Shown here: positions 1 through 64,000 of the stretch, in pieces
Numbering within the stretch: the stretch's first letter is position 1
Layout: every line of letters starts with the position of its first letter
Assembly: GCF_030705605.1 (NCBI RefSeq)
Contig: NZ_JAPCKK010000034.1
Span: forward strand, 186,001 to 250,000
Direction: 5' to 3'
Length of the DNA stretch: 64,000 nt
Origin: Paenibacillus zeirhizosphaerae
Lineage (GTDB): Bacteria; Bacillota; Bacilli; Paenibacillales; Paenibacillaceae
Notes under the pieces: generated by a model
The model's database searches: none
Told to the model about the DNA's origin: nothing
What the model saw: the letters and a program-made list of their open reading frames with translations, nothing else
Position numbers and translations under genes: made by a program

Positions 1-691
1 CCTTGGACTCCTCCATAACATCGCGATCCCCCGCCAGTATGGCCCCCGCGACCCCTCCGATGCCTTTATATACCGATATGTATACACTATCGAACAGCTT
101 GCTGATTTCTGCGGCAGACTTCCCATAATATGGCGTAACCTCCAGCAGACGCGCTCCATCCATATGCAGCTTGATTCCTTGATTGCGGCAATAAGCCGAT
201 ATGGCCTCCAGCTCCTCATAATCGGGCAACTGACCGCCAATCTCGCGCTGCGGCAGTTCAAGCAGCAGGCAGGCAATATCCTCCGGCATTTGCTGCACAT
301 CCTCCAGCGTGATCACCCGGTCTTTATCTGCCAGCAAGACGCTCTCGATCCGATGCAGCTCCTGTAGACCGTGCTCCTCATGGATTTCCAAATGGCATAA
401 CGGATGGTACGCCACCCTCTTCAGTTGGTTACGATCACACCAAATCCGCAGGGCAATCTGCTGGGCCATCGTCCCGCTCGGAAAAAACACGGCTGCTTCC
501 TTCCCCAAGTAGTCGGCCATCCGGTTTTGATAATCCTCAATGACCTGTCCCGATCCGTAATGATCACTTTCCAGACTGCCGTCCACAGCATCCAGTGCAT
601 TCTTGAGCACCTGCACATCACGCTTGCCATGACCCGTCAGGGGATAATCCGCCTGCTTGAACGCCTCCAGCAGCGTTTTTCTTTCGTTCAT
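1..691 (-). CDS. Low-specificity L-threonine aldolase / beta-eliminating lyase family (3' end cut by window edge)
   Basis: PLP-dependent fold-type I enzyme that cleaves L-threonine or allo-threonine to glycine and acetaldehyde in the cytosol. I translated the reverse strand from the ATG at 691; about 230 residues are visible and the C-terminus lies outside the window. Visible family motifs are the HYGSGQVIEDYQNRMADYLGKE-type N-terminal segment with FFPSGTMAQQ (cofactor phosphate region), LHMDGARL (the Asp that contacts the PLP pyridine nitrogen) and SVYKGIGG, whose Lys is the expected Schiff-base residue. A GAGGGG ribosome site precedes the ATG. The family assignment is firm, but substrate specificity cannot be read from sequence. 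It runs in the same direction as the collagen-like genes but is separated from them by a terminator. Confidence 0.85.
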   Translation of the reverse strand, partial: MNERKTLLEAFKQADYPLTGHGKRDVQVLKNALDAVDGSLESDHYGSGQVIEDYQNRMADYLGKEAAVFFPSGTMAQQIALRIWCDRNQLKRVAYHPLCHLEIHEEHGLQELHRIESVLLADKDRVITLEDVQQMPEDIACLLLELPQREIGGQLPDYEELEAISAYCRNQGIKLHMDGARLLEVTPYYGKSAAEISKLFDSVYISVYKGIGGVAGAILAGDRDVMEESK

Positions 692-783
692 CTATCTGTT
701 CCCCTCTCTGCGACTTACTATAGTTATGCTTAATGTTATCATATTCAACATTCTAAAAGGCAGATATCCGCCAATACTAAAAA

Positions 784-830
784 GAAAAGCCGGTCGATAC
801 CCCATACAAAAGGGATAAAACCAGCTTTAA
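784..830 (-). terminator. Rho-independent terminator downstream of the first collagen-like gene
   Basis: On the minus strand AAAGCTGGT pairs with ACCGGCTTT and the inner ATCCC with GGGGT; a T-rich run follows. It separates the collagen-like gene from the aldolase. Confidence 0.7.
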
Positions 831-899
831 CACCTTCAACCGTCTACCTCATATAGCTCCTGAGGAGCCTAGTGAACTTATAAATTACAAAAGGAAAAA

Positions 900-1871
900 T
901 CAACTCAAGGGGATAGGCAGGCATGTGATCTCCCCTAATTCGGATACAACCGGCACGCAGTCTTGACCTATTGTAGAAATGGGATAACATGTGACACCTG
1001 TTGGAATTGGGATAGGTACGCATGTCGCACCTGGCGGAACTGCTATACAAGTTGCACCGGTCGGCAGAAGGACAAATACACATCCTGTGGTTGGCTGTGA
1101 AATACAGGTTGCACCGATGTTAGACAGATAGTAACATGCTATACCTGGTGGTGGGTTTATACATATTAGAGATGATCCAGTCTGGATGGGTACACATGGT
1201 AAGAATGTTGCGCCTGTCGGACCAGTTGGTCTTGTCGGACCGGTTGGGCTCGTTGGGCCTGTTGGGCCTGTCGGGCCTGTCGGGCTTGTTGGGCCTGTTG
1301 GGCTCGTTGGGCCGGTTGGGCTCGTTGGGCCGGTTGGGCTCGTTGGGCCGGTTGGGCTCGTTGGGCCGGTTGGGCTCGTTGGGCCGGTTGGGCTCGTTGG
1401 GCCGGTTGGGCTCGTTGGGCCGGTTGGGCTCGTTGGGCTCGTCGGGCTCGTTGGGCTTGTTGGGCCTGTTGGGCTCGTCGGGCCGGTTGGGCTCGTTGGG
1501 CTCGTTGGGCTTGTTGGGCTCGTTGGGCCTGTCGGGCCCGTTGGGCCCGTTGGGCTGGTGACTCCTGTTGGGCATTTAGGGTATTTCAGCACCGTTTCCA
1601 ATTTGTTACTGAGCAGCCAATCCTTCTTGGCTGTTTCTTTTAGCGTTTTACGGATGCTATTATTTATTGCCAACAAGTCACTCATGGACGGTGCTGGCAC
1701 GGATACTCCAGGCAAAGTACCCAATACGTATTGCAGCTTCTCCCCCTCAGCATTCAAAATATGACTTAGTGCCAGCTCCTCCAACGCGATGGATGAAATG
1801 ATCAACGTTATCGCTTCTTCTCTGGTGAGCGTGAACGACGGTGTAATGTTGGGCACATTGGCTTGAGACAT
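900..1871 (-). CDS. Collagen-like spore-surface protein, paralogue 1 (323 aa)
   Basis: Probable exosporium or spore-coat surface protein. Residues 1-100 form an alpha-helical leader ([22 protein letters not shown]...[16 protein letters not shown]) shared by all four tandem paralogues and typical of Bacillus and Paenibacillus collagen-like proteins. Residues about 105-225 are threonine-proline triplets in which GPT alternates with SPT, so every second Gly of a collagen repeat is Ser. The last 100 residues are Cys-rich, with repeated GATC- or GVTC-type units, and suggest a disulfide-stabilised head. The ATG at 1871 is supported by AAAGGAG seven bases upstream. No signal peptide is visible, consistent with assembly from the mother cell. 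The exact location on the spore is inferred from family knowledge. Confidence 0.75.
1207..1575. repeat. Tandem 9/18-bp coding repeat (GPT/SPT array)
   Basis: The + strand shows a near-perfect tandem 18-bp unit, GGGCTCGTTGGGCCGGTT, about eight times between roughly 1300 and 1440, flanked by diverged 9-bp units. It encodes alternating GPT and SPT triplets in the minus-strand gene. Such arrays change length easily by slippage. Confidence 0.9.
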
Positions 1872-1985
1872 CCAACCACTCCTTTCATTTTGATCAGTCC
1901 AGCCTAATCATCTGCCTAGGTACAGGTGTGTGTACCGGATTTACTAATAACCAAGACGAAAATGCTTTACAGAAGGAAAGCCGAT

Positions 1986-2744
1986 TCAGAGCGGGATGGG
2001 CAGACATATAATCTCCCCTGTTACGGATACAATCGGCAAACAGGTTTGACCTATTGGGGAAATAGGATAACATGTAATACCTGTTGGAATTGGGATAGGT
2101 ACACATGTCGCACCTGGCGGAACTGCTATACAAGTTACACCGGTTGGCAGAGCGACAAGTACACATCCTGTGGTTGGCTGTGAAATACAGGTTACACCGG
2201 TGTTAGGCAGATCGTAACATGCTGTACCTGGTGGTGGGGTTTCACATCCTAGAGCTGATCCATTCAGGACGGGTACACAGGGTAAGAATGTTGCGCCTGT
2301 CGGACCGGTTGGTCTTGTTGGACCGGTTGGGCCGGTCGGAGTTGTCGGACCCGTCGGACTCGTTGGACCGGTCGGAGTTGTCGGACCCGTCGGACTCGTC
2401 GGGCCTGTCGGGCCGGTGATTCCTGTCGTGCCTGTGGGGCACTTGGACGCCTCCAAGGCCATTTCCAGCTTGTTGCTAAGTATCCAATCCTTCTTCATCG
2501 TTTCTTTCAGTGTTTTAAGGATACTTTCATTGACGGCCAACAATTCACCCACCGTCGGTGGCGGTAAGCATATTCCGGGCACGGTGAGGGTGCCCAGTAC
2601 GTATTGCAGCTTCTCTCCCTCGGCATTCAAAATGTGACTTAGTGCCAGCTCTTCCATCGCGATGGAAGAAATGATCATTGTTATCGCATCTTCTCTGGTG
2701 ATCGTGAACGATGGGGTTATGTTGGGCACATTGGCTTGAGACAA
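1986..2744 (-). CDS. Collagen-like spore-surface protein, paralogue 2 (252 aa)
   Basis: Same architecture as paralogue 1: the conserved leader ([22 protein letters not shown]), a shorter repeat of GPT mixed with SPT and TPT triplets at about 112-140, and a Cys-rich C-terminal head almost identical to paralogue 1 ([10 protein letters not shown]..., [18 protein letters not shown]). I place the start at the TTG at 2744, not the ATG at 2762: the sequence AAAGGAG lies between them, eight or nine bases before TTG, and TTG-TCT-CAA aligns with the ATG-TCT-CAA start of paralogue 1. The gene probably arose by tandem duplication followed by repeat contraction. Confidence 0.75.
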
Positions 2745-2821
2745 TCCGTTCACTCCTTTCATTTTTCATCAGTCCAGTCTATTCATCCGCCTATGCGCAG
2801 GTGTGAGTATGTATCAGATTT

Positions 2822-2866
2822 TGCAAAAAGGAGACCGCCTTAAGCAGATCATGGGCTTAGGCAGTC
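2822..2866 (-). terminator. Rho-independent terminator after collagen-like paralogue 3
   Basis: The minus strand reads GACTGCCTAAGC, a 9-nt loop, then GCTTAAGGCGGTC followed by TCCTTTTTG. It lies just beyond the stop of the gene ending at 2912. Confidence 0.75.
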
Positions 2867-2911
2867 CCATTTCATCCATTTCAAGATATTCCATATCATG
2901 CAGATACGTTT

Positions 2912-3649
2912 TTATGGCAAGCAATATGGATAAAAATCAGGGGCTGGATTGCCAGTAACATAGCCTATTGCTGTAGGACCAAATACCAGTATGATCGTGC
3001 CTGGAATTAGTGGGACACATGTTGTACCTGGCGGGTCTGATAGGGTTGAGACTTGCACACATGGTGTTGGACCATCTATGATGGGCTCACAATGAAATGG
3101 CCCGATCCCATATAGAACTGGTGCACACGTTGCTACGCAGCTTGGGCCCGTCGGGCCGGTAGGCCCTGTCGGAGTCGTTGGACCTGTCGGAGTCGTTGGG
3201 CCTGTCGGAGTTGTCGGACCCGTCGGAGTCGTTGGGCCTGTCGGAGTCGTCGGACCCGTCGGAGTTGTCGGACCCGTCGGAGTCGTTGGGCCCGTCGGAG
3301 TTGTTGGGCCCGTCGGGCCGGTGACTCCTGTCGTGCCTGTGGGGCACTTGGACGCCTCCAAGACCATTTCCAGCTTGTTGCTAAGTATCCAATCCTTCTT
3401 CATCGTTTCTTTCAGCGTTTTAAGGATACTTTCATTGACGGCCAACAATTCATCCACCGTCGGCGGCGGCAAGCATATTCCGGGCACGGTGAGGGTGCCC
3501 AGTACGTATTGCAGCTTCTCCCCCTCGGCATTCAAAATATGACTTAATGCCAGCTCCTCCATCGCGATGGAGGAAATGATTAATGTTATCGCATCTTCTC
3601 TGGTAAGCGTAAATGACGGGGTTATGTTAGGTATGTTGGCTTGAGACAA
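2912..3649 (-). CDS. Collagen-like spore-surface protein, paralogue 3 with a different head (245 aa)
   Basis: The leader is conserved ([22 protein letters not shown]), but the repeat is GPT alternating with TPT rather than SPT, and the C-terminal domain ([20 protein letters not shown]...PDFYPYCLP) is unrelated to that of paralogues 1 and 2 beyond being Cys- and Pro-rich. The family therefore swaps head domains on a shared anchor. As in paralogue 2, the TTG at 3649 is the likely start because AGAGGAG lies just upstream, inside the longer ATG frame from 3667. Its own terminator follows at 2822-2866. Confidence 0.75.
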
Positions 3650-3748
3650 TCCATTCACTCCTCTCATGTTATCTGTCCAATCTATTCACCTACGGGCTCG
3701 CGGGTATGAGGCAATAGCGGATTTCGAGAAAATACTTCAACGCAAATA

Positions 3749-3789
3749 AGGCCGTCCTACAAGCAGATCATCTGCTCATAGGACGGCCT
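3749..3789. terminator. Strong hairpin between paralogues 3 and 4, probable terminator
   Basis: AAGGCCGTCCTA pairs with TAGGACGGCCT, with an additional inner CAGATCATCTG palindrome. It lies downstream of the minus-strand paralogue 4. The T-tract is weak. Confidence 0.6.
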
Positions 3790-3812
3790 CGATATCTATC
3801 TATCTCTAGTCT

Positions 3813-4121
3813 TTAACCTGAAGAGTTCGAAGCACACAAGACGCTTTGCAATTTGTTGGTCAGGATCCAGCTTTTTTTCACGGCTGCCCGCACGGTTTTA
3901 CGGATACTTTCATTGACAGCCAATAATTCACCAATGGTCGGTGGCGGCAACGATGCTCCTGGCAGGGTGCCCAGTACGTACTGCAGCTTCTCCCCTTCGG
4001 CGTTCAGAATGTGGCTTAATCCCAGCTCCTCCATCGCAATAGAAGCAATGATCAACGTTATTGCCTCTTCCCTGGTGAGCGTGATCGTTGGTGTAATGTT
4101 GGGTATATTCGCTTGAGACAA
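3813..4121 (-). CDS. Short paralogue of the collagen-like family, leader domain only (102 aa)
   Basis: This gene contains only the conserved helical leader ([22 protein letters not shown]...[45 protein letters not shown]) and stops where the GPT repeat begins in its neighbours. It could be a stand-alone partner that co-assembles with the longer proteins, or a truncated copy; it keeps its own ribosome site and downstream hairpin, which favours a functional gene. The TTG at 4121, preceded by AAAGGGGGGG, aligns with the starts of the other three; an ATG at 4148 lies upstream of that ribosome site. Confidence 0.7.
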
Positions 4122-4250
4122 TCCAACCCCCCCTTTCGTCTTGCTCACTCTATTCTATTCAACTATCAATCTACAGGTGTGGTATATCTATCATTACAAA
4201 TGATATTTTACAAAAGATAGGAAACCAGATCATACCCTCATAACCACTAG

Positions 4251-4279
4251 GTGAAAAAATGCAAATGCTGTGCTACAAT
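4251..4279 (+). promoter_or_regulatory. Candidate sigma-A promoter of udk
   Basis: GTGAAA at 4251-4256, 17 bp, then TACAAT at 4274-4279. The predicted transcript starts about 35 bases before the udk ATG. The -35 is weak. Confidence 0.4.
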
Positions 4280-4321
4280 ACTTGAATTGTGATGTAACTT
4301 AGGGAGGGTTATTGGAACACC

Positions 4322-4960
4322 ATGCTTATTATTGGTATAGCCGGCGGCACCGGCTCCGGCAAAACGACGGTAGCCCGCTCCGTCATCGAACGTCTTGGAA
4401 CAGGCAAAGTGACCTTCATATCCCAGGATAACTACTATAAAGACCATGTACACCTCAGTATGGCCGAACGCGAAGCTATCAATTACGATCATCCGTTTGC
4501 CTTTGACAATGAGCTGCTCATTGAGCACCTCAAGCTGTTGAGGGAAGGGCAGCCCGCACAAGCCCCCGTCTACGACTTCTCGGTGCACGGCCGCTCCACC
4601 ACCGAGGCCTTGGAACTCAAGCCGAACAATATCGCGATCATCGAAGGACTGCATGTGCTGTCTGATGAAAATCTGCGGAATATGCTGGATATCAAGGTAT
4701 TCGTGGATACCGACCCTGATGTGCGCATTCTGCGCCGGGTGCTGCGGGATATCGAGGAACGCGGACGGACGATTCAATCCATTCACAATCAGTATCTGAC
4801 CACCGTGAAGCCGATGCACGAGGCCTTCATTGAGCCGTCCAAAAAATACGCCGATCTGATCATCCCGGAGGGCGGACAGAATGAGGTAGGCATTCAGTTG
4901 CTGGCTGTGCTGACCGAGAAATATTTGACCGGCGACCGGAAATGGTCCGGGAATAAGTAA
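4322..4960 (+). CDS. udk: Uridine kinase
   Basis: Phosphorylates uridine and cytidine to UMP and CMP in pyrimidine salvage. The 212-residue length is normal for Udk. Visible motifs: Walker A GGTGSGKTT at residues 8-16, FISQDNYYKDH substrate loop, NYDHPFAFD, YDFSVHGR, IIEGLHVL and the DTDPDVRILRRVLRDIEERGR lid segment. The upstream GGGAGGG is about 13 bases from the ATG, slightly long, but no better in-frame start exists. It is monocistronic: a promoter lies upstream and a terminator follows at 4974. Confidence 0.95.
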   Translation: MLIIGIAGGTGSGKTTVARSVIERLGTGKVTFISQDNYYKDHVHLSMAEREAINYDHPFAFDNELLIEHLKLLREGQPAQAPVYDFSVHGRSTTEALELKPNNIAIIEGLHVLSDENLRNMLDIKVFVDTDPDVRILRRVLRDIEERGRTIQSIHNQYLTTVKPMHEAFIEPSKKYADLIIPEGGQNEVGIQLLAVLTEKYLTGDRKWSGNK

Positions 4961-4973
4961 TGTTAGATGATGA

Positions 4974-5007
4974 GCTGCCATGGAATTCTCCTGGCGGCTT
5001 CTTTTTT
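4974..5007 (+). terminator. Rho-independent terminator of udk
   Basis: GCTGCCA pairs with TGGCGGC (one G-T pair), followed by TTCTTTTTT. Confidence 0.85.
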
Positions 5008-5076
5008 GTGGATGATTTTCCTCAGCTTGAAGCATGATAAGAAATGCAACTAACAATGGAAAAGGAGTCCTCAACC

Positions 5077-5364
5077 ATGCAGCAAAATCAGACACAGGGC
5101 CAGGGACAGCAGCAGCCGATCCTGTCTGTTCCCCCGCAAGTGATTACGATCAAGGACCATCTATACTTAAAAGACCAGTTATCCTGGGAGCTTATCACGA
5201 TGAAAAAATGCAGCCATTTTGCCGCCGAATGCTCCGACCCGGAAATTGCCCAAGCGATTCAGCAGGCCGGACAGATGCACGAGCGCCATTACGAGCTGCT
5301 GCTGAAGCATCTGCACAATAACAATACCATGGAAATGCAAAGGGTTCAGCAGTTTCAACAATAA
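5077..5364 (+). CDS. Small Gln-rich spore-coat-type protein (95 aa)
   Basis: A small protein with a Gln-rich N-terminus (MQQNQTQGQGQQQP) followed by a helical segment (ITIKDHLYLKDQLSWELITMKKCSHFAAECSDPEIAQAIQQAGQMHERHYELLLKHL) like the ferritin-like half of CotF-family coat proteins. The likely start is the ATG at 5077, preceded by AAAGGAG; an upstream ATG at 5044 lacks a ribosome site. It is co-transcribed with the next gene, 17 bases downstream, which has the complementary CotF-like helices. A role in coat or spore maturation is inferred from family membership only. Confidence 0.7.
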   Translation: MQQNQTQGQGQQQPILSVPPQVITIKDHLYLKDQLSWELITMKKCSHFAAECSDPEIAQAIQQAGQMHERHYELLLKHLHNNNTMEMQRVQQFQQ

Positions 5365-5381
5365 CAAGGAGGATTCGCGGC

Positions 5382-5762
5382 ATGAATCAGAACCAGAGTC
5401 AGAATCAGAACCAGAATCAAAATGCAAATGTGATCAAAAATCCGAAGCCATCCTACGAGCCTCAAGTCAAAGGACCGGAGATGAACGACCGGGACCGGCT
5501 CAATGACCTACTGGCTACGGAAAAATACCTGACAGACAGCTTCAACACCTCTGCCCGCGAGGCCAGCCATCCGTCTCTGCATCAGGACATCATGACCGTG
5601 CTGAACGAGACGCATCAGTGCCAATACGATATGTACCAATTGATGTTCCGCAAAGGGCATTATAAGCTGGAGGCCGAGCAACAGCAGAAGCTGGACCAGA
5701 CCTATCAGCAATTCAGCGGCTATTCCTCGCAGTTCCCATATCAGGGTACGACGATGCAATAG
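5382..5762 (+). CDS. CotF-family spore coat protein (126 aa)
   Basis: Residues 1-20 are a low-complexity Asn-Gln repeat (NQNQSQNQNQ); residues about 34-105 match the CotF fold: MNDRDRLNDLLATEKYLTDSFNTSAREASHPSLHQDIMTVLNETHQCQYDMYQLMFRKGHYKLEAEQQQK. The C-terminus is Tyr-, Gln- and Ser-rich. AAGGAGG lies nine bases before the ATG. It forms a two-gene operon with the preceding small coat-type gene and ends at a long hairpin. Confidence 0.8.
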   Translation: MNQNQSQNQNQNQNANVIKNPKPSYEPQVKGPEMNDRDRLNDLLATEKYLTDSFNTSAREASHPSLHQDIMTVLNETHQCQYDMYQLMFRKGHYKLEAEQQQKLDQTYQQFSGYSSQFPYQGTTMQ

Positions 5763-5792
5763 GCTGGAGCTCCCCAAACCTATGAGAACCCA

Positions 5793-5852
5793 ACACCTTC
5801 AAGGGCTTGCAGCCATGTCCCAAGACATGGAGACAACCTTGAAGGTGTGTTT
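5793..5852. terminator. Bidirectional hairpin between convergent cotF-like and GT8 genes
   Basis: ACACCTTCAAGG (5793-5804) pairs perfectly with CCTTGAAGGTGT (5837-5848), with an inner CCATGTC/GACATGG stem. Short T-rich stretches flank both sides. Confidence 0.7.
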
Positions 5853-5860
5853 GTTGCCGG

Positions 5861-7072
5861 TTATGAGCTGCGCTTTAAACAGCATGTGCTTTTTTTCAGA
5901 GAAGACTTTCTAATCATATAAACGGTCTTCTTCCTTAGCAACGGCCACTTCTTCGCTGCCGGTGGCAGCACCCTTCTCCTCAACCCTTGCTGACGCTTCA
6001 GCCGTCTTATTCTTCTTATGGAGCGGTATTTGCCGCTTTTCTTCCGCAGTTTTGGCCTTAACCGCAGCCTTACCGATCGACAGCGTTTCCGCTTGACAGG
6101 GGCTACGGGAATTTGCGGCAGCAGCCTGGCCGGGATGAGGTGAAGCGGATTCGCCTGAGGCTGGATCACCACGGGCTGGGCTATTAGAGCCGGCGGCCCA
6201 ACAGGCTTGGCAAACAACGGAGGCTGTACAGCCCTGCATTCTTTCTCCGGCCCGGGCTGCGGGTTAGCCACAGGCGCTGGTGTACAAGCTCCTGCCCAAG
6301 GGGTCATGGCAAGGAATGAATGATAGATCGGTGCCGCAGGTGAATGGTGATCCCACCACTTCTTATCTTCCCCGGCGAAATGCACAATTTTGTTGTCCGG
6401 ATTGAGACCTTCGTAGGCGAATGTATTAAAGCGCTGATCCAATTGCAGGTAGTTGGAGCCATACATGAAATTCAAGGCATCCTGATCGGGCATGGTCGTT
6501 ATAGGGTATTTGCGTAAGAAATACAGCATTTCATCATACCAGTTCTCTTTTTTGCGGATATTGTCCAAATGAAACAGAATGACGCCAGAGTTAAAATATG
6601 TGTCTCCGCACAGCCCAACGGTGGGAAAATAATCTCCCAGGCCTTCCTTTCCCTGATCCAGTATCGCGCCCAGATAATGCTCTCCCAGGTCAATGCTCCA
6701 CAATTCGCTGATATCCATATTGACCCACACGTCACAGTCCAGATAAATGACCCTGTCAGCCGGAAGAAAATTCGGCAGCAATAATCGATACATACTGGCC
6801 TTGGTCCAATGATCAATCTTATGCACCTGGGCCGAAGCCTGAAGCATATCCTCAGGGATTGTCACATGATAGAAAAAGATATAATGATGATAGGCCCTGG
6901 CAAGCGCAGTGAGCTTTGCTCTGTTTTCTTCAGTTAAGGTTTCATCATACAAAATGTGTATATTTATTGTTTTCTTGATATTGGAAAAAACAGATGCAAG
7001 AACAACGGCCGCATGCTTCGCATATTCCCCGCTTCGGTCATTGAGCGAAAGAACCAGTTCAACCATTCTCAA
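5861..7072 (-). CDS. Family 8 glycosyltransferase with Pro-rich and basic tail (403 aa)
   Basis: A GT8 (LgtC/GspA-like) retaining glycosyltransferase. Residues about 1-255 cover the catalytic domain: VELVLSLNDRSGEYAKHAAVVLASVF at the N-terminus, YLDCDVWVNMDIS (the DxD metal and nucleotide-sugar motif), YFNSGVILF, PDQDALNFM and KIVHFAGEDKKWW. Then comes a Pro-rich linker and an Arg/Lys-rich tail that looks out of frame (see findings). The start is uncertain: TTG at 7072 sits nine bases after AAGGGGG, ATG 7066 is slightly too far, and the ATG at 7120 lies inside a hairpin before the ribosome site. Acceptor and sugar are unknown. Confidence 0.75.
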   Translation of the reverse strand: MRMVELVLSLNDRSGEYAKHAAVVLASVFSNIKKTINIHILYDETLTEENRAKLTALARAYHHYIFFYHVTIPEDMLQASAQVHKIDHWTKASMYRLLLPNFLPADRVIYLDCDVWVNMDISELWSIDLGEHYLGAILDQGKEGLGDYFPTVGLCGDTYFNSGVILFHLDNIRKKENWYDEMLYFLRKYPITTMPDQDALNFMYGSNYLQLDQRFNTFAYEGLNPDNKIVHFAGEDKKWWDHHSPAAPIYHSFLAMTPWAGACTPAPVANPQPGPEKECRAVQPPLFAKPVGPPALIAQPVVIQPQANPLHLIPARLLPQIPVAPVKRKRCRSVRLRLRPKLRKKSGKYRSIRRIRRLKRQQGLRRRVLPPAAKKWPLLRKKTVYMIRKSSLKKSTCCLKRSS

Positions 7073-7085
7073 GGATCGCCACCCC

Positions 7086-7134
7086 CTTAAAGTAGTATTG
7101 GGTCTCGTCTTCTGTTTCATTGGACTACTTTAAG
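7086..7134 (-). promoter_or_regulatory. Perfect 11-bp inverted repeat directly upstream of the GT8 ribosome site
   Basis: CTTAAAGTAGT at 7086-7096 and ACTACTTTAAG at 7124-7134, with a 27-bp loop. On the minus-strand transcript the second arm runs into the AAGGGGG ribosome site. Confidence 0.6.
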
Positions 7135-7275
7135 TGTATGTTTGCCCTTGGGAGCGGATTGGACTATTCCCTATTGGCCTTCGATTTATTGCGAATCCGC
7201 ATGGCAACAAGCTGACGCCGATAGAGTACCTGCGCCAGCTTGAATTTTGTCACATCAACCTCATCGCTATACGGT

Positions 7276-8244
7276 TTAATTATTCACTAAACCGGACGGC
7301 CAGTTGCCATACCAGGAGTAGCCGGTTCTTCTTTCCTGATCGATCTCACTGAGCTTATATTTCACCACGCCATCCCGCCCGACGAAGATCGCCTTATTCG
7401 TTCCAATCTCGTAAAAGCGGGCCCAGATCGGAGGCGCACTCGGGTCCTCCACGACAACCACATCATCGCTGGTCTTGACGACCTTGATGCCGGTGATCTT
7501 GACATTTCTGAACCAATTTTCCGCGGCTTGAATGGCAGTCGTTATTTGCGGTGTGGCTGGTCTTGTTTTCAGAAATTTAACGATTCCTACGCTTTCACCC
7601 GTACAAAGGGAAGGCACTTCATAGGCTCTTGCCCCGGCAGGCGCCAGGGTTACCGAATCATGCTGCTGCCCCCACACGGTTAATTGCCCGTTCACCTTCA
7701 CCTGGGTGGCCAATATAACGCTCACACCTTTGGCAACCGCCGCTTTGCTGCGATCGGCCAAGGCTGTGTCTACAAAGGAAAAATCCCCTTTTTTATTGGC
7801 TACCTCATCGAGCAGGATCATGACATTCATCATGGCATTGTCGTTATACGTAATGTGCTTGTGGTAGCTCGTACCTTGGTACACCTGCGGCCAGCCGCCG
7901 TTGCTGTACTGCATGTTGAGCAGGAAGCTGATGCCTTTGATCGCTGCTTGCGAGTATACACTATCTTTGGTTTTTTGGTATTCGCTTGCCAATCTTCTGA
8001 TTTCGGTATACGTAGCCTTGTTGTCAATCGTGGACTTGGCCCATTCCCCGCTGGTGACCGAGTAATCCTTCTTCCAGCCGCCATCCGGCTGCTGATTTTT
8101 CAAAATATCCGCGATGCTTGCCGTCGTACCTGAAGCATCCGCAGCGAATACCGCTGCAGAAGGTTGAAACGCTAATCCGGTTACAGTCAGGACCATGGTT
8201 AGAATCCATACGAGAGAGATCTTGCCCCATTTTGCTTTGAACAT
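7276..8244 (-). CDS. pelA: Secreted family 10 pectate lyase
   Basis: Cleaves polygalacturonate by beta-elimination outside the cell. Residues 1-37 are a typical Sec signal peptide (MFKAKWGKISLVWILTMVLTVTGLAFQPSAAVFAADA). The mature part shows PL10 hallmarks: ILKNQQPDGGWKKDY, LNMQYSNGGWPQVY, ITYNDNAMMNVM (metal and substrate Asp region), the WGQQHD segment, and the C-terminal ERRTGYSWYGNWP block that ends all PL10 enzymes. About 322 residues, the usual length of the catalytic domain alone. I choose ATG 8244 because GAGGAG abuts the earlier ATG at 8253 and is correctly spaced for 8244. A cre site upstream suggests catabolite repression. Confidence 0.88.
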   Translation of the reverse strand: MFKAKWGKISLVWILTMVLTVTGLAFQPSAAVFAADASGTTASIADILKNQQPDGGWKKDYSVTSGEWAKSTIDNKATYTEIRRLASEYQKTKDSVYSQAAIKGISFLLNMQYSNGGWPQVYQGTSYHKHITYNDNAMMNVMILLDEVANKKGDFSFVDTALADRSKAAVAKGVSVILATQVKVNGQLTVWGQQHDSVTLAPAGARAYEVPSLCTGESVGIVKFLKTRPATPQITTAIQAAENWFRNVKITGIKVVKTSDDVVVVEDPSAPPIWARFYEIGTNKAIFVGRDGVVKYKLSEIDQERRTGYSWYGNWPSGLVNN

Positions 8245-8268
8245 CCTACTCATCTCCTCTTCGTTTTT

Positions 8269-8282
8269 TGTAAGCGATTACA
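8269..8282 (-). promoter_or_regulatory. Candidate CcpA cre site upstream of pelA
   Basis: TGTAAGCGATTACA matches the catabolite-responsive-element pattern TGNAANCGNWNNCA and is nearly palindromic, 25-38 bases before the pelA start. It fits carbon repression of a secreted pectinase. Confidence 0.7.
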
Positions 8283-8424
8283 TTTCTTGTCCACATCATA
8301 CGCCGTCGCCCATCATATGTCAATGTTTTCCACAATTTATAATCATTGAAGAACCTGAATGACATTTTTTTATCGCCTTTCTCCGGGATGGTTGAGGACC
8401 CTGTCACGGGAAACGCCGTTTAGG

Positions 8425-9846
8425 TTAAGGGGTTCGAGGTGGCCATTCTCCCGTGAATTCTTGTTCATCATAAGTCACAAAGTTACTCAGAATCTCTTCC
8501 CGGTTATCCAGGAAAAGCTGATCCGCCACCGCTGCGACCAGCTTCGGAATCGCATATTTCATGCCGGACAGCGCCGAGGCCGACAGGCCGCAGCTCACCA
8601 GCGCGGAATAGTTGAAGGAAAAGAGTCCGTGCAGCAGCTTCTCTCCTTGCTCATCACGGCTGGTAAATGCAAAGCCGGGAGTTAGGTAGGGATGCGTATC
8701 CAGCAGCGGATGGGCCGTGTCTGCCGGTGGCGTGTAACGGTCGCCCCAGCGTGCAATATGGCCTTCCACCAGCTTCAGCTCAGGGCGCAGGGCAGGATCG
8801 GTCAGCAGGCCTGTGCTAATCACCAAAAAATCAAAGCTGTACGTACCGTGCGGCGTGGTCACTAGTACTCCCTCACCAGACGGCTCCACATCTAACCACG
8901 GTGAGCCCAGGTGGAGCCGAAAGCCCGGCCAGGAGCAGGCGCGCGCAAAGGTATCGTTGGTCGGCGGCTGATTATGCTTGAAGAAATGAGCGATCACGGC
9001 ATACTTTTCCGCATCCGACAGCGTTGGAAAGCGCTCGATCATGCCGGAGCCCTCCATCTGGCGAATCGGATTGATGCGCGGCAGCTCCTTGCGGCGGACG
9101 AACACATGTGCCTCTGACACCCCTTCCGTGAGGGCAAAATTAGCGTTATCGAAGGCCGAGGCACCGCCGCCCAGCACAGCTACCTTTTTTCCCTTTAACC
9201 GCTCAAAATCAATGGCTTGCGAAGTATGAGCATAGAGATGCTGGGGCAGCTTCTCCGCAATCATGGGTGGCACATGCCATTCTCCTCCGCCCTGAATCCC
9301 GTTAGCGAGGATCACCTTACGTGCCAGTAATGGATCGGACGGTGCTCCCGCCCCTTCAAGATGAAGACGGTGAAGACCTTCTTCTGTTGGCTCAATCAGC
9401 TTCAATCTGACCTCATTGCGGACAGGAAGCTGCAGCACCTTGCGATACCAGCGCAGGTAGTTCATCCAGTCGCCGCGCGGAATCTTGACCACCTCTTCCC
9501 AGCCCTGCGGTCCGGTCTGCGCCTCCCACCAGGAGCGGAAGGTCAGGGAAGGAATGCCGAGGTCGATGGAGGTCAGATGCTTCGGCGTACGCAGTGTCAC
9601 CATACGGGCGTAGGTTTCCCACGGGCCTTCGAGCCCTTCCGGGTTCTCATCGATCACCAGAATGTTGGATATCCGCTCACGCAGCAGTCCAAAGGCAGTC
9701 CCCAAGCCGCATTGGCCGCCTCCTACCACCACCACATCATAGACATGCCCTGCCGGATGGCTGACAGGACGCACCCAATCCGCACCTCCGAAGGCCAGGT
9801 AAGCCAGATCTGTCTTCACTCTCTCGTTCAGCGCTTCTATGCTCAT
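8425..9846 (-). CDS. FAD-dependent monooxygenase-like flavoprotein (473 aa)
   Basis: A two-dinucleotide-binding-domain flavoprotein related to flavin-containing monooxygenases. The FAD motif is VVVVGGGQCGLGTAFGLL at about residues 37-54; the NAD(P)H motif is KKVAVLGGGASAFDNANFAL at about 219-238. Between them lie WETYARMVTLRTPKHL and the aromatic FRSWWEAQTGPQGW segment, and the C-terminal VISTGLLTDP resembles the usual ATG-type motif. Oxidation substrate is unknown. AAAGGATG precedes the ATG. It stands alone with an inverted repeat upstream that could be an operator. Confidence 0.75.
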   Translation of the reverse strand: MSIEALNERVKTDLAYLAFGGADWVRPVSHPAGHVYDVVVVGGGQCGLGTAFGLLRERISNILVIDENPEGLEGPWETYARMVTLRTPKHLTSIDLGIPSLTFRSWWEAQTGPQGWEEVVKIPRGDWMNYLRWYRKVLQLPVRNEVRLKLIEPTEEGLHRLHLEGAGAPSDPLLARKVILANGIQGGGEWHVPPMIAEKLPQHLYAHTSQAIDFERLKGKKVAVLGGGASAFDNANFALTEGVSEAHVFVRRKELPRINPIRQMEGSGMIERFPTLSDAEKYAVIAHFFKHNQPPTNDTFARACSWPGFRLHLGSPWLDVEPSGEGVLVTTPHGTYSFDFLVISTGLLTDPALRPELKLVEGHIARWGDRYTPPADTAHPLLDTHPYLTPGFAFTSRDEQGEKLLHGLFSFNYSALVSCGLSASALSGMKYAIPKLVAAVADQLFLDNREEILSNFVTYDEQEFTGEWPPRTP

Positions 9847-9910
9847 ATGTTCTGCATCCTTTCGAGTGGCGGCGTAACGATCCGTATACTCATTTCCGCT
9901 CTATGTTATG

Positions 9911-9928
9911 TAAGCTGTCTTCAGCTTA
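9911..9928 (-). promoter_or_regulatory. Perfect 18-bp palindrome upstream of the flavoprotein gene
   Basis: TAAGCTG at 9911-9917, TCTT, CAGCTTA at 9922-9928. It lies 65-82 bases before the start, a position suited to an operator. Not followed by a T-tract, so a terminator is unlikely. Confidence 0.45.
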
Positions 9929-10049
9929 TCGTTTGGCTGGCACCATTACAATTTGTCGGCAGGGTTCTTGTCACGATTTCTAAATTCCCGATTCCCGATT
10001 ATTCATCATGACCATCTGTCATTTGCAGCAGCGTGTGAGCCGCTTGAAA

Positions 10050-10090
10050 TGAACAAAGGCCAACCAGAAAGAACAACTCTGGTTGACCTT
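10050..10090 (-). terminator. Rho-independent terminator of the MATE gene
   Basis: The minus strand reads AAGGTCAACCAGA, a short loop, TCTGGTTGGCCTTTG. It is 47 bases past the stop codon. Confidence 0.75.
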
Positions 10091-10137
10091 ATGATATGCT
10101 GCTGTTCTCCTATGAGACCGCTCGAATCTCTCCAGAC

Positions 10138-11529
10138 TCAGTCAATCAAGCGGTGTGCATACCACTTTTTGCCGCGGAAGCGCCATAGGAAGACCGCTCC
10201 CCGTATCCCCCATTCCAGGTTCATCGCCAGCCATACGCCGATAATGCCGAAGCCCAGCACAATGCCCATAATGTAGCCAAGCACGACCCGGAACAGCCAC
10301 ATCGACAGCATGGAGGTAACGGATGTGAACTTCGAGTCTCCCGCCGCCCTGAGCGCCGAAGGAAGAATGAAGCTGAGCGCCCATAACGGAACCTGAGCAA
10401 TGGCATTCATTAGCACAACCCAGTAAATATCGTCCACAATCTCCGCCGGCGGCTGGAACAGACTGACGAGCGGATAGAATAAGGACATGAGCAGCACACC
10501 CATAATGATAAACGAGAGGGTGCCCAGCCACAGAAAGGCTTTCGTAAATTTCTTCGCATCCGCAATATTCCCCCGCCCCATACACTGGCCAACGACGGTC
10601 ACAATGGTCAGGGACAAGGCGGTCGCGGGAATCTGGAACACCCCGGCCAGCGAGGAAGCAATCGCATTGGTCGCAATGGCATATGTACCCAGGCTGACAA
10701 TGAAAATTTGGGTCAGAATCTTGCCGCCGTTAAAAAACATCTGCTCTGCGGCAAACGGTACGCCAATGAACATAATTTTCTTCAGCATGGCATAGTTCAC
10801 CCGCAGCAGATCCTTGATTCGCACGTGCAGCTCGGCATCCATTCTGACCAGATAGTAAATCGCACAAAATGCCCCCGTAAACCTGGCGATATTGATGGCC
10901 AGCGTCATACCCTGCACGCCCATATCCATGATGTTGATAAACACGACATTCAGAAGCACGTAGGATAAATTCATGATCAGGGAAAGCGCCAAGGATGCCC
11001 TTGTTCTCCCGATCCCCCGCAGTACACCGCAGACCGCTTGCTCAATCGCAACGCCCACGTAGGATACACCACTGCCGATCAGATACACTCGGGCTTGATC
11101 CAGTACATCCGGCGAGGCTGTGCCGAACAGTATACTCAGAATCGGGTTGTGGAGCAGGATGACCACAAGACTGATCACAAGCGACAATAAAGTCACTGAA
11201 GTCACCGAACCGGAGGCTGCCTTGGACACCATCAGGCTGTTGCCGCTGCCCTTATACTGGGCCACCACCACCGTTCCCCCGGTCGCCACCGCGACAAACA
11301 CACTCACAAGGAAAATGTTCAGCGAATCGATCATATTGACCGCACTGACCGCCGCCATGCCCGCCGAGCTGATCATTGCGGTGTTCACCAGGTTCAAGCC
11401 GATCAGGAATAGCTGATCGATCAGCAGCGGAATAAACAAGGCCTGAATCTGCCGGTAATCAATAGACTCCCCGCTTAAATATCTTTCCAGGAAGGGCTGT
11501 TTTCTGTTTTTTAAGTTGGGCTCCCCCAT
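10138..11529 (-). CDS. MATE family multidrug/organic cation antiporter (463 aa)
   Basis: An integral membrane exporter of the MATE superfamily with about twelve hydrophobic segments in two pseudo-symmetric halves. Visible signatures are the N-terminal ALFIPLLIDQLFLIGLNLVNTAMI segment, AVNMIDSLNIFLVSVFVAVATGGTVVVAQYKGSGN, and a second-half counterpart GVPFAAEQMFFNGGKILTQIFIVSLG...TVVGQCMGRGN. Length is typical. Substrates cannot be predicted. The ATG at 11529 has only a poor upstream ribosome site, so the start is less certain than the frame. It appears monocistronic. Confidence 0.85.
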   Translation of the reverse strand: MGEPNLKNRKQPFLERYLSGESIDYRQIQALFIPLLIDQLFLIGLNLVNTAMISSAGMAAVSAVNMIDSLNIFLVSVFVAVATGGTVVVAQYKGSGNSLMVSKAASGSVTSVTLLSLVISLVVILLHNPILSILFGTASPDVLDQARVYLIGSGVSYVGVAIEQAVCGVLRGIGRTRASLALSLIMNLSYVLLNVVFINIMDMGVQGMTLAINIARFTGAFCAIYYLVRMDAELHVRIKDLLRVNYAMLKKIMFIGVPFAAEQMFFNGGKILTQIFIVSLGTYAIATNAIASSLAGVFQIPATALSLTIVTVVGQCMGRGNIADAKKFTKAFLWLGTLSFIIMGVLLMSLFYPLVSLFQPPAEIVDDIYWVVLMNAIAQVPLWALSFILPSALRAAGDSKFTSVTSMLSMWLFRVVLGYIMGIVLGFGIIGVWLAMNLEWGIRGAVFLWRFRGKKWYAHRLID

Positions 11530-11631
11530 ATCATCACATTCTTTTCGTCACATTATTATAGGAGTATCACACCCAAATGGCATCCTGTCAATGATTAGGA
11601 GGGATTTTAAAAATTCCGGCAGGGCCACTAT

Positions 11632-12231
11632 CTACTTCATATACTCTTCCACCAGCTCATAACATCTTTCCTTCGTAACTCCCGCCTGAGTAGCGACATA
11701 TTGCAAGCCTTCCATCGTTCCGCCTTCATATTGGGCCGCTTCCTTTGCTGCGGTTTCGTCCCGTTGTTGGATCCAGTTCAACTGCTCTTCCTTTAGTGCC
11801 GCCATTTCGCTGTCAGGCAACTGCTGCTTCAACTCACTATAAATCTCGTTTAGAGCGGTATCCCACCGTTTATAGGTTTCTTCTGCCGCTTTATTCATGG
11901 ACACTGTTGTTCCCTCTTCGTTCAATGCTTTTAAGTCGGCCAAGCTCTCTTCCACCTCGTCCAGCTTTTGAAGGTACTCCTGTTTGGTCTCCACAGAAGC
12001 CGTGCCCTGCTCGGCTGGAGACGCTGCGTCGGCCGGGTTCTCTTCTTCAGCAACGGCCGGAGGAGCCTCTTCGGCAGGCTCCTCCTGTCCGGTTGCCGGC
12101 TGTTCCACTGTCGTACTGTTCCCTGCTGGCTCCGTCGCTTGGGTTTGGCCTACATTCGCAGCTTCGTTTGTACTGCCACACCCGGTCAGCACAGTGCCCA
12201 CGAATATAGTCAAGATTAGCAGTTTTTTCAT
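11632..12231 (-). CDS. Lipoprotein with LprI-like (DUF1311) domain (199 aa)
   Basis: A membrane-anchored lipoprotein: positively charged MKKLL, hydrophobic stretch and lipobox LTGC with Cys at residue 18. Residues about 20-80 are a Glu/Ala/Pro/Thr-rich flexible linker. Residues about 105-199 match the LprI/DUF1311 lysozyme-inhibitor-like domain: a helical stretch including EETYKRWDTALNEIYSELKQQLPDSEMAALKEEQLNWIQQRDETA...EGLQYVATQAGVTKERCYELVEEYM. The WIQQRD core is typical. Function is unknown in Firmicutes; a cell-envelope role is inferred. Confidence 0.75.
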   Translation of the reverse strand: MKKLLILTIFVGTVLTGCGSTNEAANVGQTQATEPAGNSTTVEQPATGQEEPAEEAPPAVAEEENPADAASPAEQGTASVETKQEYLQKLDEVEESLADLKALNEEGTTVSMNKAAEETYKRWDTALNEIYSELKQQLPDSEMAALKEEQLNWIQQRDETAAKEAAQYEGGTMEGLQYVATQAGVTKERCYELVEEYMK

Positions 12232-12365
12232 TTAAGATCCCTTCATTTCTTTAATTTTATAGAATAAACATTTGTAACCCTATACATTAGACACAAAACA
12301 GTTTAAAAAAGTTTCATTTATTTCCCAATTCATTAATTCGCCACGACTCAGTAGCCTCCAAGACC

Positions 12366-12395
12366 AAAAAAAGACGCCACTTAGGAAGCGACGCC
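12366..12395 (-). terminator. Rho-independent terminator after the dual isoprenoid synthase gene
   Basis: The minus strand reads GGCGTCGCTT, CCT loop, AAGTGGCGTC (three G-T pairs), then seven T. Confidence 0.75.
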
Positions 12396-12407
12396 CATTT
12401 TCCATCC

Positions 12408-14783
12408 TTAACGTTCCCTCTGCACGATATAATCCAATAAATGCTTCAGAAAAGCGTTGCTGCGCGGCAGCTCCTGCAAGGCTTCCACGGCCAGACAATA
12501 ATGATTCCACATTTCTCTGGCGGCACCCTCCCGGCCCAGCACTGTGACAAAGGTCGAGTTGTTGTTCTCCACATCCTGACCTACCGGCTTCCCAAGCAGG
12601 AGCACATCTCCCTCCAAGTCCAGCAAATCATCCTTAATCTGAAAGGCGATGCCCGCATGATAGGCAAACCTCTTCAGACCGTCGATCTCCTCCTCCGCAA
12701 CCCGGGCCAGAATGGCAGGCATCACCAACGAAGCCTCAAACGCTATGCCCGTTTTGTAAAAGCACAGCGTGTTCAGTTGCTCCAGCGTTAACGGTTTGCC
12801 TTTGGAGTCCAAATCCATCATCTGCCCCATGCACAAATCCTCCGCCTTCTGGGCCGAGTACCGCATCAAGGCAAGCACCGCTTGCGGGTCAAACGGTTCA
12901 AGTGACGACTGTTCCTGTACCGCCCGTTGGATCAAGAGCAACCCGGTTAATTCTGCCGTGGCACTGTTGTGCACCTCGTGCAGCGTCGGGCGTCCTCTAC
13001 GGGCGGACGCATTATCCTGCGTTGGCAGATCATCGAAGATCAGGGATGCGGTATGCATATACTCCAGCGATCTCAGAAGCGGCATGATGGCTGCGCCATC
13101 CAGTCCGTATTCGTGAACCCCCATGACCCAGGTCATGATCGGCCGCAGCCGTTTCCCGTCCCCATTGAGACTGTAATTTGCCGCATCAATCAGCGGCTCT
13201 TTCATCGGCGGCATGCCTTCATGCTTGGAAATCTGTAAATTGCGGTTGAGCTGGTCACGAACCTGATGGAGTGTTTGGACAAAATCTTCTTTTTCCTTGC
13301 GGTCATTCTTGAAATGGGTGATCACCTGGTCCCGCAGCAGCTTATCGAAGAAATCCACATCCACCGCTTTGCGGACCATATGCTGAATCAGACGGTTGAA
13401 TTCTGGGATATCGAAAGTCAGGATCTCCATGATCTCGTTGTATTTCTCAACTCCGACACGCTCCTTGCAGCGCTTGAGACCATTAATGGCACGATCCAGA
13501 ATAACCTCGCGGCTCTTGGGGTCGGATTGATACACGTTATGGATCAGATGGGAGATGACCGCCCAGTATAATTCAAAAGGGTTGATCAGATCGGAGCGCT
13601 GCTCCCGGTACGTTAAATAATAGGTATAAGGCGTGACTGCGCCGTCTCTCATATCGTCAAACATGTCCGCAAAATCATCCGCCAGCTGATTATAGATGCC
13701 ATAATAGAAGGTTCGATGGTCAAAGCCCTCATCCTCAGGCGCGCTTAGCACAGAACGGGCGATCAGACGGGAGGAGGACGATTTGAGAATGATGGGGATG
13801 TAGAGATCTTCATTTGCGTAATCCGCATGCGACAGGTCCTTCATCCGATCTATCTCCTGGGAATGAAAGAACACATAAGACTGCTCGAAAAAAGTTCTCT
13901 GCGTTTCCGGCCGCTGCACACCCTTAATATACTCGAAGGCATCACGCAGCTCCGCATGTACATAGCGGATCATGGCCATATTGCTTCCGGTCCACTCACC
14001 CAATTTGGGCACAGTGCCCGTCAGCAGCGCGGTGCGGATCATATGGGAATACTTCTTTTTTTCTTGAAGGGTCAGCACCTGTGAATCCAGTAAATCGTCA
14101 ATGAAAGGATAGGTCAGGCCATAGGAGTAACCAAGCCTGATCGCCTCATCCAATCTGCGGGAACGTTCCTCACGCGATGTATCATCACCCATCTCTTCCA
14201 TCACATGCAGCACAACCCCGAGGATGATCTTGATCAGCTTACGCTGCGCCTGCTCGGCGTCCAGTCCTTCGGGAATATGGGTGGATACCCTTCGAAGCTT
14301 GTGGATCAACCAGATCACGGCATTCTCGATACCTTCCTTCTGCCCCCACCGATATAGCTTGGACAAGCTAATAACCTCCGGCTGCTGTCCGCGTTTCGTG
14401 TGGAGCAGGTGTTGCTTAATATCAGCAGCCATACGCTGTATCCGCGTCTGCGTGTCAGGCGAATCCAGGGCTTTCCCCAAATCGCGCATGTACAGATAGG
14501 ACACACTCCGGTCCAGATAATCATCCAGCTTGCCTGTGTGATTGAGCCATTGAATATACATATGATAATCCCGGTTATCAGGCTTTCGCTTGGCCTTTGT
14601 AAAAAAATCCAGCCATGAATGACGACGGATATGGTTCTGCTGCCACAGTTGGAAATCTTGAGTCAGGGCAGAGAGATACGACTTCTCCGTAACCTGCTCA
14701 TAAAGGGACGAAAAATACCGGGCGGCCTTCTCCTCCGCAAGCAAATAGCATGCATCGGCGTCATTTATCATTTCCTCGTACAT
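12408..14783 (-). CDS. Double-domain isoprenoid synthase: diverged N-terminal class I-like domain fused to a trans-prenyl diphosphate synthase (791 aa)
   Basis: The C-terminal part (about 490-791) is a clear FPP/GGPP-type trans-isoprenyl diphosphate synthase: GKRLRP at 543-548, first Asp motif DDLPTQD at 584-590, RRGRPT at 595-600, KTG at 677-679 and second Asp motif QIKDDLLD at 715-722. The N-terminal 490 residues are all-helical and carry two further Asp-rich motifs about 140 residues apart, IDDLLD (228-233) and QLADDFADMFDD (366-377), the spacing expected in a class I terpenoid-synthase fold. A normal enzyme is about 300 residues, so this is a fusion. It may be a chain-elongating enzyme coupled to a cyclase, but the product is unknown. 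Monocistronic; the start is supported only by a distant GAGG. Confidence 0.75.
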   Translation of the reverse strand: MYEEMINDADACYLLAEEKAARYFSSLYEQVTEKSYLSALTQDFQLWQQNHIRRHSWLDFFTKAKRKPDNRDYHMYIQWLNHTGKLDDYLDRSVSYLYMRDLGKALDSPDTQTRIQRMAADIKQHLLHTKRGQQPEVISLSKLYRWGQKEGIENAVIWLIHKLRRVSTHIPEGLDAEQAQRKLIKIILGVVLHVMEEMGDDTSREERSRRLDEAIRLGYSYGLTYPFIDDLLDSQVLTLQEKKKYSHMIRTALLTGTVPKLGEWTGSNMAMIRYVHAELRDAFEYIKGVQRPETQRTFFEQSYVFFHSQEIDRMKDLSHADYANEDLYIPIILKSSSSRLIARSVLSAPEDEGFDHRTFYYGIYNQLADDFADMFDDMRDGAVTPYTYYLTYREQRSDLINPFELYWAVISHLIHNVYQSDPKSREVILDRAINGLKRCKERVGVEKYNEIMEILTFDIPEFNRLIQHMVRKAVDVDFFDKLLRDQVITHFKNDRKEKEDFVQTLHQVRDQLNRNLQISKHEGMPPMKEPLIDAANYSLNGDGKRLRPIMTWVMGVHEYGLDGAAIMPLLRSLEYMHTASLIFDDLPTQDNASARRGRPTLHEVHNSATAELTGLLLIQRAVQEQSSLEPFDPQAVLALMRYSAQKAEDLCMGQMMDLDSKGKPLTLEQLNTLCFYKTGIAFEASLVMPAILARVAEEEIDGLKRFAYHAGIAFQIKDDLLDLEGDVLLLGKPVGQDVENNNSTFVTVLGREGAAREMWNHYCLAVEALQELPRSNAFLKHLLDYIVQRER

Positions 14784-15039
14784 ACGGTAGCATTACCTCA
14801 TTTTTTTTTAATGTATTAACTTATCTTATTTATCTTTATCGTAATACGGGAAAGAATCGTTTAAGTTACGAAATTGTTAAGGATGACTAGTCGTAAGGGT
14901 ATACTTCGATATACTATATAAGGAAAAAGTGCCTACTTCTATTCACCGTCAGTACTGTATAAAATAGAAATGTGCCTGTCTCCGTTCAGCAGACGGCTAA
15001 CCTGCAAGAACATCATTAAAGTTCAGGAGGAGTTTTATC

Positions 15040-15870
15040 ATGCCTAAAAACCTGCAAGATACCGTTGCTTTGCATAATGGTGTGGAGATGCCCTGGTTCG
15101 GCCTCGGCGTGTTTAAAGTAGAGGACGGTCAAGAGGTGATCAACTCTGTGAAATACGCCATTAAAGCCGGGTACAAAAGCATTGATACCGCAAAAATTTA
15201 TGAAAACGAGGAAGGCGTCGGACAGGCCATCAAGGAATCGGGCATTGCCCGCGATGAGCTGTTTATTACGACAAAGGTATGGAACGCGGATCAAGGCTAC
15301 GACTCCACACTTCAAGCATTTGAGACAAGCCTGCAGAAGCTGGGTCTGGATTATTTGGATCTGTATCTGATTCACTGGCCTGGGAAGGACAAATATAAAG
15401 AAACCTGGAAGGCGCTTGAGAAGCTGTACAAAGACGGAAAAGTCCGTGCCATTGGTGTCTCCAACTTCCAAATTCATCATTTGGAGGATTTGCTGGCTGA
15501 TGCCGAAATCAAGCCGATGGTCAACCAGGTGGAGCTTCACCCTCTTCTCACACAAGTAGAGCTGCGTGAATATTGCAAAAAGCAAGGCATTCAAATTGAA
15601 GCCTGGTCCCCGCTGGCGCAAGGCCAACTGCTGGATAACGAGGTGTTGAAGGAGATTGCCGACAAGCACGGAAAATCCACAGCTCAGGTTATTTTACGCT
15701 GGGATTTGCAAAACGGAATCGTCACGATTCCTAAATCCATCAAGGAACAGCGCATTATCGAAAATGCTGACGTGTTTGACTTCGAATTGTCCGCTGAAGA
15801 CATGGAGAAGATTAATGCCCTGAATCAAAATCATCGCGTAGGCCCAGACCCGGATAAACTTTTTTTCTAA
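15040..15870 (+). CDS. Aldo/keto reductase, YvgN (glyoxal reductase)-like
   Basis: NADPH-dependent reductase of the AKR5 type with a TIM barrel, 276 residues. Motifs: [27 protein letters not shown] (catalytic Asp and Tyr), FITTKVW (catalytic Lys), [11 protein letters not shown] (catalytic His), [18 protein letters not shown] and the C-terminal cofactor-binding [22 protein letters not shown]. Physiological substrates are likely alpha-oxoaldehydes such as methylglyoxal, by analogy. CAGGAGG sits nine bases before the ATG and a strong terminator follows. Confidence 0.9.
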
Positions 15871-15878
15871 TTGTTGAG

Positions 15879-15917
15879 GAGGTGCCCCAAAGGTCCGTTG
15901 ACCTGGGGCCCTCTTTT
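15879..15917 (+). terminator. Rho-independent terminator of the aldo/keto reductase gene
   Basis: GAGG-GCCCCA-GGTC pairs with GACC-TGGGGC-CCTC, followed by TTTTG. Confidence 0.85.
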
Positions 15918-16024
15918 GTAATACCCCCCAAATGCTTTTCCAGTAAAATCTCACCCCGGATCAGAATTCCCTTTCTAAATTGAGGTTCTCATCTTTTAAA
16001 GTTATTTTCGGCGATTTTTGATCA

Positions 16025-16053
16025 TTGTTTATCGTTTTATGTATATTTATAAT
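16025..16053 (+). promoter_or_regulatory. Promoter of the Fic gene
   Basis: TTGTTT at 16025-16030, 17 bp, TATAAT at 16048-16053 in a very AT-rich stretch, about 57 bases before the ATG. Confidence 0.6.
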
Positions 16054-16109
16054 CACAAATCGGATATGATGTAAATAATATAATCGTAATTTGAAAGTGA
16101 GGTTTACTG

Positions 16110-17204
16110 ATGGCAAGGGCATCCTTCACACCTGAGAATTTACCGCTGGGTAATGAAAGAATTGATCAGCTCATGTTCCTTAGGGAATTGATTGATGCTA
16201 ACAAAAAAGTCGCCCAGTATCAAGTGCTGCTCCAAAATACCAAACTGCCCTCCCATTTGTTGTTGAACCCGGTAATGCTCAATGAAGCAGTGCAATCAAC
16301 AAAAATAGAGGGAACTCAAGTGACGCTCGATGAGGTCCTTGAAGTAGAGGCTCAAAGTAGAAAAAACAATAAAGATGTTCAAGAAGTACTCAACTACTAT
16401 CAAGCACTCCGTGATGGAATGGATAAACTGGCTTTCTGGCCGATCTCTACCAGACTGTTCAAAGCGATGCATGTAACACTAATGTCAAATGATGTTCGCG
16501 GCGGCAACCGCTCCCCCGGAGAATTTAGAAAAATCCAGAATTTTATCGGGCCAGAAGGATGTACACTGGAAACAGCAACCTACGTCCCTCCGCAGCCTCA
16601 ACTTGTTGACACTTACATGAGCAATCTCGAAATCTATATTAATGACCCGCAAGATCAACTTGATGAACTTATTAGAGTGGCAATTATACACGCACAATTT
16701 GAAACAATTCATCCATTCCTTGATGGAAATGGAAGAATCGGCCGCATATTAATTCCCTTATATTTATTCAGTAAGAAGATCATTGACTATCCTAACTTCT
16801 TTTTAAGTGAAGCATTGGAAAGGGATAAACATAAATATTATCAATTTCTTAATGACACAAGATATAAAGGGGACTGGAATCAATGGATTCGCTTTTTTCT
16901 GGAAGCGGTAATACTTCAATCAGATAAAAATATCCGCTTAATCAATGGTATTAATCGACTATATGAGCATGATTTAGACGCAGCTCAATCTTTGATCAAC
17001 AGCAGTGGTGTCAAAAAATTAATTGATGCTATTTTTCAGAAGCCTATATTCACAGTTCATAGTATTGCGTCAGCCGCCGAGATTTCCGAAGCCACTTGTA
17101 GACGATATTTATCCATATTAGAAGCGAACCGAATTATCTTTTCCGACGGAAGACAGCGGTCAAAAACCTACTATTACTACAGTCTTCTTGATCAGTTACG
17201 TTGA
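16110..17204 (+). CDS. Class II Fic-domain protein (AMP-transferase type, 364 aa)
   Basis: Fic enzymes transfer AMP (or another nucleotide moiety) from NTPs to hydroxyl side chains of target proteins. The catalytic loop HPFLDGNGRIGR is intact at 201-212. An N-terminal inhibitory motif of the (S/T)xxxE(G/N) type, STKIEG, lies at 63-68, which makes this a self-inhibited class II Fic. The C-terminal 70 residues (IFTVHSIASAAEISEATCRRYLSILEANRIIFSDGRQRSKTYYY) form a winged-helix-like DNA-binding domain. The gene is markedly more AT-rich than its neighbours and stands alone, which suggests horizontal acquisition. The target is unknown. Confidence 0.88.
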   Translation: MARASFTPENLPLGNERIDQLMFLRELIDANKKVAQYQVLLQNTKLPSHLLLNPVMLNEAVQSTKIEGTQVTLDEVLEVEAQSRKNNKDVQEVLNYYQALRDGMDKLAFWPISTRLFKAMHVTLMSNDVRGGNRSPGEFRKIQNFIGPEGCTLETATYVPPQPQLVDTYMSNLEIYINDPQDQLDELIRVAIIHAQFETIHPFLDGNGRIGRILIPLYLFSKKIIDYPNFFLSEALERDKHKYYQFLNDTRYKGDWNQWIRFFLEAVILQSDKNIRLINGINRLYEHDLDAAQSLINSSGVKKLIDAIFQKPIFTVHSIASAAEISEATCRRYLSILEANRIIFSDGRQRSKTYYYYSLLDQLR

Positions 17205-17231
17205 TCATACTTACAGAGTCTGTCGGCCATA

Positions 17232-17271
17232 ACTAGCCTCCTAAAATCATGTGTTATATTGTAGGAGGCTT
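17232..17271. terminator. Hairpin between the convergent Fic and osmC genes
   Basis: AGCCTCCTA and GTAGGAGGCT form a stem around an AT-rich loop. The T-tract is poor, so it is only a probable bidirectional terminator. Confidence 0.5.
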
Positions 17272-17277
17272 GTCTGG

Positions 17278-17703
17278 TTATGCTGGATTCGGAACCTCCA
17301 CCCCATTCAAAACGAGATGTGGACGAATGTCCGCTTTCAGCGAGGCCGAAACTGCGCAGTATTTCTCTTCCGCCATGTGAATCGCTTTCCATACCCGGTA
17401 ATCCGGAATATTGCCCTTCACGTGGAAGGTAAGATCAATTTCCGTAAAAGCTGTAGGCATGCTTTCGGTACGGATGCCGTTCGCTTCAATTTCAATGCTG
17501 TCAATATCCCCCAGAAAATGATTCAAAATCATCGTAATATCGATGCCCATGCAGCCTCCGAGTCCAGCCAGCAGCAGCTCCATCGGAGTCATGCCTTCCC
17601 CGTCACCGCCGTATTTGTCTGTGGCATCCTGGTTCACGGAGTAACCGGACGGGCCTGTCGAGGTAAACTTGCGCTTTCCATTCCAGACTGTTGCAACCTT
17701 CAT
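17278..17703 (-). CDS. OsmC/Ohr-family protein (141 aa)
   Basis: A member of the OsmC superfamily, which contains thiol-dependent peroxidases. Both expected Cys residues are present: GLGGCMGIDITMIL and EEKYCAVSASL. The N-terminus is the typical swapped beta-hairpin (MKVATVWNGKRKFTSTGPSGYSVNQDAT), and the central GMTPMELLLAGLGGC helix is classic. I place the start at ATG 17703 behind AAAGGGG; the longer frame has no ribosome site. It is third in a same-strand series with an amino-acid binding protein and a permease, so it may protect or accompany uptake of a sulfur amino acid; that link is inference. Confidence 0.8.
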   Translation of the reverse strand: MKVATVWNGKRKFTSTGPSGYSVNQDATDKYGGDGEGMTPMELLLAGLGGCMGIDITMILNHFLGDIDSIEIEANGIRTESMPTAFTEIDLTFHVKGNIPDYRVWKAIHMAEEKYCAVSASLKADIRPHLVLNGVEVPNPA

Positions 17704-17749
17704 GCTGATTTCCCCTTTGCTGTTATAATAATGCTCTTCAACTCCACCT

Positions 17750-18403
17750 TTAATAAGCTTCATTCAGCCTGCGTTCGATCCGCTCGAGGATCGCCGCCAT
17801 TCCTGTACTCAATACCCAGTAGATGACTGCTATCGCCAGGTAAAACGGCATGTACCGATAGAACTGCGCCTGCAAAAGCTGCGCCTGACGCAAGAGCTCA
17901 CTCACCCCGATGACCGATACGAGCGAAGTCTCCTTCAGCATACCAATAAACGTATTGCCCATCGGCGGGATTGCGATCCTGGCAGCCTGCGGCAAAATGA
18001 TGCGAAGCAGCGCCTGCCAGGATGTCATGCCTATGGCATAAGCGGCCTCCGTCTGCCCTTTGGGAACCGCCAGAATGGCTCCCCGGAACGTTTCGGACAA
18101 ATAAGCCCCCGCATTCACACTGAGCGCTATAAACGCAGCCGTCAGGGAGCCAAGCGTGACCCCGTAATCCACAAGCCCGTAATAAATGATCACAATCTGC
18201 ACCAATAACGGCGTTCCGCGGATAATGGATACATAAGCCCGGGCGACCCACTGGACAAAACGCGGCCCTCTCAGGCGCGCGATTGCAGTGATGATCCCGA
18301 TCACGAGACCAAGCAGCATCGATACCACGGTGATGAGAAGTGTATACAGCGCCCCTTGGAGCAGGAAGGGCAGATTCTCAAGCACTAAATTGAACATATC
18401 CAT
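17750..18403 (-). CDS. Polar amino acid ABC transporter permease (217 aa)
   Basis: An inner-membrane subunit of the His/Glu/Gln/Arg/cystine uptake family (HisM/GlnP type). It has about five hydrophobic segments, the family loop SIIRGTPLLVQIVIIYYGL, and the EAA loop EAAYAIGMTSWQALLRIILPQA that docks to the ATPase. AAAGGAG is correctly spaced before ATG 18403. No ATP-binding subunit gene lies beside it, so the transporter must borrow one from elsewhere or the cassette has lost it. The gene follows the binding protein after an internal hairpin terminator. Confidence 0.9.
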   Translation of the reverse strand: MDMFNLVLENLPFLLQGALYTLLITVVSMLLGLVIGIITAIARLRGPRFVQWVARAYVSIIRGTPLLVQIVIIYYGLVDYGVTLGSLTAAFIALSVNAGAYLSETFRGAILAVPKGQTEAAYAIGMTSWQALLRIILPQAARIAIPPMGNTFIGMLKETSLVSVIGVSELLRQAQLLQAQFYRYMPFYLAIAVIYWVLSTGMAAILERIERRLNEAY

Positions 18404-18423
18404 CTATCAGATCTCCTTTACCC

Positions 18424-18474
18424 GAAAAAGGAAAACGGGACGATGCAGCCACATCCGGCTGCCAAATTCGTCCC
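18424..18474 (-). terminator. Intra-operon hairpin between binding protein and permease
   Basis: The minus strand reads GGGACGA...GGCAGCC-loop-GGCTGC...CGTCCC then a T-rich tail (GTTTTCCTTTTT). A partial terminator here would give more binding protein than permease, a common arrangement in uptake operons. Confidence 0.7.
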
Positions 18475-18487
18475 TTGCTGTCCCCTT

Positions 18488-19354
18488 TTACTCAGCCGGC
18501 GGCGCTTCACCAAACCATTTTTTGAAGATTTCATCATAGGAACCGTCGGCTTTCATGTCAGCGAGCGCTTTATTCATGGCTTCCTTCAATTCCGGGTTGT
18601 CCTGACGGATCGCTACACCCGCCTGGTCAGATTTGATCGGCTCGCCGACCGCTTTGATCTTAAATCCGTTCTCGTCGACAATCGGTTTTAAAGCATACAT
18701 ATTGTTGATGGTGGCATCAATCCGGCCTGCATTCAAATCCTGAAGCGATGTAATGACATCGTTGTAGGTTTTGATTTCAAAATTGCCCACTTCAGGCAGC
18801 ACGTCATTGCGCAGGTAGGATTCATCGTTGGTTCCAAGCCCCACACCGATGGTTTTGCCTGCGAAGTCCTGAATTGTAGTGATATCTGTGTTATTTTCAC
18901 CGACGATGATTTTTACGCTGTTGGTAATATACGGATCACTGAAATCAATGACCTGCTTGCGTTCATCCGTGATCGTCACCTGACTGACGATGGCATCCAG
19001 CTTGTCAGCCTGCAGGCTTGGAATCAGACTGGAAAAGTCCTGGGCCGAGAATTCCGCAGTGACCCCGAGCTTGTCGGCAATGCCCTTGGCAATATCGACG
19101 TCAAATCCTTCATACTCTCCATTCTTGCCGAGGGAGTTATATGGAGGGTAGGTCCCCATAATGCCGACCTTGATCACACCTGCCGCTTGAATTTTTCCAA
19201 GCAGATTGGATGCGTCAGCCGCTTCGCCTGCACTGTTCTCCGCATTGTTGTTGCCCGCTGTATTGGCCGCCGAGCCCCCACACGCGCTTAACAGCAAGCT
19301 GAGCAAGGCCAGCGCCATGAATGAAACGACCCAGGTTTTCTTTGTTGTTTTCAT
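18488..19354 (-). CDS. Amino-acid ABC transporter substrate-binding lipoprotein (288 aa)
   Basis: A family 3 periplasmic-type binding protein tethered to the membrane. Signal peptide with lipobox LLSAC (Cys 25), then a low-complexity Asn/Ala/Glu linker, then the two-lobed fold: GVIKVGIMGTYPPYNSLGKNGEYEGFDVDIAKGIADKLG, FSSLIPSLQADKLDAIVSQVTITDERKQVIDFSDPY, and the C-terminal GSYDEIFKKWFG block. The FDVDIAK and DFSDPY motifs are diagnostic. Ligand is probably a polar or sulfur amino acid. Head gene of the permease-osmC series. Confidence 0.92.
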   Translation of the reverse strand: MKTTKKTWVVSFMALALLSLLLSACGGSAANTAGNNNAENSAGEAADASNLLGKIQAAGVIKVGIMGTYPPYNSLGKNGEYEGFDVDIAKGIADKLGVTAEFSAQDFSSLIPSLQADKLDAIVSQVTITDERKQVIDFSDPYITNSVKIIVGENNTDITTIQDFAGKTIGVGLGTNDESYLRNDVLPEVGNFEIKTYNDVITSLQDLNAGRIDATINNMYALKPIVDENGFKIKAVGEPIKSDQAGVAIRQDNPELKEAMNKALADMKADGSYDEIFKKWFGEAPPAE

Positions 19355-19428
19355 CTTCTTTGTCCCTCTCCTGTCTATACTTGTGATGTAGTATGAGTGT
19401 ATCTACAAACCCTATCCCTCTCTCAGGG

Positions 19429-20064
19429 CTAAGGCTTGCCCATCAGCCCGTAAAACTCAAAGTTAGCCGCTTCCGCCGCCAATTCAGAGCTGCTCTGACC
19501 GGCAATCCGGTCATGTGTTCCCTCCGAGCCGAACAACCAGCGCAGCATTAATCCTTCGATCATGCTCATTAATAATGCCGCCCGCAGTTCAACATCCAGG
19601 TTGCCCGGAATCATGCCAAGCTCAATCGCCCGTCGGATATTCCTGCGAAACGCAAGCTCCATAGCATTTTGAGTATCTGCAAGCTGCCTTTGCACCGTTT
19701 CGTCAACCCCGCTGCCTGTAAGCAGCAGCTTCATAAAGTAACGATGATTGGCAGCAAAATCAAACATACGCGTGAACAGGTTCTCCGAAGCTCTGACCAT
19801 ATCTTCGAGGGTTCCGCTGTCCTTGCGGTAGCCCTGGCCGATCGCGTCAAGCAATTGGTCGCGGCCCTCGGTAATAATCTCTAGCGCCAGCACCTGTTTG
19901 CTTTTGAAATACCAATAAAAGGTTCCCTGAGCAACTCCCGCCTCACTGACAATATCGGACACCTTGGTTTGATGATAACCGTATGTAGCAAAACGCTTCA
20001 GGGCAATCGACATCAATTGGGCTCTACGGTCATCGCCGGCAGCAGGTACTTTATCCGTCACCAT
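19429..20064 (-). CDS. TetR-family transcriptional regulator (211 aa)
   Basis: A dimeric repressor with an N-terminal helix-turn-helix: IALKRFATYGYHQTKVSDIVSEAGVAQGTFYWYFKSKQVLALEII. The C-terminal ligand domain is helical and typical in length. The start is best placed at ATG 20064 because GGGGAG abuts the earlier ATG at 20070 and is six bases from the later one. It is encoded directly upstream of, and in the same direction as, the amino-acid transporter genes with a 74-base gap, so it may control them and itself. A palindrome 20-34 bases upstream is a likely autoregulatory operator. Ligand unknown. Confidence 0.88.
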   Translation of the reverse strand: MVTDKVPAAGDDRRAQLMSIALKRFATYGYHQTKVSDIVSEAGVAQGTFYWYFKSKQVLALEIITEGRDQLLDAIGQGYRKDSGTLEDMVRASENLFTRMFDFAANHRYFMKLLLTGSGVDETVQRQLADTQNAMELAFRRNIRRAIELGMIPGNLDVELRAALLMSMIEGLMLRWLFGSEGTHDRIAGQSSSELAAEAANFEFYGLMGKP

Positions 20065-20082
20065 CCGCATCTCCCCTTCCTC

Positions 20083-20098
20083 GACTGACTCATCAGTC
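20083..20098 (-). promoter_or_regulatory. Palindromic operator candidate for the TetR regulator
   Basis: GACTGA-CTCA-TCAGTC, a perfect 6-4-6 palindrome just upstream of the TetR ribosome site. It resembles the TGA..TCA-type operators of FadR/AcrR-like TetR proteins. Confidence 0.6.
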
Positions 20099-20165
20099 AG
20101 GTATGTATTAAATCCTATAGGTTAACACGGAATTTGTCAATGGTATAAATGATAAGAAAAAATCG

Positions 20166-20217
20166 CCAAAAAAGGTCGAGCGCAGGGATTAATTCCCCCT
20201 GTTCTCGACCTTTTTTC
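20166..20217. terminator. Strong bidirectional terminator beside the SLH-PHP gene
   Basis: AAAAAAGGTCGAG pairs with CTCGACCTTTTTT, with an inner CAGGG/CCCTG stem. It terminates the minus-strand gene ending at 20227. Confidence 0.85.
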
Positions 20218-20226
20218 TTTCATGCC

Positions 20227-23200
20227 TTATATATGCAACGCGTCCAGCAGCCTATAAATCGCTGTAATTGCTTCGGCACGCGTTACGGCACGATCCGGCT
20301 GGAAGGTGCCATCCGGGTAGCCTTTCAGGATACCCGCATTCACGGCTGTAGTGATGGAAGTACGGGCCCATGACGGGATGCCGCTGGCATCCGTAAATTG
20401 GCCGCTTACTCCGCTTCCAGAGCCGCTAGTCCCACTGGTCTCGCTGGTCGCATCCAGCGCATTGGCGAGCATGACGGCCAGTTCAGCACGGGATATGAGC
20501 TTATCCGCGTTAAAGACAATGCGGCCGTTCTCACGCGAGCCTTGAATCAAGCCCGCCTCCAGAGCCGCGGCAGCCTGCTGTCTCGCCCAATCCGGAATTT
20601 GCGCGTCATCCGCAAAGGAAGTCGCGGTATCCGATGCGCTGATACCCAGAGCGTGCGTCAGGATTTTAACAAACTGAGCTCTTGTCGTTGGTTCATCCGG
20701 GTGAAAGCTTTGGTCCTCAAATCCTTGAATCGCGTTCATGCCGACCAACCGCTCCGCAAACGGCAAAGCCCAATGGCCGGTCAAATCACTGAACACCTTC
20801 GGCTCATAGCTGAATACCGCGAACTTGGCAAAATGATTCACACTGGCCGTTACGGTACCGTCGCCATTGTTAATTCCACCGATGAACACCCATCTTCCTT
20901 GCTGCTCATGATAATAGTAAACGGCAGGCTCGTTATTGGAAGACACCGCGCCCGTATCATAATGGAAGGTAAGCTTCACAGCCGTACCCAACGTATTGCC
21001 TGCATCGTTGGTGAGCCCCACGACCGGACTGATTCGTGTCATACCTGCTGCTGCAGGCACCGCCCCCTCCTCAAGCACGACGGCTTTGATTTGGCTGTCC
21101 GTATTCCACACGCCGGCTGGCACATCAATACGGATTACTCCGGCTAATTCGCCCTTGATGGCTTGCCCTGCAGGAACTTCAATCAGCTTCGATGCAGGTT
21201 GTTCGGTGTCGCCACCGGAATGGCCTTTGTCTGAATCATCCGAGTGCTCGTCATCTGAGCCGCCGTTATCGCCGGAATCTTCATCGTCGTCATCATCGGA
21301 ATCATCATTGCCGTTTCCAGGATTCTCCCCGCCTGCAAGCACATGAACTGTACGGATCACCTCTGCAGCCGGGTTGCCGGCCAGGTCGCTCACGTTATAA
21401 CGCAAGGTGTAGGTCCCGGCGGTATTTGTATCCACCATGCCGCTTACCTGCACATCGCTGGCCAGGCCAACATTATCAGCGGTATCCGCCCCGGCTTCTG
21501 TGTAGGAAGAACCTACCGTCAGATTGACCGTTGGAGTGCCTCGCAGCGTAATGACCGGAGCTGTGCGGTCAATGTTCACCTGCACCGCTTGCGTTTTTTG
21601 CAGGTTCAAGTTGTCGGTAGCACGGAACGTGAGCGTGTGCCCACCTTCATCCGAGACCTCGATCTTCTCGTCAGCCGTGTAAGGATCGTAGTCGCTGCCA
21701 TCCATAGACAGTTCAAGGGCAACCTCTGTTATAGGATCCGAGTAGACCGCATACACACTGGTCATGACGCTTTGATTCGTCCATGATCCGCTCTCATACA
21801 CCTTCCCGTCCACGGTCGTCATGGTAGCCTTCAATTCAGCAGGCGAGGTATCGCCAAAACCTTTTACAGTAACCACAAAAGTCTTGGTTACACTCACGCC
21901 TCCACGTGTCATGGTCGCCGTAAGGGTCACATCCGTATCTTCTGCCGGATAACGAACAAGCAGGCGTCCATCATGACCGATCAGCTCCGAATTGGAGCTG
22001 GCCCACTGCACGCTCACCCCGTGCTCCCCTGCCGCAGGCAGCTTCAGATCATCCACAATCGCGCTCGTATCCCCGAGGCTGAGCTGCGCAGCAGTATCCT
22101 GCACCGCCTGCTCATCGCTGTAAGGTGCCACATCTACAAAGATCGGATTGGAGTAAAACCAGAGATCCGAATAGTTGCGTTTGTTAATTTCAGTAAAACG
22201 GGTCTCATTGTCTACCGTCGTGTTTTTCACATCAATCAGCGGCTCGCCATTGCTGGTTTCACCCGCTACATCCACGCCCAGATTGGTGCCGCGCAGGCGG
22301 AAATACTGATTTTTCTGCGCTGGTCCAAGCTTGTAGGTGATCACGTTGTAGCCGTCCTCATCGGTCGTCCATTCGTTGCTCGTAAAACGTTTGAGCACTT
22401 TGGTGGTATCATTGGTGCTCTTCGTATATCCAGCAGTGCCAGGTGTGGCCAATCCGGTAACGTCACCTGCAATCAGGTCCACGTGATCCACGGCGACGGG
22501 ATCGTCGTTATGGTTGCGTTCAGGGCTTTTGAAACGGATCGTCAGCTCCATGTCGTCCCCTTGCGTCACCTTCAGGTCTCCGCCCATCTCCGCCTCTTGG
22601 CCCGCACCGGCAATGCGGAAGTCCAGCGCATTAATCAGGTCGCCGAACACGGAAAAGGATTTACCTGAACGCATGCCATCCACGACAGCATGCATGTCAG
22701 AGCCGTCCACCCAGGTGTAGTTTTTGGAATAATCCCCCGGCATGTATCCGCTGGAGTAACGACGGGTGCTATCAATGCGGAAGTGATAGTCCGAATTGGC
22801 AAAATTCCAGAACCGGCGTCCTTCCCCCAGAAGCGCATCCCACACTCCGCCGAGCTGTGCGACCATAATGTCAGTCCCGCCGTACGCCTGAGCCACTTCG
22901 CCGCGGTCCGGTGCCATCTGATTGCCGAGCATGCCCTCGAAGCCAAAAGCAATGTCCGGTGCGATCGTGTTGAAGTCGCGGATATCCTCGATTTTAAATT
23001 CCTTGGGATCTCCCTTTTTTCTGGAAGGATGGTTAATGATCATATAGCTGTTCGGATAATTGTCCTTCAACCATTGAACAGCCTTGCGGGCATCCGCTTT
23101 GGTGCTGTAGGCCCTGCTATCTGCCGCGCTCCATCTGCTCACGTCCTGCGGATCGTACAAGCTCTCGCTCCGGTTCGTAAACAAGTATTCAAAATGGCTG

Positions 23201-23688
23201 ATCGCCTCAACGATGTTCGCAGCCTTTAATTCCTCCGGCAAAATGCCCACCCCCACATGATCGTAGGTAGGCATGTCCCACTCGAAGCCGGTAAAGATCA
23301 CTTTATCCTTGTATTTCCCTCCAGCCTGAAGCTGCTCGATCTTGGGCAACTGATACAGCCCGATTCCCTTCGACAACGGAATAGGACCCCCGGGCACCGC
23401 GGCACCGGTATCATCCCGGCCCTGCATGCGCAAATGGTCGGAGATGCCTAGCCAATCCATGTTGTTCACCTCGAGGGCATGATCCAGCACATCCTCCAGG
23501 GACGTCTGGGCGTCATCGGATTGATGGGTATGAGTATGATATTCGCCCGTCATCCATTTACCGCTGCTTGGTGCCTGATTCTCTGTCCCGGGAGCAGCGT
23601 AGCCCGTTGGAACCGCAATTCCTGCTGCAAGCAAACTGCCTGCAAGGACGCTTGTCGTCATTCGTTTAAACCATGATGTAGATTTCAT
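20227..23688 (-). CDS. Secreted SLH-anchored protein with PHP-type metal-dependent hydrolase domain (1153 aa)
   Basis: Surface protein held to secondary wall polymer by three C-terminal SLH repeats (about 955-1153: VFSDLTGHWALPFAERL, FADDAQIPDWARQQAAAALEAGLI, FTDASGIPSWARTSITTAVNAGIL). Residues 1-32 are a Sec signal peptide. Residues about 45-380 resemble the PHP/CehA phosphoesterase-like fold: YHTHTH (His 51, 53, 55), LGISDHL, INHPSR and FANSDYHF, which together give the usual His/Asp metal ligands. Beta-sandwich domains follow, including a VTLRGTPTVNLTVGSSYTEAGA Ig-like repeat, then an Asp/Glu/Ser linker (about 815-850) and a ZU5-like segment. I start at ATG 23688, behind GGGAGGG. Substrate unknown. 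Confidence 0.82.
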   Translation of the reverse strand: MKSTSWFKRMTTSVLAGSLLAAGIAVPTGYAAPGTENQAPSSGKWMTGEYHTHTHQSDDAQTSLEDVLDHALEVNNMDWLGISDHLRMQGRDDTGAAVPGGPIPLSKGIGLYQLPKIEQLQAGGKYKDKVIFTGFEWDMPTYDHVGVGILPEELKAANIVEAISHFEYLFTNRSESLYDPQDVSRWSAADSRAYSTKADARKAVQWLKDNYPNSYMIINHPSRKKGDPKEFKIEDIRDFNTIAPDIAFGFEGMLGNQMAPDRGEVAQAYGGTDIMVAQLGGVWDALLGEGRRFWNFANSDYHFRIDSTRRYSSGYMPGDYSKNYTWVDGSDMHAVVDGMRSGKSFSVFGDLINALDFRIAGAGQEAEMGGDLKVTQGDDMELTIRFKSPERNHNDDPVAVDHVDLIAGDVTGLATPGTAGYTKSTNDTTKVLKRFTSNEWTTDEDGYNVITYKLGPAQKNQYFRLRGTNLGVDVAGETSNGEPLIDVKNTTVDNETRFTEINKRNYSDLWFYSNPIFVDVAPYSDEQAVQDTAAQLSLGDTSAIVDDLKLPAAGEHGVSVQWASSNSELIGHDGRLLVRYPAEDTDVTLTATMTRGGVSVTKTFVVTVKGFGDTSPAELKATMTTVDGKVYESGSWTNQSVMTSVYAVYSDPITEVALELSMDGSDYDPYTADEKIEVSDEGGHTLTFRATDNLNLQKTQAVQVNIDRTAPVITLRGTPTVNLTVGSSYTEAGADTADNVGLASDVQVSGMVDTNTAGTYTLRYNVSDLAGNPAAEVIRTVHVLAGGENPGNGNDDSDDDDDEDSGDNGGSDDEHSDDSDKGHSGGDTEQPASKLIEVPAGQAIKGELAGVIRIDVPAGVWNTDSQIKAVVLEEGAVPAAAGMTRISPVVGLTNDAGNTLGTAVKLTFHYDTGAVSSNNEPAVYYYHEQQGRWVFIGGINNGDGTVTASVNHFAKFAVFSYEPKVFSDLTGHWALPFAERLVGMNAIQGFEDQSFHPDEPTTRAQFVKILTHALGISASDTATSFADDAQIPDWARQQAAAALEAGLIQGSRENGRIVFNADKLISRAELAVMLANALDATSETSGTSGSGSGVSGQFTDASGIPSWARTSITTAVNAGILKGYPDGTFQPDRAVTRAEAITAIYRLLDALHI

Positions 23689-23745
23689 ACAAAAACATAG
23701 CCCTCCCAGTCGGCTCGAATACATCCACTTTATCAAACCGCTGTT

Positions 23746-23837
23746 AGCGCTGTGTTTTAGAAAGGTAAAATATATGACGTCTTTTGTAAAAGGATGTCGA
23801 AATATCGGAGCAGCTTCAACCGAAGCGCTGTGTTTTA
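23746..23837. repeat. 14-bp direct repeat flanking the SLH-PHP/GT2 intergenic space
   Basis: AGCGCTGTGTTTTA occurs at 23746-23759 and again at 23824-23837, the second copy within the 3' end of the GT2 gene, 78 bp apart. Confidence 0.6.
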
Positions 23838-25114
23838 TACCATTTATTGCTTTGCCGTCCCGCGATCTTGTCCAGAATGATGGACCCGAAGGCCTTCACG
23901 GAAATGATCAGGAACAACTGGGCATAGGTGAAATAAGAAAGACACGAAATTATGAAATTTTCCGTATTGCTCTGTCCAATATCCGACGCGAGCGCCAGAT
24001 TGATCTGCAGCACGTAGATAAAATACATCAAGGCCCACGCCACAACCAGATAGACATAGACATCCCCTGCGAATTGGAACGGTGTCGACACGTCTGGCAT
24101 GAACAAGTGAACAATCTGATAGACAATATTGGCGACGAAAATGATATCCGAGATCACAATTGCCAGCATGAACCAGAAATAACTAGCGGCATAATACATG
24201 ACGTGCAGCTTGATACGCCAGCTAGATTTGTTAAATAAATGATGGAAGTTGTCCATGATAACGTGAAAATTGCCTTTGGACCAACGCCCGCGCTGCTTCA
24301 TATAAACACTGAGCTTCTCTGGCTCCTGCTGATACGCCTCGGCCTGCGGAGCCAACGCAATTAACTGGCCTTTTTTCATGATTTCAAAGGATACCGCGGT
24401 ATCCTCCGTAATGGCATCTTCATCCCAGCCGCCAATTTCACGCATAAGATTTGTCTTTACGATAAAATTCGTACCCGGAATCGTGCCGATCTTGAACAGC
24501 TCCCACAGTCCGGTATGATGCACCCGCTGAATCGTAACGAGCTCCTGATTAATACATTTGGACAGGAAGTTCTGGCCCCGGTTACGAGCCTTGTTGCGGC
24601 CGAATACTGCTCCATATAAATCGGGCTTTTCCAGCGCCTTCTGTATCAGGAACTGCAGGGCGTTCCGTTCCGGCGCCGCATCGGCATCGTACACACAGAT
24701 CCAATCTCCCGTGGCCAGCTTCAGCGCATCATTCAATGCTCCCGATTTACCGCCTGTTCCGGTACGCTCCATAATCATGAAATCGCGGTGCTTATAGCTG
24801 GATCTGTTCTTCAAGTCTCTCAGCTTGTCCGCCGTCCGGTCTGTGCAGTTATCCGCGATCACAATAATCTGCACTTTATCCTCCGGATAATTCAAGCGCA
24901 GAATATGTTCCGCTGTGATCGCTATAACCAGATCTTCATTATGCGCTGGCACAAGCACCGTGACCGTAGGAAAATCGTCCATATTTTCCGGAATGACAAA
25001 CTTCGTCCGGCTCTGCCGGATCAAAAAGCGGATGGCCCCCGACATAATAACAATGGCCTCCAACACCGCAATCCAAATACTTATAATAGTTACAAGAAGT
25101 ACAAAATCAGTCAC
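23816..25114 (-). CDS. Membrane-bound family 2 glycosyltransferase, processive polysaccharide synthase type (432 aa)
   Basis: Synthase of an extracellular beta-linked polysaccharide, similar to Bacillus YdaM and cellulose or poly-GlcNAc synthases. One membrane segment precedes and about three follow the cytosolic domain. Catalytic motifs: VLVPAHNED, VIADNCTDRTA, YDADAAPE (DxD, 142-148), TEDTAVS (catalytic Asp/TED, 236-242) and QRGRW (274-278), which binds the growing chain. The GTG start at 25114 overlaps the stop of a 48-residue membrane protein, and GGGGGAG lies five bases upstream, showing translational coupling. It is the last gene of the exopolysaccharide operon starting at 27294. Confidence 0.9.
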   Translation of the reverse strand: MTDFVLLVTIISIWIAVLEAIVIMSGAIRFLIRQSRTKFVIPENMDDFPTVTVLVPAHNEDLVIAITAEHILRLNYPEDKVQIIVIADNCTDRTADKLRDLKNRSSYKHRDFMIMERTGTGGKSGALNDALKLATGDWICVYDADAAPERNALQFLIQKALEKPDLYGAVFGRNKARNRGQNFLSKCINQELVTIQRVHHTGLWELFKIGTIPGTNFIVKTNLMREIGGWDEDAITEDTAVSFEIMKKGQLIALAPQAEAYQQEPEKLSVYMKQRGRWSKGNFHVIMDNFHHLFNKSSWRIKLHVMYYAASYFWFMLAIVISDIIFVANIVYQIVHLFMPDVSTPFQFAGDVYVYLVVAWALMYFIYVLQINLALASDIGQSNTENFIISCLSYFTYAQLFLIISVKAFGSIILDKIAGRQSNKWYKTQRFG

Positions 25115-25253
25115 TTGGTCTCCCCCGATCGTATTTGCGATTCACTTGTGCCCGAAAGACCAGTGTGGCCACCGTCAGAACCAATATGGTAGCCGTAAAA
25201 AAAGAACTGACAATAATACATAAAGGGATGAACCAATCCAAGTAGCTTACCAT
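25107..25253 (-). CDS. Small membrane protein of the exopolysaccharide operon (48 aa)
   Basis: This short frame encodes MVSYLDWFIPLCIIVSSFF..., a single hydrophobic helix of about 25 residues followed by a basic tail (FRAQVNRKYDRGRPSD). ATG 25253 has AAGAGG nine bases upstream, and the stop at 25107 overlaps the GTG start of the GT2 gene. Tight packing between the GGDEF-type gene (17-base gap) and the synthase (8-base overlap) argues that it is translated. A role as a synthase partner is inferred; small accessory subunits are known in several synthase systems. I do not recognise a family. Confidence 0.65.
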   Translation of the reverse strand: MVSYLDWFIPLCIIVSSFFTATILVLTVATLVFRAQVNRKYDRGRPSD

Positions 25254-25270
25254 CTGTCTAACCTCTTCCC

Positions 25271-26173
25271 TTAAATATACTCTCCAATAAGGTCTGTCTC
25301 CGTATTCCTTTCCAAAGCGCTAATCACGCCGTCAATATGCTCATACTTGCCGAACTGTTCGGGCTGAAATACAAGAGCGCCCGAGCGGACCACCAGCTTG
25401 AGCGGCCCGCTTTTCAAATCCGTAAAAGGAACTTCCATCATCGCCTGCTTGATTCGATTCGTCAGAGATTCCAAAAATTCCGAAGGGGTCATCGGACAGA
25501 TAATGACAAAGCGGCCATTGTCTATAAAAAACTTATAATCCTCATAGCGAAGCTGCTTCTGAATGGTGTCGGACAATTCGAGGAGAAGCGATGAGTAGCC
25601 CTCTGAACCTAGAGACTCCTGAACAAGCGGCAAAAAATCAATTTTGAACATGGCGATGCAGAATCCGTACCTGTCCGGGTGCCTGCGGGCCAGATTGGAC
25701 TGTTTGACGATCGCATCGGTGAATGCTTCTTTGTTCCCCAATGTAGTATGCGGGTCAATTTGCGGATTTTTCTGCTCCAGCTCCTCCAAGCGTTCCATGA
25801 GCCGGATGCTCCGGATCAGATACGTTTTAATAAGGGCCGCCACGAGTACATTGGCAGGGATCAGCAGAATCGTAGAAATGACCAGAGCCTCCGCTGGTGC
25901 GTAGGTAGCGATCCATACCAAATAGATGACGAAAAACACAAATATACCCACCACCGACACCCCGATCGGCAGCAGCAAGCCGACAATCAGAGCTACTAGA
26001 ATCGCCGCATTAAAAAGCAAATCCAGCGCCGTATAGGTTTGGGTCAGATAAATATCCAAAAAGACAAACTGCTCCTGCAGCAGAGCAATCACAATCAACA
26101 GTATGTATCCCCATTTCACGCCCTGCAGGGGCGTCTTGCTTTTCATCTGAGTCATTCTTTCCGCTATCATCAT
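25271..26173 (-). CDS. Membrane protein with degenerate GGDEF domain and intact I-site, YdaK-like (300 aa)
   Basis: Residues about 18-120 form four or five membrane helices; residues about 135-300 are a GGDEF fold (TLGNKEAFTDAI, FCIAMFKIDFLPLVQESLG, LRYEDYKFFIDNGRFVIICP). The active-site signature is replaced by DNGRF at 218-222, so cyclase activity is not expected. The allosteric c-di-GMP-binding RxxD motif, RYED at 209-212, is kept at exactly the standard five-residue distance. This is the pattern of B. subtilis YdaK, a c-di-GMP receptor that activates exopolysaccharide synthesis. It sits between a GH8-like gene and the GT2 synthase, as ydaK does between ydaJ and ydaM. Confidence 0.85.
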   Translation of the reverse strand: MMIAERMTQMKSKTPLQGVKWGYILLIVIALLQEQFVFLDIYLTQTYTALDLLFNAAILVALIVGLLLPIGVSVVGIFVFFVIYLVWIATYAPAEALVISTILLIPANVLVAALIKTYLIRSIRLMERLEELEQKNPQIDPHTTLGNKEAFTDAIVKQSNLARRHPDRYGFCIAMFKIDFLPLVQESLGSEGYSSLLLELSDTIQKQLRYEDYKFFIDNGRFVIICPMTPSEFLESLTNRIKQAMMEVPFTDLKSGPLKLVVRSGALVFQPEQFGKYEHIDGVISALERNTETDLIGEYI

Positions 26174-26193
26174 GTCACCTGCACATTCTATAA

Positions 26194-27294
26194 TTATTGA
26201 TTTTCTTGAACTGATTCTTCTGCAATGAGAGGAAACAGATTGTCAAAGATATGCGTATCCTTGCTGAACACATACCCTCCGGGATAATCCGCATCCTGAC
26301 CGCGAAATGCCAGCATACGCTCATCCAACTGACGGGCAAATTCCGTGTCGCCTGATTTTAATGCCAGCAAAATGGCAAGAGCATAGACGGAAGGAGATTC
26401 ATAGGCGGCATCGGGCTGCCTTGTATCTCTGTTGTAGCGTCCTATGATTCGATGCCTCTGCTCGAACTCGGTCTTAAGAAACGTGACAAGCTTATCGGAG
26501 GTGCGGCCGATTTCCGCACCGTTCAAAGCGACGAGCAACTGGTCGATCAGGTTGACCGAGTCATCATAAATATAGGTTTTCTGATCGATTTGATATGATT
26601 TTGGATAAAAGAGGCCGTCATCCGGCATATCCGTCAGCAGCTTCTTATGACGCTCATACACAGACGGCTCCAGCACTCCGTTTCGGGTCATGTTCGATAA
26701 TGCGGACATGTCCAGGTAGGCGAGGCTAAGGGCAGATGACGACTCGTTGCGTGAGAAGTCATGATAATCAACAAACCATCCCTCCCTCATCGCTGATGCG
26801 ACAAGCGTTCCTGTCAGCTCATCCGCCGTCACCCGGTAGCTCTCCTCATTCCATTGATCCGCTGCCTTCCATAAGGCATCGATAATCCGGAAATCATCGC
26901 CTAGCGCATTGGTGTGCACATTCGATTTCCCGTCCTCTGCCAGCTTCCAGGCAATATAACCCTCCGGCATGATGAACCGTTCCTTTAACACGTCATAGCT
27001 GCGGTCAAACAGGGGCTTGTCCTGTCTCAGCAAAGCATACTGCATCCACAAGCCAAGCGATTCCGAGAGCGCCTCTCTTCCCGCAGCGATCTCCGGTACC
27101 GTAGACGTTCCGTCCTGAAGGTAGCTTGCTAATGTACCATTCGTATTGATCATGTGCTGTTCGATAAACTGTTCCGTGGATGAATTCGGAGATTTCCGCA
27201 TGGTTTCCTTCCCATACATCATAGAGGCAATACCGCCGCCAATAAGAAGCACTGCTAGTAGGGTAAGCGCATATCCTGAGAGTCTTTTATACAT
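26194..27294 (-). CDS. Membrane-anchored GH8-like glycoside hydrolase, YdaJ-like (366 aa)
   Basis: First gene of the exopolysaccharide operon. One N-terminal membrane anchor (MYKRLSGYALTLLAVLLIGGGIASMMYG), then an alpha/alpha-barrel-like domain: EALSESLGLWMQYALLRQDKPLFDRSYDVLKERFI resembles the catalytic Glu region of family 8 enzymes (the TxSExLGL pattern), and ALGDDFRIIDALWKAA the second acidic site. YdaJ in Bacillus has this role, trimming or releasing polysaccharide outside the cell. I place the start at ATG 27294, with AGAGGTG ahead, instead of 27321. Linkage specificity is unknown. Confidence 0.75.
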   Translation of the reverse strand: MYKRLSGYALTLLAVLLIGGGIASMMYGKETMRKSPNSSTEQFIEQHMINTNGTLASYLQDGTSTVPEIAAGREALSESLGLWMQYALLRQDKPLFDRSYDVLKERFIMPEGYIAWKLAEDGKSNVHTNALGDDFRIIDALWKAADQWNEESYRVTADELTGTLVASAMREGWFVDYHDFSRNESSSALSLAYLDMSALSNMTRNGVLEPSVYERHKKLLTDMPDDGLFYPKSYQIDQKTYIYDDSVNLIDQLLVALNGAEIGRTSDKLVTFLKTEFEQRHRIIGRYNRDTRQPDAAYESPSVYALAILLALKSGDTEFARQLDERMLAFRGQDADYPGGYVFSKDTHIFDNLFPLIAEESVQENQ

Positions 27295-27415
27295 GTAGTC
27301 ACCTCTGATGAATCTGTGCATGAGATCTTCTTTTTTTTAGGCCATACTACCTATTGAAGCACAAGTGGCAGGAATATACCATACACAATCCTTTCCTATG
27401 TCTTTCTTTTTTGTG

Positions 27416-27464
27416 AAAAAATAAAAAAACCAACCACCGACGACCCTCGAGCCGTCAATGGTTG
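27416..27464 (-). terminator. Intrinsic terminator in the leader of the exopolysaccharide operon
   Basis: The minus strand reads CAACCA, GACG...CGTC inner stem, TGGTTG, then GTTTTTTTATTTTTT. It lies between the predicted promoter at 27498-27537 and the first gene, so read-through must be allowed for operon expression: a candidate attenuator. Confidence 0.75.
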
Positions 27465-27497
27465 TAGTAGGGAACTCCTACATTTCTGCAGCTTGCA

Positions 27498-27537
27498 TCT
27501 ATAGTTTAGCGGTTCACCCTCTACAAAATCTCTACAA
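27498..27537 (-). promoter_or_regulatory. TTGTAGAG direct-repeat promoter of the exopolysaccharide operon
   Basis: Two TTGTAGAG copies on the minus strand at 27530-27537 and 27519-27526 (11-bp period). The inner copy supplies a -35 (TTGTAG, 27521-27526), 17 bp from TATAGA (27498-27503). The same arrangement precedes both SLH genes at 28.7-34.9 kb. Confidence 0.65.
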
Positions 27538-27556
27538 GCCTGTCCCTAGACCCACA

Positions 27557-27592
27557 AAAGCAGCTATCCCGGCATATATGGATAGCTGCTTT
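27557..27592. terminator. Perfect 13-bp stem upstream of the orphan ABC ATPase gene
   Basis: AAAGCAGCTATCC (27557-27569) and GGATAGCTGCTTT (27580-27592) with a T-rich stretch after it on the + strand. It could terminate in either direction; no gene close by explains it. Confidence 0.6.
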
Positions 27593-27699
27593 CTGCTTCT
27601 TTGGTCTTGACCCGTTTAGTTTATTCACGGGACAGGGCATATAGGTTATATTTAAATTCATGTACACCCAATGTTGATTTCGTTTGGAGGCAAATGACA

Positions 27700-28464
27700 A
27701 TGGAACTGAACGCCCGGCATTTATCCGTCTCGTTCTCCGATGCGGATATCGTGAAGGATGTTTCCCTGAAAGTGAAAAGCAAGCAGTTCGTCGGCCTGAT
27801 CGGTCCTAACGGCTGTGGCAAATCCACCTTGCTCAAAAGCATTTATAAAGTGATCAAACCGCGTGGTGAAGTGTTCTTAGCCGATACGGACCTCATCAAG
27901 TCAAGTCCCAAGGAAGTATCCAAAAAGCTCGGTGTTGTCGGGCAGTTTAACGAGCTGAGCTTCGATTTCACCGTACGTGAGATGGTGATGATGGGCAGAA
28001 CCCCGCACAAGGGCTTGCTGGAAACCGACAATGACAAGGATTACAGCATCGTGGATGAAGCCCTGCACAAAGTAAATCTGGCAGCCTACGCGAGCCGCAG
28101 CTATAATTCTTTGTCCGGTGGCGAGAAGCAGCGGGTCATTCTGGCACGCGTGCTTGCACAGCAGCCGGAATTTCTGATTTTGGACGAACCCACCAATCAC
28201 CTGGACATCAAGTATCAACTGCAAATTCTGAATATTGTGCGCAAGTTAAACATTGGCATCCTGGCGGCGCTTCATGATCTTACATTGGCCGCAGAGTACT
28301 GCGACTACTTATATATGATGAAGAAGGGCGAAGTGATCGCGAGCGGAATTCCTGAGGAGATTTTAACGAAGGAACTGATCGGGCGAGTATTCGACGTGAA
28401 CTGCGAGATCTACCGCAATCCCGTAACCGGCGGCCTGGGAATCGCTTATTTGGAAACCTATTGA
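27700..28464 (+). CDS. Orphan iron-siderophore-type ABC transporter ATPase (254 aa)
   Basis: FecE/FhuC-like ATP-binding subunit that would energise uptake of iron-siderophore or cobalamin-type complexes. Walker A GPNGCGKST, Q-loop VGQFNELSFDFTVREMV, signature LSGGEKQR, Walker B FLILDEPTNHLD and switch His in ALHDL are all intact. GGAGG at 27686 supports ATG 27700 (nine bases) or 27694. A longer frame from TTG 27601 has no ribosome site. No binding protein or permease gene is adjacent, so it probably serves permeases encoded elsewhere, as shared ATPases of this family do. Confidence 0.85.
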   Translation: MELNARHLSVSFSDADIVKDVSLKVKSKQFVGLIGPNGCGKSTLLKSIYKVIKPRGEVFLADTDLIKSSPKEVSKKLGVVGQFNELSFDFTVREMVMMGRTPHKGLLETDNDKDYSIVDEALHKVNLAAYASRSYNSLSGGEKQRVILARVLAQQPEFLILDEPTNHLDIKYQLQILNIVRKLNIGILAALHDLTLAAEYCDYLYMMKKGEVIASGIPEEILTKELIGRVFDVNCEIYRNPVTGGLGIAYLETY

Positions 28465-28507
28465 GCAGCCCTGTGACCGAAAGCTCCCTTTCCATGCTCT
28501 GAGACGC

Positions 28508-28596
28508 TCCGGGAACGAAGCATTCCTACAATCGCTGTTGACCCTCCGAGCCAAAGGCGAGCGCTCCGCTTTTCCGGAATTGCTTCGTTCTCTCCG
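28508..28596. repeat. Imperfect long palindrome downstream of the ABC ATPase gene
   Basis: GGGAACGAAGCATTCC near 28510 and GGAATTGCTTCGTTCTC near 28577 are inverted copies with a GC-rich centre (GGCGAGCGCTCCGC). It looks like a dispersed palindromic element. Confidence 0.45.
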
Positions 28597-28649
28597 CTGC
28601 TGCGTGCACGTCCCTACCTAAACCAGTTCTTTTGGTTATTTATAGATGA

Positions 28650-28690
28650 AGAAACAACCATTGACGGCAGTTAGGCCATCGATGGTTGTT
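28650..28690 (-). terminator. Terminator hairpin of SLH gene 1
   Basis: ACAACCA (28654-28660) pairs with TGGTTGT (28683-28689); part of the sequence resembles the hairpin at 27431-27464. T-tract weak. Confidence 0.55.
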
Positions 28691-28704
28691 GTATTAATTC
28701 CTTC

Positions 28705-31677
28705 TTATTTGTCGATCAAATTGGTCAGCTTCAGCATTCTTGCGATCATTGCTGTTGCTTCCGCACGCGTAATTGTAGCTTGCGGGTTGAGCATCTTAGG
28801 ACCATTGCCTTGAATGATTCCTGCGTCAATCAACTGCGCCACATCCGCTTTGGCCCAGTTCGATACCTTCACCCCATCTTTATATTGAGCCAGTGCAGAA
28901 ATATCCTGACCTGCCGCATCCTCGGATTGGATCAAACGGTACGCGCGGGCGATCATTGCAAACCCTTGTTCTCTCGTAATTTGCTTGTCGCCGTAGAAGC
29001 TGCCGTCCTTATAACCACGCACGATATCAAATTCATCAGCAATGGCTACTGCTTTACCATACCATGCAGATGCTGGTACATCAGCAAAGCTGGATTGTGC
29101 TGCTTCTGGACGCATCAGACCCAAGCCGATCACCACGATCTCCGCGAACTCGGAACGTGTTACACTGCGGTCTGGCGCGAACGTGTTGTTCCCGTTCCCT
29201 TTCAGATCCAGTCTTGCAGCGATGTTATTAACATCCGCTTGACCCCAATGGGATCTCACATCAGCAAAATCCTGCGGGTTCCAGATAACAGAGTAGATGC
29301 CGCTGCTGCGCAGATCGTTAATTTGTGCAAAATAACGGTCGTTGATTTTCGTTACAACCGTCGGCACATGATAGACGCTGCCGTCCGGGTTCACCACCAC
29401 ACCAGTCGTAATCCGGTTTGGATCGACGCCTGCTGGCAGAGCGATATATTTCACGGCATATCCGTTCAGTTGGCCAGATCCTACAGTCTTTCCGTCATTG
29501 CTAAATGTCAGATCCAGATCCACTGGATCTACCAGCAGCTCGTAACCTGCCGCTGTTGCCTTGCTCTTCGCGGACGCAATCACGTCTTCTGCAGCACGCT
29601 TAATGTCAATACGAACTGCAATATCGCTTAGCGCAGCGTTGTTCAATTGATCAGCCACAGCAGACAGATTCATTTTTCCAACAGGCACTGGATAGATCGC
29701 CAGCAGGTTGCTGATTTCCAGGCTTGCTCCCTTATCTGCCAGTTGCTTAAGGTTTTCTGCCGTCAAACCTTCTACCTTCAGGTCGCCTTCATTCGGTGAG
29801 TGAATCGCCAAATCCTGGCCTGTACCTTCCGTTATGGCATCGGTCAGCTTGTCTTGATCTACCTTAATCGATGTTACGGTGCGACCGTCTGAAGTCGAGG
29901 TTGTGCCGGTTGCGAACGGATTTTCGTTGCCATTCAAGGTAACATCCAGATCAGCCTTCGGATTCTCCGGAGTTTCAGGTTTCTCTGGCGTTGTTGGTGG
30001 TGTTCCGCCACCTCCGCCTCCGTTATTGCCGCCGTTGTCGTCATCGTCATCATCGTCGTCGTTATCGCTGACGCTGGTTCCTCTGTAAACCGTCAGCGTA
30101 TAGTCTTTATACTGGCCGTCTTCTTCGGTTACACGAACAACAACGGTATTGGCACCGATATTCAACGCAAGATCACCGCTGAGGCTGCCGCTGGTTACTT
30201 CCTGCCAGTCACCACCATTCACCTGGATCTCGATCTTGGCATTTGGATTCAGCGTCGTTGGGGTGAACTGCATCTGATACACACTGGAGCCCACGCTCAT
30301 GGTGTAAGATGTCCGTTCCGGATCAAATGCCGGATTCAGGCTTCCTGTAGATGGAACAAGCGAAGTCAGCTTGCCGTTGGTGCTCGCTTTTTCACGAGCA
30401 ATTTCAATCGTGTACTCGCTCAAAAGGTTTCCGTTCTTGTCATAGACCCCAACGGTCACGATATTCTTGCCTTCCTCAAGCGGAAGGTTGTCCCAGTCGC
30501 CCGCAGCGACCTCTTTACCATTCAGGTTAACCCGTACCTCTGTATCTTCCGGATACTGTGCAGCCGGGTTAATGCTGATGTTGTACACATCGTTCGGTAC
30601 ATTAGCTGTGTAGTGATCTTGGTTTGGATCAAAGCCCGGAGCCAGATCGATCCCGGAGCCGTCCTCGTTCTTTAATTGCAGTTCCTTTAAGAGGGACCCT
30701 TCCAGTACGCCCACTTCCGTTGTTGCCGTGATGAAGTCACTTGTGAAATCGGAATTGTACTCAACGATAACTCCCGGATCTTTATAGGCGCTAGTGCCGC
30801 CATGCGTATTGTTTACGCCTAAGTAACGTATATCCGTATTATCGGTGTCCAGTAGAAGTGTAAGGTGGACGTAGTCGGCTCCATTAAATGTATATTTAGC
30901 CGACGACTCAAGACCTGTGTACTGATTTTTTGTTACATAAATGGTTGGAAGATTATTACCAGTGTCCCAATTGGGAGCCTTAGTTTTAGTAGCACCTATA
31001 AAGCTAATAAAGTTCCAGCCACCCGAGAAGGGAGTCTTAAATTCTTTAAACATGCTGGCGATGGCCAACATTTCCGCAGGATTACTTGCTGTCGGCTCCA
31101 CAAGATGCCCGTTATTGGCTGTTGCAGTCGTCACAGCATCCTTAAAAGTCATGCTGCTCTGTCTTGCCACGTATACAAAATAACGCCCATCATAAGCGCG
31201 CGCAGATGTTTTCCCATCACTCAACGGTGCCCCTGGCACTACGTTTACTGTGACCTTTTGCGTTTGCCCTGAATCTTGCTTAAATGTCATACTTTGAATT
31301 GCTGCCTGGATATCTTCATAGGTATTGGAGCTTGTAAAATTGAATATCCGATTGGTAGCTGTAGATTTGTCAGTGGAAATCCCGCTGATTTTTATACCAT
31401 TCGTCAACTCGGTAATACCGCTGGCAAGCGTTCCGACATCAACCGAACCGTTATTTACAGCCACGGTGAAGTATCCACCCGCTGCATGAACTGCACCTGT
31501 TCTTTCAAATTTTGCATCTGAAAGCTGATAGGTCAATTCGGATACTCGAACAGGAGTACCAGGATCAAATGTCAGTGCATCCGCTGCTCTGACTTGTGAC
31601 GGATGAAATGGCAGTATCGTCAATACCATAACGATTGCCACTAGCAAAGACAATATTCTTCGATTGTTTAATTTCAA
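28705..31677 (-). CDS. SLH-domain surface protein 1 with lectin-like N-terminus and cadherin-like domains (990 aa)
   Basis: Secreted cell-surface protein. Residues 1-31 are a signal peptide (MKLNNRRILSLLVAIVMVLTILPFHPSQVRAAD). The N-terminal half includes a segment resembling a C-type-lectin-like fold (FVYVARQSSMTFKDAVTTATANNGHLVEPTA...WNFISFIGATK) and two cadherin-like beta-sandwich domains of the PF12733 kind (LNPAFDPERTSYTMSVGSSVYQMQFTPT). An Asp8 and Gly-rich linker follows, then an alpha/beta region, then three SLH repeats from about residue 804. The TTG start at 31677 has a poor ribosome site, but an in-frame stop lies just upstream. A 300-base leader follows a TTGTAGAG-type promoter. 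Confidence 0.88.
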   Translation of the reverse strand: MKLNNRRILSLLVAIVMVLTILPFHPSQVRAADALTFDPGTPVRVSELTYQLSDAKFERTGAVHAAGGYFTVAVNNGSVDVGTLASGITELTNGIKISGISTDKSTATNRIFNFTSSNTYEDIQAAIQSMTFKQDSGQTQKVTVNVVPGAPLSDGKTSARAYDGRYFVYVARQSSMTFKDAVTTATANNGHLVEPTASNPAEMLAIASMFKEFKTPFSGGWNFISFIGATKTKAPNWDTGNNLPTIYVTKNQYTGLESSAKYTFNGADYVHLTLLLDTDNTDIRYLGVNNTHGGTSAYKDPGVIVEYNSDFTSDFITATTEVGVLEGSLLKELQLKNEDGSGIDLAPGFDPNQDHYTANVPNDVYNISINPAAQYPEDTEVRVNLNGKEVAAGDWDNLPLEEGKNIVTVGVYDKNGNLLSEYTIEIAREKASTNGKLTSLVPSTGSLNPAFDPERTSYTMSVGSSVYQMQFTPTTLNPNAKIEIQVNGGDWQEVTSGSLSGDLALNIGANTVVVRVTEEDGQYKDYTLTVYRGTSVSDNDDDDDDDDNGGNNGGGGGGTPPTTPEKPETPENPKADLDVTLNGNENPFATGTTSTSDGRTVTSIKVDQDKLTDAITEGTGQDLAIHSPNEGDLKVEGLTAENLKQLADKGASLEISNLLAIYPVPVGKMNLSAVADQLNNAALSDIAVRIDIKRAAEDVIASAKSKATAAGYELLVDPVDLDLTFSNDGKTVGSGQLNGYAVKYIALPAGVDPNRITTGVVVNPDGSVYHVPTVVTKINDRYFAQINDLRSSGIYSVIWNPQDFADVRSHWGQADVNNIAARLDLKGNGNNTFAPDRSVTRSEFAEIVVIGLGLMRPEAAQSSFADVPASAWYGKAVAIADEFDIVRGYKDGSFYGDKQITREQGFAMIARAYRLIQSEDAAGQDISALAQYKDGVKVSNWAKADVAQLIDAGIIQGNGPKMLNPQATITRAEATAMIARMLKLTNLIDK

Positions 31678-31985
31678 TTTATTCCCGCTAACGAAAGCCT
31701 ATAGGGATTCTATATTGCAGCTTCTTTCTGTTAGCAGATTCCTCCCTTTTTCATCGGATGTATTATTGTCTAATATTTGGTTTAAACCCGTTCTTTTTCC
31801 CCAATCCCTTTTCAAATATTTTGCAAGGGTAATGTTTGCTCTTTCCCCGGTCCCCCTTTACTCGTCAATTAACTTCACATAGCCTTCTTGAGCCGGGATT
31901 GCAAACAGGCTGTCACCGTTACACAATCTCCTTTTGTTGAAATCTGAGACATTCTGTTTTCGTCAAATTCCAACATCTTTAATAA

Positions 31986-32025
31986 CTCATAGTTTAACGG
32001 TCCTACCTCTACAAAATCTCAACAA
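31986..32025 (-). promoter_or_regulatory. TTGTAGAG direct-repeat promoter upstream of SLH gene 1
   Basis: TTGTTGAG (32018-32025) and TTGTAGAG (32007-32014) on the minus strand, 11-bp period; -35 TTGTAG (32009-32014), 17 bp, TATGAG (31986-31991). The surrounding 40 bp match the promoter at 27.5 kb closely. The remaining 31678-31985 holds only a long untranslated leader; I see no gene in it. Confidence 0.6.
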
Positions 32026-32118
32026 ACCGAAAAGACGCTCATAGGCAAATTCACTCTCAACAAAAGAAGCTGTCCCAAAAGAGTCCACATAACATGGGAA
32101 CATTCCAATCTCCAACAC

Positions 32119-32164
32119 AAAAGGACCTCGAATTCCACTAGATTGTGAAGATTGAGGCCCTTTT
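32119..32164 (-). terminator. Rho-independent terminator of SLH gene 2
   Basis: The minus strand reads AAAAGGGCCTCAAT, loop, ATTCGAGGTCCTTTTG. It is 13 bases past the stop codon. Confidence 0.8.
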
Positions 32165-32176
32165 GAAACAACTTGC

Positions 32177-34876
32177 TTATTTGTCGATGAAATTAGTAGT
32201 TTTAAGCAATCTTGCGATCAGTGCCGTCACTTCCGCACGTGTTACCGTGCCTTGCGGGTTGAGCACAGCACCATTGCCCTCGATGATGCCTGCCTGGATC
32301 AATTGCGCTACATCCGCTTTCGCCCAGTTTGATACCTTCGCCCCATCTTTGTATTGCGACAGTACGGAAGTATCCTGACCAGCCGCCTTCTCGGATTGGA
32401 TCAAGCGATACGCACGAGCAATGATGGCGAAGCTTTCTTCTCTCGTAATCTGCTTGTCGCCGTAGAAGTTGCCATCGTTATAACCACGCACGATATCAAA
32501 TTCATCCGCAATTGCGACTGCATTTTTATACCACGCCGATGCCGGAACATCCGGGAAGTTCATCTGCAGGGATTCCTGGCGCATCAGACCGAGACCGAGA
32601 ACCGCGATTTCCGAAAACTCGGAACGTGTTACACTGCGGTTCGGCGCGAACGTATTGTTCCCGTTGCCCTTCAGATCCAGTCTTGCCGAAATGTTGTTGA
32701 CATCCTCTTTACCCCAGTGGGTTCTCACATCAGCGAAATCCTGTGGATTCCAGATGACAGAGTAGATACCACTGCTGCGCAGATCGTTGATTTGTGCAAA
32801 ATAACGGTCGTTGATCTTCGTTACAACGGTTGGCAGGTGATATACGCTGCCGTCCGGATTCACCACGACACCTGTCGTAATGCGGTTCGGATCAACACCT
32901 TCCGGCAGAGCGATATACTTCACTGCGTAGCCGTTCAGTTGACCGGCTCTTACCGTTTGTCCGCCATTGCTAAAGGTCATATCCAGGTCGACTGGGTCAA
33001 CCAGCAGTTCATAGCCTTCTGCTGCTGCTTTGCTCTTCGCAGATGCGATGACATCTTCCGCAGCGCGTTTAATGTCGATGCGGACTGCAATGTCGCCCAG
33101 TTCAGCATTGCCCAATTGGTCAGCCACCGCAGACAGGTTGATTTTTCCGACTGGAATCGGATAAATCGCCAGCAGGTTGCTGATTTCCAGACTTGCTCCC
33201 TTATCGGACAGCTTTTTAAGTGTATCGGCCGTCAAGCCTTCTACCGTCATATCGCCTTCATTCGGCGAGTGAATTACCAAGTCCTGACCTGTACCTTGGG
33301 ATACAGCATCGGTCAGCTTGTCTTGGTCCACTTTAGCCGACGTTACAGTACGACCATTTGAAGTCAAAGTTGTGCCTGTTGCGAATGGATTTTCGTTGCC
33401 ATTCAGGGTAACGTCCAAATCAGCCTTTGGAGCTTCCGGTGTAACTGGAGCCGGTGAAGTCGTGCCACCGCCACCTCCGGTGTTGCTGTTATTGTCGTCG
33501 TCATCGTCATCATCGTCGTTGTCATCTATCACAGTGGTTCCTCTGAAAATGGTGAGCGTGTACAAAGTTTCTCTACCGTTCACCGTTACCTTCACTTGAA
33601 TCGTGTTTTTGCCTTCATTCAGTGGCAGGTCATCCGTTGCTGCACCGCTTTTCGCATCAAACCATTCGCCATCATTGAGGGAAATCTCAATCTTGGCGTT
33701 CGGATCAAGACCTGCGATCGAGTCCAGTGTTGGTGTGAGATATACGCTGTACGTTGCAGTGGTTGCAGTGTAATTCAGCACATTCTCATCAAACGCCGGA
33801 GAAAGCACAACCGGATTACCATCAGCGCCAGTCACTTCCAGGCCACCGAGCGCTTGTTTGTCCACGATGGCCAGCCCTGGGCTTACAACCGGAACGCCTG
33901 ACGGCATACCTGTCTGCGCCTTTGGCGTTACTTCAAAGAACAGATACTTGCCAATCTCCGCGTCGGTAATCGCATAGGTCAAGTCTGTTGCTCCGACAAT
34001 CGGTGTCTTATCGCTGCCGTCGCTTTTGCTGCCGCTATACCATTGATATACCGATCCGGTTACGCTTTCTACATCGCCATCTTCATCCGAGTAGGTATAA
34101 CTTCCCGTTAATGTTTGTCCTGCCTCAGTAGTGCCTGTGATGTTTACATCCGTTGCAACAGGCGGAGCTCCAGCCGTGCCAAAGAAAACATCATCCAGGA
34201 AGTTCCCAACGTTGGCACCGCCTCCAGCAGAAGATACGGCTGTGAAAGCAAAGCGGGTCGTTGCTTGACCTTCAGGCACAACATAGTAACCTGTATAGTA
34301 ACCCCACTCCGTATTTTCGTCAGACATCGTAAACGAATTCGAATACGGGCTGGTCAGTGTCGACGTTCCTGAGCCAGTTGTCTTCGTATAGGTAATATTA
34401 GCACCGCTGATTTCTGGTGCGGATAACGTCGTTTCTCCAGTCGGCTGTGTGAAATTACCCGGGGCTCCCACCTGCAGCTTCATCACATCTGTGCCTGTAT
34501 TCCCTCTGTGGGCCAAATGCCAGACCAGCACTTGACCAGGTGTTGTCTTGACATCCTGATACAAGGTTGACTCTTGATAGGCGTTCAACTCTGCATGTTG
34601 ATATCCTTCATATGCAGATACTCCCTCATTTGAATGTGACCATATTTCCATTTTGTTGTCTGTCGCAGATGTTTTCCATGCTACAGTCGGATCAGATTCG
34701 TCCACGATGTTCCAGCTACCTGGATAAGCCGGCGCTTCAAAACTGCCATTTGTAAGCAGATTGACCTCCGCAGTCGCCGCGTGAGATGCGGGGGCAAAGC
34801 CAAAGGTCTGTGCAGCAATCAGGATTGATAGCGGCAAATATAATTTCTTCTTATGATCCTTCAATTTCACAACCAC
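32177..34876 (-). CDS. SLH-domain surface protein 2 with carbohydrate-binding-like N-terminus (899 aa)
   Basis: Twin of SLH protein 1. Signal peptide (MVVKLKDHKKKLYLPLSILIAAQTFGFAPASHAAT); residues about 35-240 resemble a jelly-roll carbohydrate-binding module (NLLTNGSFEAPAYPGSWNIVD...NVGNFLDDVFFG); one cadherin-like domain (LSPAFDENVLNYTATTATYSVYLTPTLD); an Asp9 linker; then about 410 residues nearly identical to protein 1, ending in three SLH repeats. GTG 34876 follows GGAAGGGG. It reads from its own TTGTAGAG-repeat promoter about 50-100 bases upstream. The shared C-terminal half with unrelated N-terminal modules suggests duplication plus domain exchange. Confidence 0.88.
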   Translation of the reverse strand: MVVKLKDHKKKLYLPLSILIAAQTFGFAPASHAATAEVNLLTNGSFEAPAYPGSWNIVDESDPTVAWKTSATDNKMEIWSHSNEGVSAYEGYQHAELNAYQESTLYQDVKTTPGQVLVWHLAHRGNTGTDVMKLQVGAPGNFTQPTGETTLSAPEISGANITYTKTTGSGTSTLTSPYSNSFTMSDENTEWGYYTGYYVVPEGQATTRFAFTAVSSAGGGANVGNFLDDVFFGTAGAPPVATDVNITGTTEAGQTLTGSYTYSDEDGDVESVTGSVYQWYSGSKSDGSDKTPIVGATDLTYAITDAEIGKYLFFEVTPKAQTGMPSGVPVVSPGLAIVDKQALGGLEVTGADGNPVVLSPAFDENVLNYTATTATYSVYLTPTLDSIAGLDPNAKIEISLNDGEWFDAKSGAATDDLPLNEGKNTIQVKVTVNGRETLYTLTIFRGTTVIDDNDDDDDDDDNNSNTGGGGGTTSPAPVTPEAPKADLDVTLNGNENPFATGTTLTSNGRTVTSAKVDQDKLTDAVSQGTGQDLVIHSPNEGDMTVEGLTADTLKKLSDKGASLEISNLLAIYPIPVGKINLSAVADQLGNAELGDIAVRIDIKRAAEDVIASAKSKAAAEGYELLVDPVDLDMTFSNGGQTVRAGQLNGYAVKYIALPEGVDPNRITTGVVVNPDGSVYHLPTVVTKINDRYFAQINDLRSSGIYSVIWNPQDFADVRTHWGKEDVNNISARLDLKGNGNNTFAPNRSVTRSEFSEIAVLGLGLMRQESLQMNFPDVPASAWYKNAVAIADEFDIVRGYNDGNFYGDKQITREESFAIIARAYRLIQSEKAAGQDTSVLSQYKDGAKVSNWAKADVAQLIQAGIIEGNGAVLNPQGTVTRAEVTALIARLLKTTNFIDK

Positions 34877-34928
34877 AGTTTCTGCCCCTTCCTAAAACAC
34901 TTTCGTCATTTTTCTACATTTTCCGTAC

Positions 34929-34979
34929 TTCATATTCTAACAATCTAATCTCTACAAAAACTCTACAAAATCTCTACAA
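34929..34979 (-). promoter_or_regulatory. Triple TTGTAGAG repeat promoter of SLH gene 2
   Basis: Three perfect TTGTAGAG copies on the minus strand at 34972-34979, 34961-34968 and 34950-34957, each exactly 11 bp apart. -35 TTGTAG (34952-34957), 17 bp, TATGAA (34929-34934). Confidence 0.7.
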
Positions 34980-35046
34980 GCTGCAATAGGGCCTTTTATT
35001 CGCTTTTTAAAAAAGGGACTTTAAGCATTTTTTTCACTTAAGGGTG

Positions 35047-35107
35047 TTGACAATTTTCTATTCCCACATTATATTTATCTCAACATAAAGATTATTAATA
35101 AAGAGAT
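35047..35107 (+). promoter_or_regulatory. Promoter and possible operator of the MarR-pirin operon
   Basis: TTGACA (35047-35052), 17 bp, TATATT (35070-35075): a near-consensus sigma-A promoter. ATCTC (35077-35081) and GAGAT (35103-35107) flank the predicted start in inverted orientation and could bind the encoded MarR protein. Confidence 0.75.
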
Positions 35108-35129
35108 TTCGTTAAGGCTGGTGATTGTC

Positions 35130-35594
35130 ATGCCTCTTCAACTGAATGATGCTCAGGCCACTTCACTCAAGTTATTCGTTGTTCTCTCCAAAGCCTACAA
35201 GGCTATTTCAGAACAGGTTATAAAGGATATAAAACAATACGGTTTATCCCCTTCCGAATTTATGATTCTGGAGGTGCTGTATACGAAACGGCGCATCCCC
35301 CTGCAGCAAATTGGGGGAAAAATATTAGTGACAAGCGGCAGCATTACCTACAATATCGACAAGCTGGAGAAGAAGCTGCTGTTAAGACGCGTTCCTTGCC
35401 GGGAAGACCGCAGAGTGATTTATGCCGAAATTACCGACGCCGGGGACGAGTTATTCAACCGGATCTTCCCGGAACATGCGGAAATAGTTCACCATTTAAT
35501 GAGCGGCGTGCCCCAGGATGAGCAGGAGGCGGCGATTGCACTGCTCAAAAAATTAGGAAAAAGCGTGAAGTCAGATACGAACAAAGGAGGCTGA
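35130..35594 (+). CDS. MarR-family transcriptional regulator (154 aa)
   Basis: Winged-helix dimeric repressor. The DNA-binding core is LSPSEFMILEVLYTKRRIPLQQIGGKILVTSGSITYNIDKLEKKLLLRRVPCREDRRVIYAEITDAGDELFNRIFPEH, matching the MarR wing (REDRRVIYAEIT). It resembles MhqR/YkvE-type regulators that respond to quinones, but that identity is only suggested. ATG 35130 is used; a GTG at 35121 is an alternative. The stop is six bases from the pirin start, so the two genes form an operon under a strong promoter. Confidence 0.87.
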   Translation: MPLQLNDAQATSLKLFVVLSKAYKAISEQVIKDIKQYGLSPSEFMILEVLYTKRRIPLQQIGGKILVTSGSITYNIDKLEKKLLLRRVPCREDRRVIYAEITDAGDELFNRIFPEHAEIVHHLMSGVPQDEQEAAIALLKKLGKSVKSDTNKGG

Positions 35595-35600
35595 TGATTG

Positions 35601-36377
35601 ATGCAACCAAGAGTGTACACCCCTGCCATGCAGGGAAGCGGCGAATTTGACGGCGGGAAAATTAAAGAGCAAAAGCCGATCGGCTTTTCGGGCGAAGGGT
35701 CGGTTATCAAACGTGTAGGTCCCCTGTTCTATTGGGCATGGGGAGCTTCAAGCGCGGAAGCCGTGATCGGCCTGCATCCTCATGAAGGCTTCGAGATTAT
35801 GACCTATATCGTACAAGGCGAATCCTCTCACAAAGATACCCTGGGAACGGACAGCGCAGTGGGCGCAGGCGGCGTTCAGGTCATGCAAACCGGCTCGGGA
35901 GTCAGTCATCGGGAACAGCTCAGTGCGGATACGGAGTTTTTTCAAATCTGGTTTGAGCCTTATTTGGCAGAAGCGATGCTGAGAAAGCCCACATATCACC
36001 AGTATGAACATGAAGATTTTTCGATAGAAAGCCACGAAGCCGGCTATAGCGTGAAAACGGTGATTGGCAGCGGTTCCCCGATCAACCTCGTGGCCGATGC
36101 CGAAATGTGGGATGTTGAAATCAGCGGCGGAGCCCGATATGGGCATACCGTGCCGGGCGGCTATACTTTGACAGCTTTGGCTATTCGCGGGGCTGGAGTA
36201 TGGGGAGAAGCCGACGTATCGAAGCGACAGAGCCCTTTTCGCCATAAGGATTTCATTGTAGGATATGCGGATTCAGATACATCAGTTGAAATTACAAATC
36301 CGCATGATGACATCCTGCGGCTGATTCTGATCAAGGTGCCGACAAACGTAAGCTACCCACTTCAACCCAAACGGTAA
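35601..36377 (+). CDS. Pirin-family bicupin protein (258 aa)
   Basis: Pirins are iron-containing bicupins, some with quercetin 2,3-dioxygenase activity. The N-terminal cupin has LHPHEGFEIMTYIVQGESSHKDTLG and MQTGSGVSHREQLS, supplying the His-His-His-Glu metal site; FQIWFEP follows as in other pirins. The C-terminal cupin (INLVADAEMWDVEISGGARYGHTVPGGYTLTALAIRG) lacks a metal site, as usual. GGAGG lies ten bases before ATG 35601. Co-transcription with a MarR regulator points to induction by aromatic or oxidative signals, which is inference. Confidence 0.88.
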   Translation: MQPRVYTPAMQGSGEFDGGKIKEQKPIGFSGEGSVIKRVGPLFYWAWGASSAEAVIGLHPHEGFEIMTYIVQGESSHKDTLGTDSAVGAGGVQVMQTGSGVSHREQLSADTEFFQIWFEPYLAEAMLRKPTYHQYEHEDFSIESHEAGYSVKTVIGSGSPINLVADAEMWDVEISGGARYGHTVPGGYTLTALAIRGAGVWGEADVSKRQSPFRHKDFIVGYADSDTSVEITNPHDDILRLILIKVPTNVSYPLQPKR

Positions 36378-36477
36378 TTGCTCTATCCCTTACGTCGAAC
36401 GGATTCCGTGACTGTTGTGCCGACATCAGGCAAATTTGCCGCGGCAATAAAAAACTCCAATCAGCTTAGCCGAGGTG

Positions 36478-37269
36478 CTATCGATGATAATGAAGCCCTT
36501 CCATACAGTTCGAGCACTTGTCCGGAAACCGTAGACCGTCACTCGTGTAATATTCCGGATTCGTCTCATCCAAAATAAAAGGGCTTTCGCAGGACTGGCA
36601 TGCCATTAAAATGGGGTCTTGTACACGAATAATCAGTGATTGGGCCCGCTCCGCCAATAAACGCTCCCATCCCGCGTCGTCCATATCATCGCTCTGTTGC
36701 AGCGCTTGGATCACATGACGAATTTCAGCCTGCACTTTTTTGAAATCGATGCGTTCCCACAACGCCAAAAAAGGAATATACTTCTTATCCCTGGAGCATA
36801 AAATTTTGTACAAAAACAAGAAGATCACGCCTCGATTACGTTCCTTCAAATACTCCATACTAAGCGGTGTCACGTTATTCTCCAGCCAGCGATCCCACTC
36901 TTGCAGGAACTCCCCAGCCCGTCTCTCCCTCTCGATCACCCATCCACGGGAAGTAAATACAATTAAAGGGTACTTGCCTCTCATCTCCGTTTCCAGAAAA
37001 TCGGTCCGGATCATCTGATCCACTTTATCCATGATTTGCTCTAATGTAAGGTCTTTAAAGTAACCGTATGAAGGATTTTGATCTAACCCAAGCTCCAGCA
37101 GCTTTTGTTCCTTTGAGCCTTTCAAAATTTTCGCAAGCGTCGTCCTTCCGCCCTGGGCAATGATGTCGTCGGCTGCTCGCAAAATAGCCCGCAATTCAGG
37201 CTCCGGCAATGGTGTCAGGCGTTTTTTCATTGGCACCCGCGCTCTTCCGTTTCCTCCCATTTTATTCAT
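36478..37269 (-). CDS. RQC-minor-type DNA-binding protein with C-terminal zinc ribbon (263 aa)
   Basis: The segment LAKILKGSKEQKLLELGLDQNPSYGYFKDLTLEQIMDKVDQMIRTDFLETEMRGKYPLIVFTSRGWVIERERRAGEFLQ is a winged helix of the RQC-minor kind, related to the RecQ C-terminal domain. The C-terminus carries two CxxC pairs (CQSCESPF...CSNCMEG), a likely zinc ribbon. The middle is helical without recognisable motif. The start at 37269 overlaps the preceding gene by eight bases, so the two are translationally coupled. Biological role unknown; nucleic-acid binding is inferred. Confidence 0.7.
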   Translation of the reverse strand: MNKMGGNGRARVPMKKRLTPLPEPELRAILRAADDIIAQGGRTTLAKILKGSKEQKLLELGLDQNPSYGYFKDLTLEQIMDKVDQMIRTDFLETEMRGKYPLIVFTSRGWVIERERRAGEFLQEWDRWLENNVTPLSMEYLKERNRGVIFLFLYKILCSRDKKYIPFLALWERIDFKKVQAEIRHVIQALQQSDDMDDAGWERLLAERAQSLIIRVQDPILMACQSCESPFILDETNPEYYTSDGLRFPDKCSNCMEGLHYHR

Positions 37270-37732
37270 CGCCCTCCTGCCTCTCGATCATGAACCCGGT
37301 CGCATCCTTGCCACTATCCATACCACCTTGTTGCCCCCAATTCCGGTGTGGGAGCGTAGCATAAAGACTTTCCTGATCCGCAAAGCTCTCCATTTCCTCC
37401 CATGTAACACCATACGGAACTCCCCAGCCCGTATATCCGGCAATATACGCAAACGTCTCGTCAGACCAAGAATCTTCGCCTCTTTGCGGCTCTTGTTGGC
37501 GTTTCCGCCTCTTTTCCTTACGGAGCTGTTTTTCTCTTGCTGCAGCCTGCTCACTTTCTTTAGCCTTCCGGACGGCATCATCGCTTAGCTGTACTCCCAG
37601 CATACGGAGTTCTGTAATGGCCGTCTCTGCGTTAACACCAAAATGCTTGCGATAACCACGAATGTAGCTACTCCCATGATAAGTTTTTATCCAACTTGCT
37701 GCAGCCGATTGCAGCCGTCTCTCCCTGTTCAT
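37262..37732 (-). CDS. Conserved hypothetical protein coupled to the RQC-minor gene (156 aa)
   Basis: I do not recognise a named family. Residues 1-60 are compact and helical (ASWIKTYHGSSYIRGYRKHFGVNAETAITELRMLGVQLSDDAV, possibly a small DNA-binding helix bundle), residues 60-90 a highly charged helix (KAKESEQAAAREKQLRKEKRRKRQQ), and residues 90-156 hold a conserved-looking segment DETFAYIAGYTGWGVPYGVTWEE. It lies upstream of, and overlaps, the RQC-minor gene, implying a joint function. Confidence 0.65.
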   Translation of the reverse strand: MNRERRLQSAAASWIKTYHGSSYIRGYRKHFGVNAETAITELRMLGVQLSDDAVRKAKESEQAAAREKQLRKEKRRKRQQEPQRGEDSWSDETFAYIAGYTGWGVPYGVTWEEMESFADQESLYATLPHRNWGQQGGMDSGKDATGFMIERQEGDE

Positions 37733-37760
37733 TCTTTTGACTCGAGGTTCGGGATAGTCA

Positions 37761-38285
37761 TCAGCCGCACAAATGCTTTCGAAGTGTGACCAAAGTCAGA
37801 TCAGCGCGAAGAGGTACACCGACGCTCGGATCGTCATAGGGGAATGGCTCAATCTCTCCAGTCCGTTGATATCCTCTTCGCTCATACCAAGCAATCAACG
37901 CGTCCCGGGCGTCGATGACCGAAATCTTCAGGGAGCGCGCGCCGCGTTCGACCACAAATGTCTCGGCGGCCGCCATGATCGATTTACCGAGTCCTGCAGT
38001 TTGGGATACCGGGCTGACGGCCAGCATCGACAGATACCACTCTTCGTTTTCAGTCGGGCGAACAGCGACACATCCTTGAACCTGATGGGATGCCTGGTCC
38101 CTTGCGAGCAGAATTGTTGTTGATCCAGTTTCGATATTTTGCACAAGGGCTTGCCGGTCGACACGTGGTCCTTCAATCAGATTGGCTTCTGTCGTCCAGC
38201 CTTGGAACGAGGCGCCGCGATACGCCTGATTGACAAGTTCAACAACGTTGTCGAGATCATTGTAGCTAGCAATTGTCAGTTGCAT
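37761..38285 (-). CDS. GNAT-family N-acetyltransferase (174 aa)
   Basis: Transfers an acetyl group from acetyl-CoA to an unknown amine. The CoA-binding motif A is seen at EWYLSMLAVSPVSQTAGLGKSIMAAAETFVVERGA, with the glycine-rich pyrophosphate loop partly altered (QTAGLG for QxxGxG). Motif B follows at LKISVIDARDALIAWYERRGYQRTGEIEPFPYDD. ATG 38285 is preceded by GGAGG; the longer frame to 38369 has no ribosome site. Base composition still matches the core chromosome, whereas the AT-rich island begins to its right. Confidence 0.85.
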   Translation of the reverse strand: MQLTIASYNDLDNVVELVNQAYRGASFQGWTTEANLIEGPRVDRQALVQNIETGSTTILLARDQASHQVQGCVAVRPTENEEWYLSMLAVSPVSQTAGLGKSIMAAAETFVVERGARSLKISVIDARDALIAWYERRGYQRTGEIEPFPYDDPSVGVPLRADLTLVTLRKHLCG

Positions 38286-38464
38286 ATTATCATGTCCTCC
38301 TCGATTGTCCGGTTTAAGTTGTTTTGGAGCGAGTCGTGGTGACACGCTTCTGCCCAAACCGCTGCTCATTCGATCTATTATAACAAGAAAACCGATTCCG
38401 TTGCGTCTTCCAATTTGACCATGCGAAGACCCGACGGAGTAACCCTCCGCCCACTATAGTTGGG

Positions 38465-39298
38465 TTACTTGCCCTCTTTTAAGCACATACATACTTTGTT
38501 AGAAAATTTATCTCCCATATGTTCAGCCAAGATAATCCTTTCTTCCATCGATATTTGGTTATAATCCAAAAATTCCCGAAACATGCTATAATCCTTCATT
38601 TCAATTTTGTGGAGCGGTTGTCCCTTTTGCAATCTGAACAGTTTTTGGAGCTTACTCCAAAGCTTCTGTGCTCCTTCCCTTTCGAAACTTATTCTTTCCA
38701 TCTTTTCTCTTTGTTTTTCCAATAGATCGTGATATTTTTTTATGGCTTCATTTTTACCACGAGCAACCATCATTTTGAAATTAATCGGCTTCACACGCTC
38801 AATAATTTCATAATCGTACCAGAATGGCTCTTCAAAAAGCTCGTAATCCATGACCGTCTGTATGATGTCATCTTTATCTACTCCCGCAACATCACATCCA
38901 CTTTCCACCAAGTGCTGCAAAAGCAGGTTGTCATCTATTTCAGACAAAACCTCAGTGTAACATACAGAAACAAATTCCCTGATCTTATCTTCATACTTTT
39001 CCTCAAATCTATTATGTAAAAAACCGATACCACTTGTATAGCTAGCTGTAGTTTGACCCGTATATTCTTCAAAAAAATCTTCAACACTAGCATAATCATC
39101 CATTGAAAATGATTCATCTGTCCGAATCAACATACCCGAACAATCCCACGGTGGATCGTAGCTGTGAGTAATCTTATACTTAGGCGCGAACATAAAATCA
39201 TACGCTAATTCCTCTGCTAAATGAGCCAATAATACCGGAAACTTCGCATCAATCCTGCCCTTTATTTGCTCCGAGATATCTTCCACTGAATGTTTCAA
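38465..39298 (-). CDS. Uncharacterised protein of the AT-rich island (277 aa)
   Basis: I do not recognise a family. The protein is rich in acidic and aromatic residues (SMDDYASVEDFFEEYTG, EEPFWYDYEIIERV) and has a C-terminal coiled-coil-prone stretch (KKYHDLLEKQREKMERISFEREGAQKLWSKLQKLF). No signal peptide or membrane helix. The best start is TTG 39298, since GGAGGGGG lies seven bases before it; the earlier ATG at 39400 precedes that site. It follows a helicase-nuclease gene after 165 bases on the same strand and may work with it, as unknown genes next to such helicases in defence islands often do; that is inference. Confidence 0.6.
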   Translation of the reverse strand: MKHSVEDISEQIKGRIDAKFPVLLAHLAEELAYDFMFAPKYKITHSYDPPWDCSGMLIRTDESFSMDDYASVEDFFEEYTGQTTASYTSGIGFLHNRFEEKYEDKIREFVSVCYTEVLSEIDDNLLLQHLVESGCDVAGVDKDDIIQTVMDYELFEEPFWYDYEIIERVKPINFKMMVARGKNEAIKKYHDLLEKQREKMERISFEREGAQKLWSKLQKLFRLQKGQPLHKIEMKDYSMFREFLDYNQISMEERIILAEHMGDKFSNKVCMCLKEGK

Positions 39299-39463
39299 AA
39301 TTCTACCCCCTCCAATAAAAAAACCATGCTTAATAAAAATTAGGCACGGTTCTTCCGTAGACTCACGTTCATTTTCTTCGAGGTCCCCAGACGCCCACAT
39401 ATCGATGATCGTGCTGGCATGAATTGTTTTGTCTTAACTTACTTAGGAATAAGACAATCACCG

Positions 39464-42223
39464 TTATTTCCGTAAAATCACATCTAGCTCCACCCTGATC
39501 CTCCGCTCTTCACCACTGCCTGTTGTAGGGAATCTAAGCAAAGGCAGTCCATAGGCTTTAAAAATATTATCCTTCAAATGGTCTCGTTCTTGCTGCCTTA
39601 GATTGTTTTCATGAAAGGCAAATCCATCAACCTCGATTGCAAGAACTGGAGATTTATCAAGCTTGTTATAAAGAACAAAATCAACTGAAGCACCATTTTT
39701 TATATAACGGCGTTCCTCTTCCTTAAGCTTGTCCAAGTGAACAAACAAGTTTCCAAGAAACACTTGAGTCCCTATTTCAAGCATACTGTACGGTGATTCG
39801 TGCAATATATCCTTCAGCAAGGTTCGCATGATATTCTCCGACGCATACTTCGACTTTTGCGTAATACGCTTCTTAAATGCCTCTAACTTGTCTGAATATT
39901 CCTTGTACAGCAAATCAAAAACAGATACGACCTCGCTCTCCACTATGTTGTCATCGACTGTACTATACTCCATATACCGAATCAAATCACCAATTTCGTT
40001 GCCATATTTACGGAATAAAGAATGATCTGTGACCAGAATGAATTTTTGCTGAGCTCTGGAGACCCCTACATTGATCATACAAGGATCATTGACAAATCTC
40101 AGACCCATTTTTCCCGCTTTAGAACTATCTAGTACTGACGACATGATCATGATCGGCTTTTCACGACCTTGGTATTTATGTATGGTGTCAAATTCAATGG
40201 TCTGTGATAGCTGTTCTGACGCTTTATTAACCTGTTTTCGATAAGGAGTAGTAAACCCAATATCATTATGCCTGCTCGCTGCTGTCTTCAGGTCCACAAG
40301 CACCTCTTGTTTAATCACATCAAGCTCTCGTTGATTAAACTTTCCTTTCTGACCGTGTGTCAGTTCTCTCATATGATTTCCGGCAGTTGTCCGATAGATT
40401 AGTAGGGGACTGTCCCCTTCCTGTTCAGTAGTATACGCTATAAGCTGCCCATCATAATACTTCCTATTACAAAATTCGATAATTTTGGGATGACATCTGT
40501 AATGTTCCCTCAACATGACTTTAGGAATAGAATCCCCATACAACTTGAGCATAGAAGACAAAAGATTGTGTCTGAAATAATCGTAGGGTCCACCTTCTTC
40601 CACTGTGACGCCATTTAATTTCTCCTCTATGCTCATGTCAACTATCTGAGGCAGTTGTTTTATATCACCCACAATAATAACGTTCTTGCAGCAGGAAAGA
40701 GCAAGCGCCGCTGTCAAAAGATCAACCTGTGAAGATTCATCTATTATGACGTAATCAAAAAGAAAGTTGTTAGGCACACAATTTCGAAGAGAGTGTGTCG
40801 TGCTTAGCATTATAGGATATTGCTCCAAGAATTTGGCGAAATTCTTCATGTAAGAGTCGGCGGTTTCCTTAATAGGCGTATGGCCGTGATACTTCTGATA
40901 GAGTTTATGACGGAGCAATTTCTCTGAGTATTGCTGATGCTGCATTAATAATGTTTTAAAAGAGCTTTGATCCAGTTCACGTTCAATAGCTGATACTTGC
41001 TCAGTCAACTGCTCGATCTTCATCTCATAATATTTTCTTTGGAGATTTAAAATCACTTCCAACTCTCGATTCTTATTAAGTCGTTTAAAATTGATGAATC
41101 CATGTCTTAATAATAGTTTTAATTTATGAAGGATACTGTCAGTTTTACCTTGCTCCACAGCTATATGATTGTCTACTAAGAAGGATAAGATTTTATCTGG
41201 TGTTTGGCGATAAAACGATAGTTTGCCAATTTGCTCAACATCCTGCTTAGCATAATAAGTATTGAAATGCTCCCATTCTAACTGGTAGGCAGATAACAAC
41301 TGTTGCAGTTTGGCCTTATCCCTTTCCAATTCCATCAACTTTTGAATCTCGACATCAATTTCCTTAATCTGTTTCAACAGTTCTCCTTCGTCTATTTCAC
41401 TTTTCCAGGCAGTTACGTCCTGATAAGGCGGATTATCAAAAAACTTCTTCTTATTTTCCGCATTGCCTAGAGCAGCCACAAGAAATTGATAACCTTTTGC
41501 CGTCATCTTTTCCCACACATTTTGGACAGCGGCATTATTACCTGACACAACAGCTACCTTCTTATTCTGCATAACCACAAGGTTGGCTAAAATGTTAAGG
41601 ATGGTTTGTGTCTTTCCAGTGCCAGGTGGGCCCTCAATAATGGAGATCTGACTGCACATTGCCCTATCCAGTGCTTCCTTTTGACTTAAATTAAAATTGA
41701 ACGGAAATATCGTATGAGAAACGGGTTTAGACTCTACTTTTATCGGATCCCCATTTAGATAAGAACTCAATACACTGTTCGGACTAATAAAAGAGAGCTT
41801 TTTATATTGCTTTTCCAGGAATGCTTCCTCTTCTGTACTGCGCGTATGATGAGAAACTGTCTCTAAATAATACATAATAGCCTTAGCTGTAGTTGTCATT
41901 ACACTGCTGCTCTCTATTCTAATCGAATCTGTATCATATACGCGACTGGTGTTATTGTTGAATTTTATTCTGATGTTGGACCCAAAATCTATTGTGAGTT
42001 TAACATTATTAAGCGGGATATTCTTATGGTAAACCACCATTGCATTGGTAATCTCGGTTATAATCGGGTTCTGCACAAACATAACATCCCTTAGTGCATA
42101 CGGGTATGTTTTTAAAGATCCTTGATAAGTGATCCAAACTACCGTATCTCTGACTTCGTATGATTGAATCTCGGTAGTTTTGTCCTTGCCCTTGACTAAA
42201 ACTAAATAATGTTCCTCGTTCAT
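39464..42223 (-). CDS. Superfamily 1 (Upf1/Dna2-like) helicase with C-terminal DUF2726-type nuclease-like domain (919 aa)
   Basis: Helicase motifs are complete: I GPPGTGKT (near residues 198-205 from this start), Ia VAVVSGNNAAVQNV, II YVIIDESSQVD, III VGDIKQLPQ, IV region REHYRCHP, V FDTIHKYQGREKPIMIMS and VI NVGVSRAQQKF. A 1B-type helical insertion lies between motifs Ia and II. The C-terminal ~150 residues (NGASVDFVLYNKLDKSPVLAIEVDGFAFHE...RQQERDHLKDNIFKAYGLPLLRF) resemble DUF2726/Vsr-like endonuclease folds. The fusion suits nucleic-acid processing or defence. ATG 42223 is preceded by GGAAGG; the frame to 42259 has no ribosome site. AT-rich codon use marks it as acquired. Confidence 0.82.
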   Translation of the reverse strand: MNEEHYLVLVKGKDKTTEIQSYEVRDTVVWITYQGSLKTYPYALRDVMFVQNPIITEITNAMVVYHKNIPLNNVKLTIDFGSNIRIKFNNNTSRVYDTDSIRIESSSVMTTTAKAIMYYLETVSHHTRSTEEEAFLEKQYKKLSFISPNSVLSSYLNGDPIKVESKPVSHTIFPFNFNLSQKEALDRAMCSQISIIEGPPGTGKTQTILNILANLVVMQNKKVAVVSGNNAAVQNVWEKMTAKGYQFLVAALGNAENKKKFFDNPPYQDVTAWKSEIDEGELLKQIKEIDVEIQKLMELERDKAKLQQLLSAYQLEWEHFNTYYAKQDVEQIGKLSFYRQTPDKILSFLVDNHIAVEQGKTDSILHKLKLLLRHGFINFKRLNKNRELEVILNLQRKYYEMKIEQLTEQVSAIERELDQSSFKTLLMQHQQYSEKLLRHKLYQKYHGHTPIKETADSYMKNFAKFLEQYPIMLSTTHSLRNCVPNNFLFDYVIIDESSQVDLLTAALALSCCKNVIIVGDIKQLPQIVDMSIEEKLNGVTVEEGGPYDYFRHNLLSSMLKLYGDSIPKVMLREHYRCHPKIIEFCNRKYYDGQLIAYTTEQEGDSPLLIYRTTAGNHMRELTHGQKGKFNQRELDVIKQEVLVDLKTAASRHNDIGFTTPYRKQVNKASEQLSQTIEFDTIHKYQGREKPIMIMSSVLDSSKAGKMGLRFVNDPCMINVGVSRAQQKFILVTDHSLFRKYGNEIGDLIRYMEYSTVDDNIVESEVVSVFDLLYKEYSDKLEAFKKRITQKSKYASENIMRTLLKDILHESPYSMLEIGTQVFLGNLFVHLDKLKEEERRYIKNGASVDFVLYNKLDKSPVLAIEVDGFAFHENNLRQQERDHLKDNIFKAYGLPLLRFPTTGSGEERRIRVELDVILRK

Positions 42224-42276
42224 AAAAATACCTTCCGATTTTAATGTTTTGTTACCCATTGCTTATCATTTTCGTT

Positions 42277-42963
42277 TTAGCATCGGGATAAAATGAATTG
42301 TTTTCCCCTCAAAAACTCTACCGTCCTGTCAACATCCACCATTGCTGATACATGCAGCTCTTTCTGTTGATCTTCGCTTAAATAAAACGAAAACTTCGTT
42401 CTATAAATTTCATAGGGAAATGTTATGTCCCACAATTCTTGAGTGTTCCATTGCCTATTTGAAATAGACTCCAGTAATTCGAGTATACCCTCCTGGCGTC
42501 CTGCGAGCTTGATATGATCCAGCCCAGTAGTGGTGACTTGTTCTACTCCCATTGCTCTAATCATCCACATCAACGTGTTAGAGATCACGGTACCTGCAAA
42601 TAATTCAATCAAGGTTTCATTCTTACCAGAAAAAACAACTCTTTGATCTGGCATTACACCGAGTTGAGCGTAAATTTCACGCAATCCTTTTAATTCTAGC
42701 GTCGCAGCATCATTCAAATAGGAATACGAATTACTGGAGCAAAGCACCTCCTGCATTTTCTCGCTAATCTTCTGATGAATTGTCCCACCAGATCCAAGAA
42801 ACACAGGTTTTTTCGCGGCAATGGCGGGTATCACATATACCTTATCCTTTTTATGATCTATCGATTCGATAGCCCAAAGCTTTCCGGCAAGAATGAGGTT
42901 ATTTCCCACCTCGACGGCAGGGGTTTTATCTATGGCACCAATTCTTCGATTTAAATGAAACAC
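42277..42963 (-). pseudogene. C-terminal fragment of an Lhr-type DEAD/DEAH helicase
   Basis: The 228-residue frame matches only the C-terminal accessory region of large Lhr-like helicases (NRRIGAIDKTPAVEVGNNLILAGKLWAIESIDHKKDKVYVIPAIAAKKPVFLGSGGTIHQKISEKMQEVL, the family's beta-rich domain). All ATPase motifs are missing, and the frame begins abruptly next to a recombinase remnant on the opposite strand. I therefore read it as a truncated gene created by a deletion at about 42955-42970. It remains possible that the fragment is translated from a GTG at 42963, but no ribosome site supports that. Confidence 0.65.
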
Positions 42964-42969
42964 ATCATA

Positions 42970-43160
42970 TTCTTCTTGTATCGAGAAAACGCTGTAGAAT
43001 TCCTTATTAAAATATTAGAAAACAAAAAGAACTCACTCTTTTCCGACGATGAAGACGAAAAGAAGCAAGTCCTTCAGAAATACGTTGACCGTGTAGCAAT
43101 CCAGTCATCAAAGGGTATTAACCATTTTGATGCCGATATCACGTACAGGGTTTTTAGCAA
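42970..43160 (+). pseudogene. Remnant of a site-specific recombinase C-terminus ending at ssrA
   Basis: The + strand encodes FLIKILENKKNSLFSDDEDEKKQVLQKYVDRVAIQSS...DADITYRVF and then runs into the antisense of the tmRNA 3' end (GGEGSRTPVRR). The pattern of a charged helix followed by YVDRVxI and a short beta strand resembles the C-terminus of large serine recombinases. Catalytic parts are absent. The upstream truncation point coincides with that of the Lhr fragment on the other strand. Confidence 0.5.
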
Positions 43161-43521
43161 TGGAGGCGAGGGGAGTCGAACCCCTGTCCGAAGATAACGA
43201 CACATAAGCTTCTACGGGTGTAGTCACAGTTTTGATGTCACCCGAGTATCGCCCCGTAACCGGCTATACGTTGGGTCAGCCTGATTGTCTTCTTCAGCAC
43301 ACCCCAGGCGGAGATGTGACAGCGTATCCCACTAAAGTTGGGCCCTCATCCCGGTACATGGGCGATACAGAGCGAGAGCACGTGTGCAGGTTATTAAGCT
43401 GCTACAGCGTAGTTAGTTGTTTGTTTGCCGTTTAATAGGCTTTAGCGTTGATGAAGCGGACGCGTCCCCACTACCCGCTACTCATGCTCGAACTATCCCC
43501 GTCGAATCCATAAACGCCCCC
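43161..43521 (-). ncRNA. ssrA: tmRNA (SsrA)
   Basis: Rescues stalled ribosomes together with SmpB. The 5' end GGGGGCG pairs with CGCCTCC at the 3' end; the G-U at the third pair is the AlaRS identity element. The T-arm is GACAGGGGTTCGACTCCCCT. The tag frame at 43391-43429 reads GKQTTNYAVAA followed by two TAA stops, preceded by the usual resume Ala carried by the tmRNA. The gene does not encode CCA: the discriminator A is followed by TTG. Length 361 nt, as in Bacillus. Confidence 0.93.
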
Positions 43522-43658
43522 TCATTTAAAAGGGCTCCTGGATTAGATCCGGCATGGCCGGGCATAAGCATTGATCTATCCCACATCCTCCCCCTCCATA
43601 AAAAGGAAGGATACTCAGAAGCATCAAGGTGCAGTGCTCATAAGAACACTACTCCCTC

Positions 43659-43664
43659 ATTGTA
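43659..43664 (-). promoter_or_regulatory. Candidate extended -10 upstream of ssrA
   Basis: The minus strand reads TGGTACAAT, an extended -10 with no clear -35, about 130 bases before the mature tmRNA 5' end. Confidence 0.35.
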
Positions 43665-43778
43665 CCATACATCAGCCTCAAAATATAGACATTACGCTAT
43701 ACTGAGCGTATATAATTTACCCCAACTCAGGTCGGCTGAACCTGTACAAGCAGCATGTTCCTGTTCATCCAAATCTGC

Positions 43779-44258
43779 TTAACGAGCAACCTTTTGCTTC
43801 TCGCGCAGCGCTCGCTGGATGTCTCGTTGGGCATCTCGTTTGGCCGCCGATTCACGCTTGTCATACTGTTTCTTACCTTTACCAATCCCAAGCAGCAGCT
43901 TCGCATAGCCGTTGCGAACATATATCTTCAACGGAACGATCGAGTAGCCGTCCTGCTTCGACTGGCCCAGCAGCTTGTTGATCTGCACCTTGTGCAGCAG
44001 CAGCTTGCGCGTACGTGTCGGGTCGGTAGGATTATGACGATTGCCCTGCTCGAACGGGCTAATATGCATATTATGAATATGAATTTCCCCGTTACGGATG
44101 GTTGCAAATGCGTCGTTGATGTTCGAACGCCCGTTGCGTATTGACTTGATCTCCGTTCCTGTCAGCACCATGCCCGCTTCGTAGGTATCCTCAATAAAAT
44201 AATCATGGGAAGCTTTCTTGTTCTGGGCGAGCACTTTCCCGTCTGCTTTTTTACCCAT
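43779..44258 (-). CDS. smpB: SsrA-binding protein
   Basis: Binds the tRNA-like domain of tmRNA and delivers it to stalled ribosomes. The 159-residue length and motifs are canonical: [70 protein letters not shown] and the basic tail [30 protein letters not shown] 44258 follows GAGGAG; the frame to 44267 only adds the ribosome site. It is encoded between rnr and ssrA, with which it acts in trans-translation and transcript decay. Confidence 0.97.
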
Positions 44259-44336
44259 GACGATCACTCCTCTAACAAAATAACATGCTGGCGCAGCCAG
44301 ATATTAATTGTAGCAAATGCAGCTCGGCAAAAGCAA

Positions 44337-44365
44337 GGATATACGGCACGGCGGGCCGTATATCC
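44337..44365 (-). terminator. Rho-independent terminator 2 between rnr and smpB
   Basis: GGATATACGGC and GCCGTATATCC form a perfect 11-bp stem; the minus-strand tail is TTGCTTTTG. Confidence 0.7.
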
Positions 44366-44374
44366 CCTAAGGTA

Positions 44375-44401
44375 AACAGCCTGTCCTTGTGACAGGCTGT
44401 T
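44375..44401 (-). terminator. Hairpin 1 after rnr
   Basis: AACAGCCTGTC and GACAGGCTGTT form a perfect 11-bp stem with a 5-nt loop, 40 bases after the rnr stop. The tail is only TTTACC, so strength is uncertain; the second hairpin follows within 10 bases. Confidence 0.65.
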
Positions 44402-44441
44402 GCCCGAAGCTCCTTATACTGCCTGCCCATGGCTTTTTCAG

Positions 44442-47009
44442 CTACTTTTTCTTCTTACGGACGAAGGTCGCCGTCGCATTTCCGCCGCTGCCGCCTTTGG
44501 ACTTCTTACGCTTGCGCCGTACCGGGCCAGCGTTCTCACTGCCCGGTGCAGTGGATTCACCGATGAAGATGCCGCTCGCCGCTGTCTTCTTGCGGCGGCT
44601 TCCACCACCGCTGCCACCCGCAGCCGGTGAGCTGTAGCCACCCTTGCCGCTTCCGAACCCGAAGCTGACCGCAGGAGCCGAAGCGCCACCCCGATCGGAG
44701 CGACCGCCACTGTCGCCCCGTTTGCCTTTACCGCCCGCCTTGCCCCCGGAGCGGCCTCCTTCCTTGACGGCTGCCACCGCACCGGCACCGCCACGGCCGC
44801 CGCCCTTACCGCGTCCACCTGGACGTCCTGAGCCGCCTCCCCAGTCAGACCGTCCGCGCTCGCTGCGCGGCTTCATATCCACCAGTTCGAAGTCGATGGT
44901 GTGCTCCTCCATGCTCACGCGTGATACCCGCACCTTAACCTCGTCCCCAATGCGGAATACCCGTGAGGTACGCTCACCGATCAGAGCCATATGCGCCTCA
45001 TCGAAATGGTAGTAGTCGTCCGTTAATCCACCCATCCGAATGAGACCCTCAACTGTATTTTCCAGCTCAATAAACATACCAAAGCTCGTGACGCTGCTGA
45101 TCATACCCTCGAACTCTTCCCCGACCTTATCCAGCATATACTCCGCTTTCTTCATCTGCTCCACGTCCCGCTCGGCATCCACCGCGACCCGCTCCCGTTC
45201 GGAGGACTGCTGGGCGATGTCTTGCATGCGCGAGGCCAGATATTCCTGCCGTTCCGGAGATAGCGTTCCGCCGCTCTCCAGCACTTCCCGGATCACCCGG
45301 TGGATGACCAAATCGGGATAGCGGCGAATCGGAGAAGTGAAGTGCGAATAAAATTCCGCAGCAAGTCCGAAGTGGCCCGTGGACTCCGCGTCATACTTCG
45401 CCTGCTTCATTGAACGCAGCATCATCGTGCTCAGCACGGTCTGCTCCTTTGTGCCTTGAATGTCCTCCAGCAGTGTCTGCAGAGCACGAGGATGAATCGA
45501 GTTGCCACGCCCTTTAATCTGGTGGCCAAAGTTGGCAGCAAACGCCATAAAGTTCTGCAGCTTCTCCTGATCCGGGTCCTCGTGAATCCGGTAAATAAAC
45601 GGCACCTTCAGCCAATGAAAATGCTCCGCCACCGTCTCATTCGCCGCCAGCATGAACTCCTCGATAATCTGCTCGGCCACGGTACGCTCCCGCTTGATAA
45701 TATCGACGGCCTTGCCTTCCTCATTCACGAGGACCTTCGCTTCGTCGAAATCGAAATCGACCGCTCCCCGCTTCATCCGGTTGCTGCGCAGCTTCATGGC
45801 CAGCTCCTTCATCAGCTTGAAGGTATCGACCAGCTCCTTATACCGCTCCATCAATTCCGGATCCTCTTCATCGAGGATTTGGCGGACATTTCTATAGGTC
45901 ATCCGTTCCTTTGTTTTAATCACACTTGTAAAAACATCATGGCGCACGACCTTCATATCCAGATCGAATTCCATTTCACACGACATGGTCAGCCGGTCCA
46001 CCTGCGGGTTAAGAGAGCAGATCCCGTTGGATAGACGATGCGGAAGCATCGGGATGACACGGTCCACCAGATACACGCTGCATCCGCGGTTATACGCCTC
46101 CTGGTCAAGCTTGGAATTCTCGCGCACATAATACCCGACATCGGCGATATGAACACCTAGCAGGTAGTTTCCGTTCGGCAGACGCTCCACATTGACGGCA
46201 TCGTCCAGATCCTTTGCATCTTCCCCGTCGATGGTTACAATCGTTTTGCCGCGCAGATCCCGTCTTCCCTGACGAACGATTTCATCCTCTGTAATGGAAT
46301 CCGGAGCCGCCTCCGCTTCCGCCATGACCTCTTCCGGAAAAGATTCCGGCAGTTGATGCTTGCGAATAACAGACAGAATATCTATGCCCGGGTCATCCTT
46401 ATGTCCGAGAATTTCAATGATTTCGCCTTCTGCAGCCGCACGCCCCTCCGGGTAATTCACAATCCGCACAACAACCTTCTGTCCGTTGACCGCTCCATGA
46501 AAGCTTGGCTGAGGAATAAAAATATCCCGATTAATCCGTTTATCATCAGGAATCACGAAGCCGTACACCTCGTGACTTTGAAACACGCCGACCACCTGCA
46601 GAATGCCGCGCTCGACGATCCGCACCACTTCACCTTCCAGGCGTCCACCAGCATGTCCTCTGGACGTGATACGGACCAGCACGGTGTCCCCGTTCATCGC
46701 CCCCTTGAGATCATTGGCATGGATGTAGACGTCTGGATGCTCTCTATCCTCCGGGATCAGGAAAGCAAAACCCTTGGCATGAGCCTGCAGGCGTCCACGT
46801 ACCAGATTCATCCGTTCTGGAACCCCGTATCGGTTGCCGCTGTTCAACAGCAGCTTACCACTCTCCTCCAACGAGTTCAGCAGCTTGAGGAATTCTCTGA
46901 ACTCCCCGGCATTGTCGATCCCGAAATGCTTCTCCAGCTCCTGATATGTCATCGGTTTATACGCGGCATCCCGCATAAATTCAAGTATTTGTTCTTCAGT
47001 TATCATCAT
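44442..47009 (-). CDS. rnr: Ribonuclease R with unusually long Gly/Arg/Lys tail (855 aa)
   Basis: 3'-to-5' exoribonuclease that degrades structured RNA and acts with tmRNA-SmpB. Winged helix (about 1-70), two cold-shock domains ([34 protein letters not shown]), RNB catalytic domain with [16 protein letters not shown] (metal Asp cluster) and [23 protein letters not shown], and S1 domain ([23 protein letters not shown]). After residue about 725 comes about 130 residues of [20 protein letters not shown] and KRKKSKGG sequence, longer than the basic tails of typical RNase R. ATG 47009 follows GAGG; the frame to 47039 has no ribosome site. Confidence 0.95.
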
Positions 47010-47070
47010 TGTCCACCTCGGGTGACCTATAATTTTCAACCCATTTCCATTTCATTCGGTCTTGATACAA

Positions 47071-47104
47071 CCAGTCCTAGTATACTCATACCCTAGTATA
47101 CACG
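47071..47104 (-). repeat. Direct repeat upstream of rnr
   Basis: On the minus strand GTATACTAGG occurs twice with a 16-bp period (plus strand CCTAGTATAC twice, about 47076-47101). Each contains the GTATAC palindrome. It lies about 65-95 bases before the rnr start. Confidence 0.6.
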
Positions 47105-47179
47105 GATTCAATCCTGGGCATCCCTGCCCCTGTTTCAGAATTGTCTTTACTATGTTAGAGTATCGCTCATTATGTATTT

Positions 47180-47349
47180 CTGACACAGTCCTGAGTATGT
47201 GAAGGTTCCCACCGCCTGAAGAGGCAGGGGCTTCTTGTTTCGACGATCGCTGCCTTTCTGTAGGAAAGGTCTGACTGGATCTCCACAAGCGTTCGATGCG
47301 GCACACGCATCCCGTTCGGGGCAAACCCTCCCTACGGTATTCAGTCCAT
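47180..47349 (-). ncRNA. Predicted reRNA (omega RNA) of the TnpB element
   Basis: TnpB proteins use an RNA spanning the tnpB 3' end and right end, with a guide copied from the flank. Here the right end seems to finish at TTCAC (47199), so the guide would be about 47183-47198 (ATACTCAGGACTGTGT). Inferred from position only. Confidence 0.45.
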
Positions 47350-48480
47350 CACGCTACGATGCTCAAAGCCCGCTGCAAAATGACCTGGGCCGAAACGATG
47401 TCTCTGTCCTGCACCAGTCCGCATGCTTCGCATTCATGAAGCCGGATCACCAACGTTTTGGGAACATCCGCACCGCAGATGCAGGTTTGCGATGTGCCGT
47501 GGGCGGGCACTTCTACGAGTCGCTTCCCCTGTCTTGCCGCTTTATACGACAGATACGTGATGAACCTTCGCCATCCGGCATCCGAGATGCTTTTGGACAG
47601 CCGACGGTTGCGGATCAGGTTCTTCACTTTCAACTGCTCCACCGCAATCAGGTCATGTCCCTGAACGATGCGATGCGATTGCTTGTGCAAGAAATCTTTT
47701 CGCTGACGCGCCACTTTCTGGTGGATGTTCGCGACCTTCTGTTTGGCTTTCTGCCGGTTGCGGGAACCGCGCGTTTTCCGGGACAACCGCTGCTGGGCGC
47801 GTCTGAGCCGCTTCTCTGCTCTTCGCAGATGCCGTGGGTTGTCCACCTTCGTCTCATCGGACAGCGCCGCAAACGTGCGCAGCCCAACGTCGATGCCCAC
47901 GGCTGTTTCCGCCGTCTGGCCGGCTTCCGCTGCCTCTATGTTCACACCGATCCCCACCATCCACCCGTCTGCATGCCGTTTCACGTTGATTTGGGTCACA
48001 TTCGCCCGGTCGAACGGACGATGTGTACGCATGCGGACAAAGCCGATTTTGGATAGATAGACGTATCCATCCCGGGCGAAAGTCTTGTCTACCGCACCAG
48101 GCTGAGGGTACGTAAAGGAGAGGTATCGGTCGGCCGACTTATAATGGGGAAAACCCGCATCGCCGCGAAAGAACCGCTGATAGGCATCATCCAAACGCCG
48201 CAGGCAATCTTGTAGCACTTGCGAATGAACTTCTTTGTATTCGGGAAATTCCTTCTTGAAGGCGGGCAATTCATTTTGCTGCATGGCATAGGTGACGGTT
48301 CTGCCCTCTTGGTTGTAGACGGTATCCCGTTGCTCCTTCGCCCGATTGTACAGCTTCCGGCACAAGATCAACGTTCGAATCATAAGTTCTTCCTGTTTGG
48401 GGGTCGAGTAGAGGCGAAATTGATACGTGATTTGCACGAAGGGTCACCGCCTTAATGAGAACATATATTCTCATTATATC
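47199..48480 (-). mobile_element. IS605-family TnpB-only element (IS1341-like)
   Basis: It holds one tnpB gene and both subterminal hairpins expected of this family: the right-end stem CCCCTGCCT-CTTC-AGGCGGTGGG (47208-47230) followed by AACCTTCAC, and a left-end stem AATGAGAA-TATATG-TTCTCATT (48454-48475). No tnpA is present, so it would need a transposase in trans. It is inserted between secG and rnr, which are normally adjacent. Ends are approximate because this family makes no inverted repeats or target duplications. Confidence 0.75.
47349..48437 (-). CDS. tnpB: TnpB RNA-guided endonuclease (362 aa)
   Basis: An RNA-guided nuclease of IS200/IS605 elements and ancestor of Cas12. RuvC motifs: GIDVGLR (Asp 183), IAVEQLKVKN (Glu 267), QDRDIVSAQVIL (Asp 346). 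The N-terminal helix-turn-helix region MQITYQFRLYSTPKQEELM is typical. The zinc knuckle is odd: TSQTCICG (CxC, 319 and 321) instead of CxxC, paired with CEAC (336-339); and the final motif has Val where NA is usual (DRDIVSA). Such changes may weaken metal binding. Start ATG 48437; ribosome site weak. Confidence 0.88.
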   Translation of the reverse strand: MQITYQFRLYSTPKQEELMIRTLILCRKLYNRAKEQRDTVYNQEGRTVTYAMQQNELPAFKKEFPEYKEVHSQVLQDCLRRLDDAYQRFFRGDAGFPHYKSADRYLSFTYPQPGAVDKTFARDGYVYLSKIGFVRMRTHRPFDRANVTQINVKRHADGWMVGIGVNIEAAEAGQTAETAVGIDVGLRTFAALSDETKVDNPRHLRRAEKRLRRAQQRLSRKTRGSRNRQKAKQKVANIHQKVARQRKDFLHKQSHRIVQGHDLIAVEQLKVKNLIRNRRLSKSISDAGWRRFITYLSYKAARQGKRLVEVPAHGTSQTCICGADVPKTLVIRLHECEACGLVQDRDIVSAQVILQRALSIVA

Positions 48481-48662
48481 ACACAAACATTCGACTAGGA
48501 AAGTGCGCGCCTCATACCATAGACAAGTATATTTAGGCTTCGCCTAACCGAGATTCATCCCCCTTAAAGTTTTGTGAGCGCTGCTGCCCGAATAAACTTC
48601 AAACAAAACTCGCTTCGAAAGCATAGGCTCAGAGGAAGGGGACTTCTCTCGGAAGGATGTTA

Positions 48663-48698
48663 AAAAAAGCCCTCGTTTCGGTTGAAACGAAGGCTTTA
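48663..48698 (-). terminator. Rho-independent terminator of secG
   Basis: The minus strand reads AAAGCCTTCGTTTC, AACC, GAAACGAGGGCTTTTTT. It lies 11 bases past the stop codon. Confidence 0.85.
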
Positions 48699-48708
48699 GG
48701 TGTTCTTA

Positions 48709-48942
48709 TTAACTCACCAGTACGGCAACCAGAATAGAAACGATCATAAATGCCGCACCGAGACCTACCGTAATACGCTGCAGAATCAGATCCATACCGC
48801 GTGCTTTGGTTTTACCAAACAGATGTTCCGCTCCGCCGGAGATGGCACCGGATAACCCTGCGCTCTTACCTTTTTGCAATAATACAACCGCAACCACAGC
48901 AATAGACAATACAACGAGCACGATCTTCAAAAACAATTCCAT
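48709..48942 (-). CDS. secG: Preprotein translocase subunit SecG
   Basis: Third subunit of the SecYEG channel in the cytoplasmic membrane. 77 residues with two membrane helices ([21 protein letters not shown] and [20 protein letters not shown]) joined by the conserved cytosolic loop [30 protein letters not shown] 48942 is eight bases after GGAGG; the frame to GTG 48951 overlaps that site. The gene is next to rnr in most Firmicutes; here a TnpB element separates them. Confidence 0.95.
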
Positions 48943-49085
48943 GTATTCCACCTCCTAAGAACATTACATCTGCTTTGCACCTATCGCATATCAAGACAAT
49001 CTGTATATTCAAACACTTTCATCAGTAACAATCTACGCAAAACAGCACTTTTATTGTACCATATGAAATCATTGCTGGCAATAAA

Positions 49086-49113
49086 AACAAGGCAGACCGA
49101 GGTCTGCCTTGCC
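49086..49113 (-). terminator. Rho-independent terminator of eno
   Basis: AAGGCAGAC and GTCTGCCTT pair across CGAG; the minus-strand tail is GTTTTTAT. Confidence 0.85.
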
Positions 49114-49131
49114 AAAAATGCCGATACGGCA

Positions 49132-50442
<1,311 letters not shown>

Positions 50443-50468
50443 TTATTCTATTCTTAAATTAACACATC

Positions 50469-52013
50469 TTATTTACGTGCTGCAATCATAGACTGTCCAG
50501 TCATTTCCACAGGCTGCGGCAGACCCATCAGGTCCAGCAGTGTCGGGGCCACGTCAGCCAGAACTCCGCTTTCACGCAGCACGAGATTTTCATCTGTTAC
50601 GATAAACGGAACCGGGTTGGTCGTGTGAGCGGTAAATGGACGGCCCTGTTCGTCAATTTCCATATCCGCATTGCCATGGTCAGCAATGATGATCACGGTG
50701 CCGCCTTTGGCCTTAACCGCATCCACCACTCGTCCTACACACTCATCCGTGACTTCTACAGCTTTAATTGTAGGCTCCATTTTACCGGAGTGCCCTACCA
50801 TGTCCGGGTTCGCAAAGTTCAGAATAATCGCGTCATGCTGATCGGACTCGATCTCCTTCACGCAAGCATCCGCCACTTCATAAGCGCTCATTTCCGGCTG
50901 CAGATCATAGGTTGCTACCTTCGGCGAGTTGATCAAAACCCGTGTTTCGCCAGGAAGCTCAACATCGCGGCCGCCACTGAAGAAGAACGTCACGTGCGGG
51001 TATTTCTCGGTTTCAGCAATACGCAACTGCTTCTTGTTATGCTGTACCAGCACTTCACCGAACGTATTGTCCAGGTTCTTCGGCTTGTAGGCCACGAAGC
51101 CGTTCACCGTTTCACTGAACAAAGTCAGGCATACGAAATGCAAATTTTCTGGAAACTTCGGTCCTCTGTCAAACCCTTGGAAATCCGCATTAGTGAACAC
51201 CTGAGCCAACTGGATGGCACGGTCGGGACGGAAGTTCAAGAAAACAACCGAATCCCCGCTCTCCACAAGACCTACCGGGCTGCCATCCGGATGGGTAATC
51301 ACAGTCGGCTCTACAAACTCGTCAAATACGGACTTTTCATACGATTCACGAAGAGCCTGCATCGGGTCCGTATATTTAGGGCCGTCGCCGTACACGATGG
51401 CACGGTATGATTTCTCAACCCGTTCCCATCGTTTGTCACGGTCCATCGCATAATAGCGTCCTTGTACGGTCGCGATTTTGCCGATACCGCTTTCCTGGAT
51501 TTTGGCAATCAGCTTCTCCATGAAGCTCACGCCGCTGTCAGGCATAACGTCACGGCCGTCCATAAATGCGTGAATATAAACTTCATGTAATTCCTCCCGC
51601 TTGGCCAGGTCAATCATGGCAAACAGGTGGTCAATATGGCTGTGCACGCCGCCATCGGACAGCAGTCCGTACAGGTGCAGCTTCTTGTTGTTGTTCTTCG
51701 CATAACGAACCGCTTCAACCAGCGTTTCGTTCTCGAAGAACTCTCCCTCACGGATGGACTTGGAGATTCTGGTCAGATCCTGATACACGACCCGTCCTGC
51801 ACCGATGTTCAGGTGGCCGACCTCCGAGTTGCCCATTTGCCCTTCTGGCAATCCGACCGCTTCACCGGATGCCGTCAACGTTGTGTGCGGGTAGATGCTT
51901 AAGTATTTGTCATAGTTCGGCTTATTGGCCTGTGCAACGGCATTGCCTTCCACAGTATCTCTAAGCCCGAACCCGTCCATAATAATCAGTGCTACCGGTC
52001 TTGGTGCAGTCAT
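50469..52013 (-). CDS. gpmI: 2,3-bisphosphoglycerate-independent phosphoglycerate mutase
   Basis: Interconverts 3- and 2-phosphoglycerate through a phosphoserine, with two Mn ions. 514 residues, typical. Motifs: [13 protein letters not shown] (metal Asp), [14 protein letters not shown] (catalytic Ser), [49 protein letters not shown] and [12 protein letters not shown] 52013 lies one base after the tpiA stop with GAGGGGG inside the tpiA 3' end, so the two are translationally coupled. The longer frame to 52034 is not supported. Confidence 0.97.
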
Positions 52014-52014
52014 G

Positions 52015-52767
52015 TTACTTCGCCCCCTCAACAAGCGCGATATAGGATGCCGGCTGCAGGCTTGCCCCGCCGACCAGTGCGCCGTCGATGTCGCTTTGGC
52101 CCATGTACTCTGTTACATTTTCGGGTTTTACGCTGCCGCCGTATTGAATGCGAACCACATTAGCCGTGCTCTCGTCATACAGTTCTGTAATCAAGGTACG
52201 GATGTAGGCAATAACCTCATTGGCGTCCTGCGCCGTGGAGGATTTGCCAGTTCCGATTGCCCAGATTGGCTCGTAAGCCACAACCACTTTCGTCGCTTGA
52301 TCTTTCGCAAGTCCGGCAAAAGCTGCTTCTGTCTGCACTTTGCATACTTCCTTCGTTTGTCCGGCTTCACGCTCTTCCAGCTTCTCGCCGACACATACGA
52401 TCGGAGTCAGATCGTTACGGAAGGCGGCGTGAACTTTCTTGTTCACCGTTTCATCCGTTTCCGCAAAATATTGACGGCGCTCAGAGTGCCCGATAATGAC
52501 GTAATCCACACCAAGATCCTTCAGCATACGACCGCTGATCTCACCTGTATAAGCACCATCTTCAGCGAAGTGAAGGTTTTGTGCTCCGATTTTGATGGAG
52601 GTTCCTTTTACAGCTTCCACCAGAGCAGGCAGGTTGGTAAATGGGGCGCAGATTACGCTTTCTACGCCTTCCACTTCAGCTTTGCCTTTAATTTCCTGGA
52701 TGAAGTCCGTTGCTTCAGGAACCGTTTTGAACATTTTCCAGTTACCTGCAATAATTGGTGTTCTCAC
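52015..52767 (-). CDS. tpiA: Triosephosphate isomerase
   Basis: Isomerises dihydroxyacetone phosphate and glyceraldehyde 3-phosphate. 250 residues. Motifs: [13 protein letters not shown] (Asn and Lys of the active site), [16 protein letters not shown] (catalytic His), [24 protein letters not shown] (catalytic Glu and loop 6), [13 protein letters not shown] and [11 protein letters not shown]. The start is GTG 52767 with AGGGGG upstream. Between pgk (20-base gap) and gpmI (overlap) in the glycolytic operon. Confidence 0.98.
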
Positions 52768-52787
52768 TCTATTCAGCCCCCTGCTAA

Positions 52788-53969
52788 TTACTTGTCGTTC
52801 AATGCTACAACGCCTGGAAGCGCCTTGCCTTCCATGAACTCAAGGGAAGCGCCGCCGCCTGTGGAGATATGATCCATCTTGTCGGCCAGACCAAATTTCT
52901 CAGCCGCCGCCGCAGAGTCACCACCACCGATGATGGTGTAGCCTTCTGTTGTTGCGCAAGCTTCTGCTACTTCACGGGTACCGTTGGAGAATGGCTCAAT
53001 TTCGAATACGCCCATAGGTCCATTCCATACAACCAGCTTGGAGTTTTTGATAACGTCGGCATAGATAGCACGCGTTTTCGGACCGATGTCCACGCCTTCC
53101 CAATCGGCAGGAATACCGTCGATATCCACAATTTGTGTATTTGCGGAAGCGCTGAAATCATCGGAAACTACGATATCCACCGGCAGGTAGAAGTTTTTGC
53201 CCAGGCTTTTCGCTTTCTCGATAAAACCAAGGGACACGTCCAGCTTGGATTCATCCAACAGAGATTGGCCGATTTCATGGCCTTGAGCCTTGAAGAAGGT
53301 GTAAGTCAGGCCTCCGCCGATGATGATGTTGTCTGCAAGGTTGATCAGGTTGTCGATCACGTCGATTTTGTCCTTCACCTTGGAACCGCCGATAATCGCA
53401 GTGAACGGACGCTCCGGATTGGACAGCGCTTTGCCCAGAACGGACAACTCTCTCTCCATCAACAGACCGGATACAGCCGGCAGAAAATGTGCAATGCCTT
53501 CCGTGGAGGCGTGCGCACGGTGTGCCGCGCCAAATGCGTCGTTGACGAACAAGTCCGCCAGCTCAGCAAATTGCTTTGCTAGTTCCGGATCGTTCTTCTC
53601 TTCGCCCGGATAGAAGCGGACGTTCTCAAGCAGCAGCACGTCGCCGTTTTGCAGCTCTGCCACTTTCGCTTGTACCGCTTCGCCAACAGCTTCATCAGCT
53701 TTAGCCACAGACTTGCCGAGCAGCTCAGACAGACGTGCCGCTACCGGTGTCAGACGCATGGATTCAACCACTTCGCCTTTTGGGCGTCCAAAGTGGCTTG
53801 CCAGAATAATTTTAGCACCTTTTTCAATCAGGTAATTAATCGTTGGCAGGGTCTCGCGGATACGCTTGTCATCGGTAATCTTGCCGTCTTCAACAGGAAC
53901 GTTGAAATCAACGCGGACAAACACTTTCTTGCCGTTTACTTCTACATCGCGAACGCTTTTCTTGTTCAT
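52788..53969 (-). CDS. pgk: Phosphoglycerate kinase
   Basis: Converts 1,3-bisphosphoglycerate and ADP to 3-phosphoglycerate and ATP. 393 residues. Motifs: [110 protein letters not shown] and [36 protein letters not shown] 53969 follows GGAGGAG by seven bases. A terminator hairpin and a small inverted-repeat element lie between gapA and this gene, so pgk may depend on read-through or a promoter in that gap. Confidence 0.98.
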
Positions 53970-54019
53970 ATCGATACTCCTCCGCACCAGGGATTTGATG
54001 ATGTGCCATACAAGAGGTT

Positions 54020-54185
54020 GTTCAAAAAGTCATCTTTTGATCACGAAGTAAATCAGGAAGCATACTCGACATCGAATCTTGAATTCAGCCGGGCCTTCCG
54101 GTGCTCACGTACCCCAAGTACGCTCCGCTCCTCAGTCCCTAGCTTCATCCAACCTTCTCGGTGCTGAAAACCTGACTTTTTGAAC
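54020..54185. repeat. MITE-like element with perfect 13-bp terminal inverted repeats
   Basis: GTTCAAAAAGTCA (54020-54032) and TGACTTTTTGAAC (54173-54185) bound 166 bp of noncoding sequence between gapA and pgk. No coding capacity is seen. The size and ends suit a miniature inverted-repeat element or dispersed palindromic repeat. Confidence 0.65.
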
Positions 54186-54204
54186 TCTCACTACAAGGAA
54201 GTCA

Positions 54205-54241
54205 TATATAAAGAGCGGAAACAGTAGTATGTTTCCGCTCT
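54205..54241 (-). terminator. Terminator directly downstream of gapA
   Basis: AGAGCGGAAAC and GTTTCCGCTCT form a perfect 11-bp stem; the minus-strand tail is TTTATATAT. It would reduce transcription into pgk. Confidence 0.75.
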
Positions 54242-54268
54242 ATGTGGTTACATAGCGCCAAGCCGTTA

Positions 54269-55276
54269 TTACTTAGCCAGCTTCGCGAAATGCTCCAGGG
54301 TACGAACCAATTGAGCTGTGTAGGACATTTCGTTGTCGTACCAAGCTACTGTTTTAACGAGTTGTTTGTCGCCAACAGTCAGTACTTTTGTTTGAGTTGC
54401 ATCGAACAGGGAACCGAAAGTCATACCTTTGATATCGGAAGATACGATTTCGTCCTCAGTGTATCCGTAAGTGTCCGGATCGGAAGCTTCTTTCATAGCT
54501 GCGTTGATTTCGTCTACAGTTACGCTTTTCTCCAGAACAGTCACCAGCTCAGTCAGGGAACCCGTCGCAACCGGAACGCGCTGTGCAGCACCGTCCAATT
54601 TGCCTTGCAGTTCAGGAATAACGAGGCCGATTGCTTTAGCAGCACCAGTTGTGTTAGGGATGATGTTCTCAGCAGCAGCACGCGCACGACGGAAATCGCC
54701 TTTGGCATGTGGTGCGTCAAGTGTGTTTTGGTCGCCTGTGTAAGCGTGGATTGTAGTCATCAGACCTTCCACGATACCGAACTTGTCGTTCAGCGTTTTA
54801 GCCATAGGAGCCAAGCAGTTGGTTGTGCAGGAAGCACCGGAGATTACTGTTTCGGAACCGTCCAGTGTGTTGTGGTTTACATTGTAAACGATCGTTTTCA
54901 TGTCGCCTGTAGCAGGAGCAGAGATTACAACTTTCTTAGCTCCGCCTTTCAGGTGCTTTTCAGCTGCTTCTTTAGTTGTGAAGAAGCCTGTGCACTCCAG
55001 AACGATGTCAACGCCCAGCTCGCCCCAAGGAAGCTCTTCAGGGTTGCGGTTAGCCAGAACTTTAACTTCTTTGCCGTTCACTTTGAAGAAGCCGTCATGT
55101 ACTTCAACGTCTCCATCGAAACGACCTTGAGTTGTATCATATTTCAGCAAATGAGCCAGCATTTTGGCATCAGTCAAGTCGTTGATTGCTACCACTTCAA
55201 TGCCTTCCACATTTTGAATACGACGGAAAGCCAGTCTGCCAATACGTCCAAAACCGTTAATACCTACTTTAACCAT
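54269..55276 (-). CDS. gapA: Glycolytic glyceraldehyde-3-phosphate dehydrogenase
   Basis: NAD-dependent oxidation and phosphorylation of glyceraldehyde 3-phosphate. 335 residues. Motifs: [17 protein letters not shown] (NAD site), VVAINDLTD (the Asp selecting NAD over NADP), [12 protein letters not shown] (catalytic Cys), [36 protein letters not shown] and [23 protein letters not shown] precedes the ATG. Located directly after cggR, its repressor, as in B. subtilis gapA. Confidence 0.98.
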
Positions 55277-55376
55277 GAGTAAGTTCCTCCCAAGTTTTGT
55301 GTAATTTTTATTTATTCAAGACAAGCGGTTAGGCCTGTCAAGACAACAATTATTAAAGTGTTTTCGTGAAAAGGAA

Positions 55377-56405
55377 TTAGCAATTGCTTGCGATGATTTC
55401 CGCCGCTGCTTCATCGATGACGAGGATATCCTCCTGGCCGAATCGCAGCACAGCCTGAATCGCCGCCGCCTTGCTTGCGCCCCCGGCGATGCCGAGCACG
55501 ATTTCTGTCCGCTTAATGTCCTCGAGACGGAGCCCGATGGTGAGCATCCGGTGCACAACGACACCCTGCTGATTAAAATAGTAGCCAAAAGATTCAGCCA
55601 CCGCTCCCTCAGCTTTAATGTCCGCCACTGTATCCGGGTCAAGCCTACGCCTTTTCGCCATTTCCTCAGCGTTGCCTATTCCGTGGATGATAATCCGGCT
55701 CTTGCGGATCGTCTCCACAATTTCCTGAATCATATGATCCTGGACAAGCGACTCATAGGCCTCCTGGCTCAAAAGATCCGGCACATGCAGCAGTCTGTAC
55801 TGCGCCCCTACGTTACGTGCCATCTTGGACACGATCGAGTTGGCCTGCATTTCAAGGCTTTCACCCAAGCCTCCACGGGCCGGAACAAACCATCCGCCCT
55901 TCATCGGTCCGCCTGACGGTGTCGTAAGGTGCTCCGCTACATCGGCAATGGTGGTACCGCCCGTAACGGCGACAATATCCTCATCCCCCATGACGCCCAG
56001 CAGCGCCTTCGCTCCTGCCCGGCCTAACTCCCGCTTGGTCATCGGTGACGTGTCCGAATCACCGGGCACGACGATTACCTTGCGCAGGTTATACGCCTGA
56101 CGGATCTGGTCTTCAAGCAAAGACAATCCGAATAATTCTTTGGCAATGGGCTCAAGCTGCTCTAGCAGTTCCCTGCCAGCTTCGCTAACCCGCATGCCAA
56201 TACTCTCAATCTCTATAAGGCCCTGGGCTTTCAAAAGATCGGTTTCAGCACGCAGCACACGTTCGGTCATATGTAGCGATGCCGCAAGCGTTCTGCGTCC
56301 AATGACGTCTGACAGCATGATCTGATGCAGGATGGTATACCTTTTCTTCAATACATCCGTAAGATCTGGCAGAAGCTGCTTCTGAATTTCTAATATATTT
56401 CGCAT
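55377..56405 (-). CDS. cggR: Central glycolytic genes regulator
   Basis: SorC-family repressor of the glycolytic operon, released by fructose 1,6-bisphosphate. N-terminal winged helix: LKKRYTILHQIMLSDVIGRRTLAASLHMTERVLRAETDLLKAQGLIEIESIGMRVSEAG. The sugar-phosphate-binding domain has VVPGDSDTSPMTKRELGRAGAKALL, VAVTGGTTIADVAEHL, VPARGGLGE and IVLGIAGGASKAAAIQAVL. 342 residues, as in B. subtilis. ATG 56405 is preferred over GTG 56414, which overlaps the ribosome site. A tandem operator of the CggR type lies upstream. Confidence 0.96.
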   Translation of the reverse strand: MRNILEIQKQLLPDLTDVLKKRYTILHQIMLSDVIGRRTLAASLHMTERVLRAETDLLKAQGLIEIESIGMRVSEAGRELLEQLEPIAKELFGLSLLEDQIRQAYNLRKVIVVPGDSDTSPMTKRELGRAGAKALLGVMGDEDIVAVTGGTTIADVAEHLTTPSGGPMKGGWFVPARGGLGESLEMQANSIVSKMARNVGAQYRLLHVPDLLSQEAYESLVQDHMIQEIVETIRKSRIIIHGIGNAEEMAKRRRLDPDTVADIKAEGAVAESFGYYFNQQGVVVHRMLTIGLRLEDIKRTEIVLGIAGGASKAAAIQAVLRFGQEDILVIDEAAAEIIASNC

Positions 56406-56472
56406 GCTCTCCACCCCGCAGACTTCGACTGGTTCATATACCCACCTTTATAATGTGGCTTTAAGTTGCTTG

Positions 56473-56508
56473 GTCTTAAAACGTCCCGGGTTAACTTTTT
56501 AAGTCCCA
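56473..56508 (-). promoter_or_regulatory. CggR operator
   Basis: On the minus strand GGGAC-N6-AGTT-N4-CGGGAC-N6-AGAC, the tandem arrangement known for B. subtilis CggR (CGGGAC-N6-TGTC-N4-CGGGAC-N6-TGTC). It lies just downstream of the predicted promoter, suiting repression by roadblock. Confidence 0.8.
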
Positions 56509-56513
56509 CAATC

Positions 56514-56542
56514 ATTTTAACGAATTATTACATCACATGCAA
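56514..56542 (-). promoter_or_regulatory. Promoter of the cggR glycolytic operon
   Basis: TTGCAT (56537-56542), 17 bp, TAAAAT (56514-56519) on the minus strand; the predicted start falls in the CggR operator. Confidence 0.6.
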
Positions 56543-56710
56543 GTATCCAAAAGCTATATTTCTCATTCCTCCTATTGATTATGCGCAAGGGTTATTAGCA
56601 GCTATTATTAGCGTAAATGTGCTCAGCCAGACCATTGAAATAAAACTTGCATTTTCACGGGGCATCACATATAATCGTTTTTGTGTCCTATTTCAAAGAT
56701 GTTTGAATAT

Positions 56711-56785
56711 GCGCCCGTGGTCCAACGGATATGACGTAGGCCTCCGGAGCCTGAGATCGAGGTTCGATTCCTCGCGGGCGCGCCA
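56711..56785 (+). tRNA. tRNA-Arg (anticodon CCG)
   Basis: Acceptor GCGCCCG pairs with CGGGCGC; CCA is encoded. D-arm GTC/GAC, anticodon stem TAGGC/GCCTG with loop CTCCGGA (anticodon CCG, codon CGG), T-arm GAGG-TTCGATT-CCTC. Confidence 0.95.
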
Positions 56786-56806
56786 TCTATATAATGTTTA
56801 ACCAAC

Positions 56807-56832
56807 GAGAGCGCTGAAGGCTCTTTTTTTTC
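56807..56832 (+). terminator. Terminator of tRNA-Arg
   Basis: AGAGC, loop GCTGAAG, GCTCT, then eight T. Confidence 0.85.
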
Positions 56833-56840
56833 ATCAATAG

Positions 56841-56857
56841 TTTGACTTTCTTTGACT
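56841..56857 (+). promoter_or_regulatory. CtsR operator of clpP
   Basis: TTTGACT-TTC-TTTGACT, the heptad direct repeat recognised by the heat-shock repressor CtsR. The second heptad overlaps the -35 of the clpP promoter. Confidence 0.8.
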
Positions 56858-56880
56858 TTTCGTTTGAAATTGTTTATGAT
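56852..56880 (+). promoter_or_regulatory. Sigma-A promoter of clpP
   Basis: TTGACT (56852-56857), 17 bp, TATGAT (56875-56880). Predicted start about 80 bases before the GTG. Confidence 0.8.
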
Positions 56881-56968
56881 GTGGTTAATACGGTAACAGT
56901 TTATTATGGAGACTTTACCTGTATCAGGTACTGCAATATCCTAGCACATATTCAAAGGAGGGTTTTAC

Positions 56969-57565
56969 GTGAGCTACATTCCTATGGTCGTTGAACAAAC
57001 CAACCGCGGTGAGCGCGCCTATGACATTTACTCCAGACTGCTGAAAGACCGCATTATCTTCCTGGGGTCCGACGTGAATGACGTTGTCGCCAACTCCATT
57101 ATCGCGCAAATGCTGTTTCTGTCTGCGGAAGATCCGGAGAAAGACATCAGCCTGTACATCAACAGCCCCGGCGGTTCCATCACAGCCGGCATGGCGATTT
57201 TCGATACGATGCAGTTTATCAAACCCGATGTATCTACCATCTGTGTAGGGATGGCCGCTTCCATGGGCGCATTCCTGCTGAATGCAGGCGCCAAAGGCAA
57301 ACGCTATGCCCTGCCGAACAGTGAGATCATGATTCATCAGCCTCTGGGCGGTGCCCAAGGGCAGGCGACAGACATCGAAATCCGCGCACGCCGCATTCTG
57401 AAAATGCGCGATAAGCTGAACCGCATCCTGGCTGAACGCACCGGCCAGCCTCTCGATCGCATCGAGAAAGATACCGACCGCGACTATTTCATGACTGCCG
57501 ACGAAGCCAAGGAATACGGTCTGGTCGATAAGGTGATTTCCAGCACTCCTGCACAAGGAGTCTAA
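56969..57565 (+). CDS. clpP: ATP-dependent Clp protease proteolytic subunit
   Basis: Serine protease that forms a tetradecameric chamber and degrades proteins unfolded by ClpC, ClpX or ClpE. 198 residues. The catalytic triad is visible: Ser 98 (GMAASMGAF), His 123 (MIHQPLGG) and Asp 172 (DTDRDYF). IGF-loop region and [18 protein letters not shown] are canonical. Start GTG 56969 with AAAGGAGGG nine bases upstream. Controlled by CtsR as judged by the operator over its promoter. Monocistronic, closed by a strong terminator. Confidence 0.98.
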
Positions 57566-57597
57566 GCAAGATAACGAAGTCTTTATATAAGCCATTA

Positions 57598-57647
57598 AAA
57601 AAATCCGTCCCGTTCCTGAGCAGGAACATGGGACGGATTTTCTTTTT
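57598..57647. terminator. Bidirectional terminator between clpP and the DUF3298 gene
   Basis: AAAATCCGTCCC pairs with GGGACGGATTTT with inner TTCCTG/CAGGAA; T-runs on both strands. Confidence 0.9.
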
Positions 57648-57659
57648 CTCAGGGATTAT

Positions 57660-58742
57660 TTAATTCCCGAATGGCTTGGCCCCTGCAGGGAGAAGCTCCG
57701 AATAAACAAACGGGAACTCCGGAATGCCTGCCGCATAAGCGGTATACTCATACTGCTGGAAGAAAATGACGATACCGTTTCCGGTAACATAGAAATCCGG
57801 CTGATTCGAAAGCCCCTTAAAGTCTCCCAAATATCCGTTGGATGCCGGCACTTTTTTGAGCAGCTTATTGTTCAGCGTTTTTTTATAATCCGGGTTAGCC
57901 TTCAGCACATCGCCAAGTCCGAGCTGCTTGCCGTCTGCCAGCGAGAACGTATATCCTATGCGGGCCGTAGAGCCGTGAGCGCCGCCATAGTAGAAATAGT
58001 CATCTATAATGAGGCTGATATAGCCTCCGCGGTTGTACGTCACGGCATAATTGCTTTCAAAATCATATGGGCGGTCCGCAGTGGCATCTCCGATTTCTTT
58101 GATTTGCTTCTTGATGTCTGCCAGTACCTTCTCCTCATGTTGCTTCAGCACGGCATTAATTTTAGTGATGCCAGCCTGACTGCCAGTGAGCTGAGGATAC
58201 TTCAGATCAAAATTCATCGTATCCGTCTTTTCCTGTGACAGGCTTACCGCTTTGATTGAGATGGAGTTGAGCTGGCCTTTGGTCATGCTGACCGTTTTGG
58301 CGGATGCATTCCAAGCCGCGTCAATGCCGAGATAGGCCTTCAGGTGTCCGATGGGAATATAGAGCTTGCCTTTGATCATCTGGGCTTGCATATCGCTCGT
58401 ATGCACTCCGTTAACGTTGACGTAAGGTTCGTCATACCCGGTTGTAATCATCAGCTTATTATAGTTAGCGCCGATCGTATAAGCTTTCTCGGACGCATCA
58501 TAGGCAACCGGCAGCTTCAAATCATCCCTTAAAGCCGCTACCGGAATCAAGGTCTGTCCTTTGATCATTAACCCTTTCGTTTGGAGAGTCTTGCCGTTCC
58601 ATTTCAGGGTAACCTGGGTTTGCTGAGCGGTTTGTGTTTTGCTGCTAGCGGCCTGCAAATCGGAAAAAGATACAGTAGCGCCACCGATGATTACAGCAGT
58701 AGCCAGCATCAGGGAACCCAGTCGTTTTGTCTGTTTGTTCAT
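57660..58742 (-). CDS. Secreted protein with copper-amine-oxidase-like stalk domain and DUF4163/DUF3298 domain (360 aa)
   Basis: Signal peptide MNKQTKRLGSLMLATAVIIGGATVSFSDLQAAS. Residues about 40-155 are the cell-wall-associated stalk domain common in Paenibacillus (KWNGKTLQTKGLMIKGQTLIPVAALRDDLKLPVAYDASEKAYTI; MIKGKLYIPIGHLKAYLGIDAAWNASAKTVSM). Residues about 170-350 match DUF4163 then DUF3298 (SLSQEKTDTMNFDLKYPQLTG; SNYAVTYNRGGYISLIIDDYFYYGGAHGSTARIGYTFSLADGKQLGLGDVL), the module also found in RsiV and PdaC, where in RsiV it binds lysozyme. AGGAGG precedes the ATG. A cell-wall sensing or binding role is inferred. Confidence 0.85.
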   Translation of the reverse strand: MNKQTKRLGSLMLATAVIIGGATVSFSDLQAASSKTQTAQQTQVTLKWNGKTLQTKGLMIKGQTLIPVAALRDDLKLPVAYDASEKAYTIGANYNKLMITTGYDEPYVNVNGVHTSDMQAQMIKGKLYIPIGHLKAYLGIDAAWNASAKTVSMTKGQLNSISIKAVSLSQEKTDTMNFDLKYPQLTGSQAGITKINAVLKQHEEKVLADIKKQIKEIGDATADRPYDFESNYAVTYNRGGYISLIIDDYFYYGGAHGSTARIGYTFSLADGKQLGLGDVLKANPDYKKTLNNKLLKKVPASNGYLGDFKGLSNQPDFYVTGNGIVIFFQQYEYTAYAAGIPEFPFVYSELLPAGAKPFGN

Positions 58743-58901
58743 TGTTCAATATCCTCCTCTGATCCTTAAGCGCGAATAACAAGATGATAAGATGATAAAA
58801 GATCATCTGAGGCATATCATAAAACATCCTGAGGCGGAAAATGTTACAAGCTTGGTTACAATCCTGACAAATTTTCCGACTTAGCGGTTTTGTCTCTGGA
58901 A

Positions 58902-59660
58902 TCAGTTCATTTCATACTGCGCGCTCAACCGGGTATCCACTGTAATCTGCCCGGGTTCTACCGCAGTGTTGGCCCCTGTGGAATCTGCGGCTTTAGACAC
59001 AGCAACCTCTTGATAAAATACGGGCGGCTGGGCATTTTCCAATGATACATTTAGCAGGCTGCCCAATTGGCGATTCGCCGCCTTTGCCACCGCATTCGCT
59101 TTCATCTGTGCATTGGCCAGCGCTTTGGCGATCACTTCTTCTTCATACTTCTCCGGATTCTCTACCGTGAACCGGACATTGTCAATGCTGTTGGCTCCCG
59201 CTCCAGCCGCTGCGTCAAGCAACTGCCCAATCTTGGACAAATCACGATAAGCTACACTGAGCGTATGATAAGCCGTATACCCTTTGAGCTGCTGCCCGCC
59301 TTCTTCACTGTAGCTGTAGTTCGGCTGAACGGAGAACTGGACCGTCTGAATATCCTTTTCGTTAATGCCCCATGTTGCTTTGAGGAGCTTGTTCACCTTG
59401 TCCATGGCCTGCGCGTTCTCTTTCTGGGCGGCGACCGCCGTTTTACCCTGTGTCTGTACTCCAATAGACAGGTAGGCAATATCCGGGCTTACAGATATTT
59501 CGCCCACACCATTCACGCTGATGACATTTCGGACCACATTCACGGCTTCAGCCGCATACGCTCTGCCACTGTCGGCCCCCAACCCCAACCCTCCAAATCC
59601 ACCAACAAACACGGTTCCTGCCAACATAACTGCGCTAGCTGTCTTTGCCCACACTTTCAT
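58902..59660 (-). CDS. Secreted SIMPL-domain (DUF541) protein (252 aa)
   Basis: Signal peptide (MKVWAKTASAVMLAGTVFVGGFGGLGLGADSGRAYAAE) followed by the SIMPL fold: ISVNGVGEISVSPDIAYLSIGVQTQGKTAVAAQKENAQAMDKVNKLLKATWGINEKDIQTVQFSVQPNYSYSEE, then GYTAYHTLSVAYRDLSKIGQLLDAAAGAGANSIDNVRFTVENPEKYEEEVIAKALANAQMKANAVAKA. Members are periplasmic or surface proteins tied to stress protection, of unknown mechanism. I use ATG 59660, behind GAGGGAG; the frame to 59729 has no signal peptide at its front. Confidence 0.88.
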   Translation of the reverse strand: MKVWAKTASAVMLAGTVFVGGFGGLGLGADSGRAYAAEAVNVVRNVISVNGVGEISVSPDIAYLSIGVQTQGKTAVAAQKENAQAMDKVNKLLKATWGINEKDIQTVQFSVQPNYSYSEEGGQQLKGYTAYHTLSVAYRDLSKIGQLLDAAAGAGANSIDNVRFTVENPEKYEEEVIAKALANAQMKANAVAKAANRQLGSLLNVSLENAQPPVFYQEVAVSKAADSTGANTAVEPGQITVDTRLSAQYEMN

Positions 59661-59743
59661 TTGTATCCGCTCCCTCATGGTAGTTTTTTCATGAAATCGA
59701 TTGTACCCTCTAGACGGAGCCGGAACCAAAAAGTTGCAGGCAA

Positions 59744-59768
59744 CAAAAAAGTCCCTGTTCCCAGGGAC
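59744..59768 (-). terminator. Terminator of the rapZ-yvcK-whiA-crh operon
   Basis: The minus strand reads GTCCCTG, GGAA, CAGGGAC, then TTTTTTG. Confidence 0.9.
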
Positions 59769-59793
59769 CTTCTAGCTTTAAATCAACCGTTCT

Positions 59794-60063
59794 TTACTGG
59801 TTTTCCAGCTCTTCCTTGCTTACCAGACTAACTAAAGCGTTTACAGCCTGTTCTGCGTCCGCACCCTCTGCACTGACATAGATCTCGGTGCCGGAGCTGA
59901 TGGCCAGGCTCATAATGCCCATAATGCTCTTGGCATTTACTTTCTTATCGTCCTTCTCTACAAACACTTCTGATGAATATTTATTGGCTTCCTGCACGAA
60001 CAATGCAGCAGGTCTTGCATGCAGGCCTGTCTTCAAGCGTACAACTACCGGATGTTTGGTCAT
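59794..60063 (-). CDS. crh: HPr-family protein at the crh locus, retaining His15 and Ser46 (89 aa)
   Basis: In B. subtilis the last gene of this operon is Crh, a CcpA corepressor that has Gln at position 15 and so cannot enter the PTS. Here the sequence is KTGLHARPAALF with His 15 intact, and Ser 46 (NAKSIMGIMSL), the HPr kinase site, is also present. It may therefore work as an HPr, a Crh, or both. ATG 60063 follows GGGGGAG; the frame to 60114 only extends over the ribosome site. A separate ptsH elsewhere in the genome would support a Crh-like role. Confidence 0.88.
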   Translation of the reverse strand: MTKHPVVVRLKTGLHARPAALFVQEANKYSSEVFVEKDDKKVNAKSIMGIMSLAISSGTEIYVSAEGADAEQAVNALVSLVSKEELENQ

Positions 60064-60218
60064 GAAAAACGGCTCCCCCTTTATGAGTAAATTGACAAAT
60101 GAATTTAAAACCACATTTATTCCATTTTATTTATCACATTATACCATCAACCCGAATCATAAACTAGGAAAAAAACAGGCTCCCCTCCTGGATGCGTGCC
60201 TGTCATACATCATGCGGG

Positions 60219-61163
60219 CTATAGAATCATTCCCCGCTCTGCCCGGACCTTGTCAGCCAGCTCATCAATCTTCCGCAGCCGATGGTTTACCCCGGATTTG
60301 CTGACCGTGCCTTTCAGCAGCTCACCGACCTCTTTCAGATTCATGTCGGGATGGGCTAGGCGGATTTCAGCCACTTCACGAAGTTTGTCCGGCAGAGTGT
60401 CCAGCCCGACCTCCTTCTGCAGCAGCTTGATATTTTCGATCTGACGGACCGCCGCTCCGATTGTCTTGTTGAGATTCGCGGTTTCACAGTTGACAATCCG
60501 ATTGACCGAATTCCGCATATCACGCATGATGCGCACATCCTCAAACTTGAACAAAGCCTGGTGGGCGCCGATAATGCTTAGGAGCTCAATGATTTTCTCG
60601 CCTTCCTTAATGTAAAGGATGAAGCCCTTCTTCCGTTCAATACAACGGGCATTCAAATGAAACTCGTTCGCGAGATCCACCAGAGCCTGGCAGTGTTCTT
60701 CATACATCGAAGCGATTTCCAAATGATAGGATGACCCCTCCGGATTATTGACCGAACCTCCAGCCATGAACGCTCCCCGGAGATAAGCTCGCTTACAACA
60801 GTTTTTCCGAATTATTGCCGGATTAATCCCGTCCGTAAACAGAAACCCCTCCGTCACGATGTGAAGCTCCTTCAAAATTTCTTGAACCCGTTCCGGAATG
60901 CGGACAATGTATACATTGTTTTTCTTAAGCCGCATTTTCTTGCGGACCAGCAGTTCGGTGTGCACTTGAAAATGCTTTTTGACGAAGGAGTAAATGCGCC
61001 TTGCGATCGCGGCGTTTTCAGTGGAAATGTCTAGAACCACTTTTTTATTCGATACCTGCACGGAGCCAAGCATCCGGATCAACGCCGACAGCTCGGCCTT
61101 CTCGCAGCAGGGCTGGCCTTCGATCATGGTCAGCTCCTTCTTGGTTTGAGCCGCAAAAGACAA
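60219..61163 (-). CDS. whiA: Sporulation/cell-division regulator WhiA
   Basis: DNA-binding protein conserved in Gram-positives and tied to division and, in actinomycetes, sporulation. N-terminal homing-endonuclease-like domain ([59 protein letters not shown]) lacks catalytic residues as usual; the C-terminal helix-turn-helix is [43 protein letters not shown]. The start is best read as TTG 61163: GGAGG is eight bases upstream, and the resulting [11 protein letters not shown] matches other WhiA proteins; GTG 61172 overlaps the ribosome site. Confidence 0.95.
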
Positions 61164-61168
61164 GGGAC

Positions 61169-62155
61169 TCACCTCCTTCTTAATACCCAGTTTTGCACGA
61201 GCTGATAAATGTGCTGACTTAGCTTATCGGCATCATGCCTTAAATACGTTTTGAACAGGACCAGTGTATCAGCTACCACTTTATAGCCCTGTCCGGTCAC
61301 CGAATCCAGATCTAACTGGACGGGTCTCGCGCCTTGCTCCGCATATTTATCCAGTACCTGGGCCGGAATATCACCGTCATTGACGATCACATAATCAAAT
61401 AACTGATGGCCCACGTGCTCGTAAACAGCCTGCAGATGGTCCCCTACACTATAATTGTCCGTTTCCCCGGGTTGTGTCATCACATTGCACACGAAAATTT
61501 TGACCGCCTGCGAAGCTACGACCGCTTCGGCCAGCTTAGGTACAAGCAGGTTAGGCAGAATGCTCGTATAAAGACTTCCCGGTCCAATCAAAATGGCGTC
61601 TGCATGCTGAATGGCTTCGACCGCCTCAGGCAACGGCTCCACGTGAGTCGGTTCAAGGAAAACCCGTTTGATGCGGCCACCCGCTTCCGGTATCTTGGAC
61701 TCGCCTGTGACCACACTTCCGTCTTCCATTTCCGCATGCAGCACCACCGCTTCCCCCGCAGCAGGCAGAACCCGTCCGCGCACAGCAAATACCCGGCTCA
61801 GCTCACGCACACCTGTAACAAAATCACCTGAAATATCGGTCATGGCCGCCAAGATCAGATTACCCAGACTGTGCCCGGCCAGCCCTGCGCCTGAGCTGAA
61901 GCGATATTTAAGCAGATCCGCCATCAGCGGCTCGACATCGGCAAGCGCCGTCAACACGTTGCGAATATCTCCCGGCGGCGGCATTTGCAGCTCACTGCGC
62001 AGAATACCGGAGCTTCCCCCGTCGTCAGCAACGGTCACGATCGCCGTAATATCCAGCGGCTTTTGCTTTAATCCCCGCAGCATGACGGACAATCCCGTCC
62101 CACCGCCCATCACGACAATGCGTGGACGCTCTAGCTTTGGTCCCGCTAATTTCAT
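61169..62155 (-). CDS. yvcK: Gluconeogenesis factor YvcK / CofD-like protein
   Basis: UDP-sugar-binding protein of the 2-phospho-L-lactate transferase fold, needed for growth on gluconeogenic carbon and for cell-wall synthesis in B. subtilis. 328 residues. Motifs: [90 protein letters not shown] and [28 protein letters not shown]. Six bases separate its stop from the whiA start, so the two are coupled. Confidence 0.95.
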
Positions 62156-62170
62156 AATTTCACCTCTATG

Positions 62171-63073
62171 TCAATGCCGATCCCGATCCGCGTCCCGGTG
62201 GCTTACAGTAACGGCCTCCGTTTCACTCGTTCCAAGCATTTTACCAAGATATTCGGAGATGGCCACCGACCGGTGCTTGCCTCCCGTGCATCCTATACCG
62301 ATAATGACCTGACTCTTGCCTTCCTTGCGGTACTGCGGTATCAGAAAATGCAGCATATCCAGCAGCTTGGTCAGAAAGGTCTGGGTTTCCGGCCACTTCA
62401 TTACATATTCATATACGTCACTATCTTGCCCGGTATTCGGCCGTAGCGCCTCAACATAATGCGGATTCGGCAGAAAACGCACATCAAATACCAGGTCTGC
62501 ATCAATAGGAATACCGTATTTAAAGCCGAAGGACATGATATTAATGGAGAGCAGACTGCTTTCCAAATGAGAAAACCTGGATATAATGCGCTCTTTCAAT
62601 ACGGAAGGCTTCATCGTGCTGGTGTTAATGACCTGTGTAGCCGAGTTCTTGAGATCTTCCAGCAGCTTGCGCTCCAGCCGGATTCCATCGAGCGGCATGC
62701 CGTCCGGTGCAAGCGGATGACGACGGCGGCTCTCTTTATAACGCTGAACCAGCACGCTATCGTTGGCATCCAAGAAAAGAATCTCACAACGAATCGTGAA
62801 ATGATCTTTAATGAAATTCAAGGATTCCGAAAGGGCTGTAAAAAACTCCCGGCCGCGCAAATCGATCACCAGCGCCACTTTGCCGATTTTGCCATTGGAT
62901 TGCTCAATCAGTTCCGCAAATTTGGGAATCAGGACAGGCGGCAGATTATCAACGCAAAAGAAACCAAGATCTTCCAGGCTCTGTACGGCAATCGTCTTGC
63001 CCGCTCCGGACATCCCTGTAATAATAATCAACGTTGCACCTGCCGAAGGTGCCGTATTATTATGTTCCGACAT
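62171..63073 (-). CDS. rapZ: RapZ/YvcJ nucleotide-binding protein
   Basis: P-loop ATP/GTP-binding protein; in E. coli RapZ directs decay of the GlmZ RNA, and in Bacillus YvcJ affects competence. 300 residues. Walker A GMSGAGKTIAVQSLEDLGFFCVDNLPP, Walker B-like region VALVIDLRGREF, LFLDANDSVLVQRYKESRRRHPL, DLVFDVRFLPNPHYVEALRPNTGQD and the C-terminal IGIGCTGGKHRSVAISEYL. GGAAGGGGG is upstream of the ATG. First gene of the rapZ-yvcK-whiA-crh operon. Confidence 0.95.
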   Translation of the reverse strand: MSEHNNTAPSAGATLIIITGMSGAGKTIAVQSLEDLGFFCVDNLPPVLIPKFAELIEQSNGKIGKVALVIDLRGREFFTALSESLNFIKDHFTIRCEILFLDANDSVLVQRYKESRRRHPLAPDGMPLDGIRLERKLLEDLKNSATQVINTSTMKPSVLKERIISRFSHLESSLLSINIMSFGFKYGIPIDADLVFDVRFLPNPHYVEALRPNTGQDSDVYEYVMKWPETQTFLTKLLDMLHFLIPQYRKEGKSQVIIGIGCTGGKHRSVAISEYLGKMLGTSETEAVTVSHRDADRDRH

Positions 63074-63118
63074 GTTCCTTTTTTCCCCTTCCCGTAATCC
63101 AAAATTATAATTCGGACA

Positions 63119-64000
63119 CTAAGACCGCAGGATCAGCCCGGCTGCCCCGACGATCCCCGCGTCGTTGCCCAGCGTAGCAGGCACAATGGACATGCCGCGC
63201 TGCAGCGGCTCCGGTGTCAGCTTGGCGAACACCTGCCGCAGCTCGTCGAACAGAATATCTCCTGCCTTGGATACGCCTCCGCCTACAATGTACATTTCCG
63301 GATTTAAGAGAGCGGCCGTCGTTGCCAGGGCTTTGCCCAGATAAAAGGCAGCCCGCCCGATAATGCGCAATGACACCTCATCACCCGACTTTGCTGCGTC
63401 AAACACGTCCTTGGCCGCAATTTTATCCACTGCTGCAAGAGATGTACGGTCGCCCCGCTCCACCGCATCGTTAGCCATACGGATGATCCCCGTGGCTGAG
63501 GAGACTGTCTCCAGACAGCCCATTTTGCCGCAGCCGCATTGAATCGCTTCCAGATCCGGCACAACGGAGATATGCCCGACCTCGCCCGCCATGCCAGAAA
63601 AACCCTGATAAATTTTACCATTCATAATAATACCCCCGCCTACACCCGTCCCCAGCGTGAAGCATACACAATGCTCCACGCCTTTGCCGGCGCCAGCCCA
63701 GGCTTCACCCAGAGCAGCTACGTTGGCATCGTTATCAATTTTGACCGGCTTGCCAAGCCGTTCTTCCAATATGGCTTGAATCGGCACGTCCCGAAAGCCT
63801 ATATTCGGCGCAAGCACGACAACTCCGTCACGCACGTTCAGAAAACCCGCAATACCGGCGCCTACCCCCTGGAGTTGTTCCCAGCTGTATGAAGATTGCT
63901 CAACAATAAGTCTCACGTACTTCTCGATATTACCCAAGACGGTGTCCACACCCTGATCAGTTTGTGTGGGCCCTTCATAGGTATGCAAAAGCTGCCCTTC
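63119..64000 (-). CDS. glcK: ROK-family glucokinase (5' end cut by window edge)
   Basis: ATP-dependent glucose phosphorylation. The visible 293 residues start at about EGQLLHTYEGPT; the N-terminal DIGGT ATP-binding segment lies beyond the window. Motifs: GAGIAGFLN, APNIGF, KIDNDANVAALGEAWAGAGKG (catalytic Asp), TLGTGVGGGIIMNGKIYQGFSGMAGEVGHI, zinc-binding CGCGKMGCLE of ROK proteins, and YIVGGGVSKAGDIL. It is 45 bases upstream of rapZ on the same strand and may share its transcript. Confidence 0.93.
   Translation of the reverse strand, partial: EGQLLHTYEGPTQTDQGVDTVLGNIEKYVRLIVEQSSYSWEQLQGVGAGIAGFLNVRDGVVVLAPNIGFRDVPIQAILEERLGKPVKIDNDANVAALGEAWAGAGKGVEHCVCFTLGTGVGGGIIMNGKIYQGFSGMAGEVGHISVVPDLEAIQCGCGKMGCLETVSSATGIIRMANDAVERGDRTSLAAVDKIAAKDVFDAAKSGDEVSLRIIGRAAFYLGKALATTAALLNPEMYIVGGGVSKAGDILFDELRQVFAKLTPEPLQRGMSIVPATLGNDAGIVGAAGLILRS

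Follow-up and report, generated by a model that had tools for sequence, protein, structure and literature searches.

Surface genes and repeat boxes of the window

The window, the whole 64,000-nucleotide stretch of Paenibacillus zeirhizosphaerae DNA analysed here, carries a polysaccharide operon and two SLH genes on its minus strand, each preceded by direct repeats with an 11-bp period. The features are as follows.

20227..23736, minus strand: gene for an SLH protein, 1169 aa
23816..25114, minus strand: family 2 glycosyltransferase gene; product 32% identical to its Lysinibacillus piscis counterpart
25271..26173, minus strand: polysaccharide operon gene 2, 300 aa, GGDEF domain
26194..27321, minus strand: polysaccharide operon gene 1, 375 aa, no Pfam match
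27503..27537, minus strand: box 1, TTGTAGAG-N3-TTGTAGAG, upstream of the polysaccharide operon; two copies at 27537-27519, -10 TAAACT at 27508-27503
28705..31677, minus strand: SLH gene 1, 990 aa, SLH and cadherin-like domains
31991..32025, minus strand: box 2, TTGTTGAG-N3-TTGTAGAG (outer copy TTGTTGAG), upstream of SLH gene 1; copies at 32025-32007, -10 TAAACT at 31996-31991
32177..34876, minus strand: SLH gene 2, 899 aa, SLH and cadherin-like domains
34934..34979, minus strand: box 3, upstream of SLH gene 2; three copies at 34979-34950, -10 TAGAAT at 34939-34934

Judged by its position, with a gap of 80 bp, the gene for the 1169-aa SLH protein is possibly the end of the polysaccharide operon. 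In gene order the operon resembles ydaJKLMN, the exopolysaccharide operon of Bacillus subtilis. Both share the order of first gene, GGDEF-type gene and family 2 glycosyltransferase gene, but the window operon has no gene between the latter two and has the SLH gene in last place. A five-gene operon of polysaccharide type in Lysinibacillus piscis has a matching first gene (33% identity) and glycosyltransferase gene, while its second gene is weakly similar to the GGDEF gene of the window. This operon also has the box.

The three repeats, which the initial annotation had pointed out, are real and lie above chance expectation. With up to three mismatches, the octamer pair matches the window four times against 0.31 expected, and the maximum in any of 100 shuffled windows is two. 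In the genome of the strain (4.8 Mb, 94% complete) there are five sites at one mismatch or fewer (four exact, one with a single mismatch), four of them inside the window and one on contig C28, and the reversed control gives none. At up to three mismatches the genome holds 28 matches versus 40 for the control. Across 75 genomes of the genus, the literal pair at one mismatch gives 25 sites against 23 for the control, the latter summed by hand; the literal octamer pair alone is therefore not enriched in the genus, and the TTGTAGAG pair was rejected as a genus-wide marker.

A generalised box in place of the -35 element

The general form of the box is TTGTNNAG-N3-TTGTNNAG-N10-TANNNT, with variants that include TTGTAGAG and TTGTTCAG. 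A family-wide scan with a slightly narrower pattern, TTGTWNAGNWWTTGTWNAG-N10-TANNNT, finds 313 sites, spread over 169 of the 394 family genomes, versus no match for the reversed control in any of the 394. The sites form a shared promoter class. As a control switch the box is conserved within Paenibacillus and in many relatives. Among 80 titled loci, five come from non-Firmicutes and look like chance matches.

The distance to the -10 was read from 32 non-redundant intergenic sites picked by their repeats alone, the -10 being ignored. TANNNT begins 10 bp past the second copy in 25 of the 32, and no other offset between 0 and 29 accounts for more than three. Because of this fixed offset the box stands in place of the -35 element. 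It had been proposed instead that the repeat copy nearest the gene forms a TTGTAG -35, 17 bp from a TAT-type -10. Taken to its end, this reading makes the sites ordinary sigma-A promoters (TTGTAG with TATAGA, TATGAG or TATGAA) and the repeat a by-product, which we regard as extremely improbable. The spelling does occur at all three window sites, yet it is not the conserved element: among 14 distinct strict sites, judged by eye to be surface-gene promoters, TAT stands at the expected place in four, whereas TANNNT is at offset 10 in nine and at offset 9 in three. Together with the 25 of 32 in the wider set, these offset counts led to the rejection of the TTGTAG assignment.

Genes behind the box and their conservation

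Sampled sites lie before genes for SLH proteins, collagen-binding/SpaA adhesins, polysaccharide functions and c-di-GMP enzymes. For a target count, 121 sites in 118 loci were considered; 24 were excluded for want of a usable downstream gene and nine for lying inside ORFs, and one of 70 downstream proteins was dropped for a run of undetermined residues. Pfam families among the remaining 69 non-redundant proteins are SpaA (7), Collagen_bind (6), SLH, GGDEF and Response_reg (5 each), LysM (3) and MHYT (2). In the background, made up of 70 further genes from these loci whose proteins are shorter in total, Response_reg has two matches among the 25 families listed; SpaA, Collagen_bind, SLH, GGDEF, LysM and MHYT are absent from those 25, so each has at most one match there. 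Tandem c-di-GMP riboswitches adjoin one family of adhesin genes.

The box is often retained before relatives of SLH gene 2 and of the adhesins. Relatives of SLH gene 2 have the box upstream in 5/5 other genomes, four of them being similar over about 160 aa only. Among 20 stretches upstream of adhesin relatives, ten have a strong box (score of at least 21.6; shuffle maximum 16.2), two a degenerate one (13.0) and eight none; two of the ten strong sites are identical or nearly identical to sites of the training set. The eight include a stretch before the first of two tandem adhesin copies, the box preceding the second (L062), one that just misses a box site lying outside it (L064), and the adhesin copy on contig C11 of the strain itself (L070). 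On the other side, orthologues of the first polysaccharide gene in the genus gave no box in 20 upstream regions (of 43 orthologues).

A receiver-SARP protein as candidate regulator

The best candidate regulator joins a receiver domain to a SARP domain, which, as in AfsR and EmbR, consists of an OmpR-type winged helix and a BTAD domain behind it; the protein is accompanied by a 7TMR-DISM hybrid kinase. Its candidacy follows from co-occurrence, linkage, fold and profile matches, and an AfsR-like repeat geometry. We consider it likely that the repeats serve as the site to which such a two-component activator binds.

The box is found in 167 of 336 genomes with a receiver-SARP protein versus two of 58 without (Fisher p=6e-13), the 58 being those of the 394 family genomes that are absent from the 336 with matches. 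Within four genus clusters, whose members are closely related and not independent, the association gives p=1e-4, 0.003, 0.0035 and 0.027. The largest cluster, g8, is uninformative (p=0.79), and g9, g15 and g17 are not significant. Half of the regulator-bearing genomes are without an exact box. Many genomes carry two to four such regulators, up to four candidates having been scored per genome.

This distribution also bears on the very improbable reading that the box is a drifted WalR, PhoP, Spo0A or CodY site. The spacing is the same as in WalR/PhoP boxes (TGTNNA-N5-TGTNNA), and in 6 of 13 genomes one conserved box site sits in the interval from ftsZ to spoIIGA. However, a classical-looking 0A box is retained separately beside it at spoIIGA, and the four regulators are, to our knowledge, near-universal in the group, which is hard to reconcile with the lack of a box in 56 of the 58 genomes without a receiver-SARP protein; they were rejected as its owners. 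Comparison with their consensus sequences points the same way. The WalR box is TGTWAH-N5-TGTWAH, whereas most sites have C, T or G at position 5 of the hexamer, so the initial annotation was right to set the two apart. The Firmicutes Pho box consists of TTTACA-type repeats, and the strain's own Pho-type box, which reads TTTACA on the gene strand before a gene taken by eye for DUF47, is distinct.

Linkage is the second line of evidence. The box is present at 21 of 30 receiver-SARP loci, several of them closely related, versus none of 30 ordinary OmpR-type loci (the best-scoring loci of five genomes). All 28 linked sites share the strand of the regulator gene and follow its stop codon at a distance of 52-942 nt. 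A gene with receiver, Trans_reg_C and BTAD domains occurs within 2 kb of a box in Niallia, Schinkia and Brevibacillus, and in L318 and G111 a box precedes the regulator gene itself by 55 nt. The strain has two such regulators, both outside the window. The first (C11:645289-646440) has a 7TMR hybrid kinase nearby by Pfam, and there is no box between it and its adhesin gene. The second, on contig C4, has a kinase of this type identified by eye only and no box in its stretch.

The winged helix followed by BTAD is recovered by Pfam, profile and Foldseek comparisons. In Pfam, the strain's own regulator matches BTAD at 5.5e-9 and Trans_reg_C at 1.6e-4, the latter under the cut-off, while the L318 regulator scores for the receiver domain alone. 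Profile matches include EmbR (1.2e-9) and AfsR (5.5e-8). The fold model is that of the Niallia regulator, not of the strain's protein; its C-terminal part matches AfsR (TM 0.61-0.65, depending on target) and EmbR at Foldseek ranks 5-8, the best four by E-value belonging to ordinary OmpR-type regulators, which superpose poorly (rmsd 13-20 Å). The protein also has the marks of a response regulator: an acidic receiver pocket, a phospho-acceptor and a nearby kinase. D7 D8, D53, T81 and K101 are among the invariant columns of seven regulators, and a 7TMR hybrid kinase adjoins the gene in Schinkia and Niallia by Pfam.

It had been suggested that the owner is an ordinary OmpR/PhoB-type response regulator; the receiver-SARP protein would then be linked to the box merely through shared adhesin clusters. 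Such regulators likewise bind direct repeats with 11-bp spacing near the -35. The sites of E. coli PhoB, enterobacterial PhoP and the Gram-positive CiaR and SpaR are direct repeats spaced by one helical turn that lie at this element or replace it; these regulators are plain receiver and winged-helix proteins without BTAD, unlike the present candidate. In the strain, the adhesin gene on C28 is followed at 108 bp by an OmpR-type regulator/kinase pair. Among the OmpR-type genes listed for the five genomes the regulator of this pair is, by eye, the only one within 5 kb of a box, and autoregulation was rejected as a route to an owner among these genes. However, the C28 regulator (E<=1e-60) is found in 21 of 75 genus genomes, is missing from seven box-bearing ones (G007, G017, G018, G023, G046, G060 and G061), and in G010 and G042 has no adhesin gene beside it; it was rejected as the owner. 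Neither it nor the 30 OmpR-type loci show co-occurrence or linkage with the box, and we hold an ordinary OmpR-type owner to be unlikely. What stands of the initial interpretation is the promoter class, the one-turn repeat resembling the site of an activator acting at the -35 region, and, as a plausible view, a single regulator joining exopolysaccharide and SLH genes; the -35/-10 assignment does not stand, and the regulator type probably does not either.

A putative sessility regulon

The nearest known counterparts of the candidate are the Streptomyces activators AfsR, ActII-ORF4 and DnrI and Mycobacterium EmbR, which likewise have an OmpR-type winged helix with BTAD behind it. In one study, the AfsR site is reported to consist of two 11-bp repeats, of which the first 8 bp are contacted and the last 3 are not, and to overlap the -35, activation occurring by sigma adaptation (PMC10936776). 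The 11-bp period over the -35 is shared by Streptomyces SARPs, and the contacted and free positions parallel the box, with its 8 conserved and 3 free positions per unit. If the candidate protein binds the box, the repeats lie over the -35 at a fixed distance from the -10, as for a SARP. Unlike these activators, the candidate carries its SARP domain behind a phospho-receiver, is a Bacillota protein accompanied by a 7TMR-DISM hybrid kinase, and would act through another box sequence on surface-adhesion genes rather than antibiotic clusters.

In the proposed mechanism, phosphate would pass from the hybrid kinase to the receiver domain, and two activator protomers would sit side by side on two 11-bp units, each made of the 8 conserved positions TTGTNNAG and 3 free bp. 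From the -35 place, with 7 bp between the end of the second unit and a sigma-A-type TANNNT -10, they would retain both sigma region 4 and the polymerase on DNA that lacks a proper -35, as AfsR does in Streptomyces. The predicted regulon of the strain, one of surface adhesion and sessility, would comprise, in the window, the polysaccharide operon with SLH genes 1 and 2 and, outside it, the LPXTG adhesin gene on C28 with another adhesin-like gene 17 kb away. Extended to Bacillales, we lean slightly towards a common sessility regulon in which a receiver-SARP protein and a 7TM hybrid kinase co-ordinate, by sigma adaptation, SLH proteins, adhesins and sortases, exopolysaccharide and c-di-GMP enzymes.

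No description of joint switching of S-layer-type proteins, adhesins and matrix polysaccharide in Paenibacillus or relatives was found in the open-access literature searched, and the papers listed for the motif concern unrelated subjects, by their titles and the opening of their abstracts. For the B. subtilis exopolysaccharide operon, the account in one paper names SigB control and no SARP (PMC13274460). The probable activator is of a type that has so far been described mainly in antibiotic-producing Streptomyces. If the Bacillales-wide reading is true, no earlier SARP-type promoter class would have been described in Bacillota, as far as the searched literature shows, and the receiver-SARP system would be a transcriptional partner of the tandem c-di-GMP riboswitches at one family of adhesin genes. 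With a searchable box and named candidates for regulator and kinase, joint switching can be tested directly in Paenibacillus and in the soil and plant bacteria related to it, where a mode of activation studied in antibiotic producers would serve surface attachment in another phylum.

The promoter box and its -10 hexamer

The initial annotation claimed direct repeats on the minus strand, and these are found in the window as it stated. With three mismatches allowed, the paired octamer matches the window four times, against 0.31 expected. At no more than one mismatch the genome holds five such sites, four in the window and one on contig C28, where the gene behind it encodes a secreted protein with a terminal LPXTG-type anchor. 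At three mismatches the octamer pair is not enriched in the whole genome (28 matches versus 40 for the control), and the literal pattern is not enriched across 75 genus genomes (25 sites versus 23 for the control). Real sites are set apart by the remainder of the promoter, not by the octamer pair alone.

When the promoters of the surface genes are read together, a TANNNT hexamer (TAAACT, TAGAAT, TATAAT or TACGAT) is seen 10 bp past the second octamer; in one group the distance is 9 bp. The -10 first proposed, 17 bp from TTGTAG, is absent from the C28 promoter and from several relatives. To guard against circularity, the offset was examined at sites picked only for their repeats, in loci whose selection had involved no -10. 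Of 32 non-redundant intergenic sites of this kind, 25 have TANNNT beginning at offset 10, and no other offset between 0 and 29 has it in more than three. The box therefore occupies the place of the -35. Two boxes about 520 bp apart precede the same adhesin-like gene at L037, L044 and L045, possibly as tandem promoters.

Spread and conservation of the box

Profile models built from 13 and 27 sites found further sites in the genus. Since TTGTTCAG and TTGTTTAG are the common spellings elsewhere, TTGTAGAG in the window represents a local variant of TTGTNNAG. Across 394 family genomes, the pattern TTGTWNAGNWWTTGTWNAG-N10-TANNNT gives 313 matches, spread over 169 of them; its reversed control gives none in the same set. 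In a named genome collection, the pattern with its middle fixed as AWT matched at least 118 stretches; among the matches listed, 80 carry titles: 66 Bacillales (Paenibacillus, Cohnella, Saccharibacillus, Brevibacillus, Lysinibacillus, Cytobacillus, Gracilibacillus and others), four Clostridia, five unplaced or Bacillota MAGs and five from other phyla. It is close to certain that the box represents a real, conserved promoter class, no description of which turned up in searches of the open-access literature. The genome has three near-identical copies of a stretch around TTGTTTTGGCATTGTAGAG (L009, L026 and L027, on C6, C33 and C34), and a relative has one as well (L045); the stretch has no Rfam match.

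Conservation at orthologous promoters, named initially as a sign of support, is seen among SLH gene 2 relatives, in part for the adhesin, and not at the fetched orthologues of the polysaccharide operon. Relatives of SLH gene 2 carry the box upstream in five of five other genomes, four of them being similar over about 160 aa only. Among 20 upstream stretches fetched for adhesin relatives, 10 have a strong box and two a degenerate one. None of the 20 fetched for polysaccharide operon orthologues (20 of 43) has a box, but a comparable operon in Lysinibacillus piscis does, so that the operon seems to have been recruited to the box separately. Its first gene and glycosyltransferase share 33% and 32% identity with those of L. 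piscis, and the second gene matches weakly. The operon is putatively ydaJ-type, by its likeness in gene order to that of B. subtilis.

Some 1 kb ahead of the boxed adhesin gene, tandem c-di-GMP-I riboswitches are present in this genome, G013, G017, G019 and G042; they also occur at this locus in G010, where the box is degenerate:

L001 2385-2619 (own C28); also L095, L104, L105, L109 and L342: tandem c-di-GMP-I riboswitches, six genomes

A transglutaminase-like gene (by eye) follows them in this genome and in G010, the two loci examined. A scan of 18 further named loci for this riboswitch found none, and the Rfam scan of the window gave one tmRNA and one tRNA only.

Genes downstream of the box

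By eye, surface-protein genes with a signal peptide or a polysaccharide operon lie downstream of the five own sites and of nine of 20 others; the polysaccharide operon is one of the five, and the remaining targets are surface proteins. At a tenth other site (L033) the promoter is similar and the surface-protein gene is absent from the fetched 1.5 kb. The targets in this genome are:

Window, minus strand: polysaccharide operon
Window, minus strand: SLH gene 1
Window, minus strand: SLH gene 2
C28: adhesin gene
C28:365.7k: second adhesin-like gene (seen in part, cut at the stretch end), with its -10 one base further out

Divergent from SLH gene 2, and sharing its upstream region, are genes for a MarR-family regulator and a pirin (window 35121-36377, plus strand).

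The wider survey covered 121 sites in 118 loci among the matches listed. Of these sites, 88 are followed on the same strand by a gene no more than 850 bp away, nine lie within an ORF of at least 120 aa and 24 have no usable gene. Pfam families in the 69 non-redundant downstream proteins of these matches include SpaA (7), Collagen_bind (6), SLH (5), GGDEF (5), Response_reg (5), Big_8 (5), LysM (3) and MHYT (2). In the background of 70 other genes from the same loci, Response_reg has two members and the other seven are absent from the 25 families listed, families outside those 25 having at most one member each. Further targets are sortase-like genes, an HD-GYP protein and polysaccharide synthases (by eye), and SecA (by eye and Pfam). 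At L122 and L124, sortase-like genes (by eye) follow a boxed gene or come immediately after a box, which fits co-regulation with LPXTG adhesins.

The box also precedes a small conserved ORF, some 60 aa long, at L135, L137, L189, L204, L205, L216, L230, L258, L263 and L292; the ORF lies near uppP in loci whose surroundings were viewed and sometimes behind a lysR-type gene (by eye). In the ftsZ-spoIIGA interval, six of 13 genus genomes (L201, L206, L207, L208, L211, L217) have a box with a conserved -10, directed against both genes toward the ftsZ terminator, possibly yielding a small antisense RNA.

A receiver-SARP candidate regulator

An ordinary OmpR-type regulator, as first proposed, finds no support at the 30 OmpR-regulator loci compared, from five genomes, none of which carries the box. 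An OmpR-type regulator/kinase pair does lie directly behind the own C28 adhesin (L029 3007-4772, minus strand), and not so in G010 or G042. A response regulator of about 370 aa that combines receiver, Trans_reg_C and BTAD domains recurs in the 8-kb box loci; next to it there is often a 7TMR-DISM hybrid kinase, roughly 1,000 aa long. This genome has two such regulators, both outside the window, and neither locus has an adjacent box:

C11:645289-646440: regulator with an adhesin and a 7TMR-DISM hybrid kinase
C4:32225-33334: regulator 31% identical to that on C11, adjoining a 1028-aa gene, putatively the same kinase judged from its start

At E<=1e-25 the regulator occurs in 336 of the 394 family genomes. 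The exact box is found in 167 of these and in two of the 58 without the regulator (Fisher p=6e-13). Taken by genus cluster, the association persists in g1, g2, g3 and g16 and does not reach significance in g9, g15 and g17; clusters g8 and g10 are uninformative. Of the best 30 regulator genes, several from close relatives, 21 have a box no more than 1.5 kb away, and all 28 sites have the regulator's orientation, 52-942 nt past its stop. In L318 and in G111 a box precedes the regulator gene itself by 55 nt; in the L318 protein Pfam recognises the receiver only.

The C-terminal part of a predicted Niallia regulator structure (mean pLDDT 84) matched AfsR (8hvr, 8k60) and EmbR (2ff4) at ranks 5-8; ranks 1-4 were ordinary OmpR-type regulators, which share the receiver and winged helix and superpose poorly. 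A C-terminal profile of eight regulators, an own one included, found EmbR (1.2e-9) and AfsR (5.5e-8), and also TPR proteins via the BTAD helices. According to the AfsR study, its site has two 11-bp repeats, each with the first 8 bp contacted and the last 3 free, is centred at -29.5, and the activator holds sigma region 4 (PMC10936776); a SARP review gives the same general repeat rule (PMC10972967). The 8+3 layout is that of our box, whose centre would fall near -30, like that of AfsR, if transcription starts 6-7 nt past the hexamer. We consider it likely that the receiver-SARP system owns the box, which, by chemistry that we infer, the regulator would bind and activate.
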